A stretch of DNA of 64,000 bases from contig BLMJ01000232.1 of NCBI GenBank assembly GCA_011960625.1, positions 1-64,000 of the forward strand. The letters are read 5' to 3'. Positions 1-64,000 of this stretch are shown in pieces (position 1 is the stretch's first letter; each line of letters opens with the position of its first letter). The notes beneath the pieces are model-generated. The model saw only the letters and a program-made list of their open reading frames with translations. It had not been told where the DNA came from and did no database searches. The DNA comes from Lachnospiraceae bacterium (lineage in GTDB: Bacteria; Bacillota; Clostridia; Lachnospirales; Lachnospiraceae). A program made the position numbers and the translations under genes.

Positions 1-765
1 AGTAATGTGCTGGGGTCTAATATTTATAATCTGCTGGTGGTTCTGGGATGCTGTGCGCTGGTGAATCCGGTTCAGGCAAAATGGTCTTTGCTCAAGAAAG
101 AATTTCCTTTCTCTATATTTATTTCAGTCATTTTACTTTTGCTTAATTCTGATTTCTCAATAGCAAAGGTTTTAAGGGGCGGGGGAAAGTTCGTCCTGGG
201 AAGAGGGGGAGGAATATTGTTTCTTGTTCTGTTCATGATTTTCCTCTATGCGACTGTGACGGACGCACTTGCTGCAAGAGATGGGCAGGAGGCGGAAGAG
301 GGCGAGGAGTATAAGGTTTTAAGCCCTGTGAACAGTGCGCTTTATATCGGAGGCGGTCTTGTGGGAATTATTTTGGGTGGGAATCTGGTCGTGGACAGCG
401 CCAGCGCCATTGCGCTGCGGTTCGGCCTGAGCCAGACATTTATCGGACTTACAATCGTGGCGTTGGGAACGTCGCTGCCTGAGCTGGTTACATCTGTAGT
501 AGCGGCGGGCAAAGGGGAGAATGATCTTGCTGTGGGAAATGTGGTTGGATCGAATATTTTCAATATCCTTCTGATTCTGGGGACGTCAGCGTCGATTACT
601 CCGATTGTGATGGATATTTCAGCAGTATATGACACGGTGATTCTGATAGCGGCAAGCCTGCTTGTTTATTCTGCAGCGTTGAGAAAACGTGAGCTTCGCA
701 AGAAAGAAGGTATCCTCTTTTTGCTGGCGTATCTGGTATTTTTTGCATATATTTTGGTGCGGTAA
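1..765 (+). CDS. Calcium/sodium antiporter (CaCA family), 5'-truncated by window edge
   Basis: Reading frame is open from base 1 ([16 protein letters not shown]). The duplicated motif [41 protein letters not shown] is typical of CaCA exchangers. Confidence 0.9.
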
Positions 766-791
766 GGAGAGAGAATTACAAATTTTCCCCC

Positions 792-820
792 TTGACAAAT
801 ATAGTTCCATCCATTAGAAT
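792..820 (+). promoter_or_regulatory. Putative sigma-A promoter for the proS leader
   Basis: TTGACA (792-797), 17-nt spacer, TAGAAT (815-820). Confidence 0.6.
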
Positions 821-839
821 TACATTCAAACTTAAAAAC

Positions 840-1085
840 TCGCTGGCAATGATGGTTGCAGAGGCGGGTCTTGGCTGTGAAGAGGAATAGTAGTTGCATA
901 TGTAGTCCCACAGAGAGAGAATCCATTGGCTGGAAGATTCTTGGATTGACTTGTATCGAACCTACCTTGGAGCCGCTGTATGAAAATGCAGCGTGACGTC
1001 AGCGTTAATGGCGATAAAGAGAGAACTGCGAAAGGGTCGCAGTTAACTAGGGTGGTACCGCCGAGCTTTTCGGTCCCTTTTATTT
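840..1085 (+). promoter_or_regulatory. T-box leader with proline specifier, controlling proS
   Basis: GAA-CCT-ACC specifier context (CCU codon at 961-963). T-box AGGGTGGTACCGCC at 1049-1062 runs into a terminator hairpin CCGAGCTTTTCGG..CCCTTTT. Confidence 0.9.
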
Positions 1086-1249
1086 ATGATGGGGAGTCGA
1101 AGGTCCGGTGTTTTTTTTATTATACGCTTACCGTGACCAGGGATACTTCCGACAGACGTATGTGTTCCCAGGATAAGACCATGAAGCTGGGAACGCTGAG
1201 AATATGGTGGAGCAAGGGCTTTGCCGGAAAAGAAAAGGAGAAGAGAGAC

Positions 1250-2689
1250 ATGGCAAAGGAAAAACTGGTAAAAAATATCACATCCAGGGATGAGAATTTC
1301 GCACAGTGGTATACGGATGTGGTTCGCGAGGCAGAGTTGTGTGATTATTCAAGCGTTAAGGGCTGTCTGAATTATCTTCCCAACGGATATGCAATCTGGG
1401 AGTTGATTCAGGCAGATTTGGACAAGAGATTTAAAGAGACGGGAGTGGAGAACGTATCTCTTCCGCTGTTGATTCCGGAGGCGCTTCTTGAGAAAGAGGC
1501 GGACCATGTAGACGGTTTTGCGCCGGAGGTGGCATGGGTAACACACGGCGGTATGGAGAGGCTTCAGGAGAGGCTGTGTATCCGTCCGACGTCCGAGACA
1601 TTATTCTGTGATTTGTGGGCAAGAACGGTCAAGTCCTATAGAGATCTTCCGAAGGTTTGGAACCAGTGGAATTCCGTACTGCGTTGGGAGAAGACCACAA
1701 GACCGTTTTTACGTTCCAGAGAGTTTTTGTGGCAGGAGGGTCATACGATCCATGCAACCTATGAGGAAGCAGAGGAGCGTACCATCCAGATGCTCCATGT
1801 TTATGAGGATTGTTACAAAGAGACGTTGGCCATTCCGTTTGTATCCGGAAGAAAGGCTGAGCATGAGAAGTTTGCCGGGGCGCAGGATACTTATACTATC
1901 GAAGCATTGATGCATGACGGTAAGGCATTGCAGTCAGCGACCAGCCATTTCTTCGGAAGCGGTTTCCCAGATGCATTTGATATCAAATATGTAGATAAGA
2001 ACAATGAGCTTCAGAGCGTATATGAGACTTCATGGGGATGGTCCACCAGAAGTATCGGCGCGCTGATCATGGTTCACGGCGATGATGACGGGCTGGTATT
2101 ACCCCCACATGTTGCACCTGTAGAATGTCGGGTGATTCCGATTGCGCAGCACAAGGAGGGCGTCCTTGACAAGTCTTACGCACTTCTGGATGAACTTAAG
2201 AAAGCCGGATACAGAGTGAAGATTGACGATTCTGAGAAGAGTCCGGGATGGAAGTTCTCTGAGCAGGAGATGTTAGGTATCCCGACCCGCATTGAGATTG
2301 GTCCTAAGGATCTTGAGAAGAATCAGGTAATCGTGGTACGCCGCGATACCCGTGAGAAGATTGTGGTTTCCATGGATGAGATTGCCGTTAAGCTTCGGGA
2401 TATCTTAGAGACAATGCAGCAGGATATGTACGACAGGGCAAACGACTTCTTGAAGAGTCACATCGACACAGCGGTTACAATGGATGAGATGACAGAGAAG
2501 TTTACGAAAAACCGTGGCTTCGTGAAGGCATGCTGGTGCGGAGATCCGGAGTGTGAAGGCGAAGTGAAGTATGTGACAGGCGGCGCGGCGACCAGATGTC
2601 TGATCGAGGATGAGGATATGATTTCAGACAAATGTATCTGGTGCGGCAAACCTGCAAAACATATGGCGTACTGGGGCAAGTCATATTAA
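1250..2689 (+). CDS. proS: Proline--tRNA ligase
   Basis: Start MAKEKLVKNITSRDENFAQWYTDVVREAELCDYSSVKGC. Class II motifs IRPTSET and RWEKTTRPFLRSREFLWQEGHT, plus a C-terminal zinc-binding domain. The ORF-track start at 980 lies in the T-box leader. Confidence 0.97.
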   Translation: MAKEKLVKNITSRDENFAQWYTDVVREAELCDYSSVKGCLNYLPNGYAIWELIQADLDKRFKETGVENVSLPLLIPEALLEKEADHVDGFAPEVAWVTHGGMERLQERLCIRPTSETLFCDLWARTVKSYRDLPKVWNQWNSVLRWEKTTRPFLRSREFLWQEGHTIHATYEEAEERTIQMLHVYEDCYKETLAIPFVSGRKAEHEKFAGAQDTYTIEALMHDGKALQSATSHFFGSGFPDAFDIKYVDKNNELQSVYETSWGWSTRSIGALIMVHGDDDGLVLPPHVAPVECRVIPIAQHKEGVLDKSYALLDELKKAGYRVKIDDSEKSPGWKFSEQEMLGIPTRIEIGPKDLEKNQVIVVRRDTREKIVVSMDEIAVKLRDILETMQQDMYDRANDFLKSHIDTAVTMDEMTEKFTKNRGFVKACWCGDPECEGEVKYVTGGAATRCLIEDEDMISDKCIWCGKPAKHMAYWGKSY

Positions 2690-2718
2690 TCCGTACAAGT
2701 CTATACAGTTGTTATTTA

Positions 2719-2752
2719 GAAAGGTCAGGCATAAGAAGTGCCTGACCTTTAT
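2719..2752 (+). terminator. Rho-independent terminator after proS
   Basis: AAAGGTCAGGCA-taagaag-TGCCTGACCTTT. Confidence 0.85.
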
Positions 2753-2836
2753 TCGATAGGAAATGGATTTAAGAGATAAAATGCATACTGCCTACATACA
2801 ATAAGAATAAGCTTTGTATGTAAGTGGGGAGGTCGC

Positions 2837-3367
2837 GTGAAATTCTTATTGTATATGACTGACTTTATCGTGCCGCTGGTAATATTTGGAATCATAAGTT
2901 ATGGCATCTTGATGGAGGTAAATGTATACGATACCTTTATCAAGGGCGCCAAAAGCGGTTTTTTTACAGTAATTAAGATAATGCCGACTTTGGTTGGACT
3001 GATGGTAGCGGTGGGAATCCTGCGGGCATCGGGCTTCTTGGGCTTTATATCAGATATAATCGGAAATTTTACGGGGGCTTTGGGATTTCCAGGAGAGCTG
3101 GTTCCTCTTACAGTAGTTAAGATGTTCTCATCCTCGGCGGCCACCGGGCTATTGCTGGATCTGTTTAAAGAGTTTGGGACGGATTCCTACATAGGTCTGA
3201 TTGGGTCCATCAGTATGTCCTGTACCGAGACTATATTCTATACAATGAGCGTGTATTTTATGACGGCAAAAGTGACCAAGACACGGTATACACTGATGGG
3301 TGCATTACTATCTACCTTGGCTGGACTTATTGCCAGTGTGATATTGGCGGGGATGATATATTATTAA
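2837..3367 (+). CDS. spmB: Spore maturation protein B (nucleoside-recognition/gate domain membrane protein)
   Basis: 176 aa hydrophobic, GTG start. VKMFSSSAATGLLLDLFKEFGTDSYIGLIGSISMSCTETIFYTMSVYF matches the SpmB family. Confidence 0.85.
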   Translation: MKFLLYMTDFIVPLVIFGIISYGILMEVNVYDTFIKGAKSGFFTVIKIMPTLVGLMVAVGILRASGFLGFISDIIGNFTGALGFPGELVPLTVVKMFSSSAATGLLLDLFKEFGTDSYIGLIGSISMSCTETIFYTMSVYFMTAKVTKTRYTLMGALLSTLAGLIASVILAGMIYY

Positions 3368-3389
3368 GTTTAGAACAGGAGGCGGCAAA

Positions 3390-3429
3390 GAGGCTGCTGC
3401 TAAAAGAAAAAACTTCAAGCAGCAGCCTC
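3390..3429. terminator. Hairpin between convergent spmB and the minus-strand gene
   Basis: GAGGCTGCTGCT / AGCAGCAGCCTC, 12-bp perfect stem. Confidence 0.75.
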
Positions 3430-3451
3430 CCATGATTAAAGCTTCATATAC

Positions 3452-4291
3452 TTACTTCTTTGGGCGGCCCTTATCATGTGGATTCTTCCACACATTGAGA
3501 GCGGCGACAATCCCTACAATATAAAGAATACTAATAAGGATAGTCGGATTGTCCTGCAATAGATAGGTAATCGCTACGATAGCAGACAGTGAAATCAAAA
3601 GCTGAAAAGCAATCAGGAAACGCTTTTCTTTGGCCTCCTTTGCCTGCTGTAAAAATTCTAACCGTCTCTGCTCTAAAGCAAGATAATCCATAAGATCTTC
3701 ATCCTTGATTCGTGACAGGATGAGCTTATCCCGGGATTCCTCGTCATTTGAAGAACGAATACGGAAGAAGCGCTTCTTTGGACGTTCTTCTTCATCGAAA
3801 TCGAACTCGTCGTCTTCGTTAGAAGCAGAAGCCATATCGCTGGTTTCAGATATTGTGGGCTGCTCGGCAGTCTGTGATGTGGCGGCAGCAGACTGAGCCG
3901 CTGTTTGGGCGGCAGCCTGAGCGTTAGGCTCTGGTACAGACTGAGCCGAGGCTTGGACGGCAGGTTGTTCGGCTGACAAGCCGGCTGACTGAAACGCCAA
4001 CTGTGCCTGTGCCTGGTCAGCGGCCTGAGCCATCTGCGTGCCGGAAGCCTGAGCGATAGCTTGCAATACAGGCTGGCCGACTACTTGGGCTAAAGGCTGG
4101 GACGCATACTGAGCCACTAGCTGAGCCGCTATTTCGGCAGTTGATACTTGATTCTCTGATGCTGCAGATTGCGTTTTATTTATAATGGGAACGATCTTAT
4201 TCTCCTCGGTAACCCCTTTGTCCTCCCCAGAACGTGTTTCTGCACTGTTATCCTTCGCTTCTTCATTGACATTATTCCATTCATTAGACAC
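3452..4291 (-). CDS. Hypothetical protein: Ala/Gln-rich low-complexity N-terminal half, acidic/basic linker, C-terminal TM hairpin
   Basis: 279-aa ORF. Repeated AQ-rich segments (AQAAAQTAAQSAAATSQTAEQ). Two C-terminal hydrophobic helices. Confidence 0.7.
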   Translation of the reverse strand: MSNEWNNVNEEAKDNSAETRSGEDKGVTEENKIVPIINKTQSAASENQVSTAEIAAQLVAQYASQPLAQVVGQPVLQAIAQASGTQMAQAADQAQAQLAFQSAGLSAEQPAVQASAQSVPEPNAQAAAQTAAQSAAATSQTAEQPTISETSDMASASNEDDEFDFDEEERPKKRFFRIRSSNDEESRDKLILSRIKDEDLMDYLALEQRRLEFLQQAKEAKEKRFLIAFQLLISLSAIVAITYLLQDNPTILISILYIVGIVAALNVWKNPHDKGRPKK

Positions 4292-4404
4292 AATTACTCC
4301 CTCCTTTTGTGTATGAACATCTTTCCATACTTATCATAACAATTTTCGACATAAAATTCAAGGAATCCGCCCCCATTGAATAGGAGAAATTTTCAAGTCG
4401 TGTT

Positions 4405-4587
4405 TTGGCGGTTCTTATGGAAAATGTGAATGGGGTATGTTATACTTGTGGAAACGGCGCCGGAATCCTTACAGGGGATCAGGCTCGGACTGCGGTTTAT
4501 GTAGTTTTGGGAATGTTATCCCTTGCGATTATATTTGTGACAGCCCAGATATATAATCTTGAGAAGAAGAAGGTTAAAAAGAAATAA
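4405..4587 (+). CDS. Small membrane protein with ILTGD + hydrophobic helix + KKK tail (start uncertain)
   Basis: 60-aa ORF directly upstream of the surface protein. TGD-x-TM-KKKVKKK layout. Confidence 0.45.
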   Translation: MAVLMENVNGVCYTCGNGAGILTGDQARTAVYVVLGMLSLAIIFVTAQIYNLEKKKVKKK

Positions 4588-4601
4588 GATAAAGAAGGAA
4601 C

Positions 4602-7151
4602 ATGTATATGAATAAGAAGAAAATACATATGAGGCGAAATCTGCTCGGAATTGCCGCAGTTACATTCTTCCTATGGGGAGGAACGACGGCATATGCTTCC
4701 GATAATGTAAATCTAGACTTGTCGAAGGGCCACATCGAGATTGGCAAGGACGGCTATCGGCAGAACAGTGACGAGTGGAAAGACGGTCCTGAGGATGGAA
4801 GTTATGTGATTACCTCAGACGGTAAAGAGACTGGAAATGTTATAACCGTAGTAAGCGGCAAGGGACATGATATCATATTAGACGAGGTCAGAATCCATAC
4901 TGCCGCAGATAAGGGATACAATCCCCTATACATAGCGCCGAAGGCAAAAGTCAGCCTTACCTTGAAGGGCACGAACGTACTGCAGTCTGACGGATATGCG
5001 GGAGTTGCAGTACCAGAGAATGCTTTTTTAACGATTGAGGCGAAGGCAGGCGGCACCTTGAATGCATGGGTGGGAGCCTCATCCTCAAGTGCAGGAATCG
5101 GAGGCACCTTCAAGGATAATCAAGGAAATAATATGGAGAATGCGAATTGCGGAACCATTGAAATTAACAGTGGTGTGATTAACGCGTCGTCCATTGGCAA
5201 GGGCAGTACAGGAACAGAGAGCGGAACACTGGCTTCTGAGGATGACGGAACAGCCTGGGTTGATGCGGGAAGTGTAAGCGCAGGAAAGAGGGAGTTTGTA
5301 TCAGGAGTTTTGTTTGACGGAGCTGATGGGCAGGTTTATGGAAGTTATACTTTGAATAGGGAAGGGATGATGGTTCCTTTTGGCAAGACGCTGACAATCT
5401 CAGAGCGGCGGATACTGACGGTTCCCAGTAAGTATCCCTTGACCCTTGAAGGCAATCTGGTGAACAATGGGACCCTCAAGATTGGCAGTGAGAAGAGTCT
5501 TACCGGAAGCGGAGGGCTTAGCGGCGAAGGTGATTTTTATATACTCAGTGGAATCACGGCAGACATGTTCCAGGTGCCGGACAGGACCTTATATGGGACG
5601 GGCGAGGACCATACAGAGTATGTGAAGAAATACGTTCAGGACAGCATCCAAAAGAGCGGCTCAAACGTTATCGTCCATGGACAGGTGTTCAGTCGGGCGC
5701 AGGGGAGCGACTGGGAGATGGAGATTAAGCCGTCAGAGGTCATTGAGAAGGGGACTTATACGGTTACATTTACCGACCCGGAGGACGATTCAAACAAGGC
5801 AAGCAAGACTTTTGAGGTCCTTGATGCCGGCGAGCTGACGTCTCTGGTGCTTACCACACCTCCGGAAAAGACGGAGTATACCTATGGAGAGCGTTTCAGC
5901 AAGAAGGGCATGGCAGCCAGCGTCAACTATAGCTCTGGAGCTACGAAGACTCTGGCTAATGATAAGGTCAAGATAAAAGACGGGAACCTGAAAGTGGGGC
6001 AGGAGTCGATTACTTTATATTATAGAGAAAATGGAAAAGAAGTAACATGTACGGTAAATATTCAGGTATCCCCTAAAGAGATTGACGTGTCCAAGGTCAA
6101 TTGGGAGGAAAAGAGTAAGTCATCTTTTGTCTATGACGGCACAGAGAAATCCTTTGATTTTCGCGCGGATATGCCGGACGGTTTAAAAGTGACCGTTGGC
6201 GGTGTGAACAACGCGACGAATGTAGGAAACTATACGGCCTCCATTGATTTTTTCTTAGATGAAGATTATACGGATAACTATGTGCTTACAGGCAATACAT
6301 CTGTGACGAAAGAATGGAGCATTACGCCCATACAGCTGGAATGGAATATCGGAGATCTTGAGATTGCCGGAAATACGAGAGATAAGAAGGTCTATGTCTA
6401 CGGCGAACTAGGAGTAGAGGGCATTCTTCCGGCAGATGCAAAGAGCGAGAAGCTAACTACGAGATTTCCTGTGGATAAGATTACTGGAACCCACAACGGG
6501 CTGGCAGGCGAGGAACAGGAGATTACCCTTGCATGGGTAGATGAAAATGACCGATACTCTCTCGGAACAGATGGGGCGGCGGGGAATTATGCTCTGCCAG
6601 AGGAACTACCGATTCTTCCGGCTGCAATTAATGATGTTAAGATTACAGTCGCACCACCGGAGTTGGAATTTGGAGGCGGTTTGGCTTACCGGCTGGATAT
6701 TGAGAGCGGGATATCTTACGTACCGGATGGGCTGAGGCTTGAGCCGGAGTATGATTTCCCAAGTGAGATTCAGAAAGGGCTGATTCAGGCGGTGATGAAG
6801 AAAGGGATTAGACAGACTTATGTGAATACCTATGATGTTACCCTGATGCGAAAGGAAAAGGGTGAGTCAGAGTGGAAGCGGGTCAGGGCAGATATTGATC
6901 CCTCAGAAGGAATGACCGTTACCCTAGCATATCCCAAGGGAATTACACAGGAAGCTAACGACGCGGTGGTCGCCTATATTTATCCCAAAGATATAGGAGA
7001 TGAGAAGGCGGGAACCATTGTCTATCCCGAAGTGACAAAGACGGAAAAGGGAATCCAGTTTGTTGTACCGGAAGCTGCGCCTGTGGCTGTAGGCTGGAAG
7101 GAGGCCGAGGTTTCCAAAGGCTTTAGTTTCTGGAAGAAGAAAAAGAATTAA
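4602..7151 (+). CDS. Secreted/surface protein with MBG-like domains
   Basis: Signal peptide (RRNLLGIAAVTFFLWGGTTAYA), VYDGTEKSFDF... MBG-type segments. C-terminal domain is homologous to the protein at 51213-54596. Confidence 0.75.
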   Translation: MYMNKKKIHMRRNLLGIAAVTFFLWGGTTAYASDNVNLDLSKGHIEIGKDGYRQNSDEWKDGPEDGSYVITSDGKETGNVITVVSGKGHDIILDEVRIHTAADKGYNPLYIAPKAKVSLTLKGTNVLQSDGYAGVAVPENAFLTIEAKAGGTLNAWVGASSSSAGIGGTFKDNQGNNMENANCGTIEINSGVINASSIGKGSTGTESGTLASEDDGTAWVDAGSVSAGKREFVSGVLFDGADGQVYGSYTLNREGMMVPFGKTLTISERRILTVPSKYPLTLEGNLVNNGTLKIGSEKSLTGSGGLSGEGDFYILSGITADMFQVPDRTLYGTGEDHTEYVKKYVQDSIQKSGSNVIVHGQVFSRAQGSDWEMEIKPSEVIEKGTYTVTFTDPEDDSNKASKTFEVLDAGELTSLVLTTPPEKTEYTYGERFSKKGMAASVNYSSGATKTLANDKVKIKDGNLKVGQESITLYYRENGKEVTCTVNIQVSPKEIDVSKVNWEEKSKSSFVYDGTEKSFDFRADMPDGLKVTVGGVNNATNVGNYTASIDFFLDEDYTDNYVLTGNTSVTKEWSITPIQLEWNIGDLEIAGNTRDKKVYVYGELGVEGILPADAKSEKLTTRFPVDKITGTHNGLAGEEQEITLAWVDENDRYSLGTDGAAGNYALPEELPILPAAINDVKITVAPPELEFGGGLAYRLDIESGISYVPDGLRLEPEYDFPSEIQKGLIQAVMKKGIRQTYVNTYDVTLMRKEKGESEWKRVRADIDPSEGMTVTLAYPKGITQEANDAVVAYIYPKDIGDEKAGTIVYPEVTKTEKGIQFVVPEAAPVAVGWKEAEVSKGFSFWKKKKN

Positions 7152-7166
7152 AATAAGGAAGTAAGT

Positions 7167-8528
7167 ATGCAGTTACGCAGTGAGATCCCGGACACGTTTT
7201 GGAGTTTATTCCGAAGCGTGAACCGGGAGATTTATATAGAAGCACTTTTGTGCATCAATGATGAATATCAGTTCAGCAATTATTTCCTCACCCGAGAAGT
7301 CTGCCTCCAGGTATTAAGTGATATGAACGCAAGGAAACGTTTTGAGCTTAAATCAGAGGAGAGCGAGACAGAGACGGATATGATGGAGACGCCCTCTTTA
7401 AGGATCTTAAGCTGGCTTCTGAAAACCGGTTGGTTAAAACGAATTGAGGACTACCATACTCTGGTGACGAATATCGTAATTCCAGACTATTCGGCAGTAT
7501 TTATCGAGGCGTTTGAACGGCTGAACTCGGATGAGCTGGAAGAGACGGATATATACATTCAGAACGTCTACGCTACGCTGTTCTCTTTTCGTAATGACCC
7601 AAGATCCAGCCTGAGTATGTTAAGGACGGCGCTGGTCAATACCCGTAGGCTTAATAAAGCGCTCCAGGACATGCTTCACAACATGGACAAGTTTTTCGCG
7701 CGGCTTCTGGACCAGGAGTCATACGGGGATGTGCTTCGGGAGCATTTGGAAGGATACGTGGAGGAGATTGTGCGCAAGAAGTATCATATCCTGAAAACCT
7801 CCGATAATTTCTATATTTATAAGATGGATATTAAGAAGTTTATTCGAGAAATGCGGGAGAATGAGGAATGGATTGAGAATGTTCGCAGGTGTGCCCGGGC
7901 GATGGGGGATACGAGGGATGACGTGGTGGAGCTTCTGGATTTGATTGAAAGAGGCTTCGACGATATTGAGCATCGAATTTCTAACATGGATAAGGAGCAT
8001 ACGAAGTACGTGCGGGCGACTGTGACAAGACTTAATTATCTTTTAAGCGGTGAGTCGGACACCAAGGGGCTGGTGGTTCAGCTGCTGAACAAGATGTCGG
8101 CGCAGGAAGACAAAGAAGAGATATTTCAAAAGACGGCAGAGAAAATGAACCTTTCACTTATAGAAATATTGTCGGAGAAATCCTTGTACAAACGCCGAAA
8201 GAGCCGAAAGGATTTTGTAAGCCAGTTGGAGGCGGAGGTGGAAACGCCGGATTTGAATAAAGAGGATGTGCTTAAACTGAACCGGATACAGATGCGGTAT
8301 AGTAAGGAGCAGATTGAGGAATTTATTGAAGCCCATATGAAGGATGAGATTATGGAGGTGTCGGAGTTAGAAATACAGAATGAGGAAGAGTTCGAGAAGC
8401 TGATTCTGGCATACGATTACAGTACAAGGAAGAATAGCAGATATGGGGTTCTTGAAGAGGAAGCGGGGATTGTGGAGAAAAATGGATATCGGTATCCAGC
8501 CCTTAGCTTCGTACGCAAGAGTGTGTGA
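7167..8528 (+). CDS. jetA: JetA-like protein (DUF5716 / Wadjet JetA family, kleisin-like)
   Basis: 453 aa, MQLRSEIPDTFWSLFRSVNREIYIEALLCINDEYQFSNYFLTREVCLQVL... with a helical middle and a C-terminal winged-helix-like end. Family recognised from memory. Confidence 0.7.
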   Translation: MQLRSEIPDTFWSLFRSVNREIYIEALLCINDEYQFSNYFLTREVCLQVLSDMNARKRFELKSEESETETDMMETPSLRILSWLLKTGWLKRIEDYHTLVTNIVIPDYSAVFIEAFERLNSDELEETDIYIQNVYATLFSFRNDPRSSLSMLRTALVNTRRLNKALQDMLHNMDKFFARLLDQESYGDVLREHLEGYVEEIVRKKYHILKTSDNFYIYKMDIKKFIREMRENEEWIENVRRCARAMGDTRDDVVELLDLIERGFDDIEHRISNMDKEHTKYVRATVTRLNYLLSGESDTKGLVVQLLNKMSAQEDKEEIFQKTAEKMNLSLIEILSEKSLYKRRKSRKDFVSQLEAEVETPDLNKEDVLKLNRIQMRYSKEQIEEFIEAHMKDEIMEVSELEIQNEEEFEKLILAYDYSTRKNSRYGVLEEEAGIVEKNGYRYPALSFVRKSV

Positions 8529-8591
8529 CGGACACACAGTATAATTGTGAATATGAGGCGGATATGCTAATTTTCAGTATGTTGGAAACAA

Positions 8592-8642
8592 AAGCAGAAC
8601 ATGGGCGTCGGAGGTTTTCTATCCGGCGCCCATGTTCTGCTG
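8592..8642. terminator. Hairpin downstream of jetA / pilZ gene
   Basis: GCAGAACATGGGCG...CGCCCATGTTCTGC inverted repeat. Confidence 0.7.
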
Positions 8643-8658
8643 ACTGCAGGAAGGAGTT

Positions 8659-9027
8659 TTACTGCTGTGAACCTTCATCAATTCGATTCATCAAATCATA
8701 GATTTCAATCCGTTTGGCGTTCATTTCTGGCAGACCGATAAAGATTGTTCCACACATATAGCGCTCATCTTCGGTCTGTTCGATTCTAACTATTTTTAAA
8801 AATGCATGGATAATCTCATCTGTCCAGATCTTGAGATCAGCTTCATACACTTCTCCGATTAACAGAGGGGTGTCGCAGATAAATCCTACGCCTGTCTTGG
8901 ACACGTTCAGTACGTCAATATCCACGTCCTCGGGCTTTGCTGAACTGTCGCTCATATTCTTAATCGCTAACCGTGCCGTCAGGCTGATTCTTCTGTCGCG
9001 TCTCTTCTCTTCCATATTCCGTACCAC
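8659..9027 (-). CDS. PilZ domain protein (putative c-di-GMP effector)
   Basis: RRDRR near the N-terminus and DVLNVSKTGVGF match the RxxxR and (D/N)xSxxG PilZ signatures. Confidence 0.8.
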   Translation of the reverse strand: MVRNMEEKRRDRRISLTARLAIKNMSDSSAKPEDVDIDVLNVSKTGVGFICDTPLLIGEVYEADLKIWTDEIIHAFLKIVRIEQTEDERYMCGTIFIGLPEMNAKRIEIYDLMNRIDEGSQQ

Positions 9028-9220
9028 CTTTCATTGCAAATCTATCTATCTGTAATTTTATCGCATTTGTTCATATTTGTAAAGTTATTCAGAGTAGGTC
9101 AAATAAAATTCAGATAAATTCTATAAAATTATGTAACGAATCCTAAGGTTATGCGTCTAATATATAAATTATATGTTGCCGAAATAGCGCATCAGGATAT
9201 AGACGGAGGGAGGAGAATTT

Positions 9221-10243
9221 ATGAAGAAAAGAGTAAGGTTAGGCGTGTGTTTCTGTGCGGTAGTTTTGTGTGCGGCGGGGTGCAAAAAGAGCGATAACTA
9301 TAAAATTCTGGAAGCATCTCGGAATCAGACACTCCCCATGTATGAAAGTAATGATGAGGAATTAGACAGTGATAAGAATGCGTTGAAAACGTTGGAGGAT
9401 GTCTATACGTCGGGATATGAGACAGAAGAATGGAAGGTAGAAGGGGTGACGAAACCAGCAGGCATCCTATGCAGGAAGGAAGACCTCCTGATTGTTGATT
9501 GTGCTTCCGACAGTGTGACAGTGGTGGACGGCTCCGGAAAGGTTTTACAGAAAATCGGAAGAGAGGGAAGCGGCGCGGGAGAGTTCAGAAATCCTACGGC
9601 AATTACGGAATACGGCGGAAACGTATATGTTTTAGATAGGGGAAATCAGAGGGTGCAGATCTTTGACGAAAATATGGATTATGTAGATGAGATTCCGTTA
9701 AAAGACTTCAAGCTGTCAGATCCCAATTATGTTCCTGGGATGCTTGCCGTAAATGCTTCCGGGGTGTATATCGCCGGCTTATCTTTGAGACATTCTGTGG
9801 CAGACCGATATGCTCAGGATGGGAGGGAAGAGATTGGGCAAAATTTCCTTGGAACAATTTGTAGTTATCAGGAACAGATTTACCTGATTAATTCCGTGGT
9901 ACGGACGTACGACAAGGAAAGCGATAGTTTTGGCACTACCAGCAGCGGGCCGGAATGGCTGTTTACGGCAGAAGGGTCGGAATTAGTCGAACAGTGCAGT
10001 CTGCCCCATGGATTGTTCATCACAGATTTTGTGGCAGAGGACAGGGGAATCACCTGTATCAGCGTTTCGGGGTATTCTGTGTTTAGGATTGGGTGGAACG
10101 GAGAATACCAGGAGACGATTTCACGGATTGACGGGCTTCAGGATGAGGAGTACCCGAAAATATCTGTAAATGCACAGGGAGATTATTTTATTGCAATGCC
10201 TGAAGCGGGTAAGATTTTCCGGTGCCATAAAGGGCGGGAGTAG
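9221..10243 (+). CDS. Lipoprotein with NHL-type six-bladed beta-propeller
   Basis: Lipobox VLCAAGC. NHL-like segment GREGSGAGEFRNPTAITEYGGNVYVLDRGNQRVQIFDEN. Confidence 0.8.
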   Translation: MKKRVRLGVCFCAVVLCAAGCKKSDNYKILEASRNQTLPMYESNDEELDSDKNALKTLEDVYTSGYETEEWKVEGVTKPAGILCRKEDLLIVDCASDSVTVVDGSGKVLQKIGREGSGAGEFRNPTAITEYGGNVYVLDRGNQRVQIFDENMDYVDEIPLKDFKLSDPNYVPGMLAVNASGVYIAGLSLRHSVADRYAQDGREEIGQNFLGTICSYQEQIYLINSVVRTYDKESDSFGTTSSGPEWLFTAEGSELVEQCSLPHGLFITDFVAEDRGITCISVSGYSVFRIGWNGEYQETISRIDGLQDEEYPKISVNAQGDYFIAMPEAGKIFRCHKGRE

Positions 10244-10253
10244 GGAGGCTGAT

Positions 10254-11396
10254 ATGAGAAGAAAGGGAGCTTCGTTATCACGGTCAGAAAGGTTCTGGCG
10301 GTGGGGATATGGTTATCATCAGGTACGTCTTAAGATATGGCATCAAAAAAAACGGTATCTATTGTATATACTTTCTTTTTACATAGGGCTGTTGTTTCCT
10401 GCATTCTGCATTGCGAATATCCGGTCTGCAGATCAGGTGATTTATTATACCACATTTGACAATATGGAGGATTCTGTTCAGATTGAATGGTTTAGCAGCG
10501 GGTTTGAGGTTCCGGTGGCTGAGGGAACGAAATATTCTGTGAGCGCATATTATCAAGAGGATTTCCCTCAGTGGAATCATCAATATATGGCAGTCAAGGG
10601 AATCGATGAACATTATTTCTATCCATTGCCGGAAATCAGCGGGAGAGACTTTGATAAAGAGGAGCTGCGGGAAGGAGGAAGGGTATGCCTTCTGGATAAA
10701 AAGAATGCAGAAAAGTATAACTGTCGGGTAGGAGACAGGATTTCTGTCTGTGGGGAAAAACTTAGAATTATCGGGATAATGACGAATACAAAGTTTGAAG
10801 GAATTATTCTGCCCTTTGGGACGATGAAAGAAATCTGCCGGAACAAACAGAACGTACAATTTACCGGTATATTTAAGGCAGATACAAAGGAAGAGAAAGA
10901 GATGCTTGCCGCTTTTATCACGGAAGAATTGGAGAAATACGAAGACGTTGAGGTTCTCGGAGTTATGGACGGCAGAACGCTCTATGAAAATGCACTTGCG
11001 ACGAAGTGGCAATGGCGGGCAGTCAGGGGGATTTGGGCTTTCGTATCGGCCCTGTTTTTTCTGATGAATGAAACGGTGGTGCTTATGGGAAAAGCAAAGA
11101 AGGAGAGGCAGATAATCGGAATCCATATGGCGTTGGGGGCGACGGAAGGTGAAATGAAGGGAATGATGTTTTTCGAAACGCTGCTTGTCACCTTTTTTTC
11201 TGCCATGCTGGTATTGGCCACACTTCTGCCATTTGCAAGACTGGCGGCGCTTGAGAGCGCAGTGCTGCTTGACCGTACAGCGGTATTTTGGTTTCTGACG
11301 ACAGCATTTTTTATGTGTGAAATATTAACGGTAGTTGTCATGAAACATGTATTTACCGGAGAGTCTCGGCATGTGTACTTGAGAGAGTGTTTGTGA
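10254..11396 (+). CDS. ABC transporter permease (FtsX/MacB-like)
   Basis: N-terminal TM, extracellular domain, C-terminal TMs. ATG at 10254 follows the GGGAGG ribosome-binding site. Clustered with the second permease and ATPase. Confidence 0.7.
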   Translation: MRRKGASLSRSERFWRWGYGYHQVRLKIWHQKKRYLLYILSFYIGLLFPAFCIANIRSADQVIYYTTFDNMEDSVQIEWFSSGFEVPVAEGTKYSVSAYYQEDFPQWNHQYMAVKGIDEHYFYPLPEISGRDFDKEELREGGRVCLLDKKNAEKYNCRVGDRISVCGEKLRIIGIMTNTKFEGIILPFGTMKEICRNKQNVQFTGIFKADTKEEKEMLAAFITEELEKYEDVEVLGVMDGRTLYENALATKWQWRAVRGIWAFVSALFFLMNETVVLMGKAKKERQIIGIHMALGATEGEMKGMMFFETLLVTFFSAMLVLATLLPFARLAALESAVLLDRTAVFWFLTTAFFMCEILTVVVMKHVFTGESRHVYLRECL

Positions 11397-11489
11397 ATAA
11401 AAGCGGGAGGGCGGCCTTGGTGGTTATGTGAGAGTCCAGAGTGGGGATAGACATAGACAGTGTTGTGGTAGGTGTAAGGGAGATTTGGG

Positions 11490-12596
11490 ATGGAATATGT
11501 AGTCAGAAAAGCAATAAGGATGCTGTATTGGAATCGATGGATTTCTTTATTAATGGTTGGAGAAATGGCGCTTTGCATGAGCGTATTGGTCTATTCTGCG
11601 AATTTGTCCGCGTCCTTGAAAGCAGAGGAAATGCGTCTTGAAGGGCAGGAAATGGATATGGCGCTGGAAATTTTGGAAAAAAATAACCGAGAGGTTCGAG
11701 ACGAGCCGTCCCTGACGCTTAGGGATTACAAAGAGCTGCAGGAAATAACAGGGGGAAAGACCTTCCTTTTGGTAGAAATTCCCCAATTTTTCGTGGATGC
11801 AGAGACTTTTTATGAGTTTTCCCTTGTCTTGGCGGACTATGAGATATTGGGCTTAGAGGAAGGTTGTTCTTATTGGGGAGCAGAAACAGAAGAAGCTTTG
11901 GCTGTGGGAATGAATCCGGTTCCTGGGCTTCTGGTTCGCCAGATGCCCAAGCAATTCTTTGAGGAATATTTAGGAAGGAGCTATTGGGAAAATTGTGTGG
12001 TGGCGCCGATTGCATATATGGAGGAGATGGCAGGAGAGATTGCGCCTGGATTCATCTATGCGGTATGGGATTCTGCAGAATTTCCGGATGCAGACCGTGT
12101 GTCCGGACAGGTAGAGGAATATTTGCGGAAAGAGCATGGCGAACAGTACGTCTACCGGGTCTATTTGCCGGAAGCGGAGCTGAGAAATAATAGTGAGAAG
12201 GTGAAGGTTTCAATACGGGTATTAAGCCATGGAGGAATTTTAATACTTGCAGTGTTTTTTGTGGGAATCCTGTCCATTTTCCAGTTATTGTTTGAGAGAA
12301 GAAAAAGAGGGTATGGGATATGCTTGGCTTGTGGGGCGAGTCATAAGCAAATTCTGGCTGAAATATTTACGGAGGCTGCCCTAATGAATCTTGCCGGAAC
12401 AGCCATAGGCGTCTTGGCTGGCTGGATTGCCACATATGGGCTGGATGTAGGGATTATGATAGGCGGGATTAAAGTGCAGGGAAGTTTTGCCGCGGCAGGG
12501 ATTGCGCTTGCCGCCTGTGCCGGGGTGACGGCTGTCGTGGTATTGGTAGTCTATGTGAAATTGGCGAGGGGAAAGCTTGTGGAACAGATTCAATAA
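11490..12596 (+). CDS. ABC transporter permease (FtsX/MacB-like)
   Basis: FtsX-like C-terminal TMs (FQLLFERRKRGYGICLACGASHKQILAEIFTEAALMNLAGTAIGVLAG). Confidence 0.8.
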   Translation: MEYVVRKAIRMLYWNRWISLLMVGEMALCMSVLVYSANLSASLKAEEMRLEGQEMDMALEILEKNNREVRDEPSLTLRDYKELQEITGGKTFLLVEIPQFFVDAETFYEFSLVLADYEILGLEEGCSYWGAETEEALAVGMNPVPGLLVRQMPKQFFEEYLGRSYWENCVVAPIAYMEEMAGEIAPGFIYAVWDSAEFPDADRVSGQVEEYLRKEHGEQYVYRVYLPEAELRNNSEKVKVSIRVLSHGGILILAVFFVGILSIFQLLFERRKRGYGICLACGASHKQILAEIFTEAALMNLAGTAIGVLAGWIATYGLDVGIMIGGIKVQGSFAAAGIALAACAGVTAVVVLVVYVKLARGKLVEQIQ

Positions 12597-12627
12597 TTAA
12601 CGGCTTGTTGATGAAGGAGGTGCAGGA

Positions 12628-13308
12628 ATGATACTGTGCAGGGATTTAGAAAAATCATATTTTGGAAAAGGTGTGGAGACAAAGGTACTCAAAGGCGTTA
12701 ACCTTACGATTGACCGTGGGGAATTTGTCTGCATCTATGGCAAATCGGGGAGCGGTAAGTCTACACTGCTGAATATTCTGGGATTGTTGGATGAAGAAAC
12801 TGGGGGAGCTTACGAACTGGATGGGAGGGATGTCAGAAACTTTAGTAAGAAAGCGTGTGCCAGAATCCGAAACCGGAAGATGGGGTTTGTCTTTCAGTCC
12901 TATCAATTAATACCGGAGTTGAATGCGCTGGAAAATATAGCGGTTCCGCTGGGGTATGCAGGAAAAAATTCAAAAGAGCGCAAGAAGGCGGCGCAAAGAT
13001 TACTGTGTGAGTTTGGCATGGAGAAGCTGGAAAAGAAATATATATCCCAGATGTCAGGAGGGGAGCAGCAGCGCATTGCCATTGCAAGGGCGATTGCGAA
13101 TGAACCGGAGATTCTGTTTGCCGATGAACCGACGGGGAATCTGGATCAGGAAAATTCGCGGGTGGTGATGGAGCTTCTAAAGAAGTTGAATCAAAACGGC
13201 ATGACGGTGGTGATGGTGACCCATGATACGGCAGTTGCGGAATATGGGACGAGAGTGATCCATGTGGAAGATGGGAAAATTGTGGAGAAAGGGGGTGTCG
13301 AGAAATAG
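12628..13308 (+). CDS. ABC transporter ATP-binding protein (LolD/MacB type)
   Basis: Walker A GKSGSGKST, signature MSGGEQQRIAIARA, Walker B EILFADEPTGNLD. Confidence 0.95.
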   Translation: MILCRDLEKSYFGKGVETKVLKGVNLTIDRGEFVCIYGKSGSGKSTLLNILGLLDEETGGAYELDGRDVRNFSKKACARIRNRKMGFVFQSYQLIPELNALENIAVPLGYAGKNSKERKKAAQRLLCEFGMEKLEKKYISQMSGGEQQRIAIARAIANEPEILFADEPTGNLDQENSRVVMELLKKLNQNGMTVVMVTHDTAVAEYGTRVIHVEDGKIVEKGGVEK

Positions 13309-13320
13309 ACACCCCTTTTT
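13288..13320 (+). terminator. Intrinsic terminator overlapping the end of the ABC ATPase CDS
   Basis: GGGGTGTCgagaaataGACACCCCTTTTT. The stop codon is in the loop/stem. Confidence 0.85.
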
Positions 13321-13356
13321 GGTGAATCAGGGGTATCTATTTCCTGATAGTATTTT

Positions 13357-14946
13357 CTATGAATTGCTGCGTTTACATTCTTCAATCAGACAGGAGTGTC
13401 TGCGTCTGTTTTTTACATTATCTTTTTCATAAGAAATACCGACTAACAGAATATCGCCGCCGTAGCCAGAGAGTACAGACGGATATTTTTTTTCTTTTAT
13501 CTGGTGAAGCGCGCCTTTCACGGATTTGTTCCATTTCAACTCAATGACCAGTGCAGGCAAGGGCGACGCTTTTTTCGGAAAATATACAATATCTGCATAT
13601 CCTTGCCCAGAGGGTAATTCTTCAAATTTAAGATAATGGTCTTTATAACTAAAATATGCTAATTTGATTACGCTCCGCAAAGCCTGCTCATTATTATAAT
13701 AAAGAAGGGCGGTTTCCTCAGTGTGGATTTTTTCTATCTGTGCGGCAACAGCTTTGGCATTTTTGCGAACCGTGTCGTAGATAAGCTGCTCGCTTTCACG
13801 GATGCGCCGTATGGTATCGCCACGCTTCACATCACGGATTGTTTTGTTAAATTCCAGCCGGATTTCTTCATTTGGTATGCGTACATTTTTTGTCTCTTCG
13901 TCATAAGCAAGATAGCCAAGATGTATCAGTAATGTAAGGACGTCATCCTGATTTTGAAATGTAATCAAATCATTTGCAAATCCATTGGCGTCCACTAAAA
14001 CCTCAACGCCGCCGAGCAGTTTGGCAAGGGTAGCAGACAGACCGTCAAAGTCCAGGCTGATATATTCCATCAGACTTTTGGCGGCAGAGGTTTCTGTCCA
14101 GTAGGAATGGAATTTCTTGTTGCGTATCGCCTTCATGACGGAATTGGGATTATACACAGAACCGACATGCGCCAGCGTATATCCGTCATACCATTGCTTC
14201 ATCATAGCAAAGTCCATATGATGTTCCATGCATAGTTTTTGCACCTCTGTTTCAGTAAATCCTGCGTACTCGGCAAATTCCATAGGGCATACCATGGAAA
14301 ATTCCTGAAAATCAGAAATGGCAGACTGTGAGCCGTCTTTCTTTATAGGCAGGATTCCGGTCATATATGCAGCGGCAAAGATTCTTGCGGTCGTTCCGCT
14401 GCTTTTGAACAATGTGCGGAGAAATGTCAGATATTGCTTCTGAACTTCCGGCGTTTCTCGGATAGGGGCGTCCCATTCGTCAATAATCGCAATAAATTTA
14501 TTCCCTGTTAATTCTGTAGCGTTAATCAGGGTTGTGGAGAACGAGTCGTCTGTTTTCATGCCTGGATATGCCAATAGCAGTTCTTCTGTGATTTTGCGCC
14601 GGATAAAGGAAGGTAATTCTTCTGTTCCTGCTTCTCCCATGATATTCGTAATATCAAGGTAGATGACATCGAATTTGTTCCGGTATTTTCCGTAGCTTGT
14701 GTTACCGTCTGCGGCGATAGCTAGGTCGTCAAAAAGTCCGGCGGAATCGCAGGTCTTATCGTAATAGGCGCATAACATCTGTGCGGCAAAAGATTTCCCG
14801 AACCGGCGCGGCCTGCTGCAGCAAGTCAGCCTTCGGGGGGTATCGATTGTGTCGTTGATTAGGTTGATAAGTCCGCTTTTATCTACATAAATGTCGTTGC
14901 GGATGCCAGAAAAACCATGATTGCCGGGATTGAGATAGGTTCCCAT
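13357..14946 (-). CDS. AAA-ATPase-like protein with C-terminal PD-(D/E)XK nuclease-like domain (DUF1703 type)
   Basis: N-term YVDKSGLINLINDTIDTPRRLTCCSRPRRFGKS, Walker B-like KFIAIIDEWDAP, C-term YADIVYFPKKASPLPALVIELKWNKS. Confidence 0.9.
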   Translation of the reverse strand: MGTYLNPGNHGFSGIRNDIYVDKSGLINLINDTIDTPRRLTCCSRPRRFGKSFAAQMLCAYYDKTCDSAGLFDDLAIAADGNTSYGKYRNKFDVIYLDITNIMGEAGTEELPSFIRRKITEELLLAYPGMKTDDSFSTTLINATELTGNKFIAIIDEWDAPIRETPEVQKQYLTFLRTLFKSSGTTARIFAAAYMTGILPIKKDGSQSAISDFQEFSMVCPMEFAEYAGFTETEVQKLCMEHHMDFAMMKQWYDGYTLAHVGSVYNPNSVMKAIRNKKFHSYWTETSAAKSLMEYISLDFDGLSATLAKLLGGVEVLVDANGFANDLITFQNQDDVLTLLIHLGYLAYDEETKNVRIPNEEIRLEFNKTIRDVKRGDTIRRIRESEQLIYDTVRKNAKAVAAQIEKIHTEETALLYYNNEQALRSVIKLAYFSYKDHYLKFEELPSGQGYADIVYFPKKASPLPALVIELKWNKSVKGALHQIKEKKYPSVLSGYGGDILLVGISYEKDNVKNRRRHSCLIEECKRSNS

Positions 14947-15150
14947 TGGTACTCACCTCCTGAATATATTATAATATTATCAGGGAGGCTGCGCAATATG
15001 TAAAACCCGCATTTCGCCCTATCGCTTTGCGGCATTAGGAGTTGATAAAAAGAGTGCGATTTGTTATCATTCCTTATATAGACTGGAATAGCTATTGACA
15101 AAGGGAGGTCTTTTTACAGATAAACACGGATTGAAACCGGGAGGGAAACA

Positions 15151-15795
15151 TTGATAGAATATTTTGAACAAATCACTCAGGAAGAACAGGAGCGGCTGAC
15201 AGAGGTCATCCAGACCCTTTTCTCCCAGACCTATCTCCTGGAACGTCGATACGACCGGCGTACAGGAAGAATGCAGTACGTTAAGGAATACCAAACCTGC
15301 GGCAAACATCTGGAATTTCTGCGGGAGTATTTTGCCATAGCAGGAATTACGCTGAAAGAAAATGCACATATGGGTGTCGTCTATATCCAGGGCGGACAAG
15401 TCTGGGCAAAGAAGCTGTCAAGGCTTGGGACTATCTATCTGCTGGTACTGAAACTCATCTATGACGAGCAGATGGCGGCCGTATCCTCAAGCAGCCATAT
15501 AGTGACCACTTTGGGCGCCGTCAACGGCAAGGCAGGCGAATTTCGTGTGCTGAAAAGCCTGCCGTCTGTCACAGAAATGAGGCGCACAGTCGCGCTTCTG
15601 AAAAAATACCAGATGATTGAACCGCTGGAGGCGTTGGAAGAAATGAACGAGCAGACGAGAATCATCATTTACCCCTGTATTAATGCGGTACTTTTGGGGG
15701 ACGAAATTCGAAAACTGCTGGCAACATTCGGGGAGGAGGACAATTTTGGAGACGAAACAGCCATTCAAAGCACTATCGAGGATATGCCTGAATAA
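15151..15795 (+). CDS. jetB: JetB-like protein (DUF4194/DUF6063-type, MksE-like)
   Basis: 214 aa, TTG start 6-7 nt after GGGAGG. Winged-helix-like LLVLKLIYDEQ...; immediately upstream of and overlapping jetC. Confidence 0.75.
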   Translation: MIEYFEQITQEEQERLTEVIQTLFSQTYLLERRYDRRTGRMQYVKEYQTCGKHLEFLREYFAIAGITLKENAHMGVVYIQGGQVWAKKLSRLGTIYLLVLKLIYDEQMAAVSSSSHIVTTLGAVNGKAGEFRVLKSLPSVTEMRRTVALLKKYQMIEPLEALEEMNEQTRIIIYPCINAVLLGDEIRKLLATFGEEDNFGDETAIQSTIEDMPE

Positions 15796-18700
15796 TTGGC
15801 ATTACATAGACAGAAAGGTTCTGACGTTAAGCGAGGGAATCAATTTCTTTACCGGACATTCCGGCAGTGGGAAATCCACGGTCATCGACGCTTTGCAGAT
15901 CGTGCTGTACGCCAACACAGACGGCAGAGGCTTTTTTAACAAGGCCGCGGCTGACGACTCAGACCGTACCCTGATTGAATATCTGCGCGGCATGGTCAAT
16001 ATCAGCGAGAACAACGAGGCCCAATATTTAAGGAACCAGAATTTTTCCAGTACCATTGTGTTGGAGCTTGTGCATACAAAAACAAGGGAAAAACAGTGTG
16101 TGGGTGTAGTGTTTGACGTGGATACGGCGTCCAACGACGTGAGCCGGCTGTTTTTCTGGCATACAGGGGAATTACTGCAAGAGAATTACCGGATTGGGAA
16201 ACGGTGCCTAAGCGCTCTCGAATTGCGTGAATATCTGCAAAGAACCTTTTCTCCAGAACAGTTCTACTGCGGTGCAAGCAACGAACGTTTCCGCCGCCAG
16301 CTCTATGACATCTATCTGGGCGGGCTGGATATGGAGAAGTTTCCTAGACTATTCAAGCGGGCGATTCCCTTCCGCATGAATATCAAACTGGAAGAATTTG
16401 TGAAGGAATACATTTGCATGGAGCAGGATATCCACATCGAGGATTTGCAGGAGAGCGTCATGCAGTATGGACGTATGCGGGGAAAGATTGAGGAAACCTT
16501 GGAGGAGATCCGCAGGCTGATACAGATTCGGGAACGCTATCAGATTTACGACGGAAAACGCGAGGCTTCCAAGAAGTGTGCCTACCAGATTGAGCGTCTG
16601 GAAATGCTAAGGCTTACGGCTCAGGTGCGGGAATGTCGGGACAAGATAGTAAGCCGCAGGGAGGAGATTGCCGCAGGGGAAAGGCAGAAAGCCAAGCTTG
16701 AGGAAGAGCAGAGGGGAATCCAGAGGGAATATGAGGAGATCATCCTGAGGATTGCAGACAGCGGCTGCTCAGGACTTGAAGCAGAGCAGGAGGCTGTGGA
16801 TACAAAGCTTCGGCGTCTGGAAAACAGCCACAGGAGGTGGCAGCAGACGGCAGAACGGCTGAAAGGCTGGAGGAACAAAGACGTAACACCCAATCAAGTG
16901 TTGTGGGATATTGATAAATTTGCGAAGGAAGATATTTCGGAAGAAGAGCTTGAGAGGCTGATAGGAAGCCTTAAGGACCTTCAGACTGATTTGGAGGAAC
17001 AGAGGCAGGAGGCGGATGCCGACCTCCGCAAAATCAAGAAAGAAGAACGTGAGGCAAGGGATGAGCTGAAAGCCTTGAAACAGGGGAAGAAGGCGTATCC
17101 AAAGGAATTGGAGGAGGCAAGGTATAAGCTTAGAGGACGCCTTTTAGAGCGCTGCGGGAAATTCGTCAATGTGCAGATTCTTGCGGATCTCTTAGACCTG
17201 AAAGATGAACGATGGCAGAATGCGGTCGAAGGATATATGGGAAACAACAAACTGCTGCTCATCGTAGAACCGGCATATGCGAAGGCAGCCATGGACATAT
17301 ACCAGGAGATGGATAAGAAGAAATTCTTTCGGGCGTCTGTGCTGGATACAGAGAAGGTCATGAAGGAAGCACGCCCAGCGAGGAAAGGCTCGCTGGCGGA
17401 AGAGGTACTGGCGAAAGAGCCGTATGTACAGGCATATATTCATTTTTTCCTGGGAAATGTAATAAAATGCGAGACTGTGGAGGAATTAAGGGATAAGCAA
17501 ATCGGCATTACGCCGGACTGTGTCCTGTACCACAGTTTCCGCATGCAGCATATCCACCCGGATAACTATACTCGGTGCGCTTACATCGGTGAGGTTAGTA
17601 TGCGGCAGCGAATCCGCCGTCTGGAAGAGCAGTGCCAGAGGCTGCAGGAAGAACGGCTGCCGCTGCAGGAGCAGCTAGAGGAAATCCGTCAAACGATGGA
17701 GTTAGAGCAGCTTGGCCAGCCCATAGAGGATTATCTGGGGTGGCTTGGGGATATTCGGGAGATTCCGGACAAGCTTGGGCAGAAGAACCAGCTTGCAAAA
17801 AAAATACAGAAGTTAAAGAGTGAGTCTGTAGATGCCTGGGAGGAGCAGAAGCATAAGCTGCAGGAAAAGCAGGAGGCAAAGAAAGCTCAGGTTGTCAAGG
17901 TACAGGAGGCTGTCTGGAATTACCAGAAGGAGATTGAGAAGCTGAATGAAGAGCTTTTGCAGGCAGAGGCTTTCATTGTGGAGCAGCGTCGTAAGCTTTG
18001 GGGTGAGTCAGGAGAGAGGGCGGGTATATCCGGCGGAGACATCGGTAGTTTAGCGCCGTATGAGGAGGAATTTCAGCAATACCTTGCAGGCAAAAAATCT
18101 GTGAATTACGATTACCTTAAGCGTCAGAGGTTATCAGACCTCTACTCGATGCGGGAGGCCGAGGAAGAGGCTTACCAAAACTTAGTGGAGGAACGCAGCA
18201 GTTATGTGCGAAATTACCCGAATCGGACCTTCTCCACAGCCATTCGAGATAATAAACCTTACGAGGATTTATTAGAAAATCTCAGATGCGACGAGCTGGA
18301 GGCGTTTCGGGAGTCAGCAAAAGAGCAGGCGCGTTCTGCTGTAGAGCATTTTAAGGACGACTTTATTTTCAAAATCCGAAGCGCCATCCGGGAGGCATAT
18401 CAGAGGAAGGATGAGCTGAACCGGATTATAAGTGGGCTGGACTTTGGGAAGGATAAGTATCAGTTCGTGATTACGAAGAATAAAGGGGCGGACGGAAGGT
18501 ACTATAAGATGTTCATGGACGACGCATTACAGCTGCATCCGTCCCAGCTTACGGATACCATGGAGAACCAGCTCGACATGTTTACCATGGAACATGAGAA
18601 CCAGTACAAAGAGCTGATGAACGAGCTGATTCATGTGTTTATCCCGCCGGACAATGCAACTTCGGAGGAGCTTAATGAGGCGAAAAAGAATATGGATAAA

Positions 18701-19135
18701 TACGCAGATTACCGTACTTATTTGTCTTTCGATATGCAGCAGATTATAAAAGGGCAGAAGGATATGGCCATCGGGCTTGGCAGGATGATTAAGAAAAATT
18801 CCGGCGGTGAAGGACAGAATCCATTGTATGTTGCTCTGCTGGCGAGCTTTGCTCAGGTGTATAAGATCAACACTTCGGCGAAGATTAAGCGGAATCCGAC
18901 GATTCGCCTGGTAGTGTTGGACGAGGCGTTTTCTAAGATGGATGCGGAGAAAGTGGCAAGCTGTATTTCCCTGATTCGGGGACTTGGATTTCAGGCGATC
19001 ATCAGCGCCACTAACGATAAGATACAGAATTATCTGGAAAATGTGGATAAGACTTTTGTATATGCCAATCCTAATAAGCGGCATATATCGATCCAGGAGT
19101 TTGAGCGGAAAGATTTTGGAGAATTGAAAGAATAA
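15746..19135 (+). CDS. jetC: JetC-like SMC/MukB-type ATPase
   Basis: Walker A FFTGHSGSGKSTVIDALQ, long coiled coil, signature NSGGEGQNPLYVALLASFAQ, Walker B LVVLDEAFSKMD. Likely TTG start at 15746 after GGGGAGGAGG, overlapping jetB. Confidence 0.88.
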   Translation: METKQPFKALSRICLNNWHYIDRKVLTLSEGINFFTGHSGSGKSTVIDALQIVLYANTDGRGFFNKAAADDSDRTLIEYLRGMVNISENNEAQYLRNQNFSSTIVLELVHTKTREKQCVGVVFDVDTASNDVSRLFFWHTGELLQENYRIGKRCLSALELREYLQRTFSPEQFYCGASNERFRRQLYDIYLGGLDMEKFPRLFKRAIPFRMNIKLEEFVKEYICMEQDIHIEDLQESVMQYGRMRGKIEETLEEIRRLIQIRERYQIYDGKREASKKCAYQIERLEMLRLTAQVRECRDKIVSRREEIAAGERQKAKLEEEQRGIQREYEEIILRIADSGCSGLEAEQEAVDTKLRRLENSHRRWQQTAERLKGWRNKDVTPNQVLWDIDKFAKEDISEEELERLIGSLKDLQTDLEEQRQEADADLRKIKKEEREARDELKALKQGKKAYPKELEEARYKLRGRLLERCGKFVNVQILADLLDLKDERWQNAVEGYMGNNKLLLIVEPAYAKAAMDIYQEMDKKKFFRASVLDTEKVMKEARPARKGSLAEEVLAKEPYVQAYIHFFLGNVIKCETVEELRDKQIGITPDCVLYHSFRMQHIHPDNYTRCAYIGEVSMRQRIRRLEEQCQRLQEERLPLQEQLEEIRQTMELEQLGQPIEDYLGWLGDIREIPDKLGQKNQLAKKIQKLKSESVDAWEEQKHKLQEKQEAKKAQVVKVQEAVWNYQKEIEKLNEELLQAEAFIVEQRRKLWGESGERAGISGGDIGSLAPYEEEFQQYLAGKKSVNYDYLKRQRLSDLYSMREAEEEAYQNLVEERSSYVRNYPNRTFSTAIRDNKPYEDLLENLRCDELEAFRESAKEQARSAVEHFKDDFIFKIRSAIREAYQRKDELNRIISGLDFGKDKYQFVITKNKGADGRYYKMFMDDALQLHPSQLTDTMENQLDMFTMEHENQYKELMNELIHVFIPPDNATSEELNEAKKNMDKYADYRTYLSFDMQQIIKGQKDMAIGLGRMIKKNSGGEGQNPLYVALLASFAQVYKINTSAKIKRNPTIRLVVLDEAFSKMDAEKVASCISLIRGLGFQAIISATNDKIQNYLENVDKTFVYANPNKRHISIQEFERKDFGELKE

Positions 19136-19144
19136 ATGAAAAAG

Positions 19145-19171
19145 GGGGAGGCTGCGGTAAACAGCCTCCCC
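19145..19171. terminator. Hairpin between jetC and the minus-strand small ORF
   Basis: GGGAGGCTG-cggtaaa-CAGCCTCCC. Confidence 0.7.
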
Positions 19172-19187
19172 TGTCCGGTTGTTCTCC

Positions 19188-19367
19188 CTATTGGTTGGTA
19201 ACTGTAGAAATAATAGGCTTTCCATCGCGGTCAAGCAGCGGTGATAATCCGCCTGCGCTGCCGGTGTGATGGTATAAATAATTCACTCCAGTTACTTTAT
19301 CTACCCAAATTTCCATAATATTCAAGGTGCCTTGTGAGTAGACTATTTCAAACCTGTCTTTTTTCAT
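19188..19367 (-). CDS. Small DUF6440-like protein (59 aa)
   Basis: MKKDRFEIVYSQGTLNIMEIWVDKVTGVNYLYHHTGSAGGLSPLLDRDGKPIISTVTNQ* read from the minus strand with GAAAGGAGAG ribosome-binding site. Absent from the ORF track, presumably by length cutoff. Confidence 0.8.
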   Translation of the reverse strand: MKKDRFEIVYSQGTLNIMEIWVDKVTGVNYLYHHTGSAGGLSPLLDRDGKPIISTVTNQ

Positions 19368-19576
19368 TGTCTGTCTCTCCTTTCAAGTTCCCGAAAAAAG
19401 GGACTTTCATATTTTGTATTATACTAAAAAAGTCTCAGCATTTCAAGTATCTTACGAGGGCTGCCATGCAGGTAAAAAGTTACTGCGCTGTTTTGGGAGG
19501 AATCAGTTTAGATATTTGATTGCGGACGTAGGATGTGTTATCATAAGCCCAAAGATTTTGGTGAGGAGGTTCATCC

Positions 19577-20284
19577 ATGAAGGTAGAAAGAATGTGGTAT
19601 GATTGTCTGATTATAGATGATGAGAAACTTCTTGCGGATAGCACAGCGGAATATTTTAATCTTTTCGGAGTCAAGACGAAGGCAGTATACGGTGTTGCGG
19701 GATGCCGAGAATTTTTTGAGAGAAATACGGCCGGGCTTTTGCTTCTGGATATCAATCTAGAGGACGGCAGCGGTTTTGAACTATGTAAAGAGCTCAGGGA
19801 GAAGACGGAGATTCCCATTTTATTTATCTCCGCCCGTACCAGTGATGATGACAAGATTATAGCCTTCCATATCGGAGGGGATGATTACGTTCAGAAGCCC
19901 TATTCTTTGAGCGTCCTGCTTGCAAAGGTTAAGACGGTACTAAAACGTTTTGGACATAGTGGGACACCAAGAGATACCGTATATTCCGACGGGCGGCTTG
20001 CCGTAGACTTTCAGGCAAAGCAGGTATCTGTCGCTGGAAATGTTGTCAAGCTTACAGCGCGGGAATTTAAACTTCTGGCATATCTAATCAAGAATGAAAA
20101 TAGGGTACTCTCCAAACAGGAATTGTTTGAAGAGGTCTGGGAGGACAGGTTCACTGCCGATGGGACATTGAACGTGCATATCCGTAAGATCCGCGAGGCA
20201 ATCGAGCGAAATCCCGGCAAACCAGAGTATATTATTACAGTCTGGGGTGATGGTTATAGATTCTGCGGAGGTTCAAACTCTTGA
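19577..20284 (+). CDS. Response regulator, OmpR/PhoB family
   Basis: Receiver (LIIDDEKLLA, LLLLDINLEDGSGFELCKELRE) plus winged helix (LTAREFKLLAYLIKNENRVLSKQELFEEVWED). Confidence 0.93.
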   Translation: MKVERMWYDCLIIDDEKLLADSTAEYFNLFGVKTKAVYGVAGCREFFERNTAGLLLLDINLEDGSGFELCKELREKTEIPILFISARTSDDDKIIAFHIGGDDYVQKPYSLSVLLAKVKTVLKRFGHSGTPRDTVYSDGRLAVDFQAKQVSVAGNVVKLTAREFKLLAYLIKNENRVLSKQELFEEVWEDRFTADGTLNVHIRKIREAIERNPGKPEYIITVWGDGYRFCGGSNS

Positions 20285-21591
20285 AAAGAGAAGGGAAAAA
20301 TACTTTTTTGATTGGATTACTGATTCTTTTTGCAGTAGAAGTGACGGCTGTGTTCCTGTTTGCCTTTAGGGAAACGGATGAACGGCAGGATTCTGTTCTG
20401 GTAAACGAGGCAGTCCAGACAGTCCAGGCAGACTGGGAGAGTCTCGTTGGCGGCAGGAAAGAACACGAAAACCAGACAGAGCTTGCGTATGTCGTGCTGG
20501 ATATGGACGGAAGGGTTTTGTTTCGAACCGCACCAGGGCTTAGCGAAAGTATCAATAGGGCTGTGCTTCACAGAGATACCATTCTCGATCTCACGGTCGG
20601 CGGCCAGATTGTGGGGAAGCTTATCATTGAGAATGACAGCGGCCAGATTTACAAGAAGCAGAAACAGACGTTTACCCTCGTAATGTTGGCGGCTATGCTC
20701 CTGCAATGCGGTATCTGTATCGGATATTTTGCTTATATAAAATGTGTGATCATAAGACCCTTTCAAAAACTAAAGGGCTTCGCACAGCGTGTTGCCGGCG
20801 GCAATCTGGATATTCCGCTTACAATGGACAGGCAGAACCTTTTCGGCGCATTTACGGAGAGTTTTGACATCATGCGTTCAGAACTAAAAAAAGCGCGGAT
20901 TGCGGAGGCGAAAGCCAATGCCAGTAAGAAGGAGCTTGTTGCGAAGCTGTCCCACGACATCAAGACGCCTGTCGCTAGTATTAAGGCAGCGTCCGAAGTA
21001 GGGGCGGCGCTGGCTGACAGCGAAAGGGTTAAGGATAACTATACACAGATTATCCGCAAGGCAGACCAGATTAACGAACTTATTACCAACCTGTTTACGG
21101 CAGCTTTGGAGGAGCTTGAGCAGCTTGCGGTGACGCCTGTGGACATGGGGAGCGCAGCCCTTCAGGAAATGCTTGAAAGTGCGGATTATCTTCATCGCGG
21201 GGCGGTTCCGGAGATACCAAGCTGTATGCTGTATGCAGATCCTCTCCGGCTTAACCAGGTGTTCGACAATATTTTTGCAAATTCTTATAAATATGCTGAT
21301 ACGAAGATTGAGGTTACGGCACGCAGGGAAGGAAGGCGGCTAATGATATGTATGGAAGATTATGGGGGCGGCGTCCGTGAAGAAGAGGTGCCGCTTTTAA
21401 AGGAGAAATTTAAGAGGGGGAGCAATGCGGGAAATGTGGAAGGCGCTGGGCTTGGGCTTTATATTTCGGATTATTTTATGAAGGAGATGGGGGGAGAGCT
21501 TGTGATAAAAAATGGCGGGCATGGATTGGAGGTGACTGTGGGAGTTCTTTTGGACCCTAAAAATTCGGCAGATCCAGAAAGCCACTTTTAA
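20281..21591 (+). CDS. Sensor histidine kinase (HAMP, HisKA, HATPase)
   Basis: H box KLSHDIKTPVASIKAASEVG, N box NQVFDNIFANSYKYAD, G box EGAGLGLYISDYF. TTG start overlaps the regulator stop. Confidence 0.93.
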   Translation: MKREGKNTFLIGLLILFAVEVTAVFLFAFRETDERQDSVLVNEAVQTVQADWESLVGGRKEHENQTELAYVVLDMDGRVLFRTAPGLSESINRAVLHRDTILDLTVGGQIVGKLIIENDSGQIYKKQKQTFTLVMLAAMLLQCGICIGYFAYIKCVIIRPFQKLKGFAQRVAGGNLDIPLTMDRQNLFGAFTESFDIMRSELKKARIAEAKANASKKELVAKLSHDIKTPVASIKAASEVGAALADSERVKDNYTQIIRKADQINELITNLFTAALEELEQLAVTPVDMGSAALQEMLESADYLHRGAVPEIPSCMLYADPLRLNQVFDNIFANSYKYADTKIEVTARREGRRLMICMEDYGGGVREEEVPLLKEKFKRGSNAGNVEGAGLGLYISDYFMKEMGGELVIKNGGHGLEVTVGVLLDPKNSADPESHF

Positions 21592-21684
21592 ATTGTATCT
21601 TTTTATAGTATAATATAATTTAAATAGTTCCAATTAGCTGCGGTTTCTTCCAAGGATAAGGCAGGAAGGAAGGTTTAGAGCAAT

Positions 21685-24600
21685 ATGATAATCCAAACCA
21701 ACATACCGGCTATGTTTGCGCTGCGGCAGAAGAAGAGTACTGACAATTCAGTTGCAAAGAATTTGGAAAAGCTCTCTTCGGGTTTTCGGATTCGGAATGC
21801 GGCGGATGATGCGGCAGGCCTTGCCGTATCGGAAAAGATGCGCGCTCAGATTACCGAGCTGGAACGCTGCGAAATCAATGTTTCCGAGGGAATCGACATT
21901 GCACAGAGCGCAGACGGTGCACTAGAAGAGGTAGACGAGATGCTGCGCAGGGCCAGAGAACTGTGTCTGCAGGCGAGCAACGGCACCTACACCGACCAGG
22001 AACGCCTCTACATGAGTGAGGAGATTAACCAGCTCTTTGGCGAGATTGACCACATCACGTCGACCAGCAGGTATAATACCATTCCCCTCTTCCGCAGTAT
22101 TCCCACTGACTCCAACGACCCTGTTTATCTCTATCTGGAAGAGTTCAACAAAGTTGCGGATCAGCAATTGTGGGGCGAGATGGACTTTGTGAAAGACGAG
22201 AAGTTTGGCCCGCCCGCTGATCCCACCCCCGCAACCGTTACATTCCAGCTGGAGGACGACATAGGAACGAGCTATGCGTCAGTGCTGGACAAAAGATCAA
22301 TTAAAATCGGCAGCACTATGTACACTTTCCGGGCAGACGTCGATAGAAACCTCTCTGGCAACCCAAGTATCATTTCAATCAAGAATATCCAGACGGTCAA
22401 GGAGGCGATGGAGAAGCTTGCCGACTTCCCTCATATCGACAAGGTAACCGTAGATGCAACCACTAACAAGGTAACCCTTACGGGAAGTTTGGACGACCAC
22501 TATTATACTGTTCAGGCGAATGGAACCTCTTCACAGTATCGGGCGCCGAAAGGAACAGGGGAAGGTAAAAATGGCTGGGTAGTACAGAATCCGGCGGGAG
22601 TGGCGTCCCTCGGAGAAGTGGACGGTAATGGTATTACAAACAACCAGCCTGTGTATGGAACGGATTTATCCCTTTCCTTTGATATGTCCAATGTCAAAGA
22701 GCCGATCGACATTGCTAATTTGAGAAGGAATACACTAAGTATTTACATAGAGGGAGTCACTACTCCACACAGCTTAGATATTCCTTACAGCCAGATTTTT
22801 ACTCAGACCACAGGTACGATTACGAGAGATGATTTCGCCAATGCAGTTATAAACAAGCTTAAAAGCACGGCTCCCCTTGACGGCGCCAATACGACGATAA
22901 ACTATACGCCGCCCAATCTGGAGATTCACACACAATTTCCCGCCTCCGCTTCTGACGGTTCGAAGCGTTCGGCGTACATCACGGAATCGACAGAGGGCAG
23001 ACAGGAGGATCCTTTGGGACCGAAATGGCAGACTAGCGCGCCCACTTTCACTACGAGTACCACCCCGCCCTCCGCAGAGGTAGGAGGTACCTTTACTGTA
23101 AATATTCCTGACGCCAGCTCCTTACATGTACCGTTCTCCTTCCAGTTGGGATCCTTTTATCATGTTTTTTATGACAGCACAAACCCGGACACCCAGATAA
23201 AAACAGACGGAACAACGATATTCAGCACCGGAGACTACTACACGAATAAGTATGATATAAGCGGCAAGACACCGGCTCAGATTCGTGAAATAGTGGTGAA
23301 TATGATCAAGAATAAAGGCGGCGGTTCTGTAAAAGAGCAGGGTAATTCGTTGATTTTCACCTCGAATCCGAACACCTCCGCCCCTAGTTTTACAATCCAG
23401 GGGAGCAGCGTGGTGGTTAAAACCGCGATACCGTCCAGTAAGCCTGTGCTGACGGGAAGCACCATTCTTTTTAGCCAGGAAGTGTCCGTTCCTTTTTCTG
23501 TAGAGAAGCCTTTTGACGCCTCCAAGCTCATCGGAAAAGGCTTCGGTCTCAGCAACGGAAACAGCGACTACGTCTACAAGTGGGAATTTACCGACGGAAC
23601 GAGCCTGCGGTCAGACTACCGTGATATGGATATTTCCGGCTGCACCAGCATTTCGGATCTTGCCGCCGCTATGGAAGCAGCCCTCCGAGCGACAAACGAG
23701 TTCAACGACTGCAAAGTTGAAGTGGATGAAAGCCAGACTCCCGCAGCCTTATCCATAAAGTGGCAGCGAAAATGCAATTACAACAAAGTATCGGTTACCG
23801 ATGGCGCGGAGGGCGTGTCGGGGATTATGAAGGGAGGCCCCGAGAAGTTTTCCGGCGGAACTACCGTGGGTCACGAGCAGAAAATTCTGGATTTCTCCTC
23901 GATTAATACCAATAACTTGGATACCCTGTTGGGCAAAGGATTCCGGGTTAATTGTGCAACCTGCGAGGGGGAATATATCAACGTATACTTTTGCTGGAAA
24001 AACGACGGAAGCGCGCCTCCGTCCTTCACCCATGACGTCGTCATCAACGGGCAGACTGTGACCCGTACCATCCACAATATCCCGGTAGAGCTGTCTAAAA
24101 TCACCAGCGGGGATCAGATTGTGAAGAGCATCGTCGATCAGGTGAAGCCAAGCCTCAACCATTATACGGATATGGAAGTGGGCGACCCGTCCACCTCCCT
24201 GGTCATTCAGGACAAACGTCTGGGCAAGATCTTTGACGTTACGACAGGGCAGGAATACATCGGTTCTGTGGAAAGCGGCGTGTTTACGAATTTTACCTAC
24301 AAGGTAACAAAGGAAGAGATTGCTCCGTCTGAGCCGGGCGAAGGACAGTTGTTGGATTTCCGGATCAGCGAAGTCTCTATCTATGCGGGACATAACCCGG
24401 AGCCTGAGTTAATTCCCATCCACCTGCCCTTCCTGTCCCTGACACAGTTAAGGCTGAATCCGCCAAAGCTGGTGGATCTTACAGATAAAGACCAGAAGCC
24501 TTTAAGCCTGCTTAAGAAGATCGACTGTGCCCATGACAGCATCGCAGACATCAGGGCGGTTATGGGGGCAGACTACAACCGTTTAGAGCACGCTTATCAA

Positions 24601-24774
24601 GCTTTGACCAATACTACCGTCAACTTAAAAGATGCAGAAAGCCGCATTCGGGATGCGGATATGGCAGGCCTTATGATGGAAAAGATTAAAAACGACATCT
24701 TAAGGGAGCCCCAGCAGAGCATCATTGCCCAAGCCAGCAAACGTCCTGAACTTGTGCTTCAAATGCTTCGTTAA
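21685..24774 (+). CDS. Very large flagellin (1029 aa)
   Basis: Canonical flagellin N-terminus (NIPAMFALRQKKSTDNSVAKNLEKLSSGFRIRNAADDAAGLAVSEKMRAQI) and C-terminus (NTTVNLKDAESRIRDADMAGLMMEKIKNDILREPQQSIIAQASKRPELVLQMLR). Confidence 0.92.
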   Translation: MIIQTNIPAMFALRQKKSTDNSVAKNLEKLSSGFRIRNAADDAAGLAVSEKMRAQITELERCEINVSEGIDIAQSADGALEEVDEMLRRARELCLQASNGTYTDQERLYMSEEINQLFGEIDHITSTSRYNTIPLFRSIPTDSNDPVYLYLEEFNKVADQQLWGEMDFVKDEKFGPPADPTPATVTFQLEDDIGTSYASVLDKRSIKIGSTMYTFRADVDRNLSGNPSIISIKNIQTVKEAMEKLADFPHIDKVTVDATTNKVTLTGSLDDHYYTVQANGTSSQYRAPKGTGEGKNGWVVQNPAGVASLGEVDGNGITNNQPVYGTDLSLSFDMSNVKEPIDIANLRRNTLSIYIEGVTTPHSLDIPYSQIFTQTTGTITRDDFANAVINKLKSTAPLDGANTTINYTPPNLEIHTQFPASASDGSKRSAYITESTEGRQEDPLGPKWQTSAPTFTTSTTPPSAEVGGTFTVNIPDASSLHVPFSFQLGSFYHVFYDSTNPDTQIKTDGTTIFSTGDYYTNKYDISGKTPAQIREIVVNMIKNKGGGSVKEQGNSLIFTSNPNTSAPSFTIQGSSVVVKTAIPSSKPVLTGSTILFSQEVSVPFSVEKPFDASKLIGKGFGLSNGNSDYVYKWEFTDGTSLRSDYRDMDISGCTSISDLAAAMEAALRATNEFNDCKVEVDESQTPAALSIKWQRKCNYNKVSVTDGAEGVSGIMKGGPEKFSGGTTVGHEQKILDFSSINTNNLDTLLGKGFRVNCATCEGEYINVYFCWKNDGSAPPSFTHDVVINGQTVTRTIHNIPVELSKITSGDQIVKSIVDQVKPSLNHYTDMEVGDPSTSLVIQDKRLGKIFDVTTGQEYIGSVESGVFTNFTYKVTKEEIAPSEPGEGQLLDFRISEVSIYAGHNPEPELIPIHLPFLSLTQLRLNPPKLVDLTDKDQKPLSLLKKIDCAHDSIADIRAVMGADYNRLEHAYQALTNTTVNLKDAESRIRDADMAGLMMEKIKNDILREPQQSIIAQASKRPELVLQMLR

Positions 24775-24790
24775 GAATCCACTCATCAGA

Positions 24791-24819
24791 GAACCGCAGG
24801 ATACTTTCCTGCGGTTCTT
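24791..24819 (+). terminator. Intrinsic terminator after flagellin
   Basis: GAACCGCAGGA-tactt-TCCTGCGGTTCTT. Confidence 0.8.
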
Positions 24820-24949
24820 GAATGTGCGTCTTTGTTTAGGGAGTAAGATATTTAAGGAATCTTTAAGGATTGCCTAAAGACATATAAGATTTAAAAAAAT
24901 AAAATAGAACGTGTAATTGATAACTACCCGTAGTAAAGGAAGAGTTGAT

Positions 24950-25711
24950 ATGAAGAAAATATTACTGAAAACCGAGAATCTAAGCAAATCCTTTTCAAGC
25001 GGCGGAAGCCTGCAGCACGTTCTTAGAAATATTGATCTTGAATTGTACCAAGGAGATTTTACCGTGATCATGGGCGCGAGTGGGGCAGGAAAATCCACGC
25101 TTTTGTACGCCTTGTCAGGAATGGATACGCCCACCCTTGGCACGATTACCTTTGGGGAGCGGGTGATCTCCAATCTGAACCAGGACGAATTGGCCGTATT
25201 CCGGCGCGGCCATTGCGGATTTGTATTCCAGCAGATCTACCTGATCGACGGAATGTCCGTGACGGACAATGTCATGGCGGCGGGGCTGCTTGTAAGCAAG
25301 GATAAGAAAGCAATCCTCGCAAAGGCAAAAGAATTATTTGCAGCTGTGGACATCTCTGAGGAAACACAGAAGAAGTTTCCCACCCAGATATCAGGCGGGG
25401 AGGCCCAGCGGGCGGGAATGGTGCGGGCGTTGATTAACAGTCCGGAAATCCTGTTTGCCGACGAGCCGACGGGAGCGCTTAACTCAAAAACCGGGCTGGG
25501 CGTGCTGGATACGCTGACCCGCTTCAATGAGATGGGGCAGAGCATCGTCATGGTGACTCACGATATGCGTTCCGCAAGGCGCGGCAACCGGATACTTTAC
25601 TTGAAGGACGGCATAATTCTGGGAGAGTGCGATTTGGGAAAAGCTGGTTTGCCGGACGACGCAGGCAGACAAGAAAAGCTTGCCGCTTTCCTTGCGGAAA
25701 TGGGGTGGTAG
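24950..25711 (+). CDS. ABC transporter ATP-binding protein
   Basis: Walker A GASGAGKST, signature ISGGEAQRAGMVRA, Walker B EILFADEPTGALN. Confidence 0.95.
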   Translation: MKKILLKTENLSKSFSSGGSLQHVLRNIDLELYQGDFTVIMGASGAGKSTLLYALSGMDTPTLGTITFGERVISNLNQDELAVFRRGHCGFVFQQIYLIDGMSVTDNVMAAGLLVSKDKKAILAKAKELFAAVDISEETQKKFPTQISGGEAQRAGMVRALINSPEILFADEPTGALNSKTGLGVLDTLTRFNEMGQSIVMVTHDMRSARRGNRILYLKDGIILGECDLGKAGLPDDAGRQEKLAAFLAEMGW

Positions 25712-25713
25712 AA

Positions 25714-28056
25714 ATGGGGAAAAGTTTTCTTCTTGCCCGGTCTAACCTGAAAAAGGCAAAGGGGCAGACCGCAGCCATTATTGTACTTATATTTCTCGCG
25801 GCTCTCATGCTGAACCTGTGGCTTTGGCTGTCCCTGGATTACAGGGAGAATTTCAAACGCTGTCACGACCGGCTGAACGCGGAACACGTCACGTTAGCGA
25901 TCGACGGCGGCAGCAGGGAGGTAGAGGATTTTCTTGAGGATACCTTAGAGGAGGATACCCGTACGGCGGAATATTTTATGGATTCTGTCATGCATATGGT
26001 GGGAACGTTCGAGTATAACGGCGGTGAAATGAATTCGGAGCTTATTTTCTTTGAGAAAGAAGCCGCCCTATCACGTCCGATAGGCAGGATAGAGATTGTT
26101 GAGGACAGTGAGTATACAAGGGGAGTCTATATGCCCAACCTGTACGAATCAGACGAGATTGCCATAGGAAAGACCATAGAGCTTTCAATTGGGAATAGAA
26201 AGATGTCGTATACTGTGTGCGGTTTTTTCAACAGCGCCATGACAGGCTCTCACAATTGCGGTCTGTGCGGGATTTTGATGACGGAAGACTGCTATCAAGA
26301 ACTTAAGGAGACGGCATGTGCGCCTCAGGCAACGCTTTGCTCCATTCGGCTTAAGGACAAATCAGAAAGTGAAGATTACGACGCAATGCTGAAAGACGCT
26401 GTTTCTTCTCGGTTTGCGGCAGCCCGTACTGTGAGCAATACCTATGATCTGGTATCGCGTTCCCGCTATATTTCCCAGATGATATGTTCAGGGATAATGA
26501 GCGCGATGGCATTTTTGATTCTTCTCATTGCCCTTGTTGTGATTGCGTCCAATATCGTCAACTACATTCAGGAGAATATGAAGAACTTAGGTGCTCTCAA
26601 GGCAATCGGCTACACCAGCCGGCAGCTCGTTTCATCTCTTCTTTTGCAGTTTACAGGAATTGCTCTGGCGGTTGCCCTTTGGGGCGCAGGGATTTCCTAT
26701 GCGCTGTTTCCGTATATCAATAAGCTGATGGAATTACAGACGGGAATCCCCTATGAGATTCGGTTCCTGCCAATCCCGTTTTTTCTGACGCTTGGGGTTT
26801 TAGGCGGGGCGGTTTCGTTTGTGGTATGGATATCTTCGCGCAGAATCCGGAAAGTAGAGCCAATCGTTGCGCTTAGGCAGGGAATAAAGACCCACACGTT
26901 TAAGAAAAACCATGTTCCTCTGGAAACCACACGGGCAGGGCTTAACCTTGCGCTGGCGCTTAAGACGGCGTTTTCCGGCATGAAGCATAATGTGACGGTG
27001 TGCATTACCATGCTTGTGTTATCGCTTGTGGCCGTATTTTCAGGGGTGATGTTTGAAAATATGATTACAGATATGACGCCGTTTTTAAATATGATTGTGG
27101 GGGAGACTGCAGATAGCTGTATCAATGTGGAGGCAGAGGCCGAGAAAGAGTTTCTGGATAAAATGGCTGGGGACCAACGGGTAAGCAAGCTCTATCTTTA
27201 TAACAGCGTCCAGATGCTCCATGTGGGCGGCGACGTTCTGATGGTTACGATTACCGATGATTTTTCCAAGGTAAATAATCAGGAAGTGATAGTAGAAGGA
27301 AGATTTCCCAAGTATGACAATGAGATGGCGATTGCCGCAAAATATGCAGAAGAAAGGAAGCTTAGAATCGGGGATGAGATTAAGCTTACGGCAGACGGCA
27401 AACAGGGCGGATATATCATATCAGGATTTGTGCAGATCACCAATAATCTTGGGAAAGACTGTCTGCTGACAAGAGCGGGCTACGAACGGATGGGGGAAAT
27501 GCAGAATACAAGCTATTACCTCAACCTTACGGACGGTACGGATATAGGGGCCTTCAACACGGAAATGAAAGAAAGTCTTGGGGATAAAGTAAACGCGACG
27601 ATTGATATTGAAGCAACGGTCGAAAGCGCGGCCTCCATCTATGTTCTGCTGATGAAGATGATTGTGTTTGCCGTTCTTGCGCTGAGCGTAGTGGTGATTA
27701 CCTTCGTGCTGTACCTGCTTGTGAGGACCATAGTCAGCAATAAGAAACAGGAATACGGGATTCTGAAAGCCCTAGGTTTCACGACGGGACAGTTGATCCT
27801 GCAGACGGCTCTTTCCTTTATGCCGGCAGTGGTTCTCTCTGCCGTTGTTGGAGTGACTGTGTGCAGCTTTATTATTAATCCTTTAGCCGCTTTGTTTTTA
27901 AAGGATATCGGGATTGTGAAGTGTACGTTCAAAGTTCCGATTGGGTACAATATCCTTGCGGGGATAGGGATGATCGGGGCGGCGTTTGGGATCGCGTGCC
28001 TGTTATCCATGAAGATAAAGAAGATTACGCCCAGGGCGCTGCTTGCGGGAGAGTAA
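25714..28056 (+). CDS. ABC transporter permease (FtsX family, full-length)
   Basis: Start MGKSFLLARSNLKKAKGQTAAIIVLIFLAALMLN. Two FtsX-type TM blocks (ENMKNLGALKAIGYTSRQLVSSLLLQF; NKKQEYGILKALGFTTGQLILQTALSF). Confidence 0.93.
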   Translation: MGKSFLLARSNLKKAKGQTAAIIVLIFLAALMLNLWLWLSLDYRENFKRCHDRLNAEHVTLAIDGGSREVEDFLEDTLEEDTRTAEYFMDSVMHMVGTFEYNGGEMNSELIFFEKEAALSRPIGRIEIVEDSEYTRGVYMPNLYESDEIAIGKTIELSIGNRKMSYTVCGFFNSAMTGSHNCGLCGILMTEDCYQELKETACAPQATLCSIRLKDKSESEDYDAMLKDAVSSRFAAARTVSNTYDLVSRSRYISQMICSGIMSAMAFLILLIALVVIASNIVNYIQENMKNLGALKAIGYTSRQLVSSLLLQFTGIALAVALWGAGISYALFPYINKLMELQTGIPYEIRFLPIPFFLTLGVLGGAVSFVVWISSRRIRKVEPIVALRQGIKTHTFKKNHVPLETTRAGLNLALALKTAFSGMKHNVTVCITMLVLSLVAVFSGVMFENMITDMTPFLNMIVGETADSCINVEAEAEKEFLDKMAGDQRVSKLYLYNSVQMLHVGGDVLMVTITDDFSKVNNQEVIVEGRFPKYDNEMAIAAKYAEERKLRIGDEIKLTADGKQGGYIISGFVQITNNLGKDCLLTRAGYERMGEMQNTSYYLNLTDGTDIGAFNTEMKESLGDKVNATIDIEATVESAASIYVLLMKMIVFAVLALSVVVITFVLYLLVRTIVSNKKQEYGILKALGFTTGQLILQTALSFMPAVVLSAVVGVTVCSFIINPLAALFLKDIGIVKCTFKVPIGYNILAGIGMIGAAFGIACLLSMKIKKITPRALLAGE

Positions 28057-28145
28057 GAAAAATATGCAAGGGGCTTCTGCGATAAGCAAGATTTATGCTT
28101 AGTGCAAAGGCCCCTTATGCAGTGTGCCGATGGAAGGGTGAGACA

Positions 28146-28847
28146 TCAACCGATATCTTTTCTGCTCCTTAGATACAAATTAAGGGAGTAAGCAGCCGGC
28201 AGAATGAGGATGACCGCGATCACTGCCGGCAGTACCCAGCTTAAGCGGAGAAAGGCATTGAGGATACACAGGATTCCGGCCCCGGCGTACAGACGTCCCG
28301 AGAACCGGTGTGTGCAAGTCCAGTTATTTTCATCCGCCAGCGTCCATGGAAGTTTGATGCCCACCGTATAATTCTGGCGGCACTTAGGCAGGTAATTCCC
28401 AATCAGGAAAAAGATAACCCCCATCATCAGGTTTATAAAAAATGCAGAATTTAGCCAATCTGCCATAGAAAGCTCAAGTGCGTACCCATAGACGCCAGCG
28501 CAGCATACCAGTGAGCATACCGGACAGATAAGCAGAACCAGCCGGTACATCTTCGGACTGATATTCTTGTACTTTGGGTCGATTGCGGTACAAAAGGCAC
28601 ATAGAAGGTGGGCCGCAAATATAAATGCAGGAATCCCCAGAACGGCAAAGGTCTTAGAGCTAAATCCGTTGGGCGTGCCGTCGGATGCGAAATGCGTGGC
28701 AATTGTGTCCGGAAGCCGGTTCCAGCATAAGATTCCGATCAGTATGGGCAGTAATGTGACAAGGCTGGTGAGCAGTATCAAAATGCGATGGCTTTGGAGC
28801 ATAGACTGATTCCCCTGGTCCATATTCATTCCGTCTCTTTTATTCAT
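28146..28847 (-). CDS. SdpI-family (DUF1648) membrane protein, putative immunity/signalling
   Basis: N-term PILIGILCWNRLPDTIATHFASDGTPNGFSSKTF. C-terminal SdpI-like GIKLPWTLADENNWTCTHRFSGRL. Confidence 0.88.
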   Translation of the reverse strand: MNKRDGMNMDQGNQSMLQSHRILILLTSLVTLLPILIGILCWNRLPDTIATHFASDGTPNGFSSKTFAVLGIPAFIFAAHLLCAFCTAIDPKYKNISPKMYRLVLLICPVCSLVCCAGVYGYALELSMADWLNSAFFINLMMGVIFFLIGNYLPKCRQNYTVGIKLPWTLADENNWTCTHRFSGRLYAGAGILCILNAFLRLSWVLPAVIAVILILPAAYSLNLYLRSRKDIG

Positions 28848-29116
28848 GATTCATTTCCTCCTTTTAAATTAGAAAGCCAGGCCATCAATTCCTCCACCAC
28901 GGAAGTATTCAGTTCATAGTATACAAAATTCTTGTATTTTGATTCATAAACCAGATCTGCTTTTTTCAAAATTCCCAGGTGGTATGAGATGGTGGCGCCG
29001 GTCATGTCAAAATGACTCCCGATTTCTCCGGCTGACATAGCTCCGGATTTCAGCAGCGTAAGGATTTCACGCCGGACGGGGTCGGATAACGCTTTGAAGG
29101 TCTGTCCGAAACTCAA
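28844..29116 (-). CDS. ArsR-family repressor, SdpR-like
   Basis: FKALSDPVRREILTLLKSGAMSAGEIGSHFDMTGATISYHLGILKKADLVYESKYKNFVYYELNTSV. Stop overlaps the SdpI start. Confidence 0.9.
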   Translation of the reverse strand: MSFGQTFKALSDPVRREILTLLKSGAMSAGEIGSHFDMTGATISYHLGILKKADLVYESKYKNFVYYELNTSVVEELMAWLSNLKGGNES

Positions 29117-29140
29117 TAAGCATCCCTCCTGTTTAATAAG

Positions 29141-29162
29141 TATTTAGAAATATTTCTAAATA
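29141..29162. promoter_or_regulatory. Operator-like palindrome 1 (TATTTAGA-N6-TCTAAATA)
   Basis: Perfect 22-bp palindrome 25 bp upstream of the SdpR-like start. Confidence 0.7.
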
Positions 29163-29195
29163 GATAATAACACTGGCACATGAAAATAGCAAGAG

Positions 29196-29219
29196 CTATT
29201 TAGAAAAAAATCTAAATAG
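29196..29219. promoter_or_regulatory. Operator-like palindrome 2 (TATTTAGA-N6-TCTAAATA)
   Basis: CTATTTAGA-AAAAAA-TCTAAATAG, same half-sites and spacer as site 1, centre-to-centre 56 bp. Confidence 0.7.
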
Positions 29220-29382
29220 TTAATTATGTTAAATAGATATATAACGGAAAGAAAGTAAGAGATTAAGGGATGACATTTTTAACTGAAATATATATAATAA
29301 TTATTATATATATTAAACTGGACGGCCCAGACAGTACATTTTTGCTGAGGCGTCAAAGAGACATGAGAAAGAAGGAGTGTAA

Positions 29383-30099
29383 ATGAGATTTACCATTGAG
29401 CATCTATCGAAACATTTTGAGAAAAAAGAGGTTCTTCGTGATATTGATTTTATATTTGAAAGCGGTAAGATCTACGGGCTTTTAGGACGAAACGGTGCGG
29501 GCAAGACCACGCTGTTTAACTGCCTGAACCGTGATATGAAGGCGGATGGAGGCAGATTTTTTCTGGAGGCGGACGGACAGAGACGGGACGTCGTACCGGA
29601 AGATATGGGCTATGTGCTGTCTACTCCTACGGTGCCGGAGTTTCTGACGGGGCGGGAGTTCTTGAAGTTCTTTATAGATATCCATGAAGAGCAGCTCAAG
29701 GATTTAAGGAGTTTGGATGAATATTTCGATTACATGGGTATTTTCCCTGAGGATAGAGATAAGCTTTTAAAAGATTATTCCCACGGGATGAAGAATAAGA
29801 TGCAGATGCTGGTCAATATCATTACAAAACCGAATCTCCTGCTTCTGGATGAACCTTTGACGTCTCTTGACGTGGTGGTTGCGGAGGAGATGAAGCAGAT
29901 CCTTCGGGAGCTGAAAGAGGATAGAATTATTATCTTCTCTACCCATATTATGGATCTTGCGCTGGATCTGTGCGATGAAATCGTGCTGCTCAACCACGGG
30001 GAACTTGAGAGCGTAGACAAGACGAATCTTAACAGCAATGAGTTTAAAGAGAAGATTCTGGCGGCCCTAAGGGAGCCTGAAGCGCGGCAGACATACTAG
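29383..30099 (+). CDS. ABC transporter ATP-binding protein
   Basis: Walker A LLGRNGAGKTT, signature YSHGMKNKMQML, Walker B LLLLDEPLTSLD. Confidence 0.94.
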   Translation: MRFTIEHLSKHFEKKEVLRDIDFIFESGKIYGLLGRNGAGKTTLFNCLNRDMKADGGRFFLEADGQRRDVVPEDMGYVLSTPTVPEFLTGREFLKFFIDIHEEQLKDLRSLDEYFDYMGIFPEDRDKLLKDYSHGMKNKMQMLVNIITKPNLLLLDEPLTSLDVVVAEEMKQILRELKEDRIIIFSTHIMDLALDLCDEIVLLNHGELESVDKTNLNSNEFKEKILAALREPEARQTY

Positions 30100-30140
30100 A
30101 AGCTTACCTGTGAAGCTTGAAAAAGCATGAGGAGAAAGGC

Positions 30141-31712
30141 ATGAATAAAACGTTTAAAATAGCATTTTCCATAAAGAATACTTACCGTGTCAACACGATT
30201 CTCTATTCTCTGAAACAGATTCCACTTATCAAACGGATACTGCCCCAGGAGTTATACCGCGATCCGGATCTTAAGCTCGTTGGAAATATCATATCCGGAA
30301 TCTGGGAGTTCATCAAGGCATTTCTGGGGAAATTCCTGTTTTTCCTGCTGATGGTCACAGCTCCTTTGTTGTTGTATGAGACAGGAGAAAAAAGAGAAAT
30401 ATTTCTTCATATCTTTGTACTGCTTACTCTGATAGGGGCATGGCTGAATACCTATATTTTTAATCCGACCAAGGATAAATACTATGCGCTGATTTTACTT
30501 GGCATGGATGCAAGGGAGTATGCGCTGGTTACCTATAGCTATGAGATGCTTAAGATAGTGGCGGGTTATCTGGTTTTTGGCCTGAGCTTTGGGATTAACT
30601 GCGGACTTTTGGCGTGGCAATGTCTGCTGCTGCCCTTTGCTGTGGCGGGTATGAAGTTAGGGGTGGTCGCATATTCCCTGTGGAATTATGAGCGCACGGA
30701 AATTGCGGTAAGTGAGAATCAGGTGGGGGCAAAGGAGTGGATTATCATCGCCCTTTTGCTGGCGGCGGCGTATGGGCTTCCGTTTCTGGGAGTTGTCATT
30801 CCGGAAACAGTGAGCGTGGGTCTGATGGTATGCGGTATCCTGGCAGGGCTTCTGTCTCTCAGGAAGGTATGGAGGTTTCAGGAGTATAGGGATGTCTATC
30901 AGCAGCTTCTCACGCAGTATATAGGTCAGGTGGAGGATGCCAAACGCGCGGCAAAGCGGCAGAGCGAAAACGTAATCCGGATTGACAAAGGGCAGGGCAG
31001 CAGCCGGAAAGGGTTCGAATATCTGAACGAGATTTTCATCAGGCGTCACCAGAAGATACTCTGGAAATCCTCGGTACGGATTGCAGAGATTTGTTTGGGG
31101 GTTGTGTGTGTTGTGGTTCTGGGAATCTGGTTTATGCCGCAATACAAAGAGATTGTGAACCGGCTTGTGCTGACAAAGCTGCCGTATTTTGTTTTCGTGA
31201 TGTATTTTGTGAACCGGGGGACAGGGTTTACCAATGTGCTGTTTATGAACTGCGACCACAGCCTTCTCACCTACTCCTTTTATAAACGTCCGGAATGTAT
31301 CTTAAGACTGTTCAGGATTCGGCTCTGGGAGATTATGAAGGTCAATCTTCTCCCGGCGGCTGTGATTGGCGCGGGGCTTGCTTTGCTTTTGTATCAGTCA
31401 GGCGGGACAGAAGAGCCGATGAATTATGCCATACTAATCGTTTCGATATTGAGCGTCAGCATGTTCTTTTCCGTACACTATCTGACGATTTACTATCTTT
31501 TGCAGCCTTATAATGCAGGGACGGAGATTAAGAGCGGGACTTACCGTATTGTGGTGACGGGAACCTATTTTTTCTGTTATTATCTCATGAGGCTTGAAAT
31601 GTCTGCGTTAGCGTTCGGGCTTGGAACGGTTATTTTCTGTGCCGCTTATTGTCTCATAGCGTGTGTGCTGGTTTATAAGCTGGCGCCGAAAACCTTTAGG
31701 CTTCGCGCCTGA
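30141..31712 (+). CDS. ABC transporter membrane protein
   Basis: About 523 aa multi-TM protein adjacent to the ATPase. ATG at 30141 after AGGAGAAAGG. Confidence 0.75.
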   Translation: MNKTFKIAFSIKNTYRVNTILYSLKQIPLIKRILPQELYRDPDLKLVGNIISGIWEFIKAFLGKFLFFLLMVTAPLLLYETGEKREIFLHIFVLLTLIGAWLNTYIFNPTKDKYYALILLGMDAREYALVTYSYEMLKIVAGYLVFGLSFGINCGLLAWQCLLLPFAVAGMKLGVVAYSLWNYERTEIAVSENQVGAKEWIIIALLLAAAYGLPFLGVVIPETVSVGLMVCGILAGLLSLRKVWRFQEYRDVYQQLLTQYIGQVEDAKRAAKRQSENVIRIDKGQGSSRKGFEYLNEIFIRRHQKILWKSSVRIAEICLGVVCVVVLGIWFMPQYKEIVNRLVLTKLPYFVFVMYFVNRGTGFTNVLFMNCDHSLLTYSFYKRPECILRLFRIRLWEIMKVNLLPAAVIGAGLALLLYQSGGTEEPMNYAILIVSILSVSMFFSVHYLTIYYLLQPYNAGTEIKSGTYRIVVTGTYFFCYYLMRLEMSALAFGLGTVIFCAAYCLIACVLVYKLAPKTFRLRA

Positions 31713-31759
31713 GGTTTTCGGCTGTGTATAGGAGTGAGGGAGAAACAGGAGGATAGAAA

Positions 31760-33124
31760 ATGACTTTCTTTGAGGTTTTTTGTGGGAATATGCTGAGTGT
31801 AAGCATGGAAATGATTTTTTATTTGGCTGCGGCAAGACAGCTTTTTGGCAGGATTCCGTTCAAGAACAGAAAGCATCTATGGAATATTATCGGCGCGCTT
31901 TTGGCGTATCTGCTTTATTTTGCGCTGGCGGCTACAATTTTCCTTAAGTCAGGATTATTTTCGTGGCCGCATAACGGTGGAGAAGTCATAATCTCGTACG
32001 CCATCATATTCGGGCTGATGCTGGTTCTTAAGACGTCATATCAGAAACCCTTCAAAGTCTGTCTGGCGACGTCGGTCTTTATGAGGATTTTATATGATGT
32101 GGGATGGAATCTGGCAGATGTATGTACGCCTGACCGGTTTTATAACTTGAGTATTATGTCGGACAGAAGGGCATATTTATTCTTTGAGTGGATTTTGCTT
32201 CCGATGGGTTTTTGTGCGGTAATTCTACTGTTAAATAAAACAAATTCAAGAGAGCTGTTTAGACAGTGGGAGGAACAAAAGCCTAAGACAGGAGTTCTGG
32301 TTTTTCTTGGACTTTATCCGATTCTAAGCCAGACCATACAGGAGGTGGTGGATATTAGTGCAAGGGAGATGGGATATAACCCTGCTACGTCTGTAATTTT
32401 CCTTTTGATTGTATATATGATCTTTATCTATACAGGGCGGGAGGGAATCCAGCAGAAGCGCATTGAAGACCAGAGTGTGAGCCTTAGCCAGCAGGGGGCG
32501 TATATTGAGAATCTTGAAGGGCTGCAGCGGGAGGTGCGCAAGTTCCGCCATGATTTTAAGAATATGATGTCGGGGATGTATCTGCAGGCGGAAGAGGGGA
32601 ACCTTGAGGCTCTCCAGAATTATATCCATGAGATGACGGAGGATTTTGACCTGCAGGTAGGCAGCCAGATACGTCTTATGAACCAGCTTGCTAATATCCG
32701 TGTGACGGAGGTGAAGGGCTTGTTTCTGGAGAAAATGAAAACTATGCAGGAGGAAGAGATTCACTGGGAGCTTGAGGTGTTGAAGCCCTTTGAGTCTACC
32801 AGGATTCGCAGTACGGATCTGTGACGGTGCCTGGGAATCCTTTTGGATAATGCCATGGAAGAGGTGCAGGGCAGGAAGGACGGACAGATACATATCATGA
32901 TCAGCAGTCAGAGTGGATATACTACATTCCGTGTGAAAAATACGCTGTACTCAGCCGTCGATTTCCATAGGATAGGGACGCCTGGCTATTCTACCAAGGG
33001 GAAGGGCAGGGGAATCGGGCTTGACAATTACAAGAATATATTAGGGAAGTATGACAAGACGCTGCCGCTTACGACGATACAGGATGGGTATTTTATCCAG
33101 GAGTTAAAAGTTCAGGAGATGTGA
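31760..33124 (+). pseudogene. GHKL-type (AgrC-like) sensor histidine kinase interrupted by in-frame TGA at 32822-32824
   Basis: N-terminal TMs, then KFRHDFKNMMSGMYLQAEEGNLEALQNYIHEM. After the stop the same frame continues RCLGILLDNAMEEVQGRKDG...GTPGYSTKGKGRGIGLDNYKNILGKY (N and G boxes). Confidence 0.85.
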
Positions 33125-33239
33125 ATATGGGACCGTTGAGGCATCACAGATGCCAGTTCAGGCATTTTCCGTTTGAGAACGTAAAAAATCGTATAAAATA
33201 AAGCTGTTGAATTGATTTGGAAGTAAGGAGGAGCAAAAG

Positions 33240-34313
33240 ATGGGTTCAAAAACAGAAAAACGGCAGCTTTATATTTTTATTGCGATCGCATACGGGATAC
33301 CGTACTTGTTAGGGCTTTTGATGTGGTATGGAAGTTTAAACCAGTTGGAGCTGAGCGCGTTTCCCTCTACACAGATGTTATATCCCGCGATGGGGGTTAT
33401 GTTCGCGTTTCTTTTGACCCGCAGGGAAGATAGGGAAATGCCGCGGTCATTCTATATCTGTTTTATTCTGACGACGGTTATTTCCATCATATTTACGGTA
33501 CTTTCCGTATGGAAGCCAGATACCGTGGTGACGATGCCGGGAGGGACGGCGCCGTTGTTCAGCTTGGCGGTTCAATATCTGATGGCGGCGGGGAGCATTA
33601 TTTGCCTGATTTGTTTAATTGCGGCAGGGAAAAAGAAAAGGGCCGCTTATGGAATCAAATGGAGGAACTTTAGGGCTTCCGTAGGATGTATCCTGTTGTT
33701 TTTAGTTCTGTATTTAGCGAGGGTGGCGGTTTTTAACGGCTTGGCGGGACAGTTACAGGAGTTTGCCGCGATTATGACAAGCGCGGAGGCGTGGATTTAT
33801 TTTGCAATCATGCCCTTGAATTTTTTGCTGGGATATATCGCCTTCTTTGGAGAAGAGTATGGGTGGAGGTATTATTTGCAGCCCATCCTTCAAAAGAAAT
33901 TTGGTCTGCGAAAGGGCGTGCTGCTTCTTGGCGTGGTATGGGGACTTTGGCATCTGCCGCTGGATTTCTTCTACTATGTGACGCCGGAGTATGGAGTGAT
34001 TATGACAGTGACCCAGATCATTAATTGTGTGACCCTTGGGATATTCCTTGGGTTTGCGTACATGAAGACAGAGAATATATGGGTGCCTGCAATCATACAT
34101 TTTCTGAATAATAATCTGATCATGGTCGTTTCCGGAACGTTTTCCGCAGATGCGGTGGAAAATAACAGTATGTCTTGGATGGATATTCCGGTTACGCTTT
34201 TAATCAATGGGCTTATGTTTGGGCTATTCATCTTTGCGAAACAGTATCGCAGTGAGGAGCCGCTTGAGGTTACCGCCGCGCCGGCTGCGGCCTATAACAC
34301 ATCCGCCTTATAA
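33240..34313 (+). CDS. CPBP-family intramembrane metalloprotease (CAAX/bacteriocin-processing type)
   Basis: FFGEEYGWRYYLQPILQ, GVVWGLWHLPLDFFYY and PAIIHFLNNNL match the three CPBP motifs. Confidence 0.92.
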   Translation: MGSKTEKRQLYIFIAIAYGIPYLLGLLMWYGSLNQLELSAFPSTQMLYPAMGVMFAFLLTRREDREMPRSFYICFILTTVISIIFTVLSVWKPDTVVTMPGGTAPLFSLAVQYLMAAGSIICLICLIAAGKKKRAAYGIKWRNFRASVGCILLFLVLYLARVAVFNGLAGQLQEFAAIMTSAEAWIYFAIMPLNFLLGYIAFFGEEYGWRYYLQPILQKKFGLRKGVLLLGVVWGLWHLPLDFFYYVTPEYGVIMTVTQIINCVTLGIFLGFAYMKTENIWVPAIIHFLNNNLIMVVSGTFSADAVENNSMSWMDIPVTLLINGLMFGLFIFAKQYRSEEPLEVTAAPAAAYNTSAL

Positions 34314-34366
34314 AAGTTGTCTGAAATACCTGCAGCCGCGTAACGAATAAGAGAGGGGATTGGGGA

Positions 34367-35101
34367 ATGATTCCGGTTTATATATGTGAGGATGATGCGA
34401 AGATTCGTGCTGAACAGAAGGAATATCTGGAAAAACAGATTATGATTGAGGGCTATGACATGGAAGTCGTGCTGTGCAGCGGGCATCCCCAGGAGATTAT
34501 TCAGGCTGTGAAGGAGTCGCCGGGGCGGGGAATCTATTTTCTTGATATTGAGCTTAAGGGGGAGTCGATGGACGGCTTCGGACTTGGGCAGGAGATTCGG
34601 AAACTGGATTCCAGAGGTTTCCTGATTTATGTGACGGCATTTTCGGATCTGGCATTTGAGACGTTCCGTTATCATCTGGAAGCATTAGATTATATCGTGA
34701 AGGGAAATCCAAAGAAGCTTAAGAAAGGGCTTTGCCGCTGCCTGAAGGTGATTACTGAGCGTATGCGTAAGGAAAAGGGGGAGGAGAGGGAGTACTTTTC
34801 CGTGAAAGTGATGGACGTGGTTAAGCATATCCCTGTGGATGAGATTGTGTTTTTTGAAACCGCGGGCAGAACCCACAGAATTGAGCTGCATGGGTATCAT
34901 GACCGGATTGATTTTATCGGGAGTATGCAGGAGTTGGAGGAGAAGTTCGGCGAGAGATTTCTTCGGGTACACAGGGCTTATCTGGTGAATGTAGCTCAGA
35001 TTGCCGAGCTTAATCTGAAAGGGCGGGAGATTCTTATGAAAAATGGGGAGAAATGTATGTTTTCCAGGGGAATGAAAGGTGCGTTGCTGGATAGGATGTA
35101 G
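34367..35101 (+). CDS. LytTR-family response regulator (AgrA-like)
   Basis: Receiver (VYICEDDAKIRAEQKEYLEKQ, YFLDIELKGESMDGFGLGQEIRK) plus LytTR (VFFETAGRTHRIELHGYHDRIDFIGSMQELEEKFGERFLRVHRAYLVNVAQI). Confidence 0.93.
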   Translation: MIPVYICEDDAKIRAEQKEYLEKQIMIEGYDMEVVLCSGHPQEIIQAVKESPGRGIYFLDIELKGESMDGFGLGQEIRKLDSRGFLIYVTAFSDLAFETFRYHLEALDYIVKGNPKKLKKGLCRCLKVITERMRKEKGEEREYFSVKVMDVVKHIPVDEIVFFETAGRTHRIELHGYHDRIDFIGSMQELEEKFGERFLRVHRAYLVNVAQIAELNLKGREILMKNGEKCMFSRGMKGALLDRM

Positions 35102-35122
35102 GAAACTTTTAAGGTAATTTGG

Positions 35123-35161
35123 GGCAGGGCAGGTACTACACTAACGTACCCGTCCTGCCCT
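35123..35161. terminator. Convergent terminator hairpin between the LytTR regulator and vanZ-like gene
   Basis: GGGCAGGGCAGGTA...TACCCGTCCTGCCC. Confidence 0.6.
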
Positions 35162-35713
35162 TCGCTCTCTTGCGCGGTCAAGTGCCCGTTCCCGCCTTCT
35201 CGCCCGCTCTTCCAAGCGTTTTGCGACGCGGAAGGGCGCCAGCACAGTCCAGCATATGATGCGGACGAACAGGATCCCGAAAAAGGCTCCGATGCTGTCA
35301 ATCATGACGTCTTTTTTCGACGGCCCCCGTCCGGCGACAAAGGACTGATGGTATTCGTCGCCTGCGGCGAAGCCTACGCATATAAGTCCGGCCACCACCA
35401 TGAGCGCAAACCCTCTGAGTCCGTATACGTAGAACGGAAACGATACGGCGACAGCCAGCAGAAAATACTCGGTCATATGGGCAAGTTTCCGCACCGGATG
35501 TTCAATCCTGTGGGCATACCGGCTGATTTGCTCTTGCGTAAATCCCGTCTCCAGCACATCGTTCCCGATTTCGACAAGCTTGTAGCTTACCTTATAACTC
35601 AAATTTCCGGAAACCTCGCCGGTCTGTGCGGAAAAACTGTATATGACGTACATCATAAGCAGGGCGGGGAGAAAAGAAAAGGGTTTCAATATGTTTAATA
35701 AGAATTTGTTCAT
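35141..35713 (-). CDS. VanZ-family protein
   Basis: MYVIYSFSAQTGEVS, HPVRKLAHMTEYFLLAVAVSF, DEYHQSFVAGRGPSKKDVMIDSIGAFFGI. Confidence 0.93.
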   Translation of the reverse strand: MNKFLLNILKPFSFLPALLMMYVIYSFSAQTGEVSGNLSYKVSYKLVEIGNDVLETGFTQEQISRYAHRIEHPVRKLAHMTEYFLLAVAVSFPFYVYGLRGFALMVVAGLICVGFAAGDEYHQSFVAGRGPSKKDVMIDSIGAFFGILFVRIICWTVLAPFRVAKRLEERARRRERALDRARERRAGRVR

Positions 35714-35867
35714 AGGGCACCTCGCTTCCTCGTTATATCCGTATGTATCAATCCTGTCTATCTGTCAATCCTGTATGTAAATTCATTGATATAAGCATGA
35801 GTTTGAAATACATACGGTAAAATATATGGTTAAGTGTGCCATATTTTCATGAATTTGTAAAGAAAAA

Positions 35868-35905
35868 GGACCCGGAAGCAAGAACTTCGGGGGTCTTTTC
35901 TTGAA
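35868..35905. terminator. Terminator-like hairpin
   Basis: AAGGACCCGGAAGcaagaaCTTCGGGGGTCTTTTCTT. Confidence 0.55.
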
Positions 35906-36128
35906 AATAATCTGAAGGTTGAAATGAAAACACAAATTTCGGGGGGAAATGCTTTACAGCATGTTTTGTGTTCATAACCAATATACCATGAAGTAAAGTC
36001 TTTTTAAATGGTTTTTGCAGACAGAAATTCACGAAATAATTGTGTCTGAGGCACAAAAATGTTATACTGTATACAAACAGTGGTTGGAAATGAAGTTATT
36101 TTCACAGATAAAAGGAGGGGAAAGTGGG

Positions 36129-37268
36129 ATGGCAGTTGCGTTAAAAGAATTGTATGCGGCAATTTCACCGCAGTATCATGTAAGATTACATACCAAGAGC
36201 TGCTTCGGAAAAATGATTGCATGGACGCATGTGGTGGAAGATATTGAGTTTATCTCCTCCCTGCATGGAGAGGAGCTGGTATTTTTTTCCGGATTAAGCT
36301 GCACTTCCGAAGCTTGGCTGAAAAGGTATATCACAGAGCTTGACAGACATCATGTAGGCGGGCTGATTATGTCATTTCGGGGAAAAGAGACATTTTCCCG
36401 AGAAATCATAGATTACTGCAATGAGATTCATTTTCCTGTATTTTCGGCCTCCTGGACGACGCCGTACATCGACATTATGCGCCTGTTTGCGGAGATACTC
36501 CTTAAAAATGAGCAGCGAGAGACGAATCTGATTGCGGCGTTTAAGAATGCCATCTACTATCCGGAGAATGAAGGTTCTTATCTGAGCCATTTTGAGAGAA
36601 ATGGTTTCCTGAGAGATATGGAATATGTCGTGGTTATCCTAAGCTGTCATGCCTATGACGCTGAGACGGGAAATGAACGGTTGGACAAGATTGAGAAATC
36701 CATGCGTTTTATTCTGGAAAACATGATTGCTTACCAGGAGAAGGGCAGGCTTATCATTCTGACAGCAGGGTTTCCTCGAAAGAAAGTCTTGGAGGAGTTT
36801 CGGAAGCTGTGCAGGAAAGATCCCAAGGTATATGTAGGAATCGGTACGCTGGCAGTGGGAATCAGAGATATCCACAGATCTCATGAGAACGCATACACAG
36901 CGTACAGACTGACTAAGACTGCAATTCCCCGTAATCTGTTAAGTTATGATGAGCTGGGGATTTATAAGATTCTGGCGGATGTGAAAGAAGCGGCGATTTA
37001 TCCGGAGTTTGTGAGCGAGACGGTTGGGGAGCTGATGAAGTATGACAGAGACAACCACACAGACTATATGAATATTTTGGAAGTCTACTTTGCAAATGAC
37101 TGTAGTGCGGTACATACGGCTAGGGCGCTGTACTGCCATAAGAATACGCTGGCGTATAAGCTTAACAAGATTAAGAAGCTTTTGGGATATGATATATTGA
37201 AGAATGAGAACAGGGTCAAGATTATGGTGGCAATCTATATCTTGAGGCTTGGGACAGGGTATTTTTAG
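36129..37268 (+). CDS. PucR-family transcriptional regulator
   Basis: Central domain plus C-terminal HTH_30 NDCSAVHTARALYCHKNTLAYKLNKIKKLLGYD. ATG at 36129 after AGGAGGGG. Confidence 0.85.
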   Translation: MAVALKELYAAISPQYHVRLHTKSCFGKMIAWTHVVEDIEFISSLHGEELVFFSGLSCTSEAWLKRYITELDRHHVGGLIMSFRGKETFSREIIDYCNEIHFPVFSASWTTPYIDIMRLFAEILLKNEQRETNLIAAFKNAIYYPENEGSYLSHFERNGFLRDMEYVVVILSCHAYDAETGNERLDKIEKSMRFILENMIAYQEKGRLIILTAGFPRKKVLEEFRKLCRKDPKVYVGIGTLAVGIRDIHRSHENAYTAYRLTKTAIPRNLLSYDELGIYKILADVKEAAIYPEFVSETVGELMKYDRDNHTDYMNILEVYFANDCSAVHTARALYCHKNTLAYKLNKIKKLLGYDILKNENRVKIMVAIYILRLGTGYF

Positions 37269-37407
37269 CAATGCTGGAAGCTTAGTGATAACAGGGTGCG
37301 TATAATGGGAAGAATAGGAAAAAATTAAAAAAATAGCGAAATTATATCTTGACTAAATGAAAAGCATTTGTTATACTAAATAAGTGCTTGAGCGTAGCAT
37401 GTAATAA

Positions 37408-37479
37408 GGCGCAGTAGCCAAGTGGTAAGGCATGGGTCTGCAACACCCTGATTCACCGGTTCAAATCCGGTCTGCGCCT
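37408..37479 (+). tRNA. tRNA-Cys (GCA)
   Basis: Acceptor GGCGCAG/CTGCGCC, anticodon loop CTGCAAC (GCA), T-arm ACCGGTTCAAATCCGGT. Confidence 0.95.
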
Positions 37480-37602
37480 CTTTTAAAGAGTAGAAGAAAG
37501 GCTTAGAAGTAAGCAGTTCTTCTATTTTTTGTATACAAAAAAGTGAAATCTGCTCTGACAATTTTGTCATTTTATCCATATACATACTCCTATACTAATA
37601 AA

Positions 37603-37638
37603 GTACACCTGATGTACAATATAGTACATAGGGTGTAC
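37603..37638. promoter_or_regulatory. 36-bp dyad-symmetric element, unassigned
   Basis: GTACACCTGATGTAC-AATATA-GTACATAGGGTGTAC. Arms are complementary at 13 of 15 positions. Confidence 0.5.
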
Positions 37639-37689
37639 TTTGTTAATGGAGTGCATAGATGTCAGCGTCCCCTTTTGAAAGCCGAGAAT

Positions 37690-38328
37690 TTAATCGGGCT
37701 GTTCATCAAAACGTCTGTCTTTAAAGTAATATTCTGCATCGTGTTCGTTGATTTCCCTGTATACTTTGCAAGGGCTTCCAAAGGCCACTACATTTGCCGG
37801 TATGTCCTTTGTCACGACAGAGCCCGCTCCTATTACAGAATTTTCTCCGATTGTAACTCCTGGCAAAACAATAACGTTTGCGCCAAGCCATACATTATCT
37901 TTAATTGTAATGGGAAATGAATACATACCGTCCAAGCGGTGCTTTGGATGGATAGGATGTCCGGTTGTACTCAGAGTAACGTTAGGGCCTATAAGGACAT
38001 GTTTCCCTATCGTTATTTTCCAGTCGTCAATTAAAGTCAAATTCATATTCGCATAGGTACCGTCCCCTATGGATACATACTTCCCAACTGCCGCCGTAAG
38101 CGGCGGAACAATCCATACATCTTTTCCAACCTCTCCGAACATATCCTTGAGAAGTGCAGCTCGTCCTTCCATATCCTCTGGCGGTAAACTGTTAAACTGA
38201 TTCACAAAACGCTTCGTGCGCGCCTGCAAGGCCATATTTTCTTCATCGTCGCCCCAAATATATCCTTTTTTCATTTTTTCTTGTTCTGTCATTTTATACC
38301 TCCTTAATCTCTGCATACTAAAAGTCAA
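37690..38328 (-). CDS. Sugar O-acetyltransferase (LacA/Maa family)
   Basis: Left-handed beta-helix hexapeptides (DDWKITIGKHVLIGPNVTLSTTGHPI, VIVLPGVTIGENSVIGAGSVVTKDIPANVVAFGSPCKV). Confidence 0.94.
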   Translation of the reverse strand: MTFSMQRLRRYKMTEQEKMKKGYIWGDDEENMALQARTKRFVNQFNSLPPEDMEGRAALLKDMFGEVGKDVWIVPPLTAAVGKYVSIGDGTYANMNLTLIDDWKITIGKHVLIGPNVTLSTTGHPIHPKHRLDGMYSFPITIKDNVWLGANVIVLPGVTIGENSVIGAGSVVTKDIPANVVAFGSPCKVYREINEHDAEYYFKDRRFDEQPD

Positions 38329-38357
38329 TGCAGGTTATAAAACTCATCTGCATTTTT

Positions 38358-39266
38358 TCATAGGTTCTGCTGTGCAATTCGGATAAAATCCTGTGCGTAT
38401 ACCGGAAGGTAGGCGCCCTTACGGTAAGCGATGGTCAGGGTACTGTAGGTCCCTTCATCCCCTACGGAAAAGCACAGAAGCTTCTGGGAAACATCCATAT
38501 TTTTCATATAATTTTCCGGAATAAAACCAAGCCCTAGTCCTTTTTGGCACAGCTTGACACATGTCACGGTATTCCTTGTACGTATGGGAATAGGAGGCAC
38601 AAGCCCGTATTTATCAAACAATTCCAGCGCGATCTGACCGGTAGTCTGTTCCGGAAAATGCAGGATAAAAGGTTCCTGTGCCAACAGCCCCAAGTCCATC
38701 CAAGGATATTCCTTTCCGTCCCTTTTTACGCCAAGCTTCGCCAGAGGATGTCCGGCAGGCATCACAAGCAGCACTTCTTCTTTCAGAAGAGTCTCATATT
38801 CCAGTTTGGGATGCGGTTTTGCTTCATTAAAAATTGCAAAATCAAGCTGATCATCCAACAATAATTTTTCCTGAATCGCGTAAGTCTCCTCCCTTAGATT
38901 CACACGGACACCCGGATACTGCCTATGGAACACCTCCATAATCTGAGGCACCATACAAGAACTGCGCATCAGCGGGAACGCGATGTTCAGCTCGCCTTCA
39001 CTGCAGGAAGTCAGGTCTTTTAACTCCTTCTCCCAGTCCTGGTTTACCTCCAATACCTTTTTGGCATACTCCATATACCGGCGGCCAAGGTAAGTCGCTA
39101 TATAGCTGTTACCGCTGCGGGCAAACAGTTTCCCGCCCACCTCCCGCTCAAGCTTCTGCAAATATTTGGTCAGCGTGGGCTGGGAAATATAAAGCTCCTG
39201 CGCCGCCTTGGTAAGATTTTGATGTTTCGCGATACATAAGATATAATTCATCTCCTTAAAATTCAT
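38358..39266 (-). CDS. LysR-family transcriptional regulator
   Basis: MNFKEMNYILCIAKHQNLTKAAQELYISQPTLTKYLQKLEREVGGKLFARSG. Confidence 0.95.
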   Translation of the reverse strand: MNFKEMNYILCIAKHQNLTKAAQELYISQPTLTKYLQKLEREVGGKLFARSGNSYIATYLGRRYMEYAKKVLEVNQDWEKELKDLTSCSEGELNIAFPLMRSSCMVPQIMEVFHRQYPGVRVNLREETYAIQEKLLLDDQLDFAIFNEAKPHPKLEYETLLKEEVLLVMPAGHPLAKLGVKRDGKEYPWMDLGLLAQEPFILHFPEQTTGQIALELFDKYGLVPPIPIRTRNTVTCVKLCQKGLGLGFIPENYMKNMDVSQKLLCFSVGDEGTYSTLTIAYRKGAYLPVYAQDFIRIAQQNL

Positions 39267-39406
39267 GCCCCCTGCCCCCTGTCATGAACCATGCCGCCAA
39301 TATTCCTGTTTGGCATAGTTTTTATGGAAAATATGAATTGGACATTCCATTTCCTACATCATACAATAAAACCTGAATAATTATCAAGAGAAAAGGAGTA
39401 TTGCAA

Positions 39407-40711
39407 ATGAAAAACTGGCTCGAAAAACAATTCAAACTGTCAGCATTCCAAACAGACATAAAAACAGAGCTTCTGGCTGGGCTGACCACCTTTGTCACAA
39501 TGGCGTATGTCCTTGCGACGGTTCCTAATATTCTTGGCGGGGCGGGCTTGGATAAGCACGTCATACTCACAGCTATGGTGCTTCTGATCGTCCTGACAAG
39601 CTGTGCTATGGCGCTGTACACCAACCGTCCCTTCGCTCTGGCTCCAGGGCTTGGAAGTGTGGGAATCGTAGCGTCCATGATTTCCAACGAAGGAATCAGC
39701 GCGCCTATCGCCGCAGGCGTTATCTTCTGGAGCGGCGTCTTGTTCATCTTGATTTCCTTTCTGGGGCTTCGGGAAGCGGTAGTTCGGGTGATACCGGTGA
39801 GTATGAAGCATGCGGTCAGCGCAGGAATCGGACTTTTCATCGCTCTGCTGGGCGCAAAGAACTGCGGACTGATTGTGGCAAATGCAGATAAGAACAATCT
39901 TGCATTTGGAGATTTGACTTCCCCATCTGTGATTGTGGCTGTCATTGGATTCATTATCCTTCTTATTATAAAAGTGCGCAGCGTTCCAGGAGGAATGATT
40001 CTGGCAATCCTTGCCGCTACCGTGGTAGGGATTCCCTTTGGCGTGACGAAACTTCCGGAAAGCCTGTTTTCTCTTCCTGCAAATATTGGAAAACAGTTCC
40101 TTCAGGTTGATTTTCTTGGAGCGTTGAATTTTGCATATATTCCATTTTTGATTGCTCTGTTCGTACCGGATTTCTTCTCAACCTTCGGAACCGTACTGGG
40201 CGTGGGCGCAAAAGCAGGGTATCTGGATGAAGACGGCAATCTTCCGGATATTGACAAATGCTTCAAAGTAGACGCGGTTGCCACCAGCTTCGGCGCATTG
40301 TTCACTATGCCCAGCATGACCACATATCTGGAGTCCTCTGCAGGCGTGGAGGCAGGCGGGAAGACCGGACTTACGGTGGTTTTTACAAGTATTTTCTTTG
40401 CATTGTCGCTGTTTTTGGCTCCCTTTGCGCTGATTATTCCATCCGCAGCCACAGGTCCGGTTCTTATTTTTATCGGAATCAATATGTTAAGTGGAATGAG
40501 GAATGTGAATTACTCTGACATCACGGAATATGTACCCGCATTTATCTGCGTCACCTTTACGATTTTTGCAAATAATATTGCAAACGGGATCTGCGTGGCT
40601 CTGCCGGCATACCTGATTATGAAGATTGCCGCAGGCAAAATCAGGGAAATTCAGCCTGTGATGTACGTCCTTGTGGCAGTGTGCCTGCTGTATTTTTACA
40701 CCATCGTATAA
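39407..40711 (+). CDS. NCS2-family purine permease (AzgA-like)
   Basis: LAGLTTFVTMAYVLATVPNIL, APGLGSVGIVASMI, TYLESSAGVEAGGKTGLTVV. Adjacent to adenine deaminase. Confidence 0.92.
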   Translation: MKNWLEKQFKLSAFQTDIKTELLAGLTTFVTMAYVLATVPNILGGAGLDKHVILTAMVLLIVLTSCAMALYTNRPFALAPGLGSVGIVASMISNEGISAPIAAGVIFWSGVLFILISFLGLREAVVRVIPVSMKHAVSAGIGLFIALLGAKNCGLIVANADKNNLAFGDLTSPSVIVAVIGFIILLIIKVRSVPGGMILAILAATVVGIPFGVTKLPESLFSLPANIGKQFLQVDFLGALNFAYIPFLIALFVPDFFSTFGTVLGVGAKAGYLDEDGNLPDIDKCFKVDAVATSFGALFTMPSMTTYLESSAGVEAGGKTGLTVVFTSIFFALSLFLAPFALIIPSAATGPVLIFIGINMLSGMRNVNYSDITEYVPAFICVTFTIFANNIANGICVALPAYLIMKIAAGKIREIQPVMYVLVAVCLLYFYTIV

Positions 40712-40726
40712 GCGGGAGGATACTTT

Positions 40727-42442
40727 ATGGAAACCGTTTCTTTGCTTATAAAAAATGCAAAAGTATTCAATACATACCTTAAAAAATTCATACCTGCAAA
40801 CGTCTCTGTGAAAGATGGGAAATTCTATTACATTGACCGGAAGCAGGATACAGACTTTTGTGCCGACGCCGTACTTGAGGCGGGGGGGATGTATATGATT
40901 CCCGGGCTTGTGGATATCCACATGCATATTGAAAGCTGCATGCTGACGCCCGAGCCCTTCGGGAGCTGCGTCGCTGCATACGGTGTGACCACGGTTGTAT
41001 CCGAGCCCCACGAGATGGCAAATGTGAAGGGAACCCGTGGAATCCTGGAAATGATTTCCGCCGCAAAAAATGCGCCCATTGACATCTTTTACGGGATACC
41101 AAGCAGCGTGCCCTCCACGGACGAGGGGCTGGAAACCACAGGAGGAATCATTGACTGCAGTGCTATGAAGCATCTTCTTAATGAAGAGGATGTGGTCTGT
41201 GTCGGGGAGATTATGAATTACCGGCAGATTATACGGGAAAATGATTTGGAGATCACAAAGTTTCTGAATTATCTTCGTGAGGAATATCCGGGATATGTGA
41301 TAGAGGGACACTGCCCGTCTCTTTTGGATTTAGACCTTGCCAAATTCTTATATCTTGGAATCGACGGGGATCACACGGAGCACACGCTGGAAGAAGTGAA
41401 ACAGCGGATTGAAAATGGGATGTTTTTTGAGATTCAGGATAAAATGCTGAAACCGGAAATACTGAAATATATATGTGAAAACCAGCTTTATGAGTACTGC
41501 GGATTCGTCACGGACGATACTATGGCGGACGTCCTATACGAAAAAGGGCAGCTAAATTATGTGGTGCAAAAGGCAATAGAAGCCGGTTTTCCTTTGGAAC
41601 AGGCAATCTACTGTGCTACCTACACGCCAAGCCAAAGGATGCATCTTTACGACAGGGGGGCTATCGCCCCAGGGAAACTGGCAGACTTTATACTGTTGGA
41701 AAATCCGGCTGTGATAAACCCAGCCTATGTGTATAAAAATGGGGTTCGGATATTCTGCCCAAAAGACAGGCAGGAGCCTGCAAAACCCTATCAATTTCCG
41801 GCAGATTTTTATCAGAGTGTGTGTATTGCGCCTGTGACTTTGAAGGATTTTCAGGTCATGGCGGATACGGACAAAGAGGAAGTTACTGTGCGCGTAATCG
41901 AGATACATCCTGACCGAACGCAGACCACGGAAAAGCTGGTCACTATGCCGGTGCGGGAGCGTATGCTGGATTGGAAGAACAGTGGATGTATGCTGGCGAT
42001 GGTACTTGAGCGGCATGGTAAGAATGGGAATATTGGATATGGCTTTATCACCGGTTCATGCATGAAGAAAGGAACGGTGGCCACCACGTATTTCCACGAC
42101 CATCACAATCTCTTTGTTGCCGGAGACAGCCCGGAGGATATGCTTCTTGCGGTAAAGCGGGTTACGCAATTGCAAGGCGGGTTTCTGACCGTTCGGGAGG
42201 GAAGGATTCTTGCGGAGCTTGCGCTGCCGGTATGCGGCATTCTTTCCGAAAATGGGATCAAGGAAACGGCCTCCAGGCTGAAAGCAGTTCGTGAGAGCAT
42301 GGAGGAACTGGGCTATCGGCATAACAATCCGATTATGTCGTTGGGAACGCTTGGGCTTCCGGTCAGTCCGGCCCTGAAACTTACGGACAAGGGACTTGTG
42401 GATGTAAAGCTTGGGGCAGTAGTGCCGTTAATTGTAGAATAA
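40727..42442 (+). CDS. ade: Adenine deaminase
   Basis: MYMIPGLVDIHMHIESCMLTPEPFGSCVAAYGVTTVVSEPHEMANV; EGHCPSL; FVTDDTMADVL. Confidence 0.95.
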   Translation: METVSLLIKNAKVFNTYLKKFIPANVSVKDGKFYYIDRKQDTDFCADAVLEAGGMYMIPGLVDIHMHIESCMLTPEPFGSCVAAYGVTTVVSEPHEMANVKGTRGILEMISAAKNAPIDIFYGIPSSVPSTDEGLETTGGIIDCSAMKHLLNEEDVVCVGEIMNYRQIIRENDLEITKFLNYLREEYPGYVIEGHCPSLLDLDLAKFLYLGIDGDHTEHTLEEVKQRIENGMFFEIQDKMLKPEILKYICENQLYEYCGFVTDDTMADVLYEKGQLNYVVQKAIEAGFPLEQAIYCATYTPSQRMHLYDRGAIAPGKLADFILLENPAVINPAYVYKNGVRIFCPKDRQEPAKPYQFPADFYQSVCIAPVTLKDFQVMADTDKEEVTVRVIEIHPDRTQTTEKLVTMPVRERMLDWKNSGCMLAMVLERHGKNGNIGYGFITGSCMKKGTVATTYFHDHHNLFVAGDSPEDMLLAVKRVTQLQGGFLTVREGRILAELALPVCGILSENGIKETASRLKAVRESMEELGYRHNNPIMSLGTLGLPVSPALKLTDKGLVDVKLGAVVPLIVE

Positions 42443-42605
42443 TGTGAAATAAACGTTGCCTCTGCTTTTCATTTTTTACAAAAAACCAGGCAGTATCATA
42501 GACTTTTTGAATATTATCTATTATAATGAATTTAGTAACTTTTTTTTGACAGTTTTTGTTGAAAATGACAAAGGTATATTTGAAATGTGAGAGGAGTTTT
42601 TTGTA

Positions 42606-44342
42606 ATGAAACTGAAGTTGCGGGGAAAATTGATTTTAAGCATAGGTATTCTTATCTTTGTGGCGGTTTTGCTGATTTCGTCTTTGTCTTATATGGCTTT
42701 GCAGAGGGCATATGATAAGAATATTGACGCCGAGAATGAAAAACTGGATCAGATTATTGAGAGCCAGGTTGAGTGTATGATAGGGGTATTGCAGGCAGAA
42801 TACGATAAGTTTCAGAATGGTGAGATTACTGAGGAAGAAGCCCTGGAGAATGCCAAGTATATTGTCCGTACCACCCGATACAATAAGGGAAGCGGATATT
42901 TCTGGGCGGATATGGCAGACGGTACGAATGCGGTACATATCAATCCGGATGTGGAGGGCACCAACCGATATGATACCCAGGATGAAAAGGGCAATTATTT
43001 CGTACGGGATACGATTGCAGCCGGAGATAAGCCTGAGGGAGGCTTTATTGATTTCTATTTTGCCAAATCCGGCGAAACCGAAGCCAAGGCTAAGAGAGGG
43101 TTTGTCAAGAAGTTTGAGCCTTACGGCTGGTATATAGGAACCGGAAATTATGAGGAGGATATGCTTCCTATTATTCAGGAAGAGCTGGATGCCGCCAACA
43201 AGTCCTGTTTTATAGCGTTAACGGTTACAGCTTTGTTCGGATTAACGATTTTCGTAATCGGTATTATTATAACCTCTGTCATTGCCAAAAAGATGGCGGA
43301 TCCGATTAAGGCGGCGTCAGAGCGCCTGATTGAACTCAGTCAGGGGAATCTAACAGATGATGTGGAAGAGTTCCCGGCAGAAGATGAGATTGGGGATTTG
43401 ACTCGCGCCCTGGCAAAGACGGTGAAGACCTGGCGCGAATATATTGGAGATATATCTGCGTCCTTGGCGGAGCTTGACAAAGGGAATCTCAGATTTGATA
43501 TTGAGATGGACTATGTGGGGGATTTTGCACCGATTAAGGATTCCTTCCAGCACACCCTATTTAAGCTGAATGAGACGTTCCGAAAACTGAATATGAGCGC
43601 CGAGCAGGTGGCAAGCGGTTCGGAGCAGGTGGCAAGCGGAGCGCAGGCTCTTGCCCAGGGGACCACGGAACAAGCGTCCTCTGTAGAAGAATTAGCCGCA
43701 ACTATCACAGAGATACATAAGCATGTGTCGAATAATGCGGAGAATGCAAAACAGACCAGCGGCCAGGCTTTAAACACGGCAACGGAGATAGAGCAAGGCA
43801 AGAAACAGATGGAGCAGATGACCACTGCGATGAATCAGATTAACGATTCTTCCTCTGAGATCAGTAAGATTATCAAGACGATTGAGGATATTGCCTTCCA
43901 GACGAATATTCTTGCATTGAACGCGGCAGTGGAGGCAGCGCGGGCTGGCGCGGCCGGAAAAGGTTTTGCCGTGGTTGCCGATGAAGTGCGTAATCTGGCA
44001 AGCAAGTCTGCCGAGGCGTCTAAGAACACGGCGCAGCTTATCGAAGCAACCGTTCAGTCCGTACAGGAAGGAACCGGTATTGCAAACCGTACGGCAGAGT
44101 CTCTTGACCGTATTGTTCTTTCGTCAGAAGAATCAGCCAAGTTGGTTCAGGACATCTCAAAGGCGTCACAGGATCAGGCGGCGTCTATTGCACAGGTAAC
44201 GCAGGGAATTGATCAGATTTCCAGCGTAGTGCATACCAATTCTGCTACTTCTGAGGAGAGTGCGGCGGCAAGCCAGGAGCTGTCAAGTCAGGCACAGATA
44301 TTGATGAATCTGGTGAAACAGTTTAGGATTAGAGAAGCATAA
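42606..44342 (+). CDS. Methyl-accepting chemotaxis protein (Cache sensor)
   Basis: Cache segment [24 protein letters not shown], signalling hairpin [46 protein letters not shown]. Confidence 0.97.
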
Positions 44343-44348
44343 GAAAAG

Positions 44349-44384
44349 AAAAACGCTGCGGAAGGATATTTCCGCAGCGTTTTG
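44349..44384. terminator. Terminator after MCP gene (bidirectional)
   Basis: AAAACGCTGCGGAA...TTCCGCAGCGTTTT. Confidence 0.85.
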
Positions 44385-44391
44385 CGCTCAG

Positions 44392-45705
44392 TCATTGCCG
44401 GCGGCTTTGGGGGAATTTAAAGCCGGAAAGAATATGCCCGCACTGTTTGGCCTCTTCTGGCGTACACTCATCTAACCCATACCGCGCCTTTTCATACAGC
44501 TCATGGATTCGCTTTACATCTTCTCCGTCATAACTTGTCAGTCCGGCTTTGGTTTCCAACTCTGTAGGCGTCTCATTGCCATAAGGCTTTTCTTTTAGGG
44601 CGCGCCGAAGCATTTTTTTGTATAACCGACGAATCCTTCTGTCTGCAGAGAGAAAGCTCTCTTTTTTGCCGGATCTAAGGCGCCCTTCTTTTTCTGTCTT
44701 GCTGTCGTTTCCTTTATCAAGAAAAATAATCTCGTCATTGCTGTCGTCGGAAAATGTTTCCATTGCCTTTCTAATTGCCATGAATATAATCTTGATTACC
44801 GCAAGAATAACCCCAAGCAATGTAAAATTATATAGAAGCTCAGAGGCGAGCTTAAGCCATTCGGGAGTTTTTTTTGCATGGGACTTAAGACGCAGCAGTT
44901 CTTCCATCAGATAATCGGGCTCCGTATTCTCTTGGTAAAGGTCTGCCATCTCTCCTTCCATGTCAAGAGAAGGAAGCCGAAGATTCGCCAAGGGTTCTTT
45001 GTGATAAATGGCCGCGGGCAGCATGAACAGTACAAGCCCGACGATTCCGGCAAGAAGAATTGCGTTCCCGATTTTTTTCATGGTGCCGGCGGGAAGATTC
45101 GCAACACGGATATTTTTCCGAACGAACCCCTCCAGACTTTCCAGATAACAGTATGCCAGACAGACGCAGAACTCAGCCGCCAGAAGCCCAAGCATTAGAT
45201 GCAGAAGTTCAGGGCGGCCGAAAGAAAGCATGCCCAGATACATAACCGTAAGAAGCAGGCAGTGGGGGATTCTGGGAGCATCCAGAAGCGTTGGAACCTC
45301 CCAGGTCGCTTTATCCTCCTGGGCCCCGGCCGCATTTGGCATTTCTTTCATTTTTCGGCGGATTTCCCCTTGTTTCATTTTCACGTAGAAACGGAAGAGA
45401 AAGACAAAAACTGTAAGCCAACTTGTAACAATATTTCCGCTGGCTGTGTGTATTCCCCAGATTGTGACCAGAGAAAAAATGAGGAAGAGCCAAAGGTTTT
45501 TGCATTTAGATACAACGAGATAGGACAGGGCTACAGGAAGAATCATAAAAAGTCCATTGAGAAGGGAAAAAATCACTTCCCACCCTCTAATATTCCATAT
45601 GGCTATTGCAAGTACATAAATTCCTTCAAAAAGCAAGATATCATGCATCCACGAAAGCAGAATCAATGTACGGCTTTTTTGTTTCATTATCCATTCATCT
45701 CCCAT
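44392..45705 (-). CDS. Multi-TM protein with C-terminal DUF4129-like segment
   Basis: N-terminal TMs. C-term RIRRLYKKMLRRALKEKPYGNETPTELETKAGL...HELYEKARYG. Third gene after moxR and DUF58. Confidence 0.75.
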   Translation of the reverse strand: MGDEWIMKQKSRTLILLSWMHDILLFEGIYVLAIAIWNIRGWEVIFSLLNGLFMILPVALSYLVVSKCKNLWLFLIFSLVTIWGIHTASGNIVTSWLTVFVFLFRFYVKMKQGEIRRKMKEMPNAAGAQEDKATWEVPTLLDAPRIPHCLLLTVMYLGMLSFGRPELLHLMLGLLAAEFCVCLAYCYLESLEGFVRKNIRVANLPAGTMKKIGNAILLAGIVGLVLFMLPAAIYHKEPLANLRLPSLDMEGEMADLYQENTEPDYLMEELLRLKSHAKKTPEWLKLASELLYNFTLLGVILAVIKIIFMAIRKAMETFSDDSNDEIIFLDKGNDSKTEKEGRLRSGKKESFLSADRRIRRLYKKMLRRALKEKPYGNETPTELETKAGLTSYDGEDVKRIHELYEKARYGLDECTPEEAKQCGHILSGFKFPQSRRQ

Positions 45706-46820
45706 CTAAAAATATTGACTCCCCTAATATTTCCGACGGTACGTTCCGTAGAAAGCGGTACAGGTATTATCCACAAGACCGGGCATCCCTTCTCTGCTAT
45801 GGAAGCGGCAGCTTTAACCGTCTGTGTATCCTGATTCATAGAAATAATGACGTATATGAACCCTGACTGAAGCTTTTCCTGCTCCGTCTTTAGGACCTCC
45901 CAAAGCCTCCTGGCAGGCTTGTGGATATCGATGCGGGAGAGCTCCTGGTACAAGGTTTGTATCTGCCCCGCGCCGTCCTTTAGATAGATTGGCTCCATAC
46001 CGTTTCCGATAACCGTAAGTTCCATTCTCTGTTTTACCATGCGGGAGGCCAAGGAGGCTGCAATGCGGATTCCTTCCTCCGTCAGATCATCATGGCGGAG
46101 GATTCCGGAATCCTCCGTATCCAAAAACATCCTCATTCTGATATTTGTGGTGGAATCAAATTGGTTCACCAGAAGTCCCTGCCCTTTGGCAGATGCCTTC
46201 CAATTGATATGGTTCATGGGATCAGAGGGGTGATAATCTCTGATTCCCGAAAAACAGAACGGGTCGGGGAACAGCCTGTTCTGTGTTATCATCATGCCGG
46301 ATACAGCCTTGCAAAGCAGATTGATACGCTGTGTATCCACCAGTCTTGGATACACATATAGGGCTGTTTTCAGCATCCGATCGTCGTGAAAGCTTCGGCG
46401 GAAGAAAAAATCATATCCGATTACATCTGCTTTGGTAATCTCATAATATCCCCGCTTTTCGCACACAAACGGGAGTCTTCGGATCACCCGCTGGCGCATA
46501 AAAAGTGAAAAAATGTCTCTTCGGTAGCTCTGATCTGTCACATTGGCATTTTCTTTTGCTTCTCCCGAGAACTTAAGCGACCGATCCATGGCAAGATTGA
46601 CCTCCAACGCAGGAAGCGGAAGGCGTTTATCGTTGGTAATCTCTTCTCTGAGATGGCAAATATCCCCCTCGTAGGCAGAGCGTGTTTCAAATTCCGCCGC
46701 AACGCGAAGGCCCCTATTCCAGTATTTCCTGTAAATGATGTGCTGGAGCAGATAGAAAGCTCCTGCGCCGGCAAACAGTAATAACAACATAAGTGGCGTC
46801 TCCTTTACCGCTTTTCCCAA
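45687..46820 (-). CDS. DUF58 domain protein
   Basis: Central DYHPSDPMNHINWKASAKGQGLLVNQFDSTTN is the DUF58 signature region. Confidence 0.9.
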   Translation of the reverse strand: MGKAVKETPLMLLLLFAGAGAFYLLQHIIYRKYWNRGLRVAAEFETRSAYEGDICHLREEITNDKRLPLPALEVNLAMDRSLKFSGEAKENANVTDQSYRRDIFSLFMRQRVIRRLPFVCEKRGYYEITKADVIGYDFFFRRSFHDDRMLKTALYVYPRLVDTQRINLLCKAVSGMMITQNRLFPDPFCFSGIRDYHPSDPMNHINWKASAKGQGLLVNQFDSTTNIRMRMFLDTEDSGILRHDDLTEEGIRIAASLASRMVKQRMELTVIGNGMEPIYLKDGAGQIQTLYQELSRIDIHKPARRLWEVLKTEQEKLQSGFIYVIISMNQDTQTVKAAASIAEKGCPVLWIIPVPLSTERTVGNIRGVNIFRWEMNG

Positions 46821-47749
46821 TCTTCCACAGGGACCGTGACAAGGCTTAATACCTCCTCAATGATTTCCTCCTCGTACCGAACGCCCTCTGCCGGAACAGA
46901 AAGAGTAAGCCTGTGGGAGAGAACCGGAACCGCCACATTCTTGATATCTTCCGGCACAACATATTCGCGCCCTTCGGTCATGGCGAAGCCCTGTGCGGCC
47001 CGAACAAAAGCAAGAGTTCCTCTGGGACTTACTCCAAGCATGATCTTCGGGTGCTTTCTCGTTGCGTGAACAGTCTCAATTATGTACTTTTGCAAATCTC
47101 TGTGAATGTATATTTCGCGGCACTGTGCCTGGAGCTTTACAAGATCTTCTTTTAAACAGACGCTCTCAAGTGCGGCGAGAGGCTCGTCCACAAGAAAACG
47201 CTCTACCATAGAAAGCTCCTGGTTCAGCGTCATATCCTCCATACTGATTCGCATTAGAAAACGGTCCATCTGCGCTTCCGGCAGGGGAAATGTGCCGAGT
47301 GTTTCTAAGGGATTCTGTGTTGCAAGGACAAAAAAAGGCTCCTCTAGTAAGCGTGTCTTTCCGTCTACCGTCACCTGGCCCTCCGCCATACATTCCAAAA
47401 GGCTGCTCTGGGTCTTCGGCGTAGCGCGGTTGATTTCGTCTGCAAGCAGGATATTGCAGAATACCGGACCTTTCCGAAACACAAATTCGCCCTTTTTGGA
47501 ATCGAAATAATTAAGTCCTGTCACGTCTGACGGGAGCAGGTCGGGGGTAAACTGAACTCTGCCGAACTGGGCCTTTATAGATTTCGCAAGGGATTTTGCA
47601 AGTACGGTTTTGCCGGTCCCTGGGACATCCTCCAAAAGTACGTGGCCTTTGGCCAAAATAGCCGTAAGGATCAGTTTCATTGTTTTTTCGTTTCCAATCA
47701 TGACTTTGGAAATATTGTTCTGCAGATTTTCAAGAAGTTCAAGGTTCAT
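46805..47749 (-). CDS. MoxR-family AAA ATPase
   Basis: LEDVPGTGKTVLAKSLA, FNR-type GPVFCNILLADEINRATPKTQSSLLECMAEGQVTVDG, ATQNPLETLGTFPLPEAQMDRF. Confidence 0.97.
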   Translation of the reverse strand: MNLELLENLQNNISKVMIGNEKTMKLILTAILAKGHVLLEDVPGTGKTVLAKSLAKSIKAQFGRVQFTPDLLPSDVTGLNYFDSKKGEFVFRKGPVFCNILLADEINRATPKTQSSLLECMAEGQVTVDGKTRLLEEPFFVLATQNPLETLGTFPLPEAQMDRFLMRISMEDMTLNQELSMVERFLVDEPLAALESVCLKEDLVKLQAQCREIYIHRDLQKYIIETVHATRKHPKIMLGVSPRGTLAFVRAAQGFAMTEGREYVVPEDIKNVAVPVLSHRLTLSVPAEGVRYEEEIIEEVLSLVTVPVEDWEKR

Positions 47750-47946
47750 CTCTTGTATATCCTCCTGTATTTGATAATATAATTTATTTTATCAAATTTT
47801 CAGACAGTTTACAATGGTTTGCACTTTTTAATGTACATGAGGTCAGAAATTTTAACATTAAAATTGATTAATTCTTTGGTATAAGGTATACTTTGGTAGA
47901 AAAGGGAGATCACAGATTTTTAACTAAAATGAAAGCGAAAAGTAGT

Positions 47947-48438
47947 ATGAAGCTAATTATGATAAACGGCCCCATGGGAGTGGGAAAAACAACGGTAGGG
48001 AAATATATTGCAGAAAAATATGCAGGTACGGCTTTTATCGATGGAGATTGGTGTTTAGATCTTCACCCGTTTGTTGGAAATTGTGAAACAAAAACAATGG
48101 CAATCGATAATATTTTACACATGGTTCGTAACTATAAGAATTGTTCGCTGTGTAAAATGATTGTGTTAGTATGGCTGATGGATGAAAAATGGGTTCATCA
48201 AAAAGTTTTTGACGGTATTCATGACTTAGGATTGGAGATAAAAAATGTTACGCTGATATGTGAGAAAGACACTTTGGTAAACAGATGGAACAACGATAAA
48301 AATTGTGAATGGAGAACAAAGGAGTGGCTTGAAATAAGCTTAAAATCCTTACCATTTTTTTCGTCTATGGAAAATTGCATTGATACAGACAAGCTGAATA
48401 TTGATATGATATCCAAGCGAATCATGTGCGAATTATAA
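47947..48438 (+). CDS. P-loop nucleotide kinase/AAA-like protein
   Basis: MKLIMINGPMGVGKTTVGKYIAEKYAGTAFIDGDW (Walker A GPMGVGKTT). Confidence 0.75.
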   Translation: MKLIMINGPMGVGKTTVGKYIAEKYAGTAFIDGDWCLDLHPFVGNCETKTMAIDNILHMVRNYKNCSLCKMIVLVWLMDEKWVHQKVFDGIHDLGLEIKNVTLICEKDTLVNRWNNDKNCEWRTKEWLEISLKSLPFFSSMENCIDTDKLNIDMISKRIMCEL

Positions 48439-48480
48439 TTGAGACAGTGTTATAGGAAAAGTTGAAAGGAGAGATGATTT

Positions 48481-48837
48481 ATGAAAAGAGCAATGTTTTT
48501 TTGGCTGTTGGTTTCGGCAACCGTGATGTTGGGCTTACCGTGGCTTGCGAATAATTTTGTGAGTGCAGACGCAGGAATGGCAGTGTGTTTTCTTCTGTTT
48601 TTTGTCGTGAATCCAATCTATGCTGTTATCGTTGGAATATTTGCAGGAAAAGACATGAAGTGTCTGTGGATGCAGCCCATTGTGACCGTGATTTTATTCT
48701 TGCTTGGCGTGGTGGTATTCCTTGGAGGGGATGTCCGTTCGTTTGTCACGTATGCGATTGTTTACCTTGTTTTGGGAATACTTGCCGCCATGTTTTCAGG
48801 GGTTGCAAGGAAAAAGGAGAGACAGATGCTTTCATGA
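48481..48837 (+). CDS. Hypothetical 118-aa membrane protein
   Basis: Four hydrophobic segments, good ribosome-binding site (GAAAGGAGAG). Confidence 0.65.
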   Translation: MKRAMFFWLLVSATVMLGLPWLANNFVSADAGMAVCFLLFFVVNPIYAVIVGIFAGKDMKCLWMQPIVTVILFLLGVVVFLGGDVRSFVTYAIVYLVLGILAAMFSGVARKKERQMLS

Positions 48838-48882
48838 TTCTGACAGCCATTGAGGCTGAGTGAAAGAGAAAGGGGTGCGGTT

Positions 48883-49818
48883 ATGGCCGGTTATTATAAG
48901 GGAATGTTAGGTCTTATTGGTAATACACCTTTGGTAGAGGTGGTAAATATAGAGAAAGAACTTGGACTTGAGGCGTCTGTTCTGGTAAAGTTGGAATATT
49001 TGAATCCAGCGGGTAGTGTGAAAGACAGGACGGCAAAAGCCATGATTGAAGACGCAGAAGAGAAGGGGCTTTTGAAAGAAGGCTCTGTAATTATTGAACC
49101 TACATCCGGAAATACAGGAATCGGTCTTGCTTCCATTGCGGCGGTAAAGGAATACCGGGTGATTCTAACCATGCCGGATACAATGAGCGTGGAGAGGAGA
49201 AATATCCTGAAAGCTTATGGGGCGGAATTGGTATTGACGGATGGGACGAAAGGAATGGCAGGGGCGATTGAAAAGGCAAAGGAGCTGGCGGGAAAGATCA
49301 AGGGCAGCTTCATCCCGGGGCAGTTTGAGAATCCGGCAAATCCCGCGGTACATAAGGCAGAGACGGGACCAGAGATCTGGAGAGATACGGAGGGGAAAGT
49401 GGACATCTTCATTGCAGGGGTAGGAACCGGCGGTACGATTACAGGAATCGGTGAATATCTGAAGGAGCAGAAGCCGGAAGTGAAGGTTGTTGCGCTTGAA
49501 CCGGCAGCATCTCCGGTGTTGTCAGAGGGCAGGGCAGGGGCGCATAAGCTTCAGGGTATCGGCGCAGGTTTTGTACCGGAGGTTTTGAATACCGAGGTAT
49601 ATGACGAGATCTTTAAGGCGGAAGATGAGGATGCATTTGCGGCGGCGAAGCTGCTTGCAAAGAAAGAAGGTATTCTGGTAGGGATTTCGTCGGGTGCGGC
49701 TCTTTATGGGGCGATTGAACTGGCAAAGAGACCAGAGAATAAAGGGAAGACGATTGTTGCGCTTCTGCCCGATACGGGCGATCGATACTACTCTACGCCG
49801 CTTTTCACGGAGGAATAG
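48883..49818 (+). CDS. cysK: Cysteine synthase A
   Basis: LIGNTPLVEV, NPAGSVKDRTAKAMI, EPTSGNTGIGLA, GVGTGGTITGIGEYLK, LLPDTGDRYYSTPLF. Confidence 0.95.
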   Translation: MAGYYKGMLGLIGNTPLVEVVNIEKELGLEASVLVKLEYLNPAGSVKDRTAKAMIEDAEEKGLLKEGSVIIEPTSGNTGIGLASIAAVKEYRVILTMPDTMSVERRNILKAYGAELVLTDGTKGMAGAIEKAKELAGKIKGSFIPGQFENPANPAVHKAETGPEIWRDTEGKVDIFIAGVGTGGTITGIGEYLKEQKPEVKVVALEPAASPVLSEGRAGAHKLQGIGAGFVPEVLNTEVYDEIFKAEDEDAFAAAKLLAKKEGILVGISSGAALYGAIELAKRPENKGKTIVALLPDTGDRYYSTPLFTEE

Positions 49819-49820
49819 AC

Positions 49821-50417
49821 ATGTTGCCGACAAGAGAAAAAGCCGAGGCGCTCCTTAAAGAAGGGGAGCGATGTAATCCGGGACCTTGGGGAAACCATAG
49901 CCGTATAGCTGCCTGTTGTGCAGAAAAGATTGCAGAGGAATGTAAAGACATGGATTCCAATAAGGCATATATCTTAGGACTGCTGCATGATATTGGCAGG
50001 AAATTTGGCGTAAGACATCTGGGGCATGTGTCAGATGGCTATTCTTATATGATGTCATTGGGATATGACGAAGCTGCTAAAGTTTGTCTGACCCATTCCT
50101 TCCATGACCAGACGACAGATGGGTATATCGGAAAGTTTGATACGACACAAGAGGAGTTACAGATAATCCGGGACGCTCTGCAGACCCTTGCGGTAGATGA
50201 GTACGACAGGCTGATTCAGTTATGCGATGCTTTGGCGGGTGCGGAAAGGGTGTTGGATATTGAAGAACGCATGAAGGACGTAAAGCAGCGTTATGGCTAT
50301 TACCCTCAGGAAAAATGGGAGAATAATATAAGACTGAAACAACATTTTGAAGAAAAGACAGGAAGAGATATCTATGCTGTTGTGGGGAAGGACGCTGTAC
50401 AGGTAAAGGAAGGATAA
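49821..50417 (+). CDS. HD-domain phosphohydrolase-like protein
   Basis: HSRIAACCAEKIA...LGLLHDIGRKFG...LTHSFHD. Confidence 0.88.
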   Translation: MLPTREKAEALLKEGERCNPGPWGNHSRIAACCAEKIAEECKDMDSNKAYILGLLHDIGRKFGVRHLGHVSDGYSYMMSLGYDEAAKVCLTHSFHDQTTDGYIGKFDTTQEELQIIRDALQTLAVDEYDRLIQLCDALAGAERVLDIEERMKDVKQRYGYYPQEKWENNIRLKQHFEEKTGRDIYAVVGKDAVQVKEG

Positions 50418-50437
50418 AACCACGGGGGAGAAGGGAC

Positions 50438-51115
50438 ATGCTTGGAGATAAAAGAGGAAGAAAAATAGATAAGTACGTCAGAGACTATGTTGTCTTTGAC
50501 TTAGAAACGACGGGAACCAGCTGGGCTAATGACGCGGTCATCGAGATTTCGGCAATCAAAGTGCAAAAGGGCGTGGTTGCGGGGAACTTTTCCACACTGG
50601 TAAATCCCGAAAGGCCCATTCCGTTTCGCGCGTCAGAGGTGAACCACATCTATGACCACATGGTAAAAGATGCGCCTGTGTTTAAGAAGGCGTTGGCAGA
50701 TTTTGACGCCTTTGTTGGAGAAGAATATCTGGTAGGACATAATATCCATACCTTTGATATGAAATTTATCTGGCGGGATGCAGAGGAGTTCTGGGGGAAA
50801 ACGATTGCAAATGATTACATAGACACATTGTCTCTTGCCAGACAATGTCTGCCGCAGCTTTCACATTATAAGCTGGTAGATTTGGCGTCGTATTATCATA
50901 TTTCCACAGACGGAGCCCATCGTGCCCTTGCGGACTGCAGCATGAACCAGAAGGTGTTCGAGAAACTGGGAGAAGAACTGGCCTCGCCGGCGATGGCGGG
51001 AAATATGAAGGTCTGTCCCAGATGCGGGCAGTTTCTAAAGAAACGCAGCGGAAAATTTGGCGAGTTCTGGGGCTGCAGCGGATATCCGGCCTGCCGGTAT
51101 ACGGAAAACATATAA
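50438..51115 (+). CDS. DnaQ-like 3'-5' exonuclease with C-terminal topoisomerase-type zinc finger
   Basis: VFDLETTGTSWANDAVIEISAIKV; VGHNIHTFDMKFI; HRALADC; CPRCGQFLKKRSGKFGEFWGCSGYPACRYTENI. Confidence 0.9.
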   Translation: MLGDKRGRKIDKYVRDYVVFDLETTGTSWANDAVIEISAIKVQKGVVAGNFSTLVNPERPIPFRASEVNHIYDHMVKDAPVFKKALADFDAFVGEEYLVGHNIHTFDMKFIWRDAEEFWGKTIANDYIDTLSLARQCLPQLSHYKLVDLASYYHISTDGAHRALADCSMNQKVFEKLGEELASPAMAGNMKVCPRCGQFLKKRSGKFGEFWGCSGYPACRYTENI

Positions 51116-51212
51116 TATATGGAAATCTTAAAAAAATCCTTTTTTTAAAGATATAGATATGATAGAATAATAAAGAAATAATATAAATGTTTTTAATTAA
51201 GGAGAGACAAAC

Positions 51213-54200
51213 ATGAAGGAGAGGAAAAAACGACTGAAGCGGTTGTTGGCTGTGGCGTTATCCCTTGTTGTGATTGGAGGCTCGGTCAACTTGCCTGTTC
51301 TGACATCCTTTGCAGAGGATGAGGCAGACGGCAGCGTGACTCCGGTGACACAGACAGAGGGACTGGACGTATCAGAGACAGAGCCGGAGATTTCGGACGA
51401 GCAGACGCCAGCGCCGACGGAGGCGACGCCAACCGAGACAACGCCAACCGAGACAACGCCAACCGAGACGGAAGGCCAAGGCGGCAGCGAGGAGGCAGGC
51501 TCTGAGGGAGAGACTTCTACAATCAACGTGGAAGTGAAAGGTACGAATGTAGATCTGCCGGATAACGATGAACTATTTGCAGGTTATGTAGACCAGCTTT
51601 TCTACGCCGGCGCTAACGATGGAATCGCTACGCTTGGAGAAGTGGGTGCGGATAAGCTGACGGATCCCAAAAAGAAGGCGGTTTATGATAACTTAAAAAG
51701 CCAGATAGAGAAAATTGCCGCAGGTACGGTAACATCTACTTCAGGGATTAAGATATCATATCCGGTATCCTGGACCCTGGAAACCTTGGGTATTACCGCC
51801 TCGGATAGTACATCGGTGATTAACGCAGTAAAGAGTAAGCTTGCAGCGGATATTGATCCAATCATATCTTATCTGCTAATGGATTGCCCGTACGATTTTT
51901 ACTGGTTTGATAAGACGGCAGGGTATGCATATAGGTTTGATCTTACATCCGGCGGAGGAAAGTATAATGTATCGCAGCTGACCTTTGAATTTGCAGTTGC
52001 GTATGAGTATCAGGGAGCCGGCGGCTGGACCCAGATTGACGCCGGTAAAGTCAGCGGTGTTAAAGCGGCTGCTGACAATGCGAAGGCGATTGTGGCAAAG
52101 CATGCAGATAAGTCGGATTATGAAAAGCTTGCTGCATATTGTCAGGAGATTTGCGATCTGGTATCATACTATGACGATGCGGCGGCTGACAGTTCAATGC
52201 CTTACGGGAATCCCTGGCAGTTGATTTGGGTGTTTGACGGCAACCCGAATACGAACGTAGTGTGCGAAGGTTATGCAAAAGCATTCCAATATCTGTGCGA
52301 TCTGTCAACCTTCAGCGGTAATACGGTGTGTTATACCATTTGCGGCGAAATGGACGGCGGAACCGGTGCAGGCGGCCATATGTGGAATATCGTCACGTTA
52401 GATGGAAAGAATTATATGGTGGATATAACCAACAGTGACGAAGGCACAATCGGTTCTGACGGTGAATTGTTCTTAGCGGGAACCAAAGCCAATGCAGACG
52501 GAAGTTATACATTTACCATTTGGGGAGAGGATATCAAATTTATCTATGATGATGATCAGCTGAGCCTGTTTGGGGCGGAAGTTTTGAAACTGTCAGAGAC
52601 GAATTATGTTCAGAAACCAAAACTTACAATTAATATGCCTGCAGTATCCGTTACCTATGGCGATGCAGTAAGCGAGAATGTATTGAACGGATGTTCTGTG
52701 ACGGATGAGGACAAAAATGCAGTTGACGGTATAGTTGTTTGGGCAAGCAGCGTTACTTCCTATGGTAATGCCGGACAGAATACACTTAAGGCAGTGTTTA
52801 TTCCGAAAGATATGGATACATATGCATCGGAGACTTTCTCTGTAAAAGTAACCGTAAATCCGAGACCGATTACAGTTACGGCTCAAAAGGCTGAAAAAGT
52901 ATACGGAGAAGAGGATCCGGCGCTTAAGTATGTTGTCGACAGCACAACGCCGTTAGTAACAGGTGAGAGCCTTGCAGGTGCGTTGGCACGTGACAAAGGT
53001 GAAGATGTAAAAAAAGACGGATATGCAATCAATGTAGGAACACTGGCAAGTGAGAATCCGAACTATAAGATTACGTTCACTGGCAATGTTTTTGAGATTA
53101 AGCCCACAAGTAATTATACTGCCAGCGCAGCCAAAGAGCAGAATGTGGTAGCCGGAGTCGGCGCCTTTGCGAAGCCTGTATTTACTGGTGTGAATAACGA
53201 AGAGATTCCTGGCGCTGTTACTTATAGCTATAAGGATGTTTCAGGAATGACTTACGAAGAAGTCGTATCAGAGCTTGCGAAATTAAAGGTTGGCGACACC
53301 GCAAAGGTTACTTATACCTTTGTTCCAGGCAATGGAAACTATATCGGCAGACAAGAGGACATCCTTTTTACAGTCAGAGATATTGAATTTATCGTCGACG
53401 GTCAGCAGGCTACAATTAAGAATGCGGTAACGGTTAAGAGTAATCCGATTTATGGAGATTCCTGGACTGATATCGTAAAGATTAAAAAGCTTACGGCAAA
53501 AGTCGGTGATGAGAGTGACAGTGAGGCCGGACACTTTACATTAGATGTAAGCGGTATGCCCAAGGCAGGAGAAGGACAAGCCTTCCGTGTATTATACAAC
53601 GGAAAGCTCGGCGGCAAGGAGTTTAAGGATCAAGAGGTATGCAGCGGCGTTGTGACAGTTGCTCCCAAGGCTTTAACATGGGATGTAAGCGGATTACAGG
53701 CAGTAGATAGTCAGAAGACGCTTGTAGGTAATACTGCAACCCTTTTTGGAGAATTAAAGGTATCCGGAATCCTTTCTGCTGACGTTTCAGACGTTACTTT
53801 CAGTCCAGAGAGCAGATTAGTAGGTACATATGCGGATACGAAACCAGGCGAGCAGAAAGTAACTCTTGCATGGGAAGATGCGGATTATACCGCAGCGCTT
53901 ACTGGAACGAAGAGTGGAAATTACACCCTGCCTGCATCGCTGCCGGAGATTACCGGAAGAATCAATGCAGTTTATGAGGATACAAACGTTCCGGAATCAA
54001 CGGACGAAGTTCAGTACAAGCTGGTATTCGAGACTGGAATTTCACAGGTTCCAGAGACGTTAAAGGACAATGAAAAGTTAAATACACCAGCAAAGATTGA
54101 AGAACAGATGAAGTCTGAGATTAAGAAGAAACTACCGGAGGCAGGCGATTCTGTTGAAGTCTATGACGTAGTATTGATGATTAAGGATAAGAATGGAAAC

Positions 54201-54596
54201 TGGGAGAAGGCGACACAGGAGAACTTCCCGAAGAATGGTCTTACCGTTACCTTATCATACCCGAAAGGAACCGGAAAAGCTTCCCATGATTTTGCGGCGG
54301 CCCATATGTTTACAGTAGAAATGAATGGACATAAGCCGGGAGAAGTAGAATTTCCGACGGTAGAAAAAGGTGATGCAATCCAGTTTAAAGTAACCAGCCT
54401 GTCGCCAATCTCATTAGGTTGGAAAGAAGTAAAAGCGGTTGGCGGAACTGGAAATAATACGATTACCAATTCTATTCCGAGAAAGTCCGGTGCGCCGAAG
54501 ACCGGCGACACAAACACAATCCTTCTCTACGCTCTCTTCCTGATGCTGGGAGCAGCAGGCGTTGGATATAGTGTAAAACGCAGAACAATGCGGTAA
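51213..54596 (+). CDS. Cell-wall-anchored protein: signal peptide, PTETT repeats, transglutaminase-like domain, MBG domains, PKTGD sorting signal
   Basis: Catalytic-triad-like NVVCEGYAKAF / GGHMWNIV / YMVDITNSD. MBG RPITVTAQKAEKVYGEEDPALKY. C-term GAPKTGDTNTILLYALFLMLGAAGVGYSVKRR. Confidence 0.88.
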   Translation: MKERKKRLKRLLAVALSLVVIGGSVNLPVLTSFAEDEADGSVTPVTQTEGLDVSETEPEISDEQTPAPTEATPTETTPTETTPTETEGQGGSEEAGSEGETSTINVEVKGTNVDLPDNDELFAGYVDQLFYAGANDGIATLGEVGADKLTDPKKKAVYDNLKSQIEKIAAGTVTSTSGIKISYPVSWTLETLGITASDSTSVINAVKSKLAADIDPIISYLLMDCPYDFYWFDKTAGYAYRFDLTSGGGKYNVSQLTFEFAVAYEYQGAGGWTQIDAGKVSGVKAAADNAKAIVAKHADKSDYEKLAAYCQEICDLVSYYDDAAADSSMPYGNPWQLIWVFDGNPNTNVVCEGYAKAFQYLCDLSTFSGNTVCYTICGEMDGGTGAGGHMWNIVTLDGKNYMVDITNSDEGTIGSDGELFLAGTKANADGSYTFTIWGEDIKFIYDDDQLSLFGAEVLKLSETNYVQKPKLTINMPAVSVTYGDAVSENVLNGCSVTDEDKNAVDGIVVWASSVTSYGNAGQNTLKAVFIPKDMDTYASETFSVKVTVNPRPITVTAQKAEKVYGEEDPALKYVVDSTTPLVTGESLAGALARDKGEDVKKDGYAINVGTLASENPNYKITFTGNVFEIKPTSNYTASAAKEQNVVAGVGAFAKPVFTGVNNEEIPGAVTYSYKDVSGMTYEEVVSELAKLKVGDTAKVTYTFVPGNGNYIGRQEDILFTVRDIEFIVDGQQATIKNAVTVKSNPIYGDSWTDIVKIKKLTAKVGDESDSEAGHFTLDVSGMPKAGEGQAFRVLYNGKLGGKEFKDQEVCSGVVTVAPKALTWDVSGLQAVDSQKTLVGNTATLFGELKVSGILSADVSDVTFSPESRLVGTYADTKPGEQKVTLAWEDADYTAALTGTKSGNYTLPASLPEITGRINAVYEDTNVPESTDEVQYKLVFETGISQVPETLKDNEKLNTPAKIEEQMKSEIKKKLPEAGDSVEVYDVVLMIKDKNGNWEKATQENFPKNGLTVTLSYPKGTGKASHDFAAAHMFTVEMNGHKPGEVEFPTVEKGDAIQFKVTSLSPISLGWKEVKAVGGTGNNTITNSIPRKSGAPKTGDTNTILLYALFLMLGAAGVGYSVKRRTMR
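51425..51470 (+). repeat. 15-bp tandem repeat x3 (ACGCCAACCGAGACA) encoding PTETT
   Basis: Direct reading of three consecutive copies, the last one diverged by 1 nt. Confidence 0.9.
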
Positions 54597-54612
54597 AGAG
54601 TAAGATAGAAAA

Positions 54613-54645
54613 GACAGAGGAGATATGACTCCTCTGTTTTTTTTG
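54613..54645 (+). terminator. Intrinsic terminator after the surface protein gene
   Basis: ACAGAGGAG-atatgac-TCCTCTGTTTTTTTT. Confidence 0.9.
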
Positions 54646-54758
54646 AGCTAATAGAAAATGTTGATAAATGTCTCCCATACATGAAAAAAAGTGATTGGAA
54701 ATTATTGAGCAGGAAAGATATACTTAAGACAATATATACAATAGAGGAGGTAATGAGT

Positions 54759-55169
54759 ATGTCTATTACAGCGGAAACCGCGAAAGCTCATGCAAATGAT
54801 CCGGCAGTGCTCTGCTGCAGAGCAGAGGGAGGTATCACCATTGAGGCGGCGAATTTAGAGGATCCGGCAATCTTTGACGAGCTGGTTGATTCCGGCTTAT
54901 TGAATCTGGAGGGATGTCTGACAATCGGGCAGGTGTTGGGGGCAAAGCTTACGAAGACCAGTGATTCGCTCTGTCCGTTGACCGTGGATAATGTAGAAGG
55001 ATTCAAAGACGTATCAGAGAGCGCTTCACAGGACGCCGAAGAAGGGCAGGCCGAAGCGCCGGCTGCAGTTGAGATGAATGTACAGGGAGCAGTCACAACG
55101 GTAAAGAGCGGCAAAGTAGTCATTTCTATCAAAGAAGGTAAGGACATCTACTTGGAACTTCCCATATAG
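54759..55169 (+). CDS. Hypothetical protein, about 136 aa
   Basis: GAGGAGG ribosome-binding site at about 54744-54750, 8 nt before ATG 54759. Start earlier than this lacks support. Confidence 0.65.
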   Translation: MSITAETAKAHANDPAVLCCRAEGGITIEAANLEDPAIFDELVDSGLLNLEGCLTIGQVLGAKLTKTSDSLCPLTVDNVEGFKDVSESASQDAEEGQAEAPAAVEMNVQGAVTTVKSGKVVISIKEGKDIYLELPI

Positions 55170-55194
55170 GGGGTAGCTGTTACATGAATAAAAG

Positions 55195-55226
55195 ACAGAG
55201 GACTTAAAAATCCTCTGCCTTTATTT
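55195..55226. terminator. Convergent terminator
   Basis: GACAGAGGACTTAAAAATCCTCTGCCTTTATTTTTTT. Confidence 0.6.
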
Positions 55227-55731
55227 TTTTCAAGATTTTTTCCACAAACACTTTTGCATGTTCTAGGTCCAGACTGTCGGGGTGGGTCAAGGCTTGGTCA
55301 AAATTCCTTAGACAGAGATTAATCTGTGAAGCGTTTTCTTTGGTACGTTTGGATTCATATTTCCGGCGGACCGTCTGAGGCATCTTTCCCTGGCAGATAA
55401 AGGCTCCCAGATATTCATTGTCAGACTCAATCCATGCATTTGCACTGTGCTCAATAGTGCTGTAATATTCGGGAGAATCCCCCATACCGCAGGTTCCAAA
55501 CAAAGCAATCTGTTTGCCGCTTAAGTCATTCAGAAAATCGCTGACTATCATGCTGCAGGAACCCTGATGTACGCAGAAGCCTATGAAGTAAATGCGGGCA
55601 TCGGGAATCTGCTTGTCTGTCATGATATCAATTAGGTCTTTCGAAGTCCCTGGGAGATGGGAAAAGATAGTTGCGGCGACTTTCTTCGTATTTCCGGATT
55701 CACTTTGATATAGTACGAGATATTCCAACAT
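55204..55731 (-). CDS. Flavodoxin family protein
   Basis: LVLYQSESGNTKKVAATIFSHLP; IALFGTCGMGDSPEYY. Confidence 0.9.
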   Translation of the reverse strand: MLEYLVLYQSESGNTKKVAATIFSHLPGTSKDLIDIMTDKQIPDARIYFIGFCVHQGSCSMIVSDFLNDLSGKQIALFGTCGMGDSPEYYSTIEHSANAWIESDNEYLGAFICQGKMPQTVRRKYESKRTKENASQINLCLRNFDQALTHPDSLDLEHAKVFVEKILKKIKAEDF

Positions 55732-55760
55732 AGCTATGATTCCTTTCCTGTAAGCTTATC

Positions 55761-56429
55761 TTAAATATATCCGCCTGGCACTCCACCGCCGCCGCAGCAA
55801 AAACCACTGCCGCAGCACATATTACAAATTATATTAGCAATACAAAGTTTCGTACACCAGTCGCTTCCTCCCATAAACGTGGTCTGATAAGGGCCTTGCT
55901 GCTGTTGATACCATGTTCCGCCGCTTTCAAAACGCCGGACAAGAAACTGGTATTGAAGATTATCAGGCTCTAATCGAAACGCTTCCTGAGCATGTTGGAG
56001 GGCAGTCGCGTTGTTTCCGATGCCAGAGTTCGCAAGTGCGCTGTAATAATACCAGCATGCATTACGTTTGGTTATTCCGTTCAAAAGGTTCAATGCCTCT
56101 CTGTAATGGCGGCTGTTGATAAAGTTGGAGGCAGCTTTTAAGTGAAGGTCCTCTTCCGTTTGGTCGGCCGACGTCTGCTGGTACTGGGCATTAAAACCAC
56201 GGAAACTACCAAATCCACCGAAAGAGCCGGCTTCCTGATACTCCCGTTCCTGCATGATCTGCTGGTAAGCCTGCTGAACCTCTTTAAATCGGGCTTCTGC
56301 CTGGTCCTTGTTCGGATTGTTGATATTTGCATCAGGATGATATTTGCGGCTTAAGTTACGGTAGGCTTTCTTTATCTCTTCGTCTGAGGCGCTTTGGGAT
56401 ATACCCAAAACGCTGTATGGATCTGTCAT
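55761..56429 (-). CDS. J-domain protein with Cys/Gly-rich C-terminus
   Basis: [33 protein letters not shown]; tail [31 protein letters not shown]. Confidence 0.92.
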
Positions 56430-57298
56430 TTTTCCTCTCCTAAATCTGTTAATATTAACGTCTGTGATGCTTCTTCTATGCGGCTTTGTACTTGTGTGTA
56501 ACGACACCAAACACCAGAATATAGTATATTACGCAGAATGTCAGTATGCAAGAGGATTGGAAGTTTTTCAAATTCACGGGAACATTCCGCCATCATTAGT
56601 GTCAAAAGCTTTCGGCAGTTTTCCGAAAAATCAGGCTCATTCCGAAAAGCTTGTTTGAAGGGATTATAATTATGAAAACGAATATCTTTTTCCACATCCT
56701 CATAAGCATCCATCAGATAAATAAATTTTCCCAGAAAAAAGCCTATCTTCCGAAGAGAAGCCTCCCATTCATCTTTGCGGTATGCGAAAAGCTCTGCCAT
56801 GATATTCCCGAAAATTCCAGCCATCAAATCAATGTTCTGCTCATTTTTCTTTTCAAGAGCAGACAGACGTTTTAAGTTAGAGGATACAGCGGCGACCTTA
56901 GAGGGATATTGCTCGTAAAGCTTCTTCATCTTAGGGGTGAGAAGTTTTGCCGCAGCATATCCCTTCCGTTGGTGTTCATCCTCCCAGTCGTCTTTGCATT
57001 TATAATACGATAAAATAAGGTTGACTGCGGCGGCATACTCCGTAAATTTATTCGTCCTTGCAGTATGCTTTTGCATCGGGTGTGCAATGCAGTTGACTGC
57101 CTTAATCTTTTCCTTAGGTTCATAGAGGCCGGTCAGAAGCACGATTAGAAAAGTCATATCAAAGGACAGGGTCGCCTGCCCCAAGATGCCGAAACGTTCT
57201 TTCAGACATTGGCACAGGCCGCAGTAGTAAGAGTGATACATGTCGTAATCCTTGAATTTCATCTCAGCCTTGTTGATTGCGATATATCCAAACATCAA
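56426..57298 (-). CDS. DUF5685-family protein
   Basis: [36 protein letters not shown]. Overlaps the J-domain start by ATGA. Confidence 0.8.
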
Positions 57299-57310
57299 AA
57301 AACCTCGTCT

Positions 57311-57715
57311 TTAACTGTTTTTAATAAAGGTTGAGCTGCACTTGGGGCAGCGAATCTCAATACGCCCTTTGCCCCGTGGGATACGAATCTTCTGGCGGCA
57401 GGTCGGGCATTTGTAGATGTGATGGGTTTTGCGCTGAAGCATCAGATTCTTCTGCTTATAAAACGCTTGACGTAACTTATAAGTCTTGTTCAGATACCAT
57501 TGATTTTCCGAAGAACGCTTGTAGATGTTCTTGGAAAACATACGAAAATAGGAATAAACGATACATGTCCAGGAAACCAGGGACAGGAGCATACTATCAT
57601 TCCAACCCGCCAAAATCATGGTGACAAGACCGGCAATAATTGTAAATTTACCAAATGAATCCATTCCATAACGACCGTACATAAATCGAATAAATTTTTC
57701 TTTCACGTATATCAA
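57311..57715 (-). CDS. Small membrane protein with C-terminal zinc ribbon
   Basis: Two TMs, then YKCPTCRQKIRIPRGKGRIEIRCPKCSSTF. Confidence 0.8.
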   Translation of the reverse strand: MIYVKEKFIRFMYGRYGMDSFGKFTIIAGLVTMILAGWNDSMLLSLVSWTCIVYSYFRMFSKNIYKRSSENQWYLNKTYKLRQAFYKQKNLMLQRKTHHIYKCPTCRQKIRIPRGKGRIEIRCPKCSSTFIKNS

Positions 57716-57818
57716 CCTCCTAATATAAATTCCATGATACGCTGTATAGAGGGAAAGTCAATAAATTGCCGATAAAAAATATATAAAGTTTTTCGTCCAA
57801 AGTTTTTTATTCAAAGTT

Positions 57819-57832
57819 TGTAAACGCTTTCA
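57819..57832 (+). promoter_or_regulatory. Putative CcpA cre site
   Basis: TGTAAACGCTTTCA matches the TGWAANCGNTNWCA consensus. It overlaps the -35 region of a promoter with TATAAT at 57851-57856. Confidence 0.6.
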
Positions 57833-57895
57833 TAGATGGATACTTCGTGATATAATATCAGAGGATTTGTATAAAAAGATGGAAGAGTGAAGCTT

Positions 57896-59179
57896 ATGAA
57901 AGATTTAACCAGATTGATAAAAGAAGATATGAAACCAGCTCTTGGCGTGACAGAGCCGGGGGCAATCGCCTATGCGGTTGCCAGCGCCAGAGGTCACATA
58001 CAGGGAGAGGTCAGGAAGGTGCGGGTGGCATTAAATTCGGGAATGTATAAGAATGCGTATACCTGCGGAATCCCCAATTCATCTAACTTTGGGCTTCTGT
58101 ATGCGGCGGCTCTGGGAGCAGTGGCGGCAGATGCGGCAAAAGGATTGGAAGCTCTTGCGGATATTCGTCCAGAGGACGATGCAGAAGCTGCAAGGATGGT
58201 AGAGAACGGTTTGGTAGAGACGGTTCTTGATCATATTGGATCCAGGATAATGATTGACGCAACCGTAGAAAGCCAACAGGAGAAATGCACAGTACATATT
58301 CGGGACAGTCATACGCATATTGTTTCTATAGAGAAGAATGGCGAGGAGATCTATGCAGAGGAAGAGTCTTTTCGGCCAATGAATGACGAGGAGAGCGAAG
58401 AAGCTGTTATCCACCAATATTCACTGCACAAAATTTTAGAATATATCCGGGAAGCTCCCAAGGAGGAGATATCTTTTATAAGAGAAGCCTTTTCCATGAA
58501 TATGGAGCTTCTAGAAGAAGGGCTTGAGTCTGAGCGGGCTGTGATTACTAAGAGTTTGCTGAAAGAAAACGCAGGAGAGGTCATTTCAACGGATGTGCTT
58601 AAAACGGCCCAGTTATTGTGCAACGGAGCCATTGAAGCGCGTGTTCTGGGTCTTGCCAGACCTGCAATGAGTATTACAGGAAGCGGGGCCCACGGTATTA
58701 TAGCGACCATGCCTTTGCTGGCACAATATAAAGCAGCAGGAGAGGGGATGGAAGAGGAAGCGCTTCTAAGAGCCGCTGCACTTAGTTATCTTATTACTAT
58801 GTATATCAAAGAGTACTCCGGAAGGTTATCTGCTTTTTGCGGCTGCGCAATTGCGGCGGGAACGGGAATGGCGTGCGGGCTTGCATTTATGAAAGGAGCA
58901 GACGAAGAAGGGATTGGCAGAGTGATCCGTAATATGGCCAGTGGTATGACTGGTATGATCTGCGACGGTGGAAATCACGGCTGTACCATGAAAGGAATTG
59001 TTGCTGTGGATGCAGCTTTCCGCGCTGTGGATATGGCATTGGCAGGCGTAAGTATTGGGAGTATTCACGGAATTAACGGGAGAACGCCAGAGGATACCAT
59101 GCGCCACATGGGAAGGATTGCTTCTCCGGGAATGGTCGAAACAGAGAAAACGATTGTAGAGATTATGGAGAAGAAATGA
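57896..59179 (+). CDS. UPF0597 / L-cysteine desulfidase-like (serine dehydratase alpha-type) protein
   Basis: DMKPALGVTEPGAIAYAVASAR; GSGAHGIIATMPLLA; FCGCAIAAGTGMACGLAF; GMICDGGNHGCTMKGI. Confidence 0.88.
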   Translation: MKDLTRLIKEDMKPALGVTEPGAIAYAVASARGHIQGEVRKVRVALNSGMYKNAYTCGIPNSSNFGLLYAAALGAVAADAAKGLEALADIRPEDDAEAARMVENGLVETVLDHIGSRIMIDATVESQQEKCTVHIRDSHTHIVSIEKNGEEIYAEEESFRPMNDEESEEAVIHQYSLHKILEYIREAPKEEISFIREAFSMNMELLEEGLESERAVITKSLLKENAGEVISTDVLKTAQLLCNGAIEARVLGLARPAMSITGSGAHGIIATMPLLAQYKAAGEGMEEEALLRAAALSYLITMYIKEYSGRLSAFCGCAIAAGTGMACGLAFMKGADEEGIGRVIRNMASGMTGMICDGGNHGCTMKGIVAVDAAFRAVDMALAGVSIGSIHGINGRTPEDTMRHMGRIASPGMVETEKTIVEIMEKK

Positions 59180-59242
59180 GCGGTTGATTTAGGAAGGAAC
59201 ATAGACTATATGAGGGATATGAAATATAGAGGAGTTTAGAAT

Positions 59243-60268
59243 ATGGAAGAAATTAGGAGTAAAAGCGGTAAAAGTGTTAGAAAGTCGGCTGATGGTAAGA
59301 GTATCCGCAGTAGAGAGGTAAGCGAAAGGTCAGCGGACGGTAAGAGTATTCGCAGGAGAAATGCCGGCGTAAGGCCAGAGGAGGGCAAAAGCGCCAGAAA
59401 TAGAAGCGCGAGAGGAAGGAGCGGACGTACTGTCGACGATGAGCGCACCAGCCGGACCAGAACAGAAGGCAGGTCGCCTGACGGGAAAAGTATTAACCAA
59501 GGCAGTCACAGAGGACGGAAGAAGAGGAAGAAACAGAAGAATAGCCTGCTTACGAATATAATTCTGATTGTGGCGGCGGCTGTGTTCTGCGTATCTGCTT
59601 TTCAGTTGATTAAGATCGGGAAGGGATACTACGATGGGCGAAGTGAGTATGAGAAGATTCGCGAACTTGCCATTAAAAATGACAAGAAAGAAGGGACGGG
59701 TTTTCAGGTGAATTTTGATGAGCTGCGCGCCCTGAATCCTGACACCATTGCATGGCTGAGGTTTGATCCGGAACCAGCAGTTATCAATTATCCGGTTGTA
59801 CAGGGGAAGGATAACGAGGAATATCTACACAAGACCTTTTCCGCAAATGAAAATACATTAGGGACGATTTTCTTGAATGTGGATAATAATGCGAATTTTT
59901 TGGATGAAAATTCCCTTCTATACGGACATTATATGAATGACGGCTCCATGTTCCGCCATCTGGAGGATTATAAAGATAAGGCGTTCTGGGAGGCAAACCC
60001 GTATTTTTACATCTATACGCCGGACGGTCAGGAATTGGTCTATCATATCTATTCGGTGGGAGAGGTTTTGGATACGGCAGATACTTATCTGACGGATTTT
60101 CCTACCAATGACGACTATCAGAAGTTCCTGAACATGACGAAAGAGGTCGCCCTGTATGACACGGGGATTGAAGTGACGACGGCCGACACCATCGTTACCT
60201 TATCCACCTGTACCAGTGCGAATGATGATCATCGGTTTGTAGTCCGTGGAGTAAAAGTAAAGGAGTAG
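59243..60268 (+). CDS. Class B sortase with long basic repetitive cytoplasmic N-terminus
   Basis: TM NIILIVAAAVFCVSAFQLI; YPVVQGKDNEEYLHKTF; LLYGHYMNDGSMF; catalytic TLSTCTSANDDHRFVVRG. Confidence 0.93.
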   Translation: MEEIRSKSGKSVRKSADGKSIRSREVSERSADGKSIRRRNAGVRPEEGKSARNRSARGRSGRTVDDERTSRTRTEGRSPDGKSINQGSHRGRKKRKKQKNSLLTNIILIVAAAVFCVSAFQLIKIGKGYYDGRSEYEKIRELAIKNDKKEGTGFQVNFDELRALNPDTIAWLRFDPEPAVINYPVVQGKDNEEYLHKTFSANENTLGTIFLNVDNNANFLDENSLLYGHYMNDGSMFRHLEDYKDKAFWEANPYFYIYTPDGQELVYHIYSVGEVLDTADTYLTDFPTNDDYQKFLNMTKEVALYDTGIEVTTADTIVTLSTCTSANDDHRFVVRGVKVKE

Positions 60269-60271
60269 GTC

Positions 60272-60466
60272 ATGAGAAATGATTATGTATATGAAGTCGG
60301 GGATATCGTGACGCTTAAGAAGCAGCATCCCTGCGGAAGCAGAGAATGGGAGATTCTGCGGGTGGGAGCTGATTTCCGGCTGAAATGCTTAGGGTGTGGG
60401 CATCAGATTATGATTGCCCGTAAGCTTGTAGAAAAAAACACGAAGGATTTGAGGAAAAAAGCTTGA
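60272..60466 (+). CDS. DUF951 family protein
   Basis: VYEVGDIVTLKKQHPCGSREWEILRVGADFRLKCLGCGHQIMIAR. Confidence 0.92.
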   Translation: MRNDYVYEVGDIVTLKKQHPCGSREWEILRVGADFRLKCLGCGHQIMIARKLVEKNTKDLRKKA

Positions 60467-60594
60467 AACAAGCCGAAGATTATGCTATCATAATAAACCG
60501 TGATACAATGAATCTGCTAGTCACAGACGGCAGATATCCTTGCTCCCAATAGGAATTGAGGGGCCAAAAGACCAGAAGGAGGTGCAGAGACGAC

Positions 60595-60882
60595 ATGAAC
60601 AAATATGAATTAGCTGTTGTTGTCAGTGCAAAGATCGAGGATGACGAGAGAGCACAGGTAGTCGAGAAGGTGAAAGCGTTAGTAGAGCGCTTCGGCGGCC
60701 AGATCTCTGATGTCGATGAATGGGGTAAGAGAAGATTAGCTTACGAGATTCAAAAGATGAGAGAAGCATACTACTATTTCATCCACTTCGATGCCGAAGC
60801 TGATGTTCCAAGCGAGATTGAACAGAGAATCCGTATTATGGACAACGTTATCAGATACTTATGCGTTAGACAGGAAGCATAG
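60595..60882 (+). CDS. rpsF: 30S ribosomal protein S6
   Basis: MNKYELAVVVSAKIEDDERAQVVEKVKALVERFGGQISDVDEWGKRRLAYEI. Confidence 0.97.
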   Translation: MNKYELAVVVSAKIEDDERAQVVEKVKALVERFGGQISDVDEWGKRRLAYEIQKMREAYYYFIHFDAEADVPSEIEQRIRIMDNVIRYLCVRQEA

Positions 60883-60903
60883 GCGGGAAGTAGAGGTAAT
60901 TAT

Positions 60904-61350
60904 ATGAATAAAGTAATTTTGATGGGACGCTTAACAAGAGATCCGGAAGTGAGATATTCTCAGGGAGAAGGCTCATTGGCGATTGCGAGATATACCCTTG
61001 CTGTAGACCGTAGGTTTAAGCGGGACGGAGAGGCAACCGCAGATTTTATCAACTGCGTGGCATTTGGAAAAGCGGCGGAGCATGCCGAGAGATTTTATCG
61101 TCAGGGACTCAAAGTCGTAATCACAGGCAGGATTCAGACAGGAAGCTATACGAATAAGGATGGCGTGAAGGTCTACACGACGGAGGTTGTGGTAGAAGAG
61201 CAGGAGTTTGCAGAGAGTAAGGCTGTGAGTGATGCCAATGCCGGAGGCTACCGTCAAGCTCCCTCACCGGCGCCGGCTCCTGTATCGGATGCAGGCGACG
61301 GCTTCATGAATATTCCGGATGGAATTGATGAAGAATTACCGTTTAATTAG
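60904..61350 (+). CDS. ssb: Single-stranded DNA-binding protein
   Basis: MNKVILMGRLTRDPEVRYSQGEGSLAIARYTLAVDRRF; acidic tail ending DEELPFN. Confidence 0.97.
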   Translation: MNKVILMGRLTRDPEVRYSQGEGSLAIARYTLAVDRRFKRDGEATADFINCVAFGKAAEHAERFYRQGLKVVITGRIQTGSYTNKDGVKVYTTEVVVEEQEFAESKAVSDANAGGYRQAPSPAPAPVSDAGDGFMNIPDGIDEELPFN

Positions 61351-61372
61351 GGAATGAAAGGAGAGTAATATC

Positions 61373-61639
61373 ATGGCTTACGATAAAGGCAATCGTCCGG
61401 AAGGCGGCTTCAAGAGAAGAGGCGGCGGACGCAGAAGAAAGAAAGTATGCGTATTCTGCGGTAAGGAGAATAACGAGATTGATTACAAGGATGTAGCGAA
61501 GTTAAGAAAGTATATCTCTGAGAGAGGAAAGATTCTTCCTAGAAGAATTACAGGTAACTGTGCTAAGCACCAGAGAGCTCTTACTGTAGCGATTAAGAGA
61601 GCGCGTCATATTGCTCTGATGCCGTATGTTCAGGAGTAA
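61373..61639 (+). CDS. rpsR: 30S ribosomal protein S18
   Basis: [63 protein letters not shown]. Confidence 0.98.
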
Positions 61640-61669
61640 TCGATTTTAGAGTTTGAGATGTGAAGATAA

Positions 61670-61713
61670 AGGCTGTCGCACCGGCTGATTTGGCTGTGCG
61701 GCGGCCTTTTTGC
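61670..61713 (+). terminator. Intrinsic terminator after rpsR
   Basis: AAGGCTGTCGCAC...GTGCGGCGGCCTTTTT. Confidence 0.75.
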
Positions 61714-61883
61714 CGTCCGGAACAAGGAAGTGGGGAGGGTGGCTTGGGACATAATTGTTGATTTTTCTTGTATAATTGTACATTTGTATTTGCTGACCTT
61801 GCTTTCCGCTCTTTTTTTTGGTACATTATGTATAAGGTTACAGAGTTTGAATAGTTAGTTACAGAGGTACGAAAGGATTATTT

Positions 61884-62492
61884 ATGATAGTTAAAGTAAT
61901 CGAAAGTAAGAGGGAGCTTAAAGAAGTTGAGCCGTTCTATGTGGAACAGCTTCTGTGGGGAACAGAAGCTATCCCCAAAACCTACGGATATCTGGGATTT
62001 GTTCTGCAGGAGGGATTTTATTTGAAAATGGTATGTGAGGAGGAAGAGCCTCTCCGTACTTACGAGAATGTGCTGGACCCAGTGTACCGCGACAGTGCAA
62101 TGGAGGCTTTTTTTCAGTTTGAGCCTGAAAAGGGAGGCGGCGGTTCGGCAATTTATTTGAACTTTGAGGTAAATGCCAACGGAGCGCTGTTAGCGGAGTA
62201 TGGCAGCGGACGTGCCGGCCGGACATATTTTTCCAAAGAAGCGTTGGAAGAGTTTGGCTGCAGTGCGGCAGTAGAAAAGGGACGTTGGAGTTTCGAACTG
62301 CATATTCCGCTTTGGATTCTGGACGAGGTCTATGGACCTTTGAATATGGGAAAGGGAAGCAGATTTACATGTAATTTTTATAAAATATCTGAGTCAAAGG
62401 AAATCGAACATTATGCGGCGTGTTTCCCCATTCGTTCAGAGATTCCAAGCTTTCATATGCCGGAATACTTCGGGGAGGCAGTCATTGCCTAA
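61884..62492 (+). CDS. Carbohydrate-binding family 9-like protein
   Basis: AIYLNFEVNANGALLAEYGSGR ... WSFELHIPLWILDEVYGPLNMGKGSRFTCNFYKISES resembles cytoplasmic CBM9-like proteins. Confidence 0.7.
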   Translation: MIVKVIESKRELKEVEPFYVEQLLWGTEAIPKTYGYLGFVLQEGFYLKMVCEEEEPLRTYENVLDPVYRDSAMEAFFQFEPEKGGGGSAIYLNFEVNANGALLAEYGSGRAGRTYFSKEALEEFGCSAAVEKGRWSFELHIPLWILDEVYGPLNMGKGSRFTCNFYKISESKEIEHYAACFPIRSEIPSFHMPEYFGEAVIA

Positions 62493-62582
62493 GCGTAGGC
62501 TCAGTGAATAGGCACAAAGTGTATATTCCCCTCATATTGAGGGTAGATATAAAAGAATTAAGATAATCAGGAGGGTATTTCG

Positions 62583-63314
62583 ATGAGGATTTACAAAGCG
62601 GCAGATTACAAGGAGATGAGCAGGAAGGCGGCGAATGTGATTGCAGCACAGGTGACTATGAAGCCGGACTGTGTTCTGGGCTTGGCCACAGGCTCAACGC
62701 CTATTGGAACTTATGAGCAGTTAGTAGAGAAGAATAAGGCGGGAGATTTGGATTTTTCTGAGGTGAAAACCGTGAATCTGGATGAGTACAAGGGACTGCC
62801 GCGTACCAACGACCAGAGCTACTATTATTTTATGCATGAGCATCTTTTCGACAAGGTGAATATTGACCCAAAGAATACGCATCTGCCGGATGGGACCAAG
62901 GAAGACAGCGTGAAAGAGTGCGGGGCGTATGAAGAAGTGATTCGTTCTCTCGGAGGGGTTGACCTGCAGCTTTTAGGCCTGGGACATAACGGACATATTG
63001 GTTTCAACGAGCCGGCAGAGGCATTTGATAAGGAAACCCACTGTGTAGACCTGCAGGAGAGTACCATTGAGGCGAACAAGAGATTTTTTGCTTCTGCAGA
63101 TGATGTGCCGAGGCAGGCATATACCATGGGTATCGGAACGATTATGCGTGCGAAGAAGATTCTGGTGGTAGTAAGCGGGGAGGACAAGGCTGATATTGTG
63201 GCAAAGGCATTCTTTGGGCCTGTAACGCCGTCTGTTCCGGCATCTATCCTTCAGATGCATAATGACGTTACCCTTGTAGCGGATGCGGCGGCACTTTCTA
63301 AGATTCCGCAGTAA
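62583..63314 (+). CDS. nagB: Glucosamine-6-phosphate deaminase
   Basis: LGLATGSTPIGTYEQLV; NLDEYKGL; LLGLGHNGHIGFNEPAEAF; TMGIGTIMRAKKILVVVSG. Confidence 0.97.
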   Translation: MRIYKAADYKEMSRKAANVIAAQVTMKPDCVLGLATGSTPIGTYEQLVEKNKAGDLDFSEVKTVNLDEYKGLPRTNDQSYYYFMHEHLFDKVNIDPKNTHLPDGTKEDSVKECGAYEEVIRSLGGVDLQLLGLGHNGHIGFNEPAEAFDKETHCVDLQESTIEANKRFFASADDVPRQAYTMGIGTIMRAKKILVVVSGEDKADIVAKAFFGPVTPSVPASILQMHNDVTLVADAAALSKIPQ

Positions 63315-63341
63315 TTTGGGAGATAGAGAGGTCGGACTTAT

Positions 63342-64000
63342 ATGAGTGATCATTTGAGAGGTCGGGTTACGATCCCGACAGATGTAGATGTGGTTTCGGA
63401 GACTCTTGAGCTTGTGAAACGTTGGGGAGCAGATGCAATCCGTGACTGTGACGGAACGGAATACCCGCAGGAATTGAGGAATGTAGATGCAAAGGTTTAT
63501 TCAACCTATTATACGACCAGAAAAGATAATGAATGGGCGAAGGCACATCCGGAAGAGATTCAGCAGATGTATATCATGACGCCTTTTTATAATGCGGTGG
63601 AGGATACCCTGCGGATTCATTTGATGAATCATCTGTACCCAGATATGCTTGCCGTTAATTCCAGAGATGATATTAAGAAATGGTGGGAGGTCATTGACCG
63701 TACTACAGGGGAAATCGTGCTTGCGGAAGGAATGTACTGCGGCAGAGAGGGAGAGGTTGCCCCAAATGAAGAGTGGCATTATGAAGAAGAGACCGGGGAC
63801 GTGGTAATCACAGGCGCCAAGGCGTTTCATGATTATACGGTAAGCTTCCTTGCGTATATTATGTGGGACCCAGTGCATATGTATAATGCCGTAACCAATG
63901 ATTGGCAGGGCGTAGAAAAGCAGATTACCTTCGATGTGCGCCAGCCTAAGACAAAGGCATTCTCTATGGAGCGTCTGAAAAAATACATTGCTGACAACCC
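63342..64000 (+). CDS. 1,3-beta-galactosyl-N-acetylhexosamine phosphorylase (GH112), 3'-truncated by window edge
   Basis: Translated manually: MSDHLRGRVTIPTDVDVVSETLELVKRWGADAIRDCDGTEYP...KKWWEVIDRTTGEIV...HDYTVSFLAYIMWDPVHMYNAVTNDWQGVEKQITFDVRQP. Matches the GH112 lacto-N-biose phosphorylase N-terminus. Not in the ORF track because it runs off the window. Confidence 0.9.
   Translation, partial: MSDHLRGRVTIPTDVDVVSETLELVKRWGADAIRDCDGTEYPQELRNVDAKVYSTYYTTRKDNEWAKAHPEEIQQMYIMTPFYNAVEDTLRIHLMNHLYPDMLAVNSRDDIKKWWEVIDRTTGEIVLAEGMYCGREGEVAPNEEWHYEEETGDVVITGAKAFHDYTVSFLAYIMWDPVHMYNAVTNDWQGVEKQITFDVRQPKTKAFSMERLKKYIADN

Follow-up and report, generated by a model that had tools for sequence, protein, structure and literature searches.

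The giant flagellin gene and its neighbourhood

The window, a stretch of 64,000 nucleotides of contig BLMJ01000232.1, derives from a mouse-gut bacterium represented by a GTDB Sporofaciens (Lachnospiraceae) MAG of 2.42 Mb that is 62.85% complete. Its positions 21685-24774 form one open frame of 1029 aa without internal stops, about three times the length of a usual flagellum subunit (Table 1). Pfam Flagellin_N (PF00669) matches residues 3-138 (E 5e-33) and Flagellin_C (PF00700) residues 943-1028 (E 6e-15), each match covering almost the whole model. The first-pass annotation's description of an isolated 1029-aa flagellin with canonical D0/D1 ends and some 800 aa of non-core sequence between them was thus borne out: about 790 residues between the ends are free of any known domain, and the insert is indeed unlike D2/D3 of model flagellins. 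As a PF00669 protein longer than 1000 aa, the product is a giant flagellin in the sense of Thomson et al. (2018).

Table 1. Coordinates of the features at the giant flagellin locus, as positions in the window.
Feature	Position	Strand	Basis
Giant flagellin gene, 1029 aa	21685..24774	+	ORF, Pfam, orthologues
N-terminal D0/D1, residues 1-138, Flagellin_N	21685..22098	+	Pfam
Insert module 1, residues 183-286, strands-helix-strands	22231..22542	+	AF2 secondary structure; conserved in G510 homologue
Insert module 2, residues 327-436	22663..22992	+	AF2; profile match to module 5 marginal
Insert module 3, residues 456-582, best-modelled insert part	23050..23430	+	AF2, pLDDT mostly 70-89
Insert module 4, residues 596-706, near-repeat copy 1	23470..23802	+	AF2 and profile comparison
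Insert module 5 (cysteine module), residues 732-870	23878..24294	+	AF2 (end at 867); module-family searches, profile comparison
C757-A-T-C760, invariant CxxC pair	23953..23964	+	Alignments
His826, invariant together with CxxC pair	24160..24162	+	Alignments
C-terminal D1/D0, residues 943-1028, Flagellin_C	24511..24768	+	Pfam
Sigma-A-like promoter TTTAAA-16-TATAAT	21587..21614	+	Similar element upstream of L004, L005, L006, L009; single-window hit not above chance
Terminator-like perfect 12-bp hairpin AGAACCGCAGGA/TCCTGCGGTTCT	24790..24818	+	Similar hairpins after L004, L005, L007
Segment missing from kinase-ABC locus of G006, G007, G008, G009, G011	21569..24845	+	Approximate; left end within ~30 bases

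Beyond the two flagellin models, Pfam gave no match above cut-off. NCBIfam, PADLOC and PHROGs returned only flagellin or flagellin-like HAP models (NCBIfam) and D0/D1 (PHROGs), and no enzyme or toxin domain emerged from Pfam, NCBIfam, PADLOC, PHROGs or PDB sequence searches. The Hag-type flagellin model scores 176 bits vs 86 bits for the FlgL model; both fall below the curated whole-protein cut-off, as expected given the long insert. Because the FlgL score is lower than the flagellin score, we rejected an identity as FlgL/HAP3 or FliD. A flagellinolysin was likewise discarded, since the sequence lacks HExxH and has no peptidase match in Pfam or NCBIfam, as was a defence protein, since no PADLOC match was found.

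No other flagellin gene lies in the window, the other two PF00669 matches of the MAG being on different contigs, and inspection of the ORF list by eye revealed no further recognisable flagellar structural gene, as first reported. The neighbours are also as described, with an ABC transporter on one side and a response regulator and histidine kinase on the other. Elsewhere in the window, PADLOC recognises Wadjet type I JetA (7167-8528), JetB (15151-15795) and JetC (15683-19135); ABC-transporter and other genes fill the ~6.6 kb that separates JetA from JetB/JetC, and JetD was not seen.

The insert and its cysteine module

AlphaFold2 (AF2) run on six orthologues gave an overall pLDDT of 47, with values mostly of 70-89 at residues ~440-690, and a second model gave 45; confidence is low overall, and support for the module fold comes mostly from residues ~440-690. 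In the predicted secondary structure, a strands-helix-strands pattern recurs about five times (modules 1-5, Table 1). Partly on this basis, the insert reads as five putative beta-alpha-beta modules. In Foldseek searches with the insert, the top matches among flagellar proteins were FliD D2-D3 domains, none of them at E <= 0.001, which given the low AF2 confidence at the cysteine module is a mere hint. The structure prediction and fold search of the central domain that had been suggested as a check were carried through, with weak models and no match at that threshold. A PDB sequence search with modules 4-5 and a Pfam search with module 5 each returned zero matches.

An internal near-repeat had been noticed at ~23.5 kb and ~23.9 kb, and profile comparison upholds it. 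The region of residues ~590-712 (copy 1) matches the profile of the copy-2 family with an HH probability of 93.8% (E 1.7e-7), and none of 100 column-shuffled controls did as well; against the six orthologues alone, the match of copy 1 is weak (E 0.008). Module 4 is thus homologous to the module-5 family, and the near-repeat is a true duplication. What needs correcting in the original two-copy description is the number of modules, which is about five. Module 2 shows a marginal profile link to the module-5 family; for modules 1 and 3, the comparison lent no sequence support to a common origin with module 5.

The protein has nine cysteines (62, 94, 653, 676, 697, 757, 760, 770 and 948), and the second near-repeat copy does carry the three originally counted there (C757, C760 and C770). 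It shows the module motif DFS...L.G.GF..C.xC...Y...F...H. C757, C760 and His826 are invariant in all 20 aligned module-5 sequences, namely 19 plus a homologue from a different family of the order (G510); 3 of the 19 have the spacing CxxxC. C770 is restricted to the window protein and the giants L004-L008, and C62, C94 and C653 are also invariant across the six giants. The G510 homologue has just two cysteines, both within CxxC.

The earlier remark that such cysteines are unusual for flagellins holds against Salmonella-type proteins but not for Lachnospiraceae, in whose flagellins the module-5 family recurs (12 of 299 sampled genomes, from 298 genera). Flagellins with the module (L021, L024, L058-L068) are mostly ordinary ones of 440-530 aa. 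Two further long flagellins of the family, L073 (1043 aa) and L072 (1015 aa), likewise carry the module; in the order, G039 has long flagellins of 1018 and 981 aa.

In comparisons with four orthologues from congeners, every region has a dN/dS of 0.04-0.37, so the gene is constrained throughout. Values for residues 731-850 (module 5) are 0.04-0.09, as low as in the C-terminal D1/D0, and residues 141-460 have ~0.3, with high amino-acid change. The cysteine module is thus the most conserved portion of the projection. Because the CxxC pair and the histidine are kept in module-5 flagellins so divergent, they suggest either a disulfide-pinned loop packed on the histidine or a metal site.

Distribution, descent and movement

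Five of the 12 genus genomes have the giant: this MAG (G000), G008, G009, G011 and G006, where it is cut off. It was undetected in G001, G003, G004, G005 and G010, each at least 91% complete, although these are drafts and single absences are weak. Within the genus, canonical flagellins measure 270-330 aa, and the distinct ones examined are cysteine-free but for one. This length survey addresses the concern, raised in the first-pass annotation, that all flagellins of the lineage might share the giant length and domain; the length is not ordinary for the genus, and giant flagellins are known as a kind.

Orthologues share 75-78% identity with the window protein, plus one at 42%, and the frames are intact in all five full-length orthologues as well as in the G510 homologue (L085:2973-6374, 1133 aa). 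Since the latter aligns across the insert (740 columns, E 6.5e-29), the insert architecture is old. Modules 4-5 are rare and scattered: a search of the order matched 3 of 392 genomes, one of them solely via the lone cysteine module, and among 391 genomes drawn from the class the window's own was the only match.

In a D0/D1 tree the six giants form one clade (100/99) on a long stem and fall in a group (92/94) that also holds the canonical flagellins of the genus and its flagellinolysin-like ones. The D0/D1 of the CxxC-module flagellins form a clade separate from the giants (96/96), so the module and D0/D1 have different affinities. Tentatively, and bearing the long branches in mind, the module and the filament core may have had different histories through domain shuffling.

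The MAG contains two more flagellin-like genes. One (L001:43-1908, G000:C27, minus strand) encodes a flagellin of 621 aa whose insert contains HELMH and EWFVEGTAQ, which makes it flagellinolysin-like; its homologues in G001, G008 (L071:2167-4041) and G010 fall with it in one clade of the D0/D1 tree. The other (L003:118-888, G000:C163, minus strand) encodes a flagellin-like protein of 256 aa (MSRISAISSTTPYLYGHISSG...); most congeners have relatives of it, 256-278 aa long.

The genes flanking the giant differ in every case but the near pair L006/L009. At the window's site, the kinase and ABC transporter adjoin without a flagellin in G006, G007, G008, G009 and G011, and G001 has other genes there. 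The kinase-ABC spacing in G006 is ~100 bases, with the regulator lost at the contig end. Homology to the window stops at ~21540-21568 on the left and resumes at ~24846 on the right; the extra segment of ~3.28 kb comprises the flagellin, its promoter and the hairpin.

Divergence at fourfold sites between G009 and G011 is 0.238 for the flagellin, compared with 0.469 for FlhA (Fisher p 3e-10) and 0.451 for ProS (Fisher p 2e-7), and by dS the flagellin contrasts in like manner with the kinase and transporter genes. Core genes place G009 closest to G000, and the flagellin places it closest to G011. Because the synonymous divergence of the flagellin is too low for vertical descent in this species pair, these data support horizontal transfer of the giant within the genus. 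With different sites, an empty locus in relatives and synonymous divergence under that of core genes, the gene has the marks of a mobile one. No integrase or transposase was found near it, and no convincing target or flanking repeats or mobile-element ends. Carriage by phage was rejected, as module 5 has no viral-contig relative or phage match, and so was carriage by plasmids, where the top hits span no more than 28% of the query, as would be expected from D0/D1 alone.

By eye, the contents of the kinase-ABC gap vary by species (L087, L088, L089, L090). G008 and G007 have a short ORF (MSTYEVLSLLFLGG...) that looks like a holin-like toxin, G011 a reverse-strand pair resembling HicA/HicB, G001 XRE and ABC genes, and the window the giant flagellin. 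The gap is an apparent insertion hot spot.

Transcription signals and possible role

TATAAT precedes the giants of G000, G006, G008, G009 and G011 but not L007 or L008, and CTTTTAAA...GTAGTATAAT or a close variant lies upstream of all Sporofaciens giants but L007. CTTAAG-N15-TACGATAATAT or a near variant is found in 13 of the 18 canonical flagellin upstreams of the genus (CGATAATAT searched), and the canonical -10 CGATAATAT in none of eight giants. In Butyrivibrio, the consensus -10 is MCGATAa for sigma-28 and cATAAT for sigma-43 (PMC3720852). By this comparison of motifs, the promoters of the giants look sigma-A/43-like rather than sigma-28-like. A sigma-43-like promoter alone is not new, since such promoters have previously been inferred for some Lachnospiraceae flagellins (PMC3720852). 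The leader of the giant gene at 21615-21684, like the upstreams of L004-L007, holds hairpin-like sequence that varies in size and ends near TGCGGTTTCTTACAA, a stretch similar to the 3' half of the terminator that follows the gene. No RNA families were found around the giant gene.

We think it fairly probable that the giant serves as a functional accessory flagellin whose gene moves singly, bringing its own promoter and terminator. It would be transcribed mainly by the housekeeping sigma factor, not alongside the sigma-28 flagellins, and exported via the flagellar type III apparatus; this apparatus exists in the genome, given that FlhA is present in this MAG and its 11 congeners (12/12 genus genomes). 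Export and filament incorporation through D0/D1 are the most likely course: D0/D1 would polymerise the giant, as a minor or conditional subunit, into filaments of mostly ~300-aa flagellins, or else into a thick filament of its own. The 790-residue insert would then project from the filament as a chain of small domains, of which the cysteine module may be the structurally pinned or the ligand- or metal-binding part. Such a projection would act at the surface (mucus, host or neighbour contact; phage or antibody shielding) rather than in propulsion. The evidence for movement and selection is good, whereas that for function is indirect. It is tempting to go further and see in the CxxC-His module a metal-binding or redox-responsive element of the flagellar surface, and in the single-gene giants that carry it exchangeable filament decorations that circulate among gut Lachnospirales and are expressed independently of the sigma-28 programme; taken as a whole, this seems rather unlikely.

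Giant flagellins can form a whole filament (PMC6248924), and an intact D0/D1 would also suit the principal filament protein of a thick flagellum such as that of Bermanella marisrubri. The MAG has just this long flagellin, the flagellinolysin-like one and the 256-aa one, but it is only 63% complete, and the better-assembled carriers G008, G009 and G011 also have several canonical flagellins. Most congeners do without the giant, and the sigma-28-like promoter sits at 13 of the 18 canonical upstreams examined, so we hold this explanation to be unlikely. A soluble protein secreted through the flagellar apparatus, with D0/D1 serving as the export signal, would fit the absence of partner genes nearby, a promoter unlike the flagellin regulon, and a D0/D1 that diverges from canonical flagellins on a long stem. 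It is nonetheless improbable, as the C-terminal D0 is conserved to the final residues, which export alone would not need, and the domain searches above revealed no enzyme or toxin.

That the gene is rarely used and kept for antigenic variation, or is decaying, might be read from its patchy occurrence in 5 of 12 congeneric genomes and the dN/dS of ~0.3 at residues 141-460; the intact frames of the five full-length orthologues and the G510 homologue, and strong purifying selection, make this quite improbable. Control of the giant by the two-component system at 19577-21591, which had been proposed from its position next to the flagellin on the same strand, fares worst. The kinase/regulator and ABC genes occur together without the flagellin in the five congeners named above, and the flagellin has other neighbours in other species, which largely refutes control as a conserved link and leaves it scarcely credible for this gene; the system belongs with the ABC transporter.

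E. coli has flagellin genes at flkA, fllA and flmA, apart from the normal flagellar locus and mobile within the group. Like these non-fliC flagellin loci (PMC7018530), the window gene lies outside the flagellar locus and is mobile, but it encodes a giant, cysteine-bearing flagellin of an anaerobic Firmicute and occupies several different sites. Flagellins >1000 aa have been surveyed, with the mouse-gut Eubacterium plexicaudatum among the Firmicutes named (Thomson et al. 2018, PMC6248924); a thick filament was shown for two marine species only, and the inserts of Oceanospirillales giants were inferred to be vertical (PMC6248924). With those giants, including B. marisrubri and E. plexicaudatum, the window protein shares D0/D1 ends, a length above 1000 aa and duplicated insert domains; it differs from them, by their description, in its insert modules (CxxC-His), its lone gene off flagellar loci and its horizontal movement. 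As in flagellinolysins (Eckhard et al. 2017, PMC5595980), a domain is inserted in the flagellin variable region, yet here without HExxH or a protease domain match. The CxxC-module flagellins of Lachnospiraceae share module 5 with its invariant CxxC and histidine, but are mostly shorter and have their D0/D1 in a separate clade. Giant flagellins are already known; the new part is the orphan, moving form with an invariant CxxC-His module, for which no description was found in the literature searched.

In gut Lachnospiraceae, flagellins count as major immune antigens, and the flagellin set of a species is usually viewed as inherited with its flagellar genes and controlled by sigma-28. Here a single large surface protein seems to pass between species on its own, and it has a conserved site of cysteines and histidine in a protein that an anaerobe would export. 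Because Sporofaciens musculi WCA-9-b2, which carries the 1028-aa orthologue L005, is cultured, expression, filament thickness and metal or disulfide state are directly measurable. As a minor observation on flagellin loci, in L069 (G008:C2:28000-46000) flagellin genes alternate with large proteins that start with MNIQLTISMLVSDRMETLGKCL and are glycosyltransferase-like by eye; these possibly serve flagellin glycosylation.
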